Shown here in pieces: positions 1-34,561 of a stretch of DNA of 34,561 bases. Origin of the DNA: a virus. A program made the translations under genes and the position numbers. Below the pieces are notes generated by a model. That model made no database searches and was not told the origin of the DNA. It worked only from the letters and a program-made list of their open reading frames with translations. Each line of letters opens with the position of its first letter. The first letter of the stretch is position 1. Location: IMG/VR virus record IMGVR_UViG_3300042294_005224, positions 1-34,561 of that record. The stretch is one strand, 5' to 3'.

Positions 1-25
1 TGACGAAGCCACCCCTTTCTTTCAT
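1..25 (-). CDS. Possible 5' end of next gene, cut by window edge
   Basis: An ATG at 23-25 (minus strand) opens a frame reading MKERGGFV that leaves the window without a stop. It begins 24 nt after the stop of the 393-aa protein and follows the same strand and tight spacing as the other genes. No clear Shine-Dalgarno sequence is visible and only eight codons can be read, so it may equally be chance. No function can be proposed. Confidence 0.3.
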
Positions 26-41
26 TTAGAATTATTCTAAA
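25..41. repeat. Perfect 8-bp inverted repeat after the 393-aa gene
   Basis: TTTAGAAT at 25-32 and ATTCTAAA at 34-41 are perfect reverse complements around a single base. The repeat sits between the stop of the 393-aa gene and the possible start at 25. It is purely AT-rich with no following T-run on the minus strand, so a classical terminator is unlikely. A palindromic protein-binding site or chance in AT-rich DNA are the alternatives. Confidence 0.35.
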
Positions 42-49
42 TAGTTAGA

Positions 50-1231
50 TTAATTACCAAAAAATTCTTTTCTTCTTCTATTTACTTCTTGATCAAAAGC
101 TTCTTCTCCTTTTGCTTTCCAACTTAAGTAATCTTTATATTGTGCAGGAAAATTAGCTACCCATTTATTAACAGCATCATAAGCTTGTTTAATTATATGA
201 GCTGATGGATTTCGTCTAGCAATAGGAACATCAAATTGACCATCCCACCATCCCATCATGTCTCCCTCAACATCGAATCTAAATTGGTTTGGGAAGTGAA
301 CAGTTCTAATTTTTGCTCCTGTTTTGGCTTTTAAATCTTGGGCCATTTTTTCAAAGTCATCAAACATTTCTGCTCTTGTAGGAAGATTTTCAACTTCATT
401 TAAACTTTCATTTTTCTTTAAAAAAGCAGCTACTTCTGCTGGATCTGCTGATTCAAATTCGGGTTCATCATCATATGAACCTATTTCGTCTTGGTTTCTA
501 GTATTGTCCCACACCACATACATGTCTTCACCTCCTTCATCGGTTTGATCATAGTGAACAACAGCATAGTTACCAACTACTAATGTAGCTTCTTCTGTGT
601 CTGGAGATGTTTCGAAATCAGGTAATGCTGCGATTTGTGATGTTAAATCTTCGTTTAATTTAGATTCATTCATACCCTTACCAGTTATAACAACTGGAGT
701 GTTTGGGGCAATTATTTTCATTTCTTCATCTGATACTAAATCTGCTATTCTAGCATTTTCAGAGGCTACTAAATCTTCTAAATCTAAATCTAAAGCTTTA
801 TTATAAAGAGATCTTACTTTAGGATTTTTTTGACCGTTTATACTAATTCCATAAAAGGGATTTGATGGTATAACTATTCCTTCCTTATTTGTAGTTTGAA
901 TCAATAAAGCATTGCCTGCCCAAGCTTTACCCCATTCCGCATCATCTGCTTTAACCTGAACAAACATGCCTTTTTTCTTATTTTTATTAACATTCATATC
1001 ATCCCACAAATAATCAAGAGATATTCTAATATCTGATTTAGGGACACCTAATTTATTAGCAACCATTGAAATGGTTTCTTCTAGTTCATTAGCTATTTTA
1101 TCATATAGAGTTACTTCTTCAGGTGTTTTTCGATATGGGTATATATCTGCTGCTTCATTTAAACGAGATTGAAAAGTAATTTTATTTTCAATCAACCATT
1201 GTTTTGCGTCAAAATTGTCTGCTTTTTTCAT
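50..1231 (-). CDS. Hypothetical phage protein with capsid-targeting-like leader
   Basis: 393 aa with no family recognised. The first 26 residues (MKKADNFDAKQWLIENK, then ITFQSRLNE, followed by AAD) are almost identical to the start of the neighbouring 181-aa protein, while the rest is unrelated. The leader ends in LNE|A, which fits the T4 prohead protease (gp21) cleavage consensus (L/I)-x-E|(A/G/S). By analogy with the T4 capsid-targeting sequence of internal head proteins, I infer that the leader directs the protein into the prohead and is then removed. Two further LNE tripeptides lie at residues 192-194 and 277-279, both in acidic, linker-like stretches, so the protein could be cut into several pieces. 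There is no signal peptide or membrane segment. It is the third gene of a tight run starting at 2340. Confidence 0.75.
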   Translation of the reverse strand: MKKADNFDAKQWLIENKITFQSRLNEAADIYPYRKTPEEVTLYDKIANELEETISMVANKLGVPKSDIRISLDYLWDDMNVNKNKKKGMFVQVKADDAEWGKAWAGNALLIQTTNKEGIVIPSNPFYGISINGQKNPKVRSLYNKALDLDLEDLVASENARIADLVSDEEMKIIAPNTPVVITGKGMNESKLNEDLTSQIAALPDFETSPDTEEATLVVGNYAVVHYDQTDEGGEDMYVVWDNTRNQDEIGSYDDEPEFESADPAEVAAFLKKNESLNEVENLPTRAEMFDDFEKMAQDLKAKTGAKIRTVHFPNQFRFDVEGDMMGWWDGQFDVPIARRNPSAHIIKQAYDAVNKWVANFPAQYKDYLSWKAKGEEAFDQEVNRRRKEFFGN

Positions 1232-1240
1232 TTTATTTTT

Positions 1241-1786
1241 TTATTTAAAAGAGTTTGGTGTTAATTTGTCTTTAATATTTTCAAAAGATGTATTTAAATC
1301 ATCTTTCCACTCGGATTGTCCTAATAAGTAATTTATAAACTTAGTAGCTTCACCACTGTCAGGTATAGTACCTACTTCTTCATTTGATGTTGAAGAGTTA
1401 TTTAATATAAAATTATCGCCTTTTAATTTTATTTGTATTGTTGCTTCTTTACCATCAGAAACTTTGGTAAAAACAAATTTAATAGTAGGACTACTACTAA
1501 ACATGCCGGAGAAAAATCCTTCTTTTACTTTTGGTTTTTCAAATATTACATCTTTAAGTTTATAGTTGTAATTAGCATATCTTTTATACATTGGATTAAC
1601 TAATACAGATAAACTAAATTCATCTGGTTTAGATGAAGCCTCTTCTCCTGATGGGTTTTTGATATTTTTAGTAGCAGCAGCAACTGCCCCCATTTGCCCT
1701 GCTAGGGCCTCATTTAGGCGAGATTGAGTAGTGATTTTATTTTCTACTAACCATTTACCAGGGTTGAAGTTGTCTGCTTTTTTCAT
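1241..1786 (-). CDS. Hypothetical phage protein with capsid-targeting-like leader (second copy)
   Basis: 181 aa. The leader MKKADNFNPGKWLVENK then ITTQSRLNE|A matches that of the next gene in about 20 of 26 positions and ends at the same prohead-protease-like site (LNE at residues 24-26, Ala at 27). After the cut site there is a small Ala/Gly-rich stretch, a low-complexity linker (residues ~40-60), then a domain of about 120 residues that I do not recognise, with alternating lysine-rich and hydrophobic strands. The start overlaps the stop of the upstream gene by 1 nt (TAATG), which suggests translational coupling. The likely role, packaging into the head as an internal or decoration protein, is inferred only from the leader. 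Confidence 0.75.
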   Translation of the reverse strand: MKKADNFNPGKWLVENKITTQSRLNEALAGQMGAVAAATKNIKNPSGEEASSKPDEFSLSVLVNPMYKRYANYNYKLKDVIFEKPKVKEGFFSGMFSSSPTIKFVFTKVSDGKEATIQIKLKGDNFILNNSSTSNEEVGTIPDSGEATKFINYLLGQSEWKDDLNTSFENIKDKLTPNSFK

Positions 1787-2340
1787 TATTTTACAATACC
1801 TGCTCTGTATTTCATCTGATGGATGAAAACTTCGTCTAATTCTTTTTTACTCATTTTATGTTTAGAATCCATAATATAAGGTACAGTAACGGGTTCAGCT
1901 GTTTGATCTGGTCTTTCAGGCATCATTTCGAATTTACCTTTTAAATGAGCTAAAGCCATTTCTAAATCTTTAGTCATTGAATTAATACCTTTATTATCAA
2001 CAGTAATCCATTCTTGATTTTCATTATCCCAAACATAACCATAATCAGCACCCATTCCATCAATTTTTTCGGCTATTTCCATCATAGCTTCATTAAAATT
2101 ATCAGGTAATTGGGTTACATCAGGCATTGATTTATTTGCAGCACTCCATTCACCTGTTTCAGGATCTAAATATGAAATATATCCTACATTAGCAATTTCT
2201 TCTGCTTTAGCATCACTATCGTAAAAATTTTCTAAACCTTTACCTAAGTTTTCAGGATAACCATCGTAGTGGTTGTATGTTGAGGTTAATTTTAGATCAC
2301 CATCTGTATCTAAATAACCAATAAGAGCTCTAGTTCCCAT
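1786..2340 (-). CDS. Conserved 'MGTRA'-type hypothetical protein
   Basis: 184 aa. The opening MGTRALIGYLDTDGD followed by YNHYDGYPENLGKGL (residues ~22-36) is typical of a widespread phage and bacterial family of unknown function that I know from proteins beginning M(G/S)TR and carrying an H-(W/Y)-DGYP motif. Those invariant polar residues look like an active or binding site, but no reaction is known to me. The protein is acidic and appears cytoplasmic. It is the first gene of the run leading to the two leader-bearing proteins, and a TATTTATAA-like element lies 13 nt before its start. Its stop overlaps the next start by 1 nt. Confidence 0.75.
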   Translation of the reverse strand: MGTRALIGYLDTDGDLKLTSTYNHYDGYPENLGKGLENFYDSDAKAEEIANVGYISYLDPETGEWSAANKSMPDVTQLPDNFNEAMMEIAEKIDGMGADYGYVWDNENQEWITVDNKGINSMTKDLEMALAHLKGKFEMMPERPDQTAEPVTVPYIMDSKHKMSKKELDEVFIHQMKYRAGIVK

Positions 2341-2354
2341 AGTTTAATTATATG

Positions 2355-2366
2355 TTATAAATATTA
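2355..2366 (-). promoter_or_regulatory. AT-rich ATATTTATAA element upstream of the MGTRA gene
   Basis: Read on the minus strand, TAATATTTATAA ends about 13 nt before the ATG at 2340. The identical 12-mer occurs at 27844-27855, also 13 nt before a start, and a close variant lies at 34119-34130 before the fibrinogen-like gene. This may be a phage-specific (late?) promoter element. T4 late promoters read TATAAATA, which is this motif's other strand, so orientation is uncertain. Confidence 0.35.
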
Positions 2367-2588
2367 CAATTTATATTTAGATTTATATTTTTCAATAAAA
2401 CTTTCGCCTACCCCAACTTCCATCCATACTGCTACTTCAGGTATACCTGGTAATTTGGTTTTAGGGTCAATTACTTCATCAACATTACGATTGTTGAATA
2501 CTTTCATTTTAGTTTGAGCGTTTGATCTGTTAGATGTTTTAAACACAACTACAACAGGATCATCCACATATGATTTACTTCTAGCCAT
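2364..2588 (-). CDS. Small hypothetical protein (74 aa)
   Basis: 74 aa, basic N-terminus (MARSKSY), then a hydrophobic strand (PVVVVFKTS) and a C-terminus rich in Lys and Tyr. No family recognised. There are no cysteines and no membrane segment of usable length. It starts on the last base of the preceding gene's stop (1-nt overlap at 2588), so it is probably translationally coupled to the 71-aa protein upstream and belongs to the transcript begun at the promoter near 3280. Confidence 0.65.
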   Translation of the reverse strand: MARSKSYVDDPVVVVFKTSNRSNAQTKMKVFNNRNVDEVIDPKTKLPGIPEVAVWMEVGVGESFIEKYKSKYKL

Positions 2589-2803
2589 TATCTATACATT
2601 ATTACAAAATCACCAAAATAGTGGTCAAATACTTGAATTAGGTTCTCATAATCACTTGAGGTCATCTCACTGTGAATATAATTCCAATCTAAATCTAACT
2701 TTACAGCTAAATCTCTAGCTATACCTAACAATACAAAGGCATTACCTTGTGGACCTGTTAAATCGATTTCGATTTTTGAGGATGGTTTTTTACTTGTTAT
2801 CAT
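2588..2803 (-). CDS. Small hypothetical protein (71 aa)
   Basis: 71 aa. It opens with a Ser/Lys-rich segment, then IEIDLTGPQGNAFVLLGIA, resembling a short sheet-helix unit found in many phage small proteins, and ends in an aromatic acidic stretch (HYFGDFVIMYR). Similar 70-80-residue proteins with an 'LTGPQGNAF' core are, from memory, common in T4-like phages, but the function is unknown. The stop and start at both ends overlap neighbours by a single base, so it sits in a coupled chain of SWIM protein, 71 aa and 74 aa. Confidence 0.7.
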   Translation of the reverse strand: MITSKKPSSKIEIDLTGPQGNAFVLLGIARDLAVKLDLDWNYIHSEMTSSDYENLIQVFDHYFGDFVIMYR

Positions 2804-3261
2804 TACTTTAATTTTTGTTCTATTTCTTTAACATGTTTACAACGACGATCTTTAGCTCTCCAAAATCCACTACAATTACAAGTTAATTTTAAACCATTTT
2901 GTCTAACAGTATAAAAATGACCAGGATCACTTGCTGATTCAAATTTCCAAGTATTTTTTTCTACTGGAGCTTCTATTTTAACTGGTTTAATCCACTCAAT
3001 ATCTTTTAAAGTGGTTTTAGGATGTACTTTTTGCCAGGTAGGAACAATAAATGTTTCACCTTTAAAGTTAGTAAATAAAGTTGGTGGTAAATGGTGTTGG
3101 TGTTCATACTTGAACAAACGACCAGCACAACTAATTAAACTTGAAGATGGTTTAAAACCATAAGTAGTACCTTCAATATGTTTAAGGAATTTATTAGTAT
3201 AGGTAATTTCTTGACCTAAAATACTAACTTTGTGTTTTTCAATTACTTCGAATAATGCCAT
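2803..3261 (-). CDS. SWIM-type zinc-finger protein
   Basis: 152 aa. The C-terminal third carries C128-x-C130, then C141-x-H143 (TCNCSGFWRAKDRRCKHVKEIE split around the spacer), the CxCx(n)CxH signature of the SWIM zinc finger. SWIM domains bind DNA or protein partners and occur in SNF2 helicases, MuDR transposases and recombination accessory proteins such as Sws1. Here the domain stands alone behind a ~100-residue region with no enzymatic motif that I recognise, so a DNA- or protein-binding accessory role is most likely. It has its own promoter (3280-3309) of the type shared with gp45 and folE, and an AAGG stretch just before its ATG. Confidence 0.75.
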   Translation of the reverse strand: MALFEVIEKHKVSILGQEITYTNKFLKHIEGTTYGFKPSSSLISCAGRLFKYEHQHHLPPTLFTNFKGETFIVPTWQKVHPKTTLKDIEWIKPVKIEAPVEKNTWKFESASDPGHFYTVRQNGLKLTCNCSGFWRAKDRRCKHVKEIEQKLK

Positions 3262-3279
3262 AACCTTTATTATGACGTG

Positions 3280-3309
3280 AATATACGAAGAGAGATTCAG
3301 GAAGCCAAA
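3280..3309 (-). promoter_or_regulatory. Promoter, TTTGG-N19-TATATT class (SWIM gene)
   Basis: On the minus strand TTTGG (3305-3309) is followed 19 nt later by TATATT (3280-3285), within the longer box TTCGTATATT that also occurs at the groES promoter. The 30-nt architecture is identical at five sites in this window and matches the Bacteroidetes -33/-7 layout. The TATATT box ends 18 nt before the ATG at 3261. Confidence 0.75.
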
Positions 3310-3473
3310 TCTCTCTTTTTCTTTTTTTCAATTTCTTCAGTAAGTAATTGTACGTCAATAGTAAGGGCAACACATAAACGTTCTAAAGCTTCCCAATCAT
3401 ATTGAGCTATTTTAGCTAAAACATCATCAGGTATGCTTTGAAAAAATTCTATTGCACCACCATCAATTTTCAT
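3297..3473 (-). CDS. Small hypothetical protein (58 aa)
   Basis: 58 aa, read by hand in the apparent gap between the SWIM protein and the lytic transglycosylase. It begins MKIDGGAIEFFQSIPDDVL, continues as a predicted helical stretch (AQYDWEALERLCVAL) and ends in a Lys-rich tail (EIEKKKKRDLAS). No family recognised. The frame is open from ATG 3473 to TGA 3297, overlaps the upstream 45-aa gene by 11 nt, and its end covers the -33 box of the SWIM promoter. The compact order and sensible composition make it a probable real gene. Confidence 0.6.
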   Translation of the reverse strand: MKIDGGAIEFFQSIPDDVLAKIAQYDWEALERLCVALTIDVQLLTEEIEKKKKRDLAS

Positions 3474-3600
3474 CTTCTAAATCTTCAATCCACTTGGATG
3501 ATTTTTTCTGTTGTTGTTTTCTAACTTTGTGGTTTTTCTTTAGATCATCTAACCAAATTTTTAAAACTTCCAATTTTTGATTGTTACTTGTTTTACTCAT
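3463..3600 (-). CDS. Small basic hypothetical protein (45 aa)
   Basis: 45 aa (MSKTSNNQKLEVLKIWLDDL, then a Lys/Gln-rich stretch and SSKWIEDLEDEN). It looks like one amphipathic helix followed by a basic then an acidic segment. No family recognised. It overlaps the next gene by 11 nt and starts 9 nt after the upstream 51-aa gene's stop, consistent with a coupled chain of small genes. Short length limits confidence. Confidence 0.5.
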   Translation of the reverse strand: MSKTSNNQKLEVLKIWLDDLKKNHKVRKQQQKKSSKWIEDLEDEN

Positions 3601-3609
3601 AAACTTTAA

Positions 3610-3765
3610 TTAACCTTGTCCTACTGATATTTTTGTATAATTTTTTGAATTTTTATTTTTTGACATTTTAGTTTTAGCGTGAATACCTTTTCTTGATTTT
3701 TTAGGTTTTTCTTTGTAAAGCGATGAAGCGCTTATTGACGTTTTTTTAGATTTTGCTGCTGCCAT
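3610..3765 (-). CDS. Small, highly basic protein (51 aa)
   Basis: 51 aa with about a third Lys/Arg: KPKKSRKGIHAKTKMSKNK, ending NYTKISVGQG. The 'RKGIHAKTK...KNSKNY...GQG' pattern resembles, from memory, small basic proteins seen in phages and Bacteroidetes, which suggests a conserved nucleic-acid-binding peptide of unknown role. A stem of 8 bp with a 4-nt loop can form in the mRNA around the start codon (3762-3781), which could limit its translation. It follows the lytic transglycosylase gene by 24 nt. Confidence 0.6.
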   Translation of the reverse strand: MAAAKSKKTSISASSLYKEKPKKSRKGIHAKTKMSKNKNSKNYTKISVGQG

Positions 3766-3781
3766 GCATATACATACATGG
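3762..3781 (-). promoter_or_regulatory. mRNA hairpin enclosing the start codon of the 51-aa gene
   Basis: In the minus-strand transcript CCAUGUAU (3774-3781) can pair with AUGCAUGG (3762-3769) through eight consecutive pairs, one of them U-G, closing a 4-nt loop. The ATG at 3763-3765 lies inside the 3' arm. Such a stem could mask the start codon. Chance is possible because the arms contain the common word CATG. Confidence 0.4.
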
Positions 3782-3789
3782 TCTTGTGT

Positions 3790-4323
3790 TTAAAGTCTTT
3801 CCCATTTACTCTTATAATCTTTATTGGTAGTAGCATAAATAGCATAATCATTTCTTATTGGTTGACCACTATTATAAGCACCACAAGCTAAAGTCCAATC
3901 ACCATGAATTGAATACCATTTGCGAAGCATTTGCATACTAATTTTAACATTTAAGTCAATATTAGTTTTTAATTCTTTTTCAGTAATACGTCCTCTAACA
4001 TAAGGTCTAGCCCAACGAGTAATAATTTGCATTGGACCTACAGCACCAGCATATGACTTTTGATAAGGATTGTAGTTAAAATGAAATGGTCCTTGATAAC
4101 GAGTTTCTAAATAAGCTACATTATAAGCAATATGTTTTGGAATATTGAAACTATCACTCCAGTGCTCGATCGACTCGTACATCTGGAGTGAAATAGTTCC
4201 ATTTGCTAAATCTAAACGTTCTTCAAAATAATCTAATCTCTTATTTAGATTGTAGTACATTATACTCACAATCCCTAAGATTATTATTAGATACCAACTT
4301 TTTAATTTAGCAAAGATTCCCAT
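3790..4323 (-). CDS. Membrane-anchored lytic transglycosylase (SLT-type)
   Basis: 177 aa. Residues ~10-25 form one hydrophobic segment (WYLIIILGIVSIMYY) that would act as an uncleaved signal anchor, placing the rest in the periplasm. The catalytic domain shows the family signatures in order: catalytic Glu73 in AYLETRYQ, GAVGPMQI at 93-100, and AYNSG at 149-153. SLT-type enzymes cleave the MurNAc-GlcNAc bond of peptidoglycan to give 1,6-anhydro ends. In a phage this may serve lysis or local wall opening. The T4 gene e lysozyme fold is not used here. The gene is 2 nt downstream of a small membrane protein gene and shares its promoter, so the two may act together at the envelope. Confidence 0.85.
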   Translation of the reverse strand: MGIFAKLKSWYLIIILGIVSIMYYNLNKRLDYFEERLDLANGTISLQMYESIEHWSDSFNIPKHIAYNVAYLETRYQGPFHFNYNPYQKSYAGAVGPMQIITRWARPYVRGRITEKELKTNIDLNVKISMQMLRKWYSIHGDWTLACGAYNSGQPIRNDYAIYATTNKDYKSKWERL

Positions 4324-4325
4324 AA

Positions 4326-4643
4326 TTATTTAGTTTCAATTGGGCTAGCAATTTTAGAGGCATACATTTTAAAAATGGTTCTGCCAACTGAATCACTATA
4401 AATAACATACTGACCAGTTTTCTTGTCCATCAGAATCAATTTGTCTTCTGAATCAACAGCAATTCTAACTTCTCTGTTTAGAATAGTTTCGTTAACTGCT
4501 TTTGGTTTCATTTTCAATTCTTGAAAGTAGTAACCCATTCCAAATCCAGCAATCAAAGTTGAAGTAACAATGATAACGTTCATAAAGCGAGTAAACGCTA
4601 CTTTAAATTTTTCCTTGAATTCTTCTGTGATTAAATTTTTCAT
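4326..4643 (-). CDS. Single-span membrane protein, possible lysis partner
   Basis: 105 aa. A charged N-terminal helix (~20 residues) is followed by one hydrophobic segment (NVIIVTSTLIAGFGMGYYF, residues ~23-41) and a ~60-residue soluble tail that looks like a small beta domain (RIAVDSEDKLILMDKKTG). No family recognised. It is co-transcribed with the lytic transglycosylase directly downstream, so a holin-like, spanin-like or anchoring role is conceivable, but none of the usual marks (lipobox, two-span holin pattern) is present. It has its own promoter at 4662-4691. Confidence 0.7.
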   Translation of the reverse strand: MKNLITEEFKEKFKVAFTRFMNVIIVTSTLIAGFGMGYYFQELKMKPKAVNETILNREVRIAVDSEDKLILMDKKTGQYVIYSDSVGRTIFKMYASKIASPIETK

Positions 4644-4661
4644 AACTATTTTTTTGTTGGA

Positions 4662-4691
4662 AATATAATAAATAAATCTATTATTACCAAA
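4662..4691 (-). promoter_or_regulatory. Promoter, TTTGG-N19-TATATT class (membrane protein/transglycosylase)
   Basis: On the minus strand CTTAATTTGGT is followed by TTTATTATATT at the same spacing as in the folE promoter. The two promoters are identical over these 11-mers. Core TTTGG lies at 4687-4691 and TATATT at 4662-4667. The box ends 18 nt before the ATG at 4643. Confidence 0.8.
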
Positions 4692-5030
4692 TTAAGATTG
4701 ATTTTTCTTTGGTCTTCCTCTTTTTACTGGGGAGAGATTCCTTAGTTTACTTACTGTTTCTTTAATAAGCTGGCAATCCTCATATAATTCTTCTCTAATA
4801 TAGTAAGGTAAATTTTCTTCTAATGTTTCAGCAAAGTGCTTACGTTCAACAGTAATATCATATATTTCACCTTCTTCTAAACAGGTTACTGATAATACAT
4901 GAACATGTTTTTTCTTAGTTCCTATATTTTCTAATATACCTCCTACAATTGCTTTAGCAATTCTTATATCCTTATTGTCAACAAGTTCTTGAAATTCTTC
5001 GGTATTGTTAACTGTAATCTCTGCTACCAT
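4692..5030 (-). CDS. Hypothetical protein with basic RGRPKK tail
   Basis: 112 aa. The N-terminal part (TEEFQELVDNKDIRIAKAIV, then KHVHVLSV) is predicted mixed helix and strand and resembles, from memory, a small family common in T4-like phages. The C-terminus KRGRPKKNQS matches the AT-hook core RGRP, which binds the minor groove of AT-rich DNA, and this genome is very AT-rich. A single hook is weak evidence. It follows a 61-aa basic protein gene by 2 nt, and its stop at 4692 directly abuts the promoter of the next gene. Confidence 0.65.
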   Translation of the reverse strand: MVAEITVNNTEEFQELVDNKDIRIAKAIVGGILENIGTKKKHVHVLSVTCLEEGEIYDITVERKHFAETLEENLPYYIREELYEDCQLIKETVSKLRNLSPVKRGRPKKNQS

Positions 5031-5032
5031 AA

Positions 5033-5218
5033 TTAAAATAATTTAAAAAAGTCTGTTTTAATGTTCTTTTCCTTTAATTTACTGAATTTTTCCTGTTCCT
5101 CCAAGGTTTTCGTGGCAAGTTTTTCTAAATGTTTTTGTTTTTGAGCATCAAAGTCATTAACAATAGCATCATGTTTCTTGTTTTTACCTTTTTTTAATAA
5201 TGGTACTCTCTTTTTCAT
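5033..5218 (-). CDS. Small basic coiled-coil-like protein (61 aa)
   Basis: 61 aa, strongly charged (MKKRVPLLKKGKNKKHDAI, then repeated Lys/Glu helical stretches, ending KTDFFKLF). The composition suggests one long charged helix. The hydrophobic end FFKLF resembles clamp-binding tails of phage replication proteins, but this is only a resemblance. It overlaps the upstream HNH-like gene by 4 nt (ATGA). Confidence 0.6.
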   Translation of the reverse strand: MKKRVPLLKKGKNKKHDAIVNDFDAQKQKHLEKLATKTLEEQEKFSKLKEKNIKTDFFKLF

Positions 5219-5859
5219 AGGCGAGAAATATATTCACTACCATCATCTACAGGTTTCGGGTCATATAATCCTAATTCTCTAAGTCGTTGTTGAGTATAAT
5301 CGTCTACTTCCCAATCAACTTTAGATTCATTTTTAACTAAATGATCCTCAAGCCCCTCTAGCTGTTTGTCACTAAATATGTCTCCAATTTGGAGAAAGTA
5401 ACAATTGTAACAAAGCATTTCTAAATTTTCTAGTCTATAATGTTGTTTGTTACCGTCTTTAAAATTCATTATAAGCGGCATTTTATAGTCTAGTACGCGA
5501 TGCTCATGAAAACCACACGAATAGCATTCCTCTTTCATATAACCCTCTTGTAACAACCTATATTTAATTTTATTTGGGTTGAACGAAGACGGATCAATTC
5601 TACCTTCTATTAAGTCTAATAAAGCAAAATCCTTTCTTGGATTACCATTACTTAAGAATTTAGGAATACCTTTACCACATTGGTTTTTATGTTGTTCAAA
5701 CAAATTAGGAAAACCAGGTTCGGTAGCATCATAACGTTTTGCCCACATCTTATAATGAATATAAGAACAGTTCAAATAACGTGCTGCTGCTTTATTTGAT
5801 TTAGTTTTAGCCATAGCAGCTAAAATCATTTCCTTACCAAGTGGTCTTGCTTTTGGCAT
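5215..5859 (-). CDS. HTH plus degenerate HNH-type zinc domain protein
   Basis: 214 aa. Residues ~8-42 (KEMILAAMAKTKSNKAAARY, then LNCSYIHYKMWAKRY) fit a helix-turn-helix. Residues ~110-155 carry the frame of an HNH nuclease: C112xxC115, a DGN turn (135-137), ENL (144-146) and C150xxC153. The His of the usual 'HHIDGN' is replaced (MNFKDGN), and the final NCH reads NCY. The zinc fold is therefore kept while the catalytic histidine seems lost. It could be a DNA-binding relic of a homing endonuclease, used as a regulator, or a variant nuclease. It overlaps the gene above by 1 nt and the one below by 4 nt, so it is embedded in an operon rather than inserted like a free-standing homing gene. Confidence 0.7.
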   Translation of the reverse strand: MPKARPLGKEMILAAMAKTKSNKAAARYLNCSYIHYKMWAKRYDATEPGFPNLFEQHKNQCGKGIPKFLSNGNPRKDFALLDLIEGRIDPSSFNPNKIKYRLLQEGYMKEECYSCGFHEHRVLDYKMPLIMNFKDGNKQHYRLENLEMLCYNCYFLQIGDIFSDKQLEGLEDHLVKNESKVDWEVDDYTQQRLRELGLYDPKPVDDGSEYISRL

Positions 5860-6158
5860 TACTCTTCTTCTGGTTTTGTTTCATGAAACCCATGTGGGAT
5901 ATCTGTTTGGGGTTCGTCGATTGGGTCAAATAATTTGTTTCCTGCTTTACGAAGTTTATTTTCTGCTTCAATATAAGCTTTGTAATCTTCATGTTCTAGA
6001 TGGATGGTTTCAATCCAAGTATGGTCACCCTCCCCTTTCATTACTGTTACTGTACCTTTCATTTTAGCACTAGAACAACTAACACATGTTTTTGCTCCAG
6101 GTAATGCTTTTAGTCTTCCCTCAGGAATTACTTCTCCACATTTTACACAATTTGTCAT
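5859..6158 (-). CDS. DksA/TraR-type C4 zinc-finger protein
   Basis: 99 aa. The N-terminus has C4xxC7 and C25xxC28 with the intervening GEVIPEGRLKALPG, the characteristic C4 zinc finger of the TraR/DksA family (consensus CxxCG..I...RL.A.P....CxxC). DksA and TraR insert a coiled coil into the RNA polymerase secondary channel. Here the finger comes first rather than at the C-terminus and no long coiled coil precedes it, so RNA polymerase binding cannot be assumed. The C-terminal half is acidic with no recognised motif. It may be a transcription modulator or a general zinc-finger protein. Confidence 0.75.
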   Translation of the reverse strand: MTNCVKCGEVIPEGRLKALPGAKTCVSCSSAKMKGTVTVMKGEGDHTWIETIHLEHEDYKAYIEAENKLRKAGNKLFDPIDEPQTDIPHGFHETKPEEE

Positions 6159-6161
6159 AAC

Positions 6162-6542
6162 TTATTTTTTATCTAATTTATCTATTCGTTTTAAAAATTC
6201 CCATAATTCCTCAGATGTTTCTACAAACACTTCTTCCTCCTTTTTTTCAACGTGATCATTTAACTTAATGGGCATCAGTTCTTCATTCTCATTAAATCTA
6301 TTATATACCCACCATAAAATTACATCAGTTTTCCATTCCCCGTATTTTACATAAAATAAATTTTCAATCATTAGGTAAAAAGGTTCATCATATGAAGACA
6401 TATCCATGCTAAATTCTTCTCCTAAAGTACTAGTTCTTACCCAACATTCATCTAAAATATCTACTACATTAATGAATATGTCTTTTTCATTAAGACCTTT
6501 TTGTTTAGATTTAATATTTACATTTTTACCAAAATTTTTCAT
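6162..6542 (-). CDS. Conserved phage hypothetical protein (126 aa)
   Basis: 126 aa. The central part (FYLMIENLFYVKYGEWKTDV, then ILWWVYNRF) and the C-terminal EELWEFLKRI resemble a small protein repeatedly found in T4-like phages of marine bacteria, from memory and without assigned function. Acidic, helical, no cysteine motif and no membrane segment. Its start overlaps the stop of the 52-aa gene by 4 nt, and its stop is 3 nt before the DksA-like gene, so it belongs to the same transcript. Confidence 0.7.
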   Translation of the reverse strand: MKNFGKNVNIKSKQKGLNEKDIFINVVDILDECWVRTSTLGEEFSMDMSSYDEPFYLMIENLFYVKYGEWKTDVILWWVYNRFNENEELMPIKLNDHVEKKEEEVFVETSEELWEFLKRIDKLDKK

Positions 6543-6697
6543 ACAATTGTTTTTACACTAAAAATTTTTAAAAATTCTTTTAGGGGTAAATGTTTTAGTT
6601 CGGCAAAATGTTTAGCTGCTTCTAATCTAGAAAAGCTCATTTTACGACCAATAATTTCTTGGTTCTTATCTCGTTTATTGTAAAATCCAAATATCAT
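6539..6697 (-). CDS. Small conserved phage protein (52 aa)
   Basis: 52 aa starting MIFGFYNKRDKNQEIIGR and continuing SFSRLEAAKHFAELKHLPL, then EFLKIFSVK. The 'SRLEAAKHFAE.K.L.LK.FL.I..V' pattern resembles small proteins I know from many T4-like phages, role unknown. The frame stays open upstream to 6862, but that part lies inside the GT2 gene. The start at 6697 comes directly after the GT2 stop (TAATATG) and gives the family-like length, so I prefer it. Confidence 0.65.
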   Translation of the reverse strand: MIFGFYNKRDKNQEIIGRKMSFSRLEAAKHFAELKHLPLKEFLKIFSVKTIV

Positions 6698-6698
6698 A

Positions 6699-7490
6699 TT
6701 AAAATGTGATTCCTTTAATTTTATTACCTTTAGGCCTATGGCTGTTGTTTTCAAATAATTGAGGCACAATCCCCCATTTATACATAAATACATGAGCTGC
6801 TGGACTTTCTGTTTGTTTAAATTTATCTCCTTCTTTACCATTTTTAGTAGCAGCACTACCAAAGTGATAAAAATGAAGATTATGAGTACGAATAAAACCT
6901 ATTCCATTTAAATCTAATTTTAAAAAGAAATCCCAATCACAAATAAAGGGTGATTGATACATAGTATCGAAGCCACCTACAACCATATAGTTTTTCTTAC
7001 TAATAACAAATGGAAAAATACCTCCATCTAATGTTATTGATTCTTTTCTAATGGTAAGTTCGTAATCAATAAAGTCTTCATACTTAAATTCACTTGGTGA
7101 TTTACCAAAATCTTTTACAGGAAAATTAAATATACCTGGTCCTGTAGGTTCAATTTGATTTATTGTTAGTACTGAATTTGGGTGATATAGTTTTTCAATA
7201 ATAATGTCCCAATTTTTAGATAAAACATTATCATCATTGATAATACATATAATTTCATTAGTGGCATTCATAACAGCTAAATTAAGTGCTGTTTGCATAC
7301 CTTGGTTTTCACCTAAATCTAATACCTGAATGTTAGATTTGTATTTATCTAATATTGTTTGGCTTTCTTCTATAAAACCATCTACTGCTACAATAATTTC
7401 ATTTTTATTTACTTGGTTTTCAATAGCTGATTTAAGACAAATATCTAAATATTCTGGATTTCTGTAGGTTGGTATAATTAAACTAATCAT
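6699..7490 (-). CDS. GT2 family glycosyltransferase
   Basis: 263 aa. The GT-A fold is clear: MISLIIPTYRNPEYLDICLK at the N-terminus, VAVDG at 34-38 (nucleotide-binding Asp), and the metal-binding DxD equivalent NDDNVLSKNW at 85-94. GT2 enzymes transfer a sugar from an NDP-sugar to an acceptor with inversion. There is no membrane segment, so it should act in the cytoplasm. It is the last gene of the long modification island and overlaps the preceding gene by 4 nt. Donor and acceptor cannot be told from the sequence. Confidence 0.88.
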   Translation of the reverse strand: MISLIIPTYRNPEYLDICLKSAIENQVNKNEIIVAVDGFIEESQTILDKYKSNIQVLDLGENQGMQTALNLAVMNATNEIICIINDDNVLSKNWDIIIEKLYHPNSVLTINQIEPTGPGIFNFPVKDFGKSPSEFKYEDFIDYELTIRKESITLDGGIFPFVISKKNYMVVGGFDTMYQSPFICDWDFFLKLDLNGIGFIRTHNLHFYHFGSAATKNGKEGDKFKQTESPAAHVFMYKWGIVPQLFENNSHRPKGNKIKGITF

Positions 7491-8164
7491 ATTTTATTCC
7501 AATTAATAGTTGGTGAAAGTAAGGTTTCCATACAGTGTGTTGATAATCCAGGAATAGGAGTGAAAACAAATCTGTTTTTAGTTTCATTTAGATTAATAAA
7601 AGTATTATGATCTCCTACGGCTGTTGACCAAACATCATAATCGTCTTCGAATATTTTTCTTGTAATAATATAACTTCCACAAGTACTTGGAGTTGTTCTC
7701 CAATGATGATTTTCAGTAACTATAATTTTAGATACTAAATCATCATATCTAGAATCAATGTACTTATCATTATGATCATACAAAGAAACATAGTCTAATC
7801 CTGAATATGTTTTGAATAGAGTCATAATTTTATCAACCCATCCATTAATATGTAAATAATCATTTTCTAACCAATAAATTAAATCATTTGGTTCCATTGG
7901 TTGATTTTTAACATGTTCTAATAAATCTCTCCAAGACAATAAACTAGATTTATGGTTGGTTTGAAACAAAGTATACTTATCTTTGTAATTATATGTAAAA
8001 TCCTCAGATAATTCTCCATCCATAGCTAATGTTAAATTAACATTGTCGTATCCGTCTATGGTTTCAAGTAAGTTTTTAAAACATTTTTCATAACTAAACC
8101 AATAAGGTCTAGCTTTACCTATAATATTGCTAGAGGTATGTCTATAATAAATGTTAATATTCAT
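7487..8164 (-). CDS. Putative glycosyltransferase-like protein (GT-A-like)
   Basis: 225 aa, with no confident family. Features suggesting a GT-A-like fold are a central acidic motif after a hydrophobic strand (LIYWLENDYLHINGW, residues ~94-108) in the place of a DxD loop, a CGSYIITRKIF stretch, and PIPGLSTHCMETLLSP near the end, which resembles acceptor-side loops of phage glycosyltransferases. It lies between a GT2 and an acetyltransferase-methyltransferase, each overlapping or within 4 nt, which supports a glycan role. It could instead be an unrelated nucleotide-diphospho-sugar-fold protein. Confidence 0.55.
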   Translation of the reverse strand: MNINIYYRHTSSNIIGKARPYWFSYEKCFKNLLETIDGYDNVNLTLAMDGELSEDFTYNYKDKYTLFQTNHKSSLLSWRDLLEHVKNQPMEPNDLIYWLENDYLHINGWVDKIMTLFKTYSGLDYVSLYDHNDKYIDSRYDDLVSKIIVTENHHWRTTPSTCGSYIITRKIFEDDYDVWSTAVGDHNTFINLNETKNRFVFTPIPGLSTHCMETLLSPTINWNKI

Positions 8165-8168
8165 TTTA

Positions 8169-9335
8169 TTATTTTTTACAAATCAACATAATGCTTGAAC
8201 ATAAATCAGGATATTGTTGTCCTAATTTAAAACAACCATCTAAATATTCTTTAGAGATAATATCTGTTTGTAAAAGCTTATCCCACTGGAAATTAGCTAA
8301 TGATTTAAAAAATATTCCGGAACGATAAACAACCTTTAATTCCCCCTCAGTAGCATCTCTTTCTAAAGTATCTAAAGTGTAAGTAATTCTATGTCCGTGT
8401 TCTAGTTCTGATGGTGTGATTGCTGAATTATGGGTTATTAGTCCCATTTTGACAGCGATTTGTCTTGAGGGTGCATTAGCATTAGGGCACACTAGAAATA
8501 AATTACCATCTTCAGTTAACCATTCATCTTTGATCTTTTTTAATAGTCCAACAGGATTATCAATATGTTCTAAAACATGAGTTAAAATAATATTATTATA
8601 TTTTTTAGGCAAAACAGTATCTTCAAATAATGAATTGTAATAACTAATATTACCCTTTAAAGTTTGTTTTGCTTCTTCAATAGCTGTATTTGATGCTTCT
8701 ACACAAGTAATATCATCAAAATATGGTAATAATCTTTTTGTAAAATCGCCTTTAAAACTACCTAATTCTAATACATCACTGCCCTTAAAAAACGGTTTAA
8801 AGGATTCAATCATATAATGATGTATAACATCAAAATCAAAATTGTAAGCATATTTGTGATCTGCTGTATCTTGAAATTCTTTATTATAATCTCTTTGTGT
8901 TTTTAATTCCATAACTAAATTACTTTTTATTTTACTTGTTTGTTTAAAATTATGTTTTTGATAAAAATTTATTGCTTTTGTATTATTTGTATTTACGTGT
9001 AAAGTTACTTCAAAATAATGATTTTCCTTTAAATATCCAACACAAGCTAATAATAAGTTTTTAGCTATTTTATTACCTTGAAAATCAGGATCTACACTAA
9101 CATTTGTTATAAAACTTGTTTTTTCTTGTTCGTCAACATATAATGCTATTAATCCTATTAAATTGATATTATCATATGCTTCGAATCTAATTCCAAAATC
9201 AAATATTTTTTGAGAATATTTACTTATATCTACATATGAATCTAATGAGGGAACAAAACTATTACTACAACGATGAAGGTGTTTTTTAATATCCTCTAAA
9301 GTGGATGTGTTTATTTTATAAGTAATATTACTCAT
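8169..9335 (-). CDS. GNAT acetyltransferase fused to class I SAM methyltransferase
   Basis: 388 aa with two domains. Residues ~1-145 form a GNAT N-acetyltransferase: NVSVDPDFQGNKIAKNLL (78-95) is motif A, which binds acetyl-CoA pyrophosphate, and NTKAINFYQKHNFKQ (118-132) is motif B. Residues ~165-388 are a Methyltransf_11/23-like domain: VLELGSFKGD (188-197) binds SAM, and LTHVLEHIDNP (252-262) is the post-motif. Together they would acetylate an amine and methylate a hydroxyl or carboxyl on the same or related molecule. Neighbouring WbqC-like and DegT aminotransferase genes make an amino sugar an obvious candidate acceptor. Both domains look complete. Confidence 0.85.
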   Translation of the reverse strand: MSNITYKINTSTLEDIKKHLHRCSNSFVPSLDSYVDISKYSQKIFDFGIRFEAYDNINLIGLIALYVDEQEKTSFITNVSVDPDFQGNKIAKNLLLACVGYLKENHYFEVTLHVNTNNTKAINFYQKHNFKQTSKIKSNLVMELKTQRDYNKEFQDTADHKYAYNFDFDVIHHYMIESFKPFFKGSDVLELGSFKGDFTKRLLPYFDDITCVEASNTAIEEAKQTLKGNISYYNSLFEDTVLPKKYNNIILTHVLEHIDNPVGLLKKIKDEWLTEDGNLFLVCPNANAPSRQIAVKMGLITHNSAITPSELEHGHRITYTLDTLERDATEGELKVVYRSGIFFKSLANFQWDKLLQTDIISKEYLDGCFKLGQQYPDLCSSIMLICKK

Positions 9336-10293
9336 CTTCTAAAACTGCTAATCCAAACCCATATTTACCAAAATCATTTCCATTATACAACATATAATGT
9401 TTTCCATCTAATTCAAAAACATGGGGGTAATGATGCATTGTACTGTCCCATCCTTCTTTAGAATATTCAATACCGGCATTTTCGTCATCACGAGTCCAAT
9501 TAATTAGATCATCTGAATAGGCATATCCTATTTTATATCCTCTTTCTGGTGTTGTTCTAAAATCAAAACCATGTCTATAAACAAAGTACATATGGTATTT
9601 ACCATCTTTATAAAATACATCAGGACCTGCTTGACATTCATACTGATCTAGTTTATCAGGAATAATATTAAAATTTAATCTATTCCATGTTATTCCGTCT
9701 TTTGAAATAGCCATTCTGTTCTTATATATTATTTCAGGTTTTTCATCATAAAGTATCCACTCAGTACCTGCCAAATAAAATAAGTAATAAGTATCATTAA
9801 ACTTTCTAATTTTAGGACCACTTAATACAAATGGTTCTTCAAAATTAGCAGCTAACATAGGACCATTACCTACTCTTTCAAAAGTAATCCCATCATTTTC
9901 ACTTATTGCTAATCCAATAGCTGTATCGAATGGAACTGATTTCATTCTAGTCCAACCAGCATAATACAAATAAACCATTCCTTCTTCCTTTATCACTGAA
10001 GTTGGGTAAACGGCAAATTCATCAAAGGTACCTAATTTACCTAAGGGTAATACGGGTTGTTTAGCAATGTTAATTATTCTTGTTAAATCATGTCTATCAA
10101 CGTCTATAAATGCGGTGTATGATTTAGCATATCCTTCATCATCCTTATAAGGACGACATGAAAAATAAATTCTAACAAACTTATCAAAAACTAAAGTGCT
10201 AGTACATTGTGAAAATTCTTTCATCCACTCTCTTTCAATCCCATCATTAGTTTTTGTTGGATCAAAAATATGTCCTAATTTTTTCCATTTCAT
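9328..10293 (-). CDS. GH43/GH130-like five-bladed beta-propeller, glycosidase-like
   Basis: 321 aa. Repeated blade patterns (VRIYFSCR, YLYYAGW, YYLFYLAGTEW, YHMYFVYRH, HYMLYNGND) are characteristic of the Glyco_hydro 43/32/130 propeller superfamily. DEFAVYPTSV (91-100) and EEPFVLSGPKI (152-162) resemble motif regions of the glycosidase-like proteins found in bacterial LPS and capsule loci. There is no signal peptide, so it is cytoplasmic. The intracellular location and its place beside WbqC and glycosyltransferases suggest sugar phosphorolysis, trimming or transfer rather than digestion of external polysaccharide. Overlaps of 4 and 8 nt tie it to both neighbours. Confidence 0.75.
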   Translation of the reverse strand: MKWKKLGHIFDPTKTNDGIEREWMKEFSQCTSTLVFDKFVRIYFSCRPYKDDEGYAKSYTAFIDVDRHDLTRIINIAKQPVLPLGKLGTFDEFAVYPTSVIKEEGMVYLYYAGWTRMKSVPFDTAIGLAISENDGITFERVGNGPMLAANFEEPFVLSGPKIRKFNDTYYLFYLAGTEWILYDEKPEIIYKNRMAISKDGITWNRLNFNIIPDKLDQYECQAGPDVFYKDGKYHMYFVYRHGFDFRTTPERGYKIGYAYSDDLINWTRDDENAGIEYSKEGWDSTMHHYPHVFELDGKHYMLYNGNDFGKYGFGLAVLEDE

Positions 10294-10997
10294 ATAAGAG
10301 TATAACTGTTTAAATAATTTTTAATTTCTTCAGATGAATTAAACATCATTACATCAATAATTGATAACCAAGGAATAAATTCATTATTAAATTGGGTATA
10401 TTTAATTTTTTCTGATTTAATAAAGTTTAGATTAATATTTTTTTCTTTAAATGTTTCTTTATTATATAATTCTGTTCCCCCTATAGCATTTATATATGTA
10501 GTTGCTTTTTGATATTCACATATTGCTAAAACTTTATCTTGAGACTTTAGATTATGATCAATATTAAGGGTTGATGATATTACAATAGAAGTATTTATGT
10601 TAAGATAATTGTTTATATTATATAAACTATCCAAAATAAATTCAAATAAATTGTTTTTATCATTAAATAAACAATCTTGAATTAATTCAAAAACATTTTT
10701 AAAATATGGTGCTTTTTGATATGATGATTTTAAAACATTTAATAATTTTTTTCTATCATCACCCCAAGTATTAGATATTTTTCTATCAACTATATTTAAA
10801 TAGTCTGAATCTTTTTGTAGTGGTAAAGTAAATAATTGGTCTTTATTGTTAACTAAAATACGATTTCTATTTATCCATCCTTTTTTAGTATATTGGATAT
10901 TATCATATATAACAAATTCATCAACTGAGTTTATTAATTGAAAATACCCAATATATGGAAATAAATAGGGTTGCATTATGGCTAATCTCTTAGTCAT
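10290..10997 (-). CDS. WbqC-like family protein
   Basis: 235 aa, about the usual length of the family. The diagnostic N-terminus is present: MQPYLFPYIGYFQL (8-21) and YDNIQYTKKGWINRNRI (31-47). WbqC-like proteins occur in O-antigen and other surface glycan loci, often beside DegT aminotransferases, and are thought to take part in amino-sugar modification; the reaction is not established. The gene directly follows the DegT-like gene with an 8-nt overlap. Its base composition is extreme even here: hand-counted lines give about 15-27% G+C, which suggests a separate origin from GroEL-like genes at about 37-47%. Confidence 0.88.
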   Translation of the reverse strand: MTKRLAIMQPYLFPYIGYFQLINSVDEFVIYDNIQYTKKGWINRNRILVNNKDQLFTLPLQKDSDYLNIVDRKISNTWGDDRKKLLNVLKSSYQKAPYFKNVFELIQDCLFNDKNNLFEFILDSLYNINNYLNINTSIVISSTLNIDHNLKSQDKVLAICEYQKATTYINAIGGTELYNKETFKEKNINLNFIKSEKIKYTQFNNEFIPWLSIIDVMMFNSSEEIKNYLNSYTLI

Positions 10998-11652
10998 TAG
11001 GGGAATCTACAAATAATTCTTCTCTATTGCTTTGGGTGTAGATTGGAAATTTAGATAGATCTGGGTATGGCATTTCTAGGTCTTCATTATTCTTTGGGGT
11101 TTCACCTTGATAAAACTGATTCATGAGCAATAAACCACGTGCTGCTAATTCAGGCATCATATAAAAATTCCAACCTAACATATCAAAATGGTCATCATGA
11201 TAAGAACATTCTCTACGACCTGAATATCTTGCTCTTTTAAACCACAAATAAGCATCATGGTCATCAGTTAGAATAGCTCCACCTTTTGATAATTTAAAAT
11301 GTTTATAAGGACCGGTAAAAGATATACACATATGAGTTCCTGGTTTGTACATATCATGTGTAAAACTTAGAGCTGAATCCCATACTTTAGTAGGTTCTAA
11401 TTGATAAGCACCTTTAATTGTTTTACCTTTAACTTTCCTAAATTTAACTTTAGCACCAGCATGAATAATTTCACAAGGTACTGAGGGGTATGTTCTATTA
11501 GGGATTGTAATTTCTAATCCCTTAACTTGTTCATACATTAAAGATAAAAATAAAGCATTTGATTGATTATCTACAGTTACAACATATGGCGCTCCTGTAT
11601 ATTCTGATAGTCGTTTTTCAAATTCAGCTGTTATATCATAAACGTTTTTCAT
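10990..11652 (-). CDS. Short DegT/DnrJ/EryC1 (sugar aminotransferase) family protein
   Basis: 220 aa against a usual ~370. It shows the PLP large domain of DegT enzymes: FEKRLSEYTGAPYVVTVDNQ at the N-terminus, IPNRTYPSVPCEIIHAGA (50-67), Asp92 in VWDSALSF, and the lysine loop SFTGPYKHFKLSKGGAI (111-127), where Lys117 aligns with the PLP Schiff-base lysine. The C-terminal small domain is largely missing and the protein ends soon after NFYMMPELAARGLL, which matches the acceptor-loop region. The active-site residues on this chain are kept, so it may work as a compact enzyme or need a partner for the missing part. It begins with an overlap on the GT2 gene and ends within WbqC. No frameshifted continuation was seen. 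Confidence 0.8.
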   Translation of the reverse strand: MKNVYDITAEFEKRLSEYTGAPYVVTVDNQSNALFLSLMYEQVKGLEITIPNRTYPSVPCEIIHAGAKVKFRKVKGKTIKGAYQLEPTKVWDSALSFTHDMYKPGTHMCISFTGPYKHFKLSKGGAILTDDHDAYLWFKRARYSGRRECSYHDDHFDMLGWNFYMMPELAARGLLLMNQFYQGETPKNNEDLEMPYPDLSKFPIYTQSNREELFVDSPND

Positions 11653-12257
11653 ATTGTATTATAAAATTGGTTTTGGGTTTCTTGTTTTTCTATTGTTTTC
11701 GGATGTAATAAACAAAATTCATCTTGTGGGGGTAATGTACTAAAAAGTTTATAACCATCCAATTTTTCATGAACCTTATTTATCCATTTTATTGATTTAT
11801 TATTACGATAAATTCTCCATTGGTAATCAGGGAAATTTACTCTTTCATTTTCATATCTCCAACCCCATTTCAGGATATGTTCCTCGGTGATACCACTTAC
11901 GGTATTAATCCGAGGAACTAAGTATACATCCACTTCAGGATTACTTTCTAATATGCTTGGAAGCATGTCAAGTAATTCTATTGCTGGTATTTCATCAGCA
12001 TCGATTTGGAAGATATATTCTCCTGAACAGTGTTTAGCTAATTCATTTTTATATGAAGCAAAATCTTTATTTAATGGATAAAACCAATGTTTTATTCCTC
12101 TACTAATAATAGTACTTATTACTTCTTCAGTATATTTATCTTGATCAATTTGTATTACAACTTCATATTGGGGAGATAGAGCTCTATCAGATAAATAATC
12201 TAATAAAGTTTCTAACTCCTGATGTTCATTGCAAACTGTAATTGCTATACTTATCAT
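11649..12257 (-). CDS. GT2 family glycosyltransferase, short form
   Basis: 202 aa. GT-A signatures in order: MISIAITVCNEHQELETLL at the N-terminus, VVIQIDQDKY (33-42), and the DxD motif QIDADEIP (84-91), then DYQWRIYRN (144-152) and NKVHEKLDG (160-168). The last two are typical of the SunS/TPR-type GT2 enzymes that glycosylate proteins or peptides as well as sugars. It is shorter than many GT2 proteins because it lacks a C-terminal extension. Cytoplasmic, no membrane segment. ATGA overlaps join it to the zinc-ribbon gene and the DegT-like gene. Confidence 0.88.
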   Translation of the reverse strand: MISIAITVCNEHQELETLLDYLSDRALSPQYEVVIQIDQDKYTEEVISTIISRGIKHWFYPLNKDFASYKNELAKHCSGEYIFQIDADEIPAIELLDMLPSILESNPEVDVYLVPRINTVSGITEEHILKWGWRYENERVNFPDYQWRIYRNNKSIKWINKVHEKLDGYKLFSTLPPQDEFCLLHPKTIEKQETQNQFYNTI

Positions 12258-12709
12258 TCAGGTAAAATTTCAATATATGAAAGAGCATCCATAAATTCGT
12301 TTTCAGGAAATTCTTTTAATGTAGTCATATCCATTCTCCATTCATAGTATTGTCCTTCTTTTCCTGGTATTGGATATTTGGTTTTTTCTTCTTCTGTTAC
12401 TTGAACTGCTTTTACTGCGGCCCAAGTCCATTGGTCTTTAGAAGGACCATTAGCAAATATCATCCCTTTTTCAGGTATATTAACTGTTGTAGGCATCCAT
12501 ACTTGATTATTATCATCTGTATAAAGTAAATCTTTATATAATTCAGGAAGTACTTCAAGTTGTCTTTCATAGAATGATTCTCCTTTTTTCATTAAAGAAT
12601 TAGTTTGAAAACCACATCCATAACAAAAATAAGTTTTAATATCCTGATTTACTTCATCTACATAACAAGCATCAGAACCGCATTTTGAACATATTATTAA
12701 ATTATCCAT
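12254..12709 (-). CDS. Zinc-ribbon phage protein, unknown function
   Basis: 151 aa. The N-terminus has C7xxC10 and C29xxC32 (ICSKCGSDA ... YFCYGCGFQTN), a zinc ribbon of the type that binds nucleic acid or protein. The remainder (SFYERQLEVLPELYKDLLY, then WMPTTVNIPEKGMIF) matches, from memory, a conserved protein of T4-like marine phages without known function. It is unusual among the glycosyltransferases around it and may be an unrelated core gene, since both neighbours overlap or nearly touch it. Confidence 0.72.
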   Translation of the reverse strand: MDNLIICSKCGSDACYVDEVNQDIKTYFCYGCGFQTNSLMKKGESFYERQLEVLPELYKDLLYTDDNNQVWMPTTVNIPEKGMIFANGPSKDQWTWAAVKAVQVTEEEKTKYPIPGKEGQYYEWRMDMTTLKEFPENEFMDALSYIEILPE

Positions 12710-12713
12710 TTGA

Positions 12714-14012
12714 TTATATTTTTTGTAGTTTAGGTAATTCCATTTTATTTACTTTAGGTAATTTTAATTCAACCTGTTTTGGAAACTCAGGAACATATTG
12801 AGTCAAAATTTGGTCTACTTTTTCTTTCATTTTACCCCAGCTAAACTCATCCTTAGATTTAAATGCTTGACGTTTAGCTTTATTAGTATAATTTTTATAG
12901 TTTTCAAATACATCTTTTAAATAAAAACCTATCTGTGCAAAATCCGGAGAAATCCATTGTGAATCAGGAAGCAAAAACTGGTTTTGGGTACTTGGATGAA
13001 CGGGAGTTAATTGACCTCCAATTAAATTAGTAAATTCTGGATTTAAAAAGTCCATTTGTCCTGACCATCCTGTAGTAATTAGAGGTTTTTTACTTAAAGT
13101 AAACTCAAGTAATGGACGACCAAAACCTTCACCTTTAGTTAAACTAACCATTGCTTTTACTTTAGAGTGATTATAAAGTTCATTTATTTCTTCATCACTT
13201 AATTCTCCATTGAGTAAATAAATGTTTGGAAGATTTGTTGAATTTACTGTTTTTTCAATTTTTTTAATTTTCTTTAAAATTTCTTCTCTATCAACATATG
13301 ATGAACCTACTTTAGCAGTTTTTAATATAAGGGCAGGACGATTGCTTTTATTTTTAAAAGTTTCTAAAAATGCCTTAACTAATAAACCTACATTTTTTCT
13401 ATCTTCACCTAAATCTCCATCCATCCAATGTCCTACAAACAAGTAACAAAAGTTTTCTTTAATTGAATCAAGATTAATTGATTTAATTTGGTGTGACTCA
13501 ATTACTTTAAAAATATCTGTATTAGCTCCTTCAAAAACAACTTCAACAGGTTTATTTAATTCAACAACTTCTTGAAGTTCATTAGTATTTTTATCTTTCT
13601 TTTCAAATTTAGATTCTTGAAATACCTTTTTAGAATGTTCTGAAGAAACTAGATTTAAATCCATTCTATTAATACCTTCAATCCATTCAGGAGGACAAAT
13701 TGTACTTTCAATACCTGCTGTACAACCAATATTAAATTTTCCTATAGGTTGAAATTCATTAGGTACAGTAATTTGCATCCAAATATCTGGTTGAGTGTTT
13801 TGGTGTTGGGAAGTAAGGGTGTATCCATAAAGAAAACTCCATTCAGGATTATCTTCACAAAATCCAAAAGGTGTAATACCCCAACGTTGAGATAAAAGCT
13901 TTACCTCATATTTATCTGTTTCTATAATGGCTTTAACTAAATCCCTTGCGCGAGCACCATAGCCACTATAGGTGTCAAAAGGGCAACTTATTACAAATAA
14001 CGGTTTCATCAA
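12714..14012 (-). CDS. GT4-type glycosyltransferase (GT-B fold)
   Basis: 432 aa. Residues 1-19 (PLFVISCPFDTYSGYG) contain the glycine loop of GT-B enzymes, and TKGEGFGRPLLEFTLSKKPL (292-311) is the E-x7-E nucleotide-sugar binding motif of the GT4 C-terminal domain, followed by a conserved TGWSGQMDFL. Retaining transfer from an NDP-sugar is expected. No membrane anchor. The ATGA overlap with the next GT4 gene upstream (14009-14012) suggests that the two enzymes are made together and perhaps add successive sugars to one acceptor. Confidence 0.88.
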   Translation of the reverse strand: MMKPLFVISCPFDTYSGYGARARDLVKAIIETDKYEVKLLSQRWGITPFGFCEDNPEWSFLYGYTLTSQHQNTQPDIWMQITVPNEFQPIGKFNIGCTAGIESTICPPEWIEGINRMDLNLVSSEHSKKVFQESKFEKKDKNTNELQEVVELNKPVEVVFEGANTDIFKVIESHQIKSINLDSIKENFCYLFVGHWMDGDLGEDRKNVGLLVKAFLETFKNKSNRPALILKTAKVGSSYVDREEILKKIKKIEKTVNSTNLPNIYLLNGELSDEEINELYNHSKVKAMVSLTKGEGFGRPLLEFTLSKKPLITTGWSGQMDFLNPEFTNLIGGQLTPVHPSTQNQFLLPDSQWISPDFAQIGFYLKDVFENYKNYTNKAKRQAFKSKDEFSWGKMKEKVDQILTQYVPEFPKQVELKLPKVNKMELPKLQKI

Positions 14013-15451
14013 TATAACAATTCGTGGTTTAAAACTCTATCTTTAACTTTATTAACATTTATCAATTCATATTTTTCTCTTGGTTTCCAAGTAGAAAACA
14101 ATTCATCAAAAGCTTCTATTACTCTTTTACCTTGAATTTCACCAGTAAACCCAGCTTCATTTCCTATAGCCCATTCTCTTCCTTTTAATCCTCTTTCTAT
14201 ACGTTCTGTTTTTGGTATTTGGTACAGTTCTTTAATTTTAACAGCTGCATCTTCTGCTTTACAAACATCATCCCAAATATAAGGTGTTTGGGGAGAACCT
14301 TGTAGTACTCTTGTAGATGGAAATACGGGAAATGCCCACTCACCATGTTTTGTATATGTTTTTTTATGGTTCGAAGGAACTTTTTCACTAGGAGTAAACC
14401 AATTTCCATCTTCATCTTCAAATCTCATTTGATCTTGCATTCCACCAGTTACGTTAGCGATGATAGGATTACCTGCTAAAATGGCTTCTGTAATACTTAA
14501 TCCCCAACCTTCATTAGATGTTAATAAAATTTGAGCATCTGAACTATTATAAAGTAGATTCATTTGTTCTGGAGTAAGCTGAGTGATTAAGTCAGTAAAT
14601 ATAATATTATATTTTTCATCGTTAGCAAATAACTCAATAACAGCATCTAAATCAGTACCATGTTCATTAACATGTTCTGAATGTAGAACCAAAGCACATT
14701 TTTTAGCTTCTTCAATAGATAAAGAATCTATAAAATACTTGTAAGCTAAAATAGTATCTGAGATACGTTTTCTTTGTATGTTTCTTGAATTAAATAATAA
14801 TACAAAGTCATATTCTTTACCTTTAAACAAATGTTTTTGAAATTCTTTTAAATTAGGATCATTTTTATCCATTGGTCTAAAAATTTCATGATTTAATCCA
14901 TGAGGAACATATTTAATAATTTTACTATTAGCTTTGTTACCCAATACTAACTCATTAATATTGACTGTTTGCTTTGAAATCCCCATTAATAAATCACAAG
15001 CTTCATAATATGGTTTATTATATAAAGGTGCAGGATAATTATCCCAAATATTTAAATAAGTAATAGGAATATGTTTACGAATTTCATTTTCCATTTGGAA
15101 TAACCAAATAAAATAACGTGGATCGGTAATCAATAAAATAGCATCTATTTGTTCAGCTTTAATTAGATAACGAATTAAATCTTGATTTCCATACCCATCA
15201 ACAGGGTACAACGTAACTGAGGAATCTTTTAATCCTGTTATGTCATTTGTTGATTGAGACAGATCTAAACGTTTTCCATTTTCAGGATGTTTAATTGATC
15301 CACCAACGTTTACCCAATTAAAATGTTGGGCCGTATGTAGAATTATTTCTCTACCTACACCAGCAACACCAGAGGGAACTCTAATGTCGTCTGTGATTAG
15401 CATAATTTTCTTCCTCTTTTCAGGAGGAAGATAAGCAAAACTTGAATTCAT
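14009..15451 (-). CDS. GT4-type glycosyltransferase (GT-B fold)
   Basis: 480 aa. IMLITDDIRVPSGVAGVGRE (16-35) is the N-terminal Rossmann strand and glycine loop, VPHGLNHEIFRP (182-193) is the domain linker typical of GT4 enzymes, and NEGWGLSITEAILAG (313-327) is the E-x7-E donor-binding motif. It is only distantly similar to the neighbouring 432-aa GT4, so it is not a recent duplicate. Cytoplasmic. Its start follows the ribbon-helix-helix gene by 8 nt, so that small regulator may be the first gene of this transcript. Confidence 0.88.
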   Translation of the reverse strand: MNSSFAYLPPEKRKKIMLITDDIRVPSGVAGVGREIILHTAQHFNWVNVGGSIKHPENGKRLDLSQSTNDITGLKDSSVTLYPVDGYGNQDLIRYLIKAEQIDAILLITDPRYFIWLFQMENEIRKHIPITYLNIWDNYPAPLYNKPYYEACDLLMGISKQTVNINELVLGNKANSKIIKYVPHGLNHEIFRPMDKNDPNLKEFQKHLFKGKEYDFVLLFNSRNIQRKRISDTILAYKYFIDSLSIEEAKKCALVLHSEHVNEHGTDLDAVIELFANDEKYNIIFTDLITQLTPEQMNLLYNSSDAQILLTSNEGWGLSITEAILAGNPIIANVTGGMQDQMRFEDEDGNWFTPSEKVPSNHKKTYTKHGEWAFPVFPSTRVLQGSPQTPYIWDDVCKAEDAAVKIKELYQIPKTERIERGLKGREWAIGNEAGFTGEIQGKRVIEAFDELFSTWKPREKYELINVNKVKDRVLNHELLY

Positions 15452-15459
15452 ATTCTTTT

Positions 15460-15654
15460 TTAGTCGTTAATTTCTAAATTGTTGTGTGAGTGTACTTTTT
15501 TACGAAAATCTTCATCTGTAAGATACAAATGAATAGTACGATCAGCAAGTTTTTGTAAAGAAAATTTGTATTTAACACAAGCAATCTTAAAATTTTCAAA
15601 TAATTCACTCTGTACTTTTACAGAGGTTAATGTCATATCCTTTTTATTTGTCAT
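15460..15654 (-). CDS. Ribbon-helix-helix-like small protein, possible regulator
   Basis: 64 aa. MTLTSVKVQSELFENFKIAC, then SLQKLADRTIHLYL, fits the Arc/CopG/MetJ ribbon-helix-helix plan: a strand (TSVKV) followed by two helices with a polar turn. Such dimers bind operator DNA. It heads the glycosyltransferase run and could control it, but an independent role is equally possible. The 47 nt upstream have a TATTTATA-like stretch (15674-15686 region) but no TTTGG promoter. Confidence 0.6.
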   Translation of the reverse strand: MTNKKDMTLTSVKVQSELFENFKIACVKYKFSLQKLADRTIHLYLTDEDFRKKVHSHNNLEIND

Positions 15655-15701
15655 AGCTTTTATTTTATTGTCGTATATAAATATATTAGGATTCTTTAAA
15701 A

Positions 15702-16694
15702 TTATAGTTTTATCACAGAAGAATGTTCAGTTATCCACTTTTTATCTTCTTCGTTAGTTAAATCTATTTCTTTTATAAAAACATTATTTTTATATATTTT
15801 TATATTTTCTATATTTTCAAAATCTAAAGGAAACCAAAGATAATAGGGGTGAGTACATGATATATTTATGTATTGATTTTTATTAATTATAATTTCAAAA
15901 TGATTTGTACTTTTATCTTCATTATGGTTGTTATGAAAAAAGTAATATTTGTTTTCAAAAAAATGAATAGTTGTGTTTTCACCTTGTCCCTTTCCTAAAG
16001 TACTTAAATTTACTTCAAAGGAAGTTTTAAAATCTTTTTCATCTTCTAATTCAATTAAATGATAATTAGTTTTACTCCAAACATTATCAAAAACCATTCT
16101 TTCAAAAACGGGTAATTTTTCTAATTGAAAATAATTTTTATATTGGTTTTTTAATTCTTGGGGGGAAAAAGTAAGTAAATTAAAAGGTATATTTTTTACA
16201 TTAACACTTTGGATATCAAAAACACAGTTTAAAATACCTTCAGAATAACATCGAGGAAAAGAATAAAGTACAGCATCTTTTTCTTTTAATATTTCACTAT
16301 TTATGTCCCACATTTTTCTATTTTTTACAATATTATCGTGTAATATCATATGAACTATTTCTTCACCCATTGATTTTAAATAAGCTAAACCACCTAAATA
16401 TGATCTGAATATAGGGAGCATATGAGTTGCTACAGCAAAATAATCTTTAAAAAATATCTTATATTCACCAACAGTACAAAAATAAAAATATTTTATTTCA
16501 GGATCATATAGTAATTCATTTTCTTTATCATATACATAATAATCACATCTGTCTACTATGTCAGAAGGAGTAGAAGTATGGGTTACTAAACATATTCTAT
16601 AATTTAAATCTTTTAAAGATTTAATTAATTCTCGGAGGTTATCTTGGGTTGGTGTATTTGGAGTATAGGCTGATATTAACACTATTTCTTTCAT
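15702..16694 (-). CDS. Putative glycosyltransferase-like protein
   Basis: 330 aa. The N-terminal half (EIVLISAYTPNTPTQDNL, then YRICLVTHTSTPSDI, DYYVYDKENELLYDP) resembles a GT-A-like family in phages and bacteria in which a small Rossmann strand is followed by a 'DYFIYD.EN.L' motif. The second half is strand-rich with many Asn and aromatic residues (YYFFHNNHNEDKSTNHFEI) and may be a carbohydrate- or protein-binding domain. No catalytic residue can be named. It overlaps the nuclease gene by 4 nt and is followed by a 47-nt gap before the ribbon-helix-helix gene. Confidence 0.5.
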   Translation of the reverse strand: MKEIVLISAYTPNTPTQDNLRELIKSLKDLNYRICLVTHTSTPSDIVDRCDYYVYDKENELLYDPEIKYFYFCTVGEYKIFFKDYFAVATHMLPIFRSYLGGLAYLKSMGEEIVHMILHDNIVKNRKMWDINSEILKEKDAVLYSFPRCYSEGILNCVFDIQSVNVKNIPFNLLTFSPQELKNQYKNYFQLEKLPVFERMVFDNVWSKTNYHLIELEDEKDFKTSFEVNLSTLGKGQGENTTIHFFENKYYFFHNNHNEDKSTNHFEIIINKNQYINISCTHPYYLWFPLDFENIENIKIYKNNVFIKEIDLTNEEDKKWITEHSSVIKL

Positions 16695-17641
16695 ATACTT
16701 TTATCACATAATTCTTTTTTATCTTTAAAGGGACAAAACATACAATTGAATTTTGAAGGATTGGGTTCAAAGGTTTTTGTTTTATATGAACCATCATGAT
16801 TAAACACCTCTTCTATAAATGAATTAATTGTGTTTGTTGCTTTGTTTATTTTAACTTTACCACTTGCTGGTCTAAATTCTTGTATTCTGGAAATTGGGAA
16901 GGGGGATTCTTCCCATATTTTTCTTTTAACAATAAAAAATTCTACTTCAATATTATCTTCAGGAACTCCAAATTGTTGGCTGTAGTATTTTTTATATAGA
17001 ACTAATTGGAGTTGTTTTGTTTCATCTTTTTTAGTTTTATCGTCCCATCCACTTTTAGATGTTTTGATATCTAAAATTTTAAAAGTGTTAGTTGCTTCAT
17101 GATACAAAACAACATCCAAGTAGCCCTTATATAAAACAGTTCTAAATTCAGGATGTGGGTTCAATAAAATAGGAACCTCACAACCAACCAAATACCAACC
17201 TCGCTTACCAAAATAACCACCTCGTTTTTTCTTAACAAAATTTAAAATTGCTAATCCGTCTTCATAAAATTCTTTCATTTCAACAGGATTAGAAAAATGT
17301 ACTTTTTTGTTTAATTTATAGTCTTTTTGATAAGTTTCTCTAAAACGTTCTTCAAAATATTCTTCTAAATCAATTCGGTCAGCGGCAGCACCACTTTCAT
17401 TATATATAGTTGTTATATAGTGTTGTAATGCCTCATGTAAAGCAGTTCCGAATGTCATATGAATAGAGGATTCAGATGTATAATATCCGTCTCTATATTG
17501 TAAACTCCACTTATGTGGACAATTCAAAAACATAGACACTTGGCTATAAGAAATTTGTTTTTCTACAGCGTAGTTAATTTCTTTAAGAGTATGTTTTTGA
17601 ATTTGTTTTACTATTGCAGGTATTTTTTTCTTTTTAGTCAA
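16691..17641 (-). CDS. PD-(D/E)XK nuclease, Cas4/RecB-like with cysteine cluster
   Basis: 316 aa. Motifs of the RecB/Cas4 branch in order: YSQVSMFLNCPHKW with Cys41, GTALHEAL (65-72), Asp176 in GYLDVVL, ILDIKTSKSGW (189-199) as the (D/E)xK motif, and KQLQLVLYKKYY (209-220) as the Q-x-x-x-Y motif. Near the C-terminus C300xxC303 and C312, together with Cys41, give the four-cysteine pattern that holds an iron-sulphur cluster in Cas4 and AddB. It is probably a DNA exonuclease or a nuclease for recombination or host DNA breakdown. No CRISPR array or cas1/cas2 is present in the window. It lies between glycan genes without being related to them. Confidence 0.85.
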   Translation of the reverse strand: MTKKKKIPAIVKQIQKHTLKEINYAVEKQISYSQVSMFLNCPHKWSLQYRDGYYTSESSIHMTFGTALHEALQHYITTIYNESGAAADRIDLEEYFEERFRETYQKDYKLNKKVHFSNPVEMKEFYEDGLAILNFVKKKRGGYFGKRGWYLVGCEVPILLNPHPEFRTVLYKGYLDVVLYHEATNTFKILDIKTSKSGWDDKTKKDETKQLQLVLYKKYYSQQFGVPEDNIEVEFFIVKRKIWEESPFPISRIQEFRPASGKVKINKATNTINSFIEEVFNHDGSYKTKTFEPNPSKFNCMFCPFKDKKELCDKSI

Positions 17642-17666
17642 AACTTATATCCAAATGGATTTTACA

Positions 17667-18266
17667 TTACTTTCTTTTTAAGATAGTTACTCCTTGATTA
17701 TTAGCAAATTTTTCATACACATACCAATTTTTATTTAAATGTAAAAACTCTTCAATTGCTGGCCAAATACCTTGGGTTCCATCCATATCGTTAAAATCAT
17801 AATATTGGGTATCATGAAAACCAATATATTTTTTAACTTTATCAGCGTGACGAATTAATTCATATTTTACTTGATTGTATGAGTGCCATGTATCTAAAAA
17901 TAAAAAATCACATTCTTCAATTTCATTTTCAAGAGTATTTTCTTGTCTAAATTCAAAATTAATATCCCATTGTCTAGCTCCAAGATAAACTTCATTTAAA
18001 TTAGCACCATGCATTTCAGGATGGTCAATATCTATACTAATAAGTTTTTTATTAAATGGTCTATTTGACCAATCATTTCTAGCTGGGTCTGATAATCCCA
18101 TTAAAAATCCCCAAGTACCTACAATCCATCTTGTTCCTAGTTCAACAATGGTATCACATTCTCTAGCATAACGTCTAAATGTTGGGAGATGTTCATTTAT
18201 GTCTGAGGGGGAATTGCATAAATAATGATATTTTTCGTCAATAGTTCTTCTATTCCAGGGTTCCAT
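17667..18266 (-). CDS. SAM-dependent methyltransferase, CmcI/Methyltransf_24-like
   Basis: 199 aa. TIVELGTRWIVGTWGFLMG (39-57) is the SAM-binding loop, SIDIDHP (77-83) the acidic strand that contacts ribose, FLFLDTWHSYNQVKYEL (121-137) motif IV, and GFHDT (149-153) follows. This set is typical of the cephalosporin hydroxylase (CmcI) and Methyltransf_24 group, common in sugar-modification loci, where Asp and His of motif IV bind a metal and the acceptor oxygen. It is the first modification gene after the gp62-like region, so an O-methylated sugar is a likely product; the acceptor is unknown. Confidence 0.82.
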   Translation of the reverse strand: MEPWNRRTIDEKYHYLCNSPSDINEHLPTFRRYARECDTIVELGTRWIVGTWGFLMGLSDPARNDWSNRPFNKKLISIDIDHPEMHGANLNEVYLGARQWDINFEFRQENTLENEIEECDFLFLDTWHSYNQVKYELIRHADKVKKYIGFHDTQYYDFNDMDGTQGIWPAIEEFLHLNKNWYVYEKFANNQGVTILKRK

Positions 18267-18269
18267 AAT

Positions 18270-18524
18270 TTATTTTTTACCTTTAAGCATTTGAATTGTT
18301 TTTTCTAAATACAGAGCTAAATCCATTGCTTCTTCTTTAGCATGTTGTAAATAATCCAATACTGACAAGTCCGTTCTATCTAGGGTATTATTATATTTTT
18401 CTTTACCCATTTGAGCTCTTTTAATATGCTCATCAATAACTGAATCTACAACTGAATCTGTTGATAATATTGTACGGGATTTTACATCATGTCTGATCCC
18501 ATAAATTTCACTGTTTTTTGTCAT
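18270..18524 (-). CDS. MazG-like small phage protein
   Basis: 84 aa. The KEKYNNTLDRTDLSVLDYL then HAKEEAMDLALYLEKTI pattern (42-77) corresponds to a family found in many phages and grouped, as I recall, with all-alpha NTP pyrophosphohydrolases: the EExxD helix would bind Mg. The family is usually longer, so a free-standing helical pair or an NTP-cleaning enzyme are both possible. It ends 3 nt before the methyltransferase gene and starts 3 nt after the 67-aa gene. Confidence 0.65.
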   Translation of the reverse strand: MTKNSEIYGIRHDVKSRTILSTDSVVDSVIDEHIKRAQMGKEKYNNTLDRTDLSVLDYLQHAKEEAMDLALYLEKTIQMLKGKK

Positions 18525-18527
18525 AAC

Positions 18528-18731
18528 TTATATTGGAAAATATTTGTCGATAATATCTAATTGATCTTGATACTCGGCTACAATTTTAAGTTCTTGTTCA
18601 ATTGCTTCTAGAATATCAGGATGTTCTCCAACCCCAACGGGGTTATTAAGATAAACTTCGATGTTTGCTAAATGTTTGTCAATATGACCTTGAGCATGTG
18701 ATTTAACTGCTGCTAAAATTTTATTTCTCAT
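18528..18731 (-). CDS. Small conserved phage protein (67 aa)
   Basis: 67 aa, all-helical composition, with the stretch NIEVYLNNPVGVGEHPDILE (23-42), which resembles small proteins in many T4-like phages and cyanophages. No known function. It overlaps the gp62-like gene by 4 nt (ATGA) and so is made with the clamp loader. Confidence 0.68.
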   Translation of the reverse strand: MRNKILAAVKSHAQGHIDKHLANIEVYLNNPVGVGEHPDILEAIEQELKIVAEYQDQLDIIDKYFPI

Positions 18732-19147
18732 TGTACTTCTTTTAATAACTTTTTAATTTCTTTATCGTCAATACCTGCTCTTTCAAGAATCATTTCTATT
18801 CCTTCTTTTTTAAGAATGTAAATATAATCTTCTGCTTCTCCCAGTGAAATAGTATAATGGTCAGCAATGTGATGTAATAATTTTTCACTTGGTTTTTTAC
18901 GTGAACCTTTCACGTACTTGAGGAAGACATTCTTTTTAGGTAACATATAGCAGTAGTATTTATAAGTTTTTTCTTTCTCAGGATAGGGGATTCTTTGGCC
19001 GTAATTTGCAACCTCAGTGTATCCTTCATACATACTAACAAACCTATGAACCATGTAAGAATTGAACGATTCTTGTTGATCTTCTGTAAAAGACGACCAA
19101 GGTTTTTTAGTTGTTGTTATTTCTTTTAACCAATCAAATATTGTCAT
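18728..19147 (-). CDS. Clamp-loader small subunit, gp62-like
   Basis: 139 aa from the preferred start. The sequence FDWLKEITTTKKPWSSFTED and then SFNSYMVHRFVSMYEGYTE is characteristic of T4 gp62, which joins four gp44 ATPases to form the loader that opens and closes the sliding clamp. T4 gp62 is about 187 aa, so this is shorter. I choose ATG 19147 because it gives the family-like N-terminus MTIFDW and leaves a 14-nt overlap with the upstream gene; a longer start at 19186 would only extend into that gene. It sits in the expected position after gp44, separated by two small genes. Confidence 0.8.
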   Translation of the reverse strand: MTIFDWLKEITTTKKPWSSFTEDQQESFNSYMVHRFVSMYEGYTEVANYGQRIPYPEKEKTYKYYCYMLPKKNVFLKYVKGSRKKPSEKLLHHIADHYTISLGEAEDYIYILKKEGIEMILERAGIDDKEIKKLLKEVQ

Positions 19148-19382
19148 CTTGGAACATTTCCTTAAGTTCCTTAGGAAGCAAATCAACTAACACCTTTCCA
19201 GTTTTTACATCATAAAAACAAGGTACAGGAATGATTCCATCTTCTTGAGTTCCAGTTACAAAACGAGATACTTTACGAAGGATAACACCTTCAGCAAATA
19301 CTTGATTTCCGTCCTCTGACACAACAGGTTGAGTGTTTTTAATGTCAATGTTAATGTTTAATTGTTGTTTATTATTGTTCAT
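19134..19382 (-). CDS. Hypothetical protein, possibly a zinc ribbon that lost its cysteines
   Basis: 82 aa. The core FAEGVILRKVSRFVTGTQED, then GIIPVPCFYDVKTGKVLVDLLP, resembles, as far as I recall, a phage protein in which two CxxC pairs flank this core. In the present protein the positions read VVSEDGNQVF and CFYDVKTGKV, so only one cysteine remains and zinc binding seems lost. No function known. It lies between gp44-like and gp62-like genes, close to the clamp loader, and overlaps both neighbours (10 and 14 nt). Confidence 0.65.
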   Translation of the reverse strand: MNNNKQQLNINIDIKNTQPVVSEDGNQVFAEGVILRKVSRFVTGTQEDGIIPVPCFYDVKTGKVLVDLLPKELKEMFQDDNI

Positions 19383-19569
19383 TTTCTTTGTGTTTTTTCC
19401 ATTCTAAATAAAATCCAGCAGCTACTAGTAAATTCATACCAAATGAAGCTACTATTTCTTTTATATCTTCATACACGTTCATAGTTAAATGAACATGACC
19501 TACCATCCAAAAGGGAATAGATAAATTACTAGCTATCCACATTATGAAAAATAGGATAAATTTTTTCAT
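19372..19569 (-). CDS. Small membrane protein (65 aa)
   Basis: 65 aa with two hydrophobic segments: residues ~3-22 (KFILFFIMWIASNLSIPFWM) and ~42-55 (SFGMNLLVAAGFYL), joined by a short polar loop with two His. Topology with both ends inside is plausible (KK at the start, EWKKHKENEQ at the end). No family recognised. Possible roles include a small holin-like or inhibitory membrane peptide, but the context is replication genes rather than lysis. It overlaps gp44 by 4 nt. Confidence 0.65.
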   Translation of the reverse strand: MKKFILFFIMWIASNLSIPFWMVGHVHLTMNVYEDIKEIVASFGMNLLVAAGFYLEWKKHKENEQ

Positions 19570-20501
19570 ATAACTCTTTTACTTAAAATTAATGACAAAA
19601 TCCTAGATATCAAAGCCATTGTGTTAATTTCTTTATCAATTCTAAAATTAGAGTGATACTGGTATTCTTCAATATAAATTACTACCTCACCTACACTTAA
19701 TGGAGCATATTTTTCTACATTATCGTATAGGAATCTAAATAAATCCTCAAAATCACTTACACCAGCATCAGCAATTATTTGTCTAATGTTATTAAATGAT
19801 TTTTGACTTGGTTTGCACAACTCATTGAGAAGTTGATTTTTATAGTTACTAGACACTAATATAGTTTTATCGACAACTATCTGTCCGTCATTAGCACCCA
19901 TTTGTAGGGTATTAAGTATCTTACGAACATCAGGATAAAACTGATTAACTACTAGTTTTAGATCCTCTAATTCGATTTCTGTTTCCTCTTGTTTTAAGAT
20001 ATTGAAAACATGTTTAGCAATATCATTTTTAGAGGGAGGTACAATTTTAAGTACCTGACAACGTGATTGGAGAGGGTCAATAATACGTTCAACAAAATTA
20101 CAAGTTAAAATAAATCTTGTAGTACGAGAATAAGTCTCAATTACATTCCTAAGAGCTGCTTGACCCTGGATTGTAATAAAATCGGCTTCATCTAAAATAA
20201 CTACTTTAAGTGGTTTAAATGAGGCCGCAGAAGCAAAACCAGATACTTTATCTCTAATTGTGTCAATACCTCTTTCATCACTTGCGTTAATATAAAGATA
20301 ATCACAATCTAAATTATTAACAATAAGTTTTGCTAAAGTGGTTTTACCAGTACCAGCAGGTCCATAAAACAAAAAGTTTTGAATATCATTTTGATCTAAA
20401 TACTTTTGAACTGTTTGTTTGATATTTTCATTACCAACATAATTAGCTAAAGTATTAGAGCGATATTTTTCAACCCAAAGTGTATGTTGTTTAATACTCA
20501 T
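19566..20501 (-). CDS. Clamp-loader large subunit, gp44-like AAA+ ATPase
   Basis: 311 aa, close to T4 gp44 (319 aa). AAA+ signatures in order: LWVEKYRSNTLANYVGN at 8-24, Walker A GPAGTGKT (47-54), Walker B VVILDEAD (100-107), sensor 1 in ILTCNFVERI (131-140), and the clamp-loader SRC motif (146-148). With gp62 it hydrolyses ATP to place the sliding clamp on primer ends. Same family as eukaryotic RFC small subunits. It overlaps the next gene by 4 nt and the previous one by 11 nt. Confidence 0.92.
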   Translation of the reverse strand: MSIKQHTLWVEKYRSNTLANYVGNENIKQTVQKYLDQNDIQNFLFYGPAGTGKTTLAKLIVNNLDCDYLYINASDERGIDTIRDKVSGFASAASFKPLKVVILDEADFITIQGQAALRNVIETYSRTTRFILTCNFVERIIDPLQSRCQVLKIVPPSKNDIAKHVFNILKQEETEIELEDLKLVVNQFYPDVRKILNTLQMGANDGQIVVDKTILVSSNYKNQLLNELCKPSQKSFNNIRQIIADAGVSDFEDLFRFLYDNVEKYAPLSVGEVVIYIEEYQYHSNFRIDKEINTMALISRILSLILSKRVI

Positions 20502-20760
20502 AATTTCCGTAAATAGAATATTGTTTAGGTTCTGGTTCTTTAACTTCTATTTCTTCTGAGTAAATAGCATATAATTTACCTTGAGCCAAATCTAAACGAA
20601 ATGCTTTAGGTTTAGATGTTGCTACTTGAAACCATGCTTCTAAGGCATCAGTTAATGTTTTTTGTGTATTAACAACACCTTCCATGTTCCACTGATCACC
20701 AGGTGGAACACGTCGTCCTATTTCGACTAATTGTTCTTGGATTGCTATTGTTTTGTTCAT
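20491..20760 (-). CDS. Hypothetical protein between GroEL and clamp loader (89 aa)
   Basis: 89 aa. A helical N-terminus (IQEQLVEIGRRVPPGDQWNM) is followed by a strand-rich segment (AFRLDLAQGKLYAIYSEEI) and a Pro/Glu-Tyr tail. No family recognised. It overlaps the gp44-like gene by 11 nt and the next upstream gene by 4 nt, so it is co-translated with the replication genes. No membrane segment, no cysteine. Confidence 0.62.
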   Translation of the reverse strand: MNKTIAIQEQLVEIGRRVPPGDQWNMEGVVNTQKTLTDALEAWFQVATSKPKAFRLDLAQGKLYAIYSEEIEVKEPEPKQYSIYGNYEY

Positions 20761-20945
20761 AACTTAATTTGTTCAATCAGGTAAGGCAGTAGGTCTTCAT
20801 ATCTCCAATTTACTGTTACGTAATCGGATTTCATCAAACCAACATACAAATAGTTAGTTCCCGGTACAAAATAGAACTCTTTGATTCGATAATTAACTTC
20901 TTTAATTTGAATCGATTTACCTATAAGACCTACTGCGTCCTGCAT
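20757..20945 (-). CDS. Small hypothetical protein (62 aa)
   Basis: 62 aa, probably one small beta domain (IGKSIQIKEVNYRIKEFYFV, then NYLYVGLMKSDYVTV). No family recognised. It begins 10 nt after the groEL stop and overlaps the 89-aa gene by 4 nt, so it links the chaperonin operon to the clamp-loader genes on one transcript. Confidence 0.6.
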   Translation of the reverse strand: MQDAVGLIGKSIQIKEVNYRIKEFYFVPGTNYLYVGLMKSDYVTVNWRYEDLLPYLIEQIKL

Positions 20946-20955
20946 AATCGTTAAT

Positions 20956-22873
<1,918 letters not shown>

Positions 22874-22874
22874 A

Positions 22875-23168
22875 TTAAATACTAATTTTTGATGAGAATG
22901 AATCAAGAGTACTGTTATACTCTTCAATGTAAGTTTTTAGTGAATCATAAGATTTACTGTTAGTTTTGTCTTTAGCAATTGATTTTAAAGCAGCAGATAA
23001 ATTACTGTAATGTCCAATAATTTTAGTGTATTCTTTACCCGAATCAGTGTAACGGGCATCAGGAATAACTCTAACATTAACTGTCATACAATTATCATCC
23101 ATTGAGATAAAATAAGGTTCCATTGCTGGATCTGTAATAAAACGTGTGTATTCTTTTTCAGTACTCAT
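22875..23168 (-). CDS. Hypothetical protein, first gene of the chaperonin operon (97 aa)
   Basis: 97 aa. EYTRFITDPAMEPYFISMDD and GHYSNLSAALKSIAKDK resemble, from memory, small proteins found in several phages and Bacteroidetes with the order 'ITDP.M.PY.I..D' and 'GHYS', function unknown. It is the first gene after the promoter at 23175-23204 and ends 1 nt before groES, so it is part of the same mRNA. The ATG lies only 6 nt after the promoter's TATATT box, so the message would be nearly leaderless. Confidence 0.68.
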   Translation of the reverse strand: MSTEKEYTRFITDPAMEPYFISMDDNCMTVNVRVIPDARYTDSGKEYTKIIGHYSNLSAALKSIAKDKTNSKSYDSLKTYIEEYNSTLDSFSSKISI

Positions 23169-23174
23169 AGCGGT

Positions 23175-23204
23175 AATATACGAAATATTTTTTAATTTTC
23201 CAAA
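23175..23204 (-). promoter_or_regulatory. Promoter, TTTGG-N19-TATATT class (chaperonin operon)
   Basis: On the minus strand TTTGG (23200-23204) is followed after 19 nt by TATATT (23175-23180), inside TTCGTATATT, identical to the SWIM-gene promoter box. It overlaps the end of the 65-aa gene at 23192-23389. Downstream lie the 97-aa gene, groES, groEL and on to the clamp-loader genes. ATG begins 6 nt after the box. Confidence 0.78.
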
Positions 23205-23389
23205 TTTTCTTCAATAACTTGTGCTTCTTCTACTATTCTAACGAACCAATATAACCCATCTTTTCTAAAAACATGGCTGCACTGATGTTTAATTTTCATT
23301 TTTTCAACATCAATAGATTTAGTTTCAGGTTCCTGATGAAGAACCTGGTACATAACATCGTCATTTGTTTTTATAAGATGCATTTTCAT
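23192..23389 (-). CDS. Small hypothetical protein (65 aa)
   Basis: 65 aa, beginning MKMHLIKTNDDVMYQVLHQE, with a possible strand-rich fold and one cysteine. No family recognised. It lies between hsp20 and the chaperonin operon. Directly upstream of its ATG is a copy (23395-23412) of a 17-18-nt sequence whose inverse lies at 23886-23902 before hsp20. Its coding end covers the -33 box of the chaperonin promoter. Confidence 0.6.
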   Translation of the reverse strand: MKMHLIKTNDDVMYQVLHQEPETKSIDVEKMKIKHQCSHVFRKDGLYWFVRIVEEAQVIEENLEN

Positions 23390-23394
23390 AACCT

Positions 23395-23902
23395 GTGAAA
23401 CCTTAGGAGAACGGTTTTACTTAATTTCTAATAATTTTGTTTTTGTTTCTTTACTATGTGGAATGGAAATTTTTAATAAGCCATTTTCCATTTTGGCTTC
23501 TGACTGGGATAAGTCAAACTGAGAGGATATTTTGTAACCAATGTTAATAGAACGTTTGGCTATTCCTCTGTGAATGTATCTAACTAGACCTAAATCTTCA
23601 GTATCAATACCTTCAGTTCTTGCTTTATCATAACTGATTTTAAGGATATCTCCTTCAACCCCAATTTCTAAATCTTCTTTGTTAAGACCGGTACAAGCCA
23701 CTTCAAAGTGGAGTCCATCTTTGTTTTCGTAAATGTCAATTGGGTGGGGAATTTTAGCTTCTACAGCTGGAAAAAATGGTGAGTTCGACTCAAAAAAGTT
23801 CTTAAACAGAATGTCGAACGGCGTTAGTTCTCTTTCAAATAATTTTAAATGTGTCATAATTTTAATCTCCTAAGATGATTTTTGTGTTCCCTAAGGTTTC
23901 AC
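23395..23902. repeat. Inverted repeats flanking hsp20
   Basis: The plus-strand 23395-23412 reads GTGAAACCTTAGGAGAAC, and the reverse complement of 23886-23902 reads GTGAAACCTTAGGGAAC: 13 identical bases, then GAAC after one inserted base. The copies lie about 490 bp apart, one just after the hsp20 stop and one in its 5' leader. In the hsp20 mRNA they could pair over about 17 bp. They could also be arms of a past insertion. No other gene in the window was seen with such flanks. Confidence 0.7.
23417..23857 (-). CDS. Small heat-shock protein, Hsp20/alpha-crystallin family
   Basis: 146 aa, usual length for IbpA/Hsp20-like proteins. The N-terminal arm (FERELTPFDILFKNFF) is followed by the alpha-crystallin domain: PHPIDIYENKDGLHFEVACT, GLNKEDLEIGVEGDILKI, an arginine-rich dimer loop (YIHRGIAKRSINIGYKI), and the signature MENGLLKISIP. 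The tail KLLEIK gives a short LxxI-type end instead of IxI. It would hold unfolded proteins without ATP, to be passed to GroEL. Hsp20 occurs in several T4-like phages, but next to groES/groEL it forms a phage chaperone set. It has a good Shine-Dalgarno-like TAGGAG 10 nt before the ATG, rare in this window. Confidence 0.92.
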   Translation of the reverse strand: MTHLKLFERELTPFDILFKNFFESNSPFFPAVEAKIPHPIDIYENKDGLHFEVACTGLNKEDLEIGVEGDILKISYDKARTEGIDTEDLGLVRYIHRGIAKRSINIGYKISSQFDLSQSEAKMENGLLKISIPHSKETKTKLLEIK

Positions 23903-23927
23903 TTTATCGGTTATACATATATTGGTT
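23858..23927 (-). promoter_or_regulatory. hsp20 leader with repeat and strong RBS
   Basis: The 70-nt gap before hsp20 holds, on the minus strand, AACCAATATATGTATAACC, then GTGAAACCTTAGGGAAC (half of the inverted repeat), then CTTAGGAG, an apparent ribosome-binding site. No TTTGG box at the usual 19-nt spacing was found; TATATG with AATGG 18 nt upstream is a weak alternative. The leader is the longest non-coding stretch in the window apart from the genome-edge regions. Confidence 0.45.
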
Positions 23928-24299
23928 TTAAATTTTGTTCCATTTGTTGTTAGAATCTAATACAAAGCTCCCTACACATTCATATTTCCATTCATTGGGA
24001 TTAATCATTGATAAAAATATATTACCATCTTTTCCAATATATAAATGATAGGTTTGTCCTATAACTGGTTCGAAACTAAATTTAGCATTGTAAACTAATT
24101 CGTTCCACTTATATTCCTCTACTAATTTTTTATATTCTTCTTTTAGTTCATTAAACCTAGTCTGTAATTGATGGTTTACTTTAATAGCATTAGTATTTTT
24201 CCATAAAGTAGTATCTTCAACTCTAATAGCAGGAGCACTTACATTACTACCATAAGGCAATAATCCAGGATTTTCTGCTACGTTATCTGGTTTTTTCAT
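23928..24299 (-). CDS. DUF2452-like hypothetical protein
   Basis: 123 aa. NPGLLPYGSNVSAPAIRVED (11-30) matches, from memory, the opening of DUF2452, a family of unknown function found in Bacteroidetes and in phages. A predicted coiled helix (QTRFNELKEEYKKLVEEY) follows and then a small C-terminal domain. The start sits on the last base of the clamp gene (1-nt overlap), so the two are coupled. No enzymatic motif visible. Confidence 0.68.
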   Translation of the reverse strand: MKKPDNVAENPGLLPYGSNVSAPAIRVEDTTLWKNTNAIKVNHQLQTRFNELKEEYKKLVEEYKWNELVYNAKFSFEPVIGQTYHLYIGKDGNIFLSMINPNEWKYECVGSFVLDSNNKWNKI

Positions 24300-25039
24300 T
24301 AGAGTTCCTTAGCAACTAAATAATATTCGCTTTTAAGATTACCATTGTCAAAATATAATCTCATAACTCCATCCAAATTAATTCCCATAGTACAATTAGC
24401 TACATCTTTATTACAGTACATAATTTCTTTGATTAAATTAGAATTGTAATGGGCCTTAAATTCATCAGGTAAATTATTAGTTGTAATATCTGGGAGATAA
24501 AAAGATACTTTATTTGAGTGTTCAATATTACCTCCAAACACCATTTCTAATTGTAATTCATCATCAGCGTTTATAAACGGTTTAAATACAACGGTATCAG
24601 TATCTGCGAGTGCTGATTTTGCTTTGACTATAGCGTTTATACTTTCGTTATCTAACGTAGCTTCGATATTATATTGACCATCACCGACATACTCTCCTGC
24701 TTTAGGGATAATCATAGTATCGGCTAAAGCATAATTTAGAGTAAATTGATTATCAGCTACAATAAGTTTAGTAATTAACTTATGTTGTTTAAAATATTCT
24801 AAACTTAAGTAACCATTTGTAATAGCAAGTAGTTTATTTAGTTGAGTAGTATTACTAATACCAACTGTTGAATCCTCTAATTCAAAACCTTCATAAGTTA
24901 CTTTCCCAATCATTGATTTATCAGGAGCAGTAAACTTAATAGTTAAGTTATTGTCTTTAATTTCCCACTTAACGGACTCATTCATTCCATTAAGATAATA
25001 CTTTGAAATAATCGAAACTAAATCTAGTTTATTAATCAT
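24299..25039 (-). CDS. Sliding clamp, gp45-like
   Basis: 246 aa (T4 gp45 is 228). Begins MINKLDLVSIISKYYLNGMN and has repeating strand-helix patterns (LDLVSIISKYYL, INAIVKAKSALADTDTVVF, FKAHYNSNLIKEIMY) of the trimeric PCNA-like clamp. It would tether the polymerase to DNA and, by analogy to T4, could also support late transcription. The promoter at 25046-25075 places ATG 6 nt from its TATATT box. It separates the carbamoyltransferase from the DUF2452 gene and so divides the second modification block from the chaperone region. Confidence 0.85.
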   Translation of the reverse strand: MINKLDLVSIISKYYLNGMNESVKWEIKDNNLTIKFTAPDKSMIGKVTYEGFELEDSTVGISNTTQLNKLLAITNGYLSLEYFKQHKLITKLIVADNQFTLNYALADTMIIPKAGEYVGDGQYNIEATLDNESINAIVKAKSALADTDTVVFKPFINADDELQLEMVFGGNIEHSNKVSFYLPDITTNNLPDEFKAHYNSNLIKEIMYCNKDVANCTMGINLDGVMRLYFDNGNLKSEYYLVAKEL

Positions 25040-25045
25040 AACCTT

Positions 25046-25075
25046 AATATAATAACTTTTTATTAATTTACCAAA
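25046..25075 (-). promoter_or_regulatory. Promoter, TTTGG-N19-TATATT class (sliding clamp)
   Basis: TTTGGTAA begins at 25075 on the minus strand, and TTATTATATT ends at 25046, with exactly the spacing of the other four promoters. TATATT is followed by AAGGTT and the ATG of the clamp gene. It lies over the end of the carbamoyltransferase gene. Confidence 0.8.
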
Positions 25076-26703
25076 CTAAATATACCATAAGGAGTTACTA
25101 AATAATCTATAATTCCATTACGTAAATGTCTAAAAGCTTCACCTGGATGATTAACTATAGGTTCGTTATGAACATTAAAAGATGTATTTACTAAACAACC
25201 AAATCCTGTTTTATTTTTATATTCTTGTAATATTCTCCAAAAATATCCCTCACTTTGTCGTTTAACTATTTGAATTCTAGCTGTTTTATCTATAGGATGA
25301 ACTACTGTAGGTAATTTATCTTCCCATTCATCTTGAGTATCATATAACATAGTCATAAATTCTGCTGCGTGAGGAGATTTATCTACCTTAAATAAAATAT
25401 TAGCATCTTCTTCTAATACAGCAGGAGCAAAAGGCATAAAATCATTACGTTTTAGTTTACTATTTAAAATATCGTATGTTTCTGGGTTAGTAGCATCACA
25501 TATAATGCTTCTATTTCCTAATGCTCTAGGACCGTGTTCTGATTTTCCTTGATAAAGTCCTATAATTTTTTTATCTAATAGTAAATCAGCAACATAAGAA
25601 CAATCAAAAGGTTGAATATTATAATTTTTTAATTCTGATTTAGCTGATTCTAGGATTTCATTTTCACTGTATTCTGCTCCTAAATACATTGTGTCTACTT
25701 TTACAGGTCTAAAATTTATATGAAGTTTTTTAAGGGTTCCTAAAGCACATCCTAATGCTAGCCCCTCATCGCCCATAGGTGGAGCAACAAAAACATTTTC
25801 AACCCATTCTAAATCATTAATTTTTTTATTTAGTTTAACATTAGCAAATACACCACCAGCCAAAGCTATATTTTTAGCACTTGGGTATTTAACATGTAGT
25901 TGTTCTAAAAGTTCTAATACTTTTTCTTCTAAAATGAATTGACCTGTATATGCTATATCTTTTATTACTTCAGGACGTTTCCAATATTTACTACCTACAA
26001 TACTAAAAAAAGCATCATATAGTTCTTTATATTGTCCATGAAAATGAGGATTCGAATCTAATTCTGTTCTTAAATCATCAATTTTAATTATATTTTTCCA
26101 AGCATCATATAATTCTATCCATAATTTACCATGTCCAGCTAAACCAACAATTTTACCTTCATCTTTTAAGCGTTTAAACCCTAAAAGTTCTGTTAATCCA
26201 GCATAAAAATGTCCAAAAGATTTTCTTTGAAGATCAATTCCGTCAATATAAAACATTTCCCCATAACTGCCAAAATAATATTTAGCAACATGGTTATCTC
26301 CACCTCCATCTATAGACACAATTAATGTATCATCTTTAAATCCTGAAAGATAATAAGCTGAATAGCAATGGGCATCGTGGTGTTCTATTCTAATGTATTT
26401 TTCTAATGGGAGATCAAAACCATGGGTATCTTTTAACATATTTTTAGTAAAATTATAATCTAAAAATGTTGTAAAATAATCTATTTGATTTAAATCAATA
26501 CCATGAGTATAAATTAGTCTATTTAAAGACTGTAGAGGGTATCTAAAGAAATCTGCTTCAAAATCTTGCCAATATTTGGCTCTTGAAAATCGTTCTTCTT
26601 CAAAACAGTATTTAATATTTCCATTTTCAATATAAGCAATACCACACGAGTGCATACCACCTATAATACCTAAAATTTTGTAATTACTATTTATTAAATT
26701 CAT
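25063..26703 (-). CDS. Carbamoyltransferase, NodU/CmcH family
   Basis: 546 aa from the chosen start. Motifs in order: CFEEERFSRAKYW (33-45), HHDAHCYSAYYLSGF (108-122) with the metal-binding His, SIDGGGDN, then PPMGDEGLALGCALG, GKSEHGPRALGNRSI, MPFAPAVLEEDA and LVNTSFNVHNEPIVNHP. These cover both domains of O-carbamoyltransferases: the Kae1-like carbamoyl-adenylate site and the C-terminal acceptor domain. The enzyme makes carbamoyl-AMP from carbamoyl phosphate and transfers the carbamoyl group to a hydroxyl, usually on a sugar. I use ATG 26703 because it starts the typical 'KILGIIGG' stretch; the frame extends upstream to 26778 only inside the GT2 gene. Overlap with GT2 is 17 nt. Confidence 0.93.
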   Translation of the reverse strand: MNLINSNYKILGIIGGMHSCGIAYIENGNIKYCFEEERFSRAKYWQDFEADFFRYPLQSLNRLIYTHGIDLNQIDYFTTFLDYNFTKNMLKDTHGFDLPLEKYIRIEHHDAHCYSAYYLSGFKDDTLIVSIDGGGDNHVAKYYFGSYGEMFYIDGIDLQRKSFGHFYAGLTELLGFKRLKDEGKIVGLAGHGKLWIELYDAWKNIIKIDDLRTELDSNPHFHGQYKELYDAFFSIVGSKYWKRPEVIKDIAYTGQFILEEKVLELLEQLHVKYPSAKNIALAGGVFANVKLNKKINDLEWVENVFVAPPMGDEGLALGCALGTLKKLHINFRPVKVDTMYLGAEYSENEILESAKSELKNYNIQPFDCSYVADLLLDKKIIGLYQGKSEHGPRALGNRSIICDATNPETYDILNSKLKRNDFMPFAPAVLEEDANILFKVDKSPHAAEFMTMLYDTQDEWEDKLPTVVHPIDKTARIQIVKRQSEGYFWRILQEYKNKTGFGCLVNTSFNVHNEPIVNHPGEAFRHLRNGIIDYLVTPYGIFSLVN

Positions 26704-27829
26704 ATAATTTTTCTGTATAAAATCCGTTTGGGTGCATAAAAGTTTCATATCCTCCTCTACACCAACAATACCCCCCAAAAGCCCCTACTAATCTATCCGC
26801 TACTGTATCCCAATTTAAGTTATAGTGTTCATCATATTTAATAACAACTTCTGTTCCTAAATGATTATTTTTTAGAGTTGAAGCTATTGTTTCGATATTA
26901 TTTAAAGTTTCAGGATTTAAAGATATAATAATATCGTCAAACTTCATATTTAAATTTATATCATAATATAAATCATGATCAAAATATAATTCATTAAGTA
27001 AAGTACGTTCAAAAGGTTTTATGTCAGATTTAATGTAAAGTACTTTTCTTCTATCTTTACTCATATTAAAACTACTAATAGCTAAGTCTCTAGCCAAGTA
27101 AGAAATAGGTAAATAATATAATGAGGGAGTCATTTTATCGGGGTTATGAAGATGTGGAAATTTAGACTCAATAAATAATCTTTCCTCTTCAATAGAAGCT
27201 AATTCCTCATGACTCCAAAATGCTTTACAAAATGAATCTTTAGTGTAAACATATTTGTATAAAACTCTTGGTAAATATAACCATTTTCCTAAAGTTTCAA
27301 CATGTCTAACTATATTAATATCATTTTGATACCATTGTAATTTTCCATTATCAAATTCAGGAATAACATTATTCCAAGATCTACAAAAGGGAATAAAGTT
27401 CCAAGTAGCATTGTTTTCAAAAATTTGATGACCTCCACCACCAATCTCAACCCACTGTCCATCATGTTCTACGGTATGAGCTTCACAACTCATTCCCATT
27501 ACCTCAGGATGTTTTAAAAACATGTGGTTATAAACTTCTAATGTTTTGGGATAAGCAAAATCATCACTATCAAACATAACAATTCTTTTTCCAGTAGACA
27601 TTCTATTAGGATTATAGAATAATTCTTTTTTACGAGATTGTTCAAAGTATTTAATTCGAGGATCTTTTGAAGCTAAATCTAATAATGCTTCTTTAGCACT
27701 ATTTTCTTGTGAAAAATCATCTGTTACAACCCATTCCCAATCATCATATGTTTGATTTGTTACCTGATTGTAGAGGTATTCAACTTGGTCTCCTCGTTTA
27801 TAAAACGATGTACTTATTGTAAACTTCAT
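26687..27829 (-). CDS. GT2 family glycosyltransferase
   Basis: 380 aa. The N-terminus (MKFTISTSFYKRGDQVEYLY), the Asp pair in VVTDDFSQ (34-41) and DxD-type FDSDDFAYPKT (86-96) define a GT-A inverting enzyme. The C-terminal ~150 residues have no recognised motif and may form an acceptor domain. Cytoplasmic. It overlaps the carbamoyltransferase gene, so the added sugar may then be carbamoylated. A TAATATTTATAA element lies 13 nt before its start, suggesting that its transcription is separate from that of the polymerase gene. Confidence 0.85.
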   Translation of the reverse strand: MKFTISTSFYKRGDQVEYLYNQVTNQTYDDWEWVVTDDFSQENSAKEALLDLASKDPRIKYFEQSRKKELFYNPNRMSTGKRIVMFDSDDFAYPKTLEVYNHMFLKHPEVMGMSCEAHTVEHDGQWVEIGGGGHQIFENNATWNFIPFCRSWNNVIPEFDNGKLQWYQNDINIVRHVETLGKWLYLPRVLYKYVYTKDSFCKAFWSHEELASIEEERLFIESKFPHLHNPDKMTPSLYYLPISYLARDLAISSFNMSKDRRKVLYIKSDIKPFERTLLNELYFDHDLYYDINLNMKFDDIIISLNPETLNNIETIASTLKNNHLGTEVVIKYDEHYNLNWDTVADRLVGAFGGYCWCRGGYETFMHPNGFYTEKLYEFNK

Positions 27830-27843
27830 TTAAAATAACTTTA

Positions 27844-27855
27844 TTATAAATATTA
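27844..27855 (-). promoter_or_regulatory. AT-rich ATATTTATAA element upstream of GT2
   Basis: Same 12-mer as at 2355-2366 (minus strand TAATATTTATAA) at the same distance (13 nt) from the ATG at 27829, and it overlaps the stop codon of the FkbM gene. A candidate second promoter class of the phage. In DNA this rich in A and T the match could be chance. Confidence 0.35.
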
Positions 27856-28767
27856 ATACTTTTCAGCAATGAAAGTACCTCTATCAATTTCTAAGGCATT
27901 CTTATAATTATAGTGAATTTTATAACCTAAGTTAAAGAATCGTTTTAATAATTCAAAATAATGATAACTTCCAGCTACGTGATATTCAACTATAAAAGTA
28001 TGGACTGTATTAAAAAATTCATCTGATAATGATTCAATGAATTCATATTCTGCTCCTTCAATATCACACTTAATAATTGTTGGTAATAAGGCCTTGTTAT
28101 CTTTAATCCATTGTTCTAGATTAATACATTCTACTTCAACAGGCCATTGTGGATGATTATCTCCATTATCAACCAAACTATTACCTACAGAATGAGGATG
28201 TAACCAAAATGTAGCTGTTTTATTTTCACCAGCAATTGCTTTATCTATAATTTGAACATTTTTATCCCACTTAAAGGTTTCATTTAAATGATTAACATTA
28301 TTAGGGGTTGGTTCAAAAGCATATACTTGTTGTACTTCTTTAGAAATAGCATACATTGTATAAACTCCAAAATTAGCTCCTAAATCATAAACTACATCTT
28401 CGGGGGACAAGTTTACATCGTATTCTTCATCATAAACTAATGATTCCCAAGACCCAAAATTTAATTCATTATGAGGGGAAGAAAAATAAAACTTATTATT
28501 TAATTTTTTGTGTTGAAACTTTTTACTAAATACCTGCTCTTCTCCAATACAAGCAATTATTTCAAATCCTGAGTTATATTCCGCATTGTAATATTTTTCT
28601 GGTGCACTCCACTCAGAATATCCTGGTCCACTATACTCTGTATACCAACCAAAAACTGTTAGATTTGTATTTAAATCAATTACCCAACATTGTACCCTAG
28701 CAGGTTCACTTCCATTATACCATTTTTGGAATTTATTTTGTTCTAAATTATATTCTATATTTACCAT
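27853..28767 (-). CDS. FkbM family methyltransferase
   Basis: 304 aa. The C-terminal ~190 residues hold the FkbM set: VYDLGANFGVYTMYA (126-140) for SAM, FEPTPNNV (151-158), and KCDIEGAEYEFIE (233-245). FkbM enzymes O-methylate sugars or polyketides. The N-terminal ~110 residues are unusual: a Trp/Tyr-rich region (VFGWYTEYSGPGYSEWSAP) that could be a small beta domain binding a carbohydrate. The gene starts 1 nt after the polymerase stop, so it is read on the polymerase message. Confidence 0.85.
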   Translation of the reverse strand: MVNIEYNLEQNKFQKWYNGSEPARVQCWVIDLNTNLTVFGWYTEYSGPGYSEWSAPEKYYNAEYNSGFEIIACIGEEQVFSKKFQHKKLNNKFYFSSPHNELNFGSWESLVYDEEYDVNLSPEDVVYDLGANFGVYTMYAISKEVQQVYAFEPTPNNVNHLNETFKWDKNVQIIDKAIAGENKTATFWLHPHSVGNSLVDNGDNHPQWPVEVECINLEQWIKDNKALLPTIIKCDIEGAEYEFIESLSDEFFNTVHTFIVEYHVAGSYHYFELLKRFFNLGYKIHYNYKNALEIDRGTFIAEKY

Positions 28768-28768
28768 G

Positions 28769-31363
28769 TTAAAATCTAAAAAATTTATTTATGTTTTGAT
28801 TGAGTACTACAGCACCCCAACCTAGATCTGAGTATAATGACTCTAGTTTATTTTTCATAACTGAATCAAATAAACCGTCTCTATCAATATATTTTTCTAT
28901 AAATTCCATTACCTCAGGAGGGTCATTAAATCCGTTGAAACCAACAACATCAATTCTATAAGGATTATCTTTTAAATAAGCAATAAACATTTTATCACCA
29001 ATTTGAAATTTAGGATATTTTTTATCTAAACCTTTAAAAGTTAAAATATCATTATAGTAAATAGCTGCTTTGGTATTAATAGGGCATTTTAATCCTAATT
29101 TAGAAAATACCTCACCTGCTCTAGGAGGTGAAGCCAAATATTCACCCATTTTCTTTAATCCAGTAGGTTTTAGAATTTGTTTCCAATTAATTGTTCTTAA
29201 TTCGGTTCTAAAATCAAGTATTTGTTTATCAATATCTGTTTTAGGTTTACCAAACATAATTTCATTAATAATGTGTTCACCGAATTTTTTAAACAATGGT
29301 GGGAAATTTGATTTCATCAAATCTAATCCCTTAACATCTAGTTCATCTGTTGGTACACCTTCTTTATTAACAATATGTTGGGCGTATCTACGCTTACCAG
29401 CAAAATAACCTCTATCAAGTACAACCTCTTGTTTTAATTCAAAATAGTGAGGTGTATTATCTCCTAAATTAAAAGCACTTTTAGCAAAATTACCTATAAA
29501 TTTATTAGCCATTGCTTGTAATTCAGTAGCAATTACTAATATTTTTTTAATTACATCCTCTTGATTGCTAAAGTTAATATCAGGATGTCTTGCTTTTAAT
29601 AAATCTTTACACTGAATGAATAGTGAATCGGTATCACTTGTAACAATGTAGTCAACAGGGGTTGTATTACCTAATTCTTTATTTAGGTAATCATTCATGT
29701 TGTTAATACTTTCTTGTAAAAGTCTTTGTCCTGAAAGTGTTATTGCTTTACTAATAAATTTATTACCATCTGTGTATCTCCAACCGTTAATAGCAAATAC
29801 ACCATAAACATCATTTAATTTAATTTTATAAGCATGTTGACGTCTATCATAAAAGGATCCCATAACAGGGTCGTTATCTTCCTTATATGCTTTTTTCATC
29901 AATTTCTTATATTCTTGACGTTTAGCAAACCAGTCAGCTAGAATTTCACAAACAACACTTGATTTGTCTTTGCGGAACATAACACCAGGTGCTGAAATGA
30001 TTAAATCATTATTTTCAATAATTTCTATTAAATCACCTACTGAAACTTGAGTGTGGGATAATCTACGATCTTTTTTAACTTTTTCAATTGTAACCATAGT
30101 ATTAGGGTCCATTGCTTTAAGTTCTTTAAGTGACCATTGATTATCAAATTTACCTCTATTTACAACACGTCCAACTAACGTTTCAATTCCCATATTAAGT
30201 GAACGAATAATAGAAGGATATAGTGAGGTAAAATCTAAGTCAATAACCCATTCATATAAACCTGGTGTAGGGTCTTTCAAATAACCACCAGCATATTCTT
30301 CTTGTAATGTTTTTAATGCTGGATTGTAGGTTGTAGGTTTGTTAGGTGAAACTATTCCTTTACGTTTTAAATAAGTTAAAATAGCACCTTCATTTAACAT
30401 TGTTGAAAAATAAATTGCCTCGTATTCAGTATGACATAAATGACCAATTGTAACTGTTAGTTCAATAAATTTAAGTCTTTTTTCTAATTCGACAATAATT
30501 TCAACGTCTCGAAGGTTATACTCAATAAACGTATGAATATCTTCTTTAAATAATTTATCAAGTGAACCTTGATATTCAATTTTTTCTAATTTAGCATATT
30601 TTTTACCAATATCACCTAAACGATAAGATGGTTCTTGTTTGGTAATAAACTTTTTGAACAACAACATATAATCTAGGTGGTTAATACCTCCTAAATTAAC
30701 AGGTTGTTCAGGAAATTGAGGTGTGAAATTGATTTTACCTATTGGAGATAGGGTTTGAGCAAGTGTTTCACCTAATACTTTAGAAATTCTATAATATAGG
30801 TAAGGAATATCAAAGAAACCACTGTTCCAACCTGTAATAATGGTTGGGTCTAATTCATACCACTTATCTAAAAATCCACTTAATAATTCTTTTTCAGTGG
30901 CATAGGGTATAACCTCTTTATCTTCTTCTACTATACTATTAAGTGTTTTACTTTCATCTAAAAGCAAACAATAGTATTTTTTAGAATTAGCATCATAAAG
31001 AGCAACAGCAGTTATTTTACCTTTAGGATCTTTAATATTTTCCTCAGTTAATGCTCCAGCAATTTCACACTCAATATCCAAATAAACTGTATTATGAAAC
31101 TTTGGTGTATCGTCAGATTCATAATAGTAATCAACAAGTAAGCGGGTAATTTTATCTACGTCTTTTTCAAAGTACTTAGGATCTTTCCAATCATCCATCC
31201 TTTTAATAGGGGATACTTTGGTACCTTCTAGTGTTTCAAAGTCACCATCAGGATTAGCAACATAAAGAGTAGGCCAATGTTGAACGGTTTTAAAACCTTT
31301 CCATCTGTCGTCTCTTAAATAGTACTGTCTTTCTTCTCTATCGTAGTAAACCGCTTGATACAT
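28769..31363 (-). CDS. DNA polymerase, family B (gp43-like)
   Basis: 864 aa (T4 gp43 is 898). The 3'-5' exonuclease motifs are intact: VYLDIECE (93-100), GFFDIPYLYY (182-191) and YNLRDVEI (282-289). Polymerase motifs A (DLDFTSLYPSII, 375-386), B (RRQHAYKIKLNDVYG, 507-521) and C (VTSDTDSLFI, 574-583) hold all metal-binding aspartates. The C-terminus NINKFFRF resembles the short hydrophobic clamp-binding tails of phage polymerases. This is the replicative polymerase with proofreading. It shares a 1-nt overlap (TAATG) with the dCTP deaminase-like gene, and the FkbM gene follows after 1 nt. Confidence 0.95.
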   Translation of the reverse strand: MYQAVYYDREERQYYLRDDRWKGFKTVQHWPTLYVANPDGDFETLEGTKVSPIKRMDDWKDPKYFEKDVDKITRLLVDYYYESDDTPKFHNTVYLDIECEIAGALTEENIKDPKGKITAVALYDANSKKYYCLLLDESKTLNSIVEEDKEVIPYATEKELLSGFLDKWYELDPTIITGWNSGFFDIPYLYYRISKVLGETLAQTLSPIGKINFTPQFPEQPVNLGGINHLDYMLLFKKFITKQEPSYRLGDIGKKYAKLEKIEYQGSLDKLFKEDIHTFIEYNLRDVEIIVELEKRLKFIELTVTIGHLCHTEYEAIYFSTMLNEGAILTYLKRKGIVSPNKPTTYNPALKTLQEEYAGGYLKDPTPGLYEWVIDLDFTSLYPSIIRSLNMGIETLVGRVVNRGKFDNQWSLKELKAMDPNTMVTIEKVKKDRRLSHTQVSVGDLIEIIENNDLIISAPGVMFRKDKSSVVCEILADWFAKRQEYKKLMKKAYKEDNDPVMGSFYDRRQHAYKIKLNDVYGVFAINGWRYTDGNKFISKAITLSGQRLLQESINNMNDYLNKELGNTTPVDYIVTSDTDSLFIQCKDLLKARHPDINFSNQEDVIKKILVIATELQAMANKFIGNFAKSAFNLGDNTPHYFELKQEVVLDRGYFAGKRRYAQHIVNKEGVPTDELDVKGLDLMKSNFPPLFKKFGEHIINEIMFGKPKTDIDKQILDFRTELRTINWKQILKPTGLKKMGEYLASPPRAGEVFSKLGLKCPINTKAAIYYNDILTFKGLDKKYPKFQIGDKMFIAYLKDNPYRIDVVGFNGFNDPPEVMEFIEKYIDRDGLFDSVMKNKLESLYSDLGWGAVVLNQNINKFFRF

Positions 31364-31860
31364 TATTTTTTATAGGCTGTGTTTAGTCCTTGCCACTGAC
31401 CATCATATTGTTCTCCTACTTCTTCTACCCTCCAGAATGCAATTTGTCCAATACGAGCATTTTTTTCAATAATAATAACACTTGTTACAATCATTGTTGT
31501 GTTCATTTGGTCACAATAGAATCCTGGATCCCACCAAGGTGATTCGATAATAGTTCCTGTACGGTACAAAGATGAACGGTGAGTAATTTTAGCAGCACAA
31601 TCAGCAGGTACTTTGATTCCCTCGTTAAATGTAACTGAATAAACACCTTTTTCAAGTCTCCAACATTCTTTGCCTTCGATAGTTCTTGTTGAAACTTCTT
31701 CGTAGCCATCAGGATTAATGTAGGTTTTGTCTTTGTAAACAACAGAACCAACATCAATTCGTTCTACTTTACAAACGGATAAGTCAATACCAATTTGAGC
31801 ACGTTTTGAAAATTCCGACTCAATGATATGATTTGAAATTTGATTTGAATTTAATAACAT
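31363..31860 (-). CDS. dCTP deaminase/dUTPase-fold protein, catalytic Glu not found
   Basis: 165 aa. HRSSLYRTG (94-102) is the Ser/Arg nucleotide-binding loop and DPGFYCDQ (111-118) the central motif of the dCTP deaminase/dUTPase fold; YDGQWQG (152-158) is the C-terminal loop. In dCTP deaminases the strand after DPG ends in a catalytic Glu (LE in DPGWSGCIVLE); here this position falls at about T121 (MNTTMIV), so deamination seems unlikely. The Asp before PGF is the counterpart of the dUTPase base, so dUTP hydrolysis, or a non-catalytic nucleotide sensor, is possible. The gene lies between the 56-aa gene and DNA polymerase, each one base apart or overlapping, consistent with nucleotide-pool control. 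Confidence 0.75.
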   Translation of the reverse strand: MLLNSNQISNHIIESEFSKRAQIGIDLSVCKVERIDVGSVVYKDKTYINPDGYEEVSTRTIEGKECWRLEKGVYSVTFNEGIKVPADCAAKITHRSSLYRTGTIIESPWWDPGFYCDQMNTTMIVTSVIIIEKNARIGQIAFWRVEEVGEQYDGQWQGLNTAYKK

Positions 31861-31861
31861 A

Positions 31862-32032
31862 TTATTTTAATTTACTTAAGATTTTGTCCCAAAACAAGTC
31901 TAATTTATCTTTTCTTGCTTTACAACCACAATCATCATAACCCATTTTTTTGGCTATGAAGAGGGCAATACGATAGCCTTGCCCTAAGGTAACAATGTTT
32001 ATTACCTTTTCAACAAAACCACCTAGCTTCAT
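31862..32032 (-). CDS. Small phage protein with CGC motif (56 aa)
   Basis: 56 aa, read by hand between folE and the deaminase-like gene: MKLGGFVEKVINIVTLGQGY, then RIALFIAKKMGYDDCGCKAR and a basic helix. The 'GYDDCGCKARKDKL' segment resembles small proteins seen in phages of Bacteroidetes, function unknown. C-x-C might bind metal. Its start overlaps the folE stop (TAATG), and it ends 1 nt before the next gene's ATG, which supports a real gene. Confidence 0.7.
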   Translation of the reverse strand: MKLGGFVEKVINIVTLGQGYRIALFIAKKMGYDDCGCKARKDKLDLFWDKILSKLK

Positions 32033-32724
32033 TAGATTTGATGTCCTCCGTTATTGATTTTTAAGCTATCGAAAAACTCTTTACGTGCTTGATTTTCATT
32101 GTTTAGGAATACTCCTGATGCTTTTGTGGTAACCATTGAAGCACCTTGATGTTTAACACCTCTACAAGAAACACAATTGTGAGTAGCAACTACAGTTACA
32201 ATTACACCTTTGTTGTTCTCACAGATTTTATCTACTGCTTGGTGAATTGCTGATGTAAGTTGTTCTTGAATAGCTCCTCTACGTCCAAAATGCTCAACAA
32301 TACGATTTAATTTAGACAAACCAATTACTGAACCGTTTTCACCTACAATATAACCAATATGAACTACACCTCCAATTGTTTGGTGATGATGAGAACACAT
32401 TGAGGTAAGTGGAATATTACGTTCAATAACAATACCATCATAACCATCACTTGGAAATGAGGTAATTTCGCTCATTGGCTCGTAACGGCCTTTCCATAAA
32501 TCAAATACATAAGCTTTAGCTACACGACGAGGTGTATCCGAACTATTAGGATCGTTTCTCCAATCGCATCCTAGAGCATCTAGGAATTTACCATATGCTT
32601 CAGCTGCTTCATCTACCATTGACCATTTTTCTTTTTCGGTAAATGGGAAACCAGGAGCAATACCATTGGCATAACCTTGTTTTACACACTCTAAATCGAG
32701 TGTAAATGTTTTTTTATTTTCCAT
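32032..32724 (-). CDS. folE: GTP cyclohydrolase I
   Basis: 230 aa, usual length. Zn and substrate motifs: SMCSHHHQTI (108-117) with Cys110 and His113, GLSKLNRIVEHFGRR (135-149), and THNCVSCRGVKHQG (181-194) with Cys184. The fold forms a homodecamer that opens GTP to 7,8-dihydroneopterin triphosphate. In phages this may feed tetrahydrofolate for thymidylate synthesis or, through QueD/E/C, a 7-deazaguanine DNA base. No queD, queE or queC is in the window, so the second is unproven. It opens the operon folE, 56 aa, deaminase-like, polymerase. Confidence 0.94.
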   Translation of the reverse strand: MENKKTFTLDLECVKQGYANGIAPGFPFTEKEKWSMVDEAAEAYGKFLDALGCDWRNDPNSSDTPRRVAKAYVFDLWKGRYEPMSEITSFPSDGYDGIVIERNIPLTSMCSHHHQTIGGVVHIGYIVGENGSVIGLSKLNRIVEHFGRRGAIQEQLTSAIHQAVDKICENNKGVIVTVVATHNCVSCRGVKHQGASMVTTKASGVFLNNENQARKEFFDSLKINNGGHQI

Positions 32725-32736
32725 AACTTATATTGT

Positions 32737-32766
32737 AATATAATAAATTTATTTTTGATAACCAAA
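32737..32766 (-). promoter_or_regulatory. Promoter, TTTGG-N19-TATATT class (folE-polymerase operon)
   Basis: On the minus strand CTTAATTTGGT is followed at fixed distance by TTTATTATATT, the same two 11-mers as at 4662-4691. Core boxes: TTTGG 32762-32766 and TATATT 32737-32742. Box to ATG is 12 nt. It probably drives folE, the 56-aa gene, the deaminase-like gene and DNA polymerase. Confidence 0.82.
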
Positions 32767-33027
32767 TTAAGGTAAATTTTCATAACCAAAAATATTCCCA
32801 TTTTCCTCTATTCTCCACACAGATTTAAAATTTGGATTTGGATGTTCTTGAAGTAAAATATCAACATAATCCCACCAACTATTTATTTGATTTTGTGTTA
32901 GTTGACATGAACAGAATGTTCTGTATTCTATACCAAAAGGTAAAGCTTCTTGAAGTGATAATGAATTATTATTAGTATTAAATACATCATAACTATTATC
33001 TGTTAATTTATAATAAACTTTTCTCAT
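32767..33027 (-). CDS. Hypothetical protein (86 aa), after the adhesin gene
   Basis: 86 aa. MRKVYYKLTDNSYDVFNTNN and a Trp-rich C-terminal half (NSWWDYVDILLQEHPNPNF). No family recognised. It overlaps the fibrinogen-like gene by 4 nt, so the two are translated together; it may be a tail-fibre chaperone or assembly helper, a role often held by a small gene behind a fibre gene, but no motif proves this. It ends directly at the -33 box of the folE promoter. Confidence 0.6.
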   Translation of the reverse strand: MRKVYYKLTDNSYDVFNTNNNSLSLQEALPFGIEYRTFCSCQLTQNQINSWWDYVDILLQEHPNPNFKSVWRIEENGNIFGYENLP

Positions 33028-34115
33028 TTTACAAAAATCATATATTGACTAGTTCCACCATATAATAATCCATTACTTACAAAAGTATTAGGAGTATACA
33101 CACCGTTAGTAACTGCAGTTCCACCACACCATGGTCCAGAATAATAAAAATTAGCACCACAATATGTTGTAGTCATTTGAGTTGGATAACCTCCATAACC
33201 TGCAAAACCACAACAATCTCTCATATAATAAAAATTTTGACTTGTAGCAGTAGTAGTATAACCTACAGCACCTTGCATACCTGGAAAAGCGGATGTTCCG
33301 TAAGCAGATGTATCACTTTTAATTGTGGTGTTAGTATATCCTTGTTGAGTATCTGAAGTAAAAAATGTATTATAATCTATACCAGAAACTTTATATACAA
33401 ATGATCCCCAAGTATTATCATAATTTGTTCTTTGGTTTCCAAAAAGAAAAGAAGTAAATGTACTATTTCCATTCCATATATTATACCAACCTGCTTGATA
33501 AGCTTGATTAAAATTCTCAATTCCACCAATAGTATTTCCTGTCCATCCCCAATTTGATCCACTATAATTAATAGTAGTTGGATGACTTCTAGCAACTAAC
33601 ATCCATCCACCTCCATCTGTAGTCATATCACAATATACTTTTTCAAAAGTAGAACCATCTCCTGATGGACAAACATTATAATATCCATCACCTCCATATA
33701 AAGCAGGATAAGTTGTAATTAAATCTTTAGCCGTTTTAGCAGATTGAATAACAGGAGCATTATCTTTCCATAAAGTATAAGTACTAGTATTTAATACCCA
33801 ACTTAAAGCACTAGCAAATGTTGTAAATCTTGTTTGTCCTACCCTATCAGGAAGACCATTTACTATAGTTAAAAATGCACTTTCAGTTAAATCTGTTGTT
33901 TTCCAAAAAGCTGGTTTTGCTGTTCCTTGAGTTGAATATCCTAAGGTATAAGAATCATTTCCCAACACATAACATGATGTAGAATCTACTGAATTATTCC
34001 ATGTTAAACCTCCATAACCTGTTCCATAATTTGAACCAGTCATTCCTACTGCTAGAGTCCTTACTTTAAAAGATCCACTTGGCGCCGTAGTTGTATAAGT
34101 TGTTGGATTTGGCAT
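33024..34115 (-). CDS. Fibrinogen C-terminal-like domain protein, probable tail adhesin
   Basis: 363 aa. Residues ~125-363 carry the fibrinogen-related pattern: YYNVCPSGDGSTFEKV then YCDMTTDGGGWMLVAR (161-176), with further Trp/Gly-rich strands and several Cys (149, 162, and a CCGF pair). FReDs of ficolins and tachylectins bind acetylated sugars; in phages and bacteria such domains end adhesins. The first ~120 residues (Thr/Ser/Gly-rich, TGYGGLTWNNS) look like a fibre or attachment part. I infer a host-recognition adhesin. There is no signal peptide. The gene follows an ATATTTATAA element by 2 nt. Confidence 0.78.
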   Translation of the reverse strand: MPNPTTYTTTAPSGSFKVRTLAVGMTGSNYGTGYGGLTWNNSVDSTSCYVLGNDSYTLGYSTQGTAKPAFWKTTDLTESAFLTIVNGLPDRVGQTRFTTFASALSWVLNTSTYTLWKDNAPVIQSAKTAKDLITTYPALYGGDGYYNVCPSGDGSTFEKVYCDMTTDGGGWMLVARSHPTTINYSGSNWGWTGNTIGGIENFNQAYQAGWYNIWNGNSTFTSFLFGNQRTNYDNTWGSFVYKVSGIDYNTFFTSDTQQGYTNTTIKSDTSAYGTSAFPGMQGAVGYTTTATSQNFYYMRDCCGFAGYGGYPTQMTTTYCGANFYYSGPWCGGTAVTNGVYTPNTFVSNGLLYGGTSQYMIFVK

Positions 34116-34118
34116 ATA

Positions 34119-34130
34119 TTATAAATATGA
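34119..34130 (-). promoter_or_regulatory. AT-rich ATATTTATAA element upstream of the adhesin gene
   Basis: Minus-strand TCATATTTATAA, differing in two bases from the 12-mers at 2355-2366 and 27844-27855, lies 3 nt before the adhesin ATG and abuts the end of the phosphoribosyltransferase gene. With so short a distance to the ATG, a transcript would be leaderless if this is the -10 region. Proposed as a late promoter candidate only. Confidence 0.3.
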
Positions 34131-34561
34131 CTAATCTTCAGCCATAATACCTGTAATATATTTTTGGTTGCGTTTTAAATCATTTTCTCCATCTAAACCA
34201 TAACCCACTAAAAAATATTCATTTTCTAAATTAAATCCATAAATTAAATCATCATTTTTAGCAGTATGTCTTTTAAATAGTGTTACTGGGGTGATTGATT
34301 TTGGATTACCATAACTAATATTTTTAATTAAACGATTCATAGTATTACCTGAATCATAAATGTCATCAACTAAATAAACATCTTTTCCGGTAATATCCAT
34401 TTCGATTTGTTTAGTGATGTATATTTCACCCTGCGATGTACCTTCGTAAGATTTCGCGCGTATAAAGTCTATATGACAATCACCCATATGTTTCACCAAG
34501 TCCGTAAAAAACATAAATGCGCCGTTTAAAACGCATATAAATACGGGAGGTTGGTCGTGTT
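34131..34561 (-). CDS. hpt: Hypoxanthine phosphoribosyltransferase, 5' end outside window
   Basis: The frame does not start at the ATG at 34514: it is open to the window edge and the extra codons read QPPVFICVLNGAFMFFTDLV, the conserved PRPP-family loop before the typical IDFIRAKSYEGTSQGE. The active-site motif VYLVDDIYDSGNTMNRL (PRPP binding) is intact. The enzyme makes IMP or GMP from hypoxanthine or guanine and PRPP. About 143 codons are visible; the family is about 175-180. Likely purine salvage during DNA synthesis. Gene ends just before the adhesin gene. Confidence 0.88.
   Translation of the reverse strand, partial: HDQPPVFICVLNGAFMFFTDLVKHMGDCHIDFIRAKSYEGTSQGEIYITKQIEMDITGKDVYLVDDIYDSGNTMNRLIKNISYGNPKSITPVTLFKRHTAKNDDLIYGFNLENEYFLVGYGLDGENDLKRNQKYITGIMAED

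Follow-up and report, generated by a model that had tools for sequence, protein, structure and literature searches.

Two adjacent viral genes that encode otherwise unrelated proteins of 393 and 181 amino acids begin with nearly the same 26-residue leader, and the distribution of this leader suggests that phages with this leader place a wide range of proteins in their heads and probably deliver them to the host along with the DNA. We put the probability at roughly 80% that the leader is a capsid-targeting module of the kind known from T4, much expanded and used in part on cargo polyproteins that would be cut by gp21. The window analyzed here spans an entire IMG/VR record (34,561 bases); at its left end, the two genes follow each other head to tail, both on the minus strand (Table 1). 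Residues 1-26 of the two proteins are identical at 20 of 26 positions (60 of 78 bases), with 13 identical, 7 synonymous, and 6 nonsynonymous codons, which confirmed the claim of an earlier note on this DNA that they share a 26-residue start ending in LNE and are unrelated thereafter. Past the leader, the DNA of the two genes shows 28% ungapped identity, which is chance level, and the 30 bases 5' of the start codons are dissimilar, so the shared unit is the peptide from the start codon to LNE. When the window was searched with the 393-aa protein, the sole other match was the leader of the 181-aa gene (E 6e-8).

Table 1. Coordinates of the two leader genes, their leaders, cargo modules, and linkers in the window.
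Feature	Position	Strand	Remark
393-aa gene	50..1231	minus	leader, cargo A, cargo B, and cargo C in a single reading frame
Leader of the 393-aa protein, MKKADNFDAKQWLIENKITFQSRLNE	1154..1231	minus	candidate cleavage sites LIE15↓N and LNE26↓A
Cargo module A (393-aa protein, residues 27-185)	677..1153	minus	also alone behind its own leader elsewhere
Linker GMNESKLNE (residues 186-194)	650..676	minus	protease-like site LNE↓D
Cargo module B (residues 195-273)	413..649	minus	directly after the leader in other loci
Linker NESLNE (residues 274-279)	395..412	minus	protease-like site LNE↓V
Cargo module C (residues 280-393)	53..394	minus	alone behind a leader in L102
181-aa gene	1241..1786	minus	leader and single cargo
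Leader of the 181-aa protein, MKKADNFNPGKWLVENKITTQSRLNE	1709..1786	minus	candidate sites LVE15↓N and LNE26↓A
Cargo of the 181-aa protein	1244..1708	minus	homologue in L005 has a different leader

Several other features of the window were recorded. The stop of a 184-aa gene (1786-2340, product MGTRALIGYL...) overlaps the start of the 181-aa gene, and its product is ~50 residues shorter than the 232-243-aa homologues in L003-L007. Glycosyltransferase-, methyltransferase-, and acetyltransferase-like genes stand among small phage genes at 6699-17641 (Pfam on two genes of the stretch), and the window also contains GroEL with a GroES-like gene (20956-22927) and a Nol-like carbamoyltransferase (25063-26778, PHROG E 1e-96).

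Viral contigs were searched with the 181-aa protein, an alignment of the leader, two alignments of diverged leaders, and the 393-aa protein, and several hundred loci were retrieved. The leader pattern matches 325 of the 20,265 distinct open reading frames of the fetched loci as compared to 3 after shuffling of the frames, so the leader is shared far beyond chance. The earlier note had proposed looking for it in related phages; once the leader genes of further whole genomes had been added and the set filtered, it was found on 322 proteins that fell into 111 cargo clusters (single-linkage BLAST at 1e-3), a conservative count because the largest cluster is probably over-linked. A search of 84,980 bacterial and archaeal species genomes with one leader class returned only three loci, of which two are on contigs with phage homologues and the third, without phage signs, looks like a chance match. 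Among annotated phages, the leader matched only isolates of immuto, and the full-length 393-aa and 181-aa proteins gave no match.

The leaders fall into three related classes, KWLVENKITTQSRLNE in the window, KYLAEGRLLKE or KFITEGRLLKE, and KFLVENKLTTNSKLLKE. Every leader starts with M...NF(D/N) and has (W/F/Y)(L/I)xE, which gives a common aromatic core of NF(D/N)xxx(W/F/Y)(L/I)xE. The same cargo can stand behind different leaders: in L005, a homologue of the 181-aa cargo is nearly identical past the joint, which falls at the same place, and has MDKFDLKKYLVETKATTQSRLSE as its leader instead, and module A of the 393-aa protein occurs alone behind a long leader in L130 and behind the short leader MKKADNFDLRKFITEGTLLKE or MKPADNFDLKKFITEGTLLKE (KFITEGTLLKE) in L176 and L221. 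Among 61 distinct class-I leader DNAs, which precede different cargoes, pS is 0.52, near saturation, and pN is 0.095; across the three classes pS ranges from 0.52 to 0.56, pN from 0.05 to 0.10, and pN/pS from 0.08 to 0.19, with pN somewhat lowered by the choice of leaders by pattern. With silent divergence near saturation, the leader copies are not recent DNA duplicates, and since the same cargo is also found with different leaders, it is the leader peptide itself that is selected. The leader is under purifying selection. These sequence comparisons strongly support a plug-in module on unrelated proteins as opposed to a gene family. Of the earlier proposal that a module sends varied cargo into the head, the module thus stands, with more than 100 unrelated cargoes, swapped leaders, and purifying selection behind it, and entry into the head is the part that we infer below.

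The cleavage motif of the T4 prohead protease gp21 is L/I-X-E, with no P1' rule given (PMC9026906). The first (L/I)xE of the leaders lies at the end of the core, at residue 12 or 15, and a second follows 5-14 residues downstream in 98 of 111 cargo clusters (88%) as compared to 8.7% of control cargo windows. At least two (L/I)xE motifs occur in the first 30 residues of 88-92% of leader proteins versus 11% of 2149 other genes from those genomes, an enrichment that partly reflects common ancestry because the leaders are related by descent. Class-I leaders have a fixed L/I24 and E26, and residue 25 is variable (N, I, S, K, or T). P1' of the first site is N in 73, G in 32, and another residue in 6 of the 111 cases, and P1' of the second site, which is the first cargo residue, is mostly N, E, A, or D. 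The two proteins had previously been assigned a single site, LNE↓A, under a T4 rule of (L/I)xE↓(A/G/S). The (L/I)xE portion of this rule holds, twice in nearly every leader, but the A/G/S portion does not seem to, with N or G in 105 of 111 cases at site 1 and no evident restriction at site 2, a departure that counts against the capsid-targeting reading; LNE26 is kept as one of two candidates, LVE/LIE15↓N and LNE26↓x. Head proteins in leader-bearing genomes have N-terminal (L/I/V)xE-type motifs as well, namely MKQVLIE↓T...LTE↓G in gp21, LLKE↓A in gp22, and LLE↓S, LLE↓G, LLE↓N, and VTE↓T in gp23.

In the 393-aa protein, the leader is followed by a fusion of three cargoes, with the layout leader-A-GMNESKLNE-B-NESLNE-C, in which two internal LNE motifs (residues 192-194 and 277-279) form the joints between modules. 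Module B is found directly behind a leader in L003, L005, L154, L159, and L160, in the last three of these alone, and the module C that stands alone in L102 is 69% identical. L003 reads leader-B-NESLNE-C, as though A had been excised exactly between the two LNEs. The A-B fusion was seen in the window only. Further fusions are leader-X-GGSKLNE-A in L015, leader-Y-SES(N/K)LNE-B in L143 and L150, and leader-Z-SKSKLNE(NE)-B in L148, and joints with other leader classes end in EGRLLKE (L246, L249) or ENKLTTGSRIIKE (L301). At fusion joints with at least 80% identity, (L/I/V)xE is located exactly at position -1 in 14 of 15 and within 3 residues in 15 of 15, where ~1 would be expected, and at joints with at least 60% identity, which include older fusions, it is exactly at the joint in 19 of 23. 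The joints retain the second half of the leader, with its LxE, and the aromatic first half is absent. In the T4 capsid-targeting sequence (CTS), residues 4 and 7 serve targeting and residues 8 and 10 serve processing (PMC9026906), and since targeting and processing residues are divided in this way, the leader halves here are split as a polyprotein would need, with one targeting end and several cut sites.

AlphaFold models of both window proteins have a mean pLDDT of 54-55, so only the domain and linker layout is usable, and a Foldseek search with both models found no match at E up to 0.001. In the low-confidence model of the 393-aa protein the weakest stretches, among a few others, are residues 1-35, 175-221, and 275-284, which correspond to the leader and the two joints; the 181-aa cargo is mostly beta in its likewise low-confidence model. 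On balance we favor a payload polyprotein, in which one capsid-targeting peptide would import several cargoes and the prohead protease would separate them in the head at half-leader linkers, allowing phages to trade and stack injected effectors as modules. A limited literature search found no description of polyproteins whose cargoes are separated by a prohead protease.

The window is a 34.5-kb fragment in which gp21, gp23, and other head genes are not present, and its link to the head therefore rests on relatives. Peptidase_S77 (gp21) is encoded by 14 of 16 leader-bearing contigs, and Gp23 by the same 14. All leader-bearing contigs above 103 kb encode both, and the two that do not are 98.8 and 102.2 kb in length and possibly incomplete. 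A 268-kb contig (L004/G002) with gp21 and gp23 encodes a protein 89% identical to the 181-aa protein. On this contig of 268,739 bases, gp21 and gp23 each occur twice, near 31-35 kb and 233-238 kb, with the two gp23 genes unlike each other, and the contig may be chimeric, assembled from two phages. In G025, a pair of leader genes lies directly between gp21 and gp22/gp23, and the cultured Flavobacterium phage vB_FspM_immuto (host Flavobacterium sp. LMO8) has two leader genes ahead of its terminase, portal, protease, and capsid genes. The leader proteins of immuto include gp003, gp076, gp077, and gp092, and its gp21 homologue is gp070. G020, G021, and G022 have three to six leader genes in a row. 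Most leader genes are located outside the head cluster, either scattered or in arrays some 10-35 kb away. At the level of sequence, the tie between the leader and a T4-type prohead protease is well supported.

From these patterns we infer how docking, cutting, packaging, injection, and cargo action would follow one another. Through the aromatic N-terminal half of its leader (NFxxxxW), the protein would bind the scaffold or core of a prohead under assembly. Cleavage after (L/I)xE by a gp21-type prohead protease, at LVE15 and/or LNE26, would then release the cargo within the head. The 393-aa protein would be imported as one chain and then cut into A, B, and C. The freed cargo would enter the next host together with the DNA.

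An unlikely alternative, although one that suits both the position of the two G025 genes between gp21 and gp22 and the small cargoes that make up most of the set, is that the leader proteins belong to the scaffold or core, as gp67 and gp68 do in T4, and are consumed in head assembly as opposed to being delivered to the host. However, the cargo is hypervariable among near relatives, unlike core proteins, several leader genes stand in arrays, and one leader protein is an enzyme. Less likely again is an uncut docking tag for another part of the virion (tail, baseplate, or outer capsid surface) or for a phage structure inside the cell, with the (L/I)xE motifs serving as helix caps. The variable P2 between invariant L/I and E at two sites, the internal joints that retain LxE and drop the aromatic half, the co-occurrence with gp21, and the G025 gene order all argue against such a tag, while the short helices predicted with low confidence at residues 9-15 and 20-24 and the location of most leader genes away from the head cluster would fit it. 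We find it very improbable that the leader is a DNA patch shared for gene swapping by homologous recombination and the internal LNE a trace of the fusion point, since the pN and pS values across cargoes point to selection on the peptide and not just the DNA, the bases upstream of the two window start codons are dissimilar, and the older fusions keep the site, even though fusion joints fall at the end of the leader and the gene after the 181-aa gene varies from contig to contig. The internal LNE sites could nevertheless be recombination scars and not working cleavage sites, and recombination may be a route to new cargo, which is compatible with the capsid-targeting reading.

Pfam and PHROG searches of 133 leader proteins gave scattered matches only; most cargoes are small and without a recognizable domain, and no domain was found in the 393-aa and 181-aa proteins with Pfam and PHROGs. 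The sole clear match is a zeta-toxin-type P-loop kinase domain in the leader protein at L271:2998-3819 (E 5.5e-15, above the cut-off). PADLOC matches among the 133 were weak (best E 3e-4), and none was believed, nor was a PARP-like match on L222 (E 0.004), which was below the cut-off and had no solved-structure match. The gene after the 181-aa gene differs among relatives, where it is A-B-C, B-C, B-D, a 77-aa leader protein, or no leader gene, and this fits fast-changing cargo. IPI of T4 inhibits a type IV restriction enzyme, and IPIII is required to infect one E. coli strain (PMC9391042); by analogy with these proteins, counter-defence would be the likeliest role of the cargo, and it is among proteins injected in the first wave that anti-defence functions are to be expected. 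If the capsid-targeting reading is correct, a peptide pattern readable from sequence alone would mark likely injected proteins in many uncultivated T4-like phages, and the cargo clusters, at least 111 and nearly all unannotated, would be a ready screening list. The leader might also be usable as a protein-packaging tag for Flavobacterium phages, and cargo polyproteins would represent a new mode of head loading.

Other leader-like starts were observed along the way. One type, MENNFDIHKWQAKFLKE / MRDFNIHNWQAKYLKE, is present on small proteins at L025:14242-14469 (immuto gp069), L313, L319, L355, and L374, and lies directly 3' of gp21 in immuto and G024. A helical type, MKKSELKKIIKEEISKVLSE or MKKSEIIKAVQEVLAE, is found on unrelated small proteins (L253, L347, L227, L412) and in the head cluster of G024, G025, and immuto. 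A start resembling it (MQKSKLQxIxKEEI) precedes module D in L006/L007, and D is fused after B in L005. The 520-aa protein at L459:3899-5461 contains two leader-like stretches in tandem, NFDIHAWNRERYLGKA and NDFDLREWNKKRYLGELN; its contig is binned as Woesearchaeota, yet has phage homologues.

A limited literature search for capsid-targeting leaders of cyanophages and of phages of Bacteroidota yielded nothing beyond reviews, and the paper on Flavobacterium LMO8 phages mentions neither mass spectrometry nor immuto. The closest known system is the CTS of T4 IPI, IPII, IPIII, and Alt, also a short N-terminal leader on otherwise unrelated proteins with aromatics followed by (L/I)xE, in phages with gp21 and gp23. 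The start of IPII and IPIII, MKTYQEFIAE↓A, shows by eye the same pattern of aromatics and (L/I)xE as the leaders here, but is too short for statistics. Unlike the T4 sequence, the leaders here are longer (12-26 residues), mostly have two tandem (L/I)xE, and differ in sequence (NFDLRKYLAE, KWLVENKITTQSRLNE). They also precede at least 111 cargo clusters across contigs and occur on multi-cargo fusions with internal sites, for which no T4 counterpart was found in the literature consulted. In the phiKZ-like phages SPN3US, phiKZ, and 201phi2-1, head-packaged proteins have N-terminal propeptides in which a gp21 homologue cleaves after xE, in many cases at several positions (PMC5694885). These inner-body and ejection proteins share the combination of propeptide and xE sites with the leader proteins, but most of their propeptides are long, often exceeding 100 residues, and do not form a short module common to unrelated cargo. 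The N-terminal ~30 residues of P1 DarB direct the protein, and even a reporter, into the head (PMC9024508), and are likewise an N-terminal capsid-targeting sequence, although in a different type of phage. Polyvalent proteins of phages and conjugative elements, which have several domains per chain and are thought to be injected with DNA (PMC5512222), resemble the 393-aa protein as multi-module chains. Their domains are disparate and largely enzymatic, and the 393-aa and 181-aa proteins gave no Pfam or PHROG domain. Here, prohead-protease-like sites divide small modules that are also found one at a time behind the same leader.
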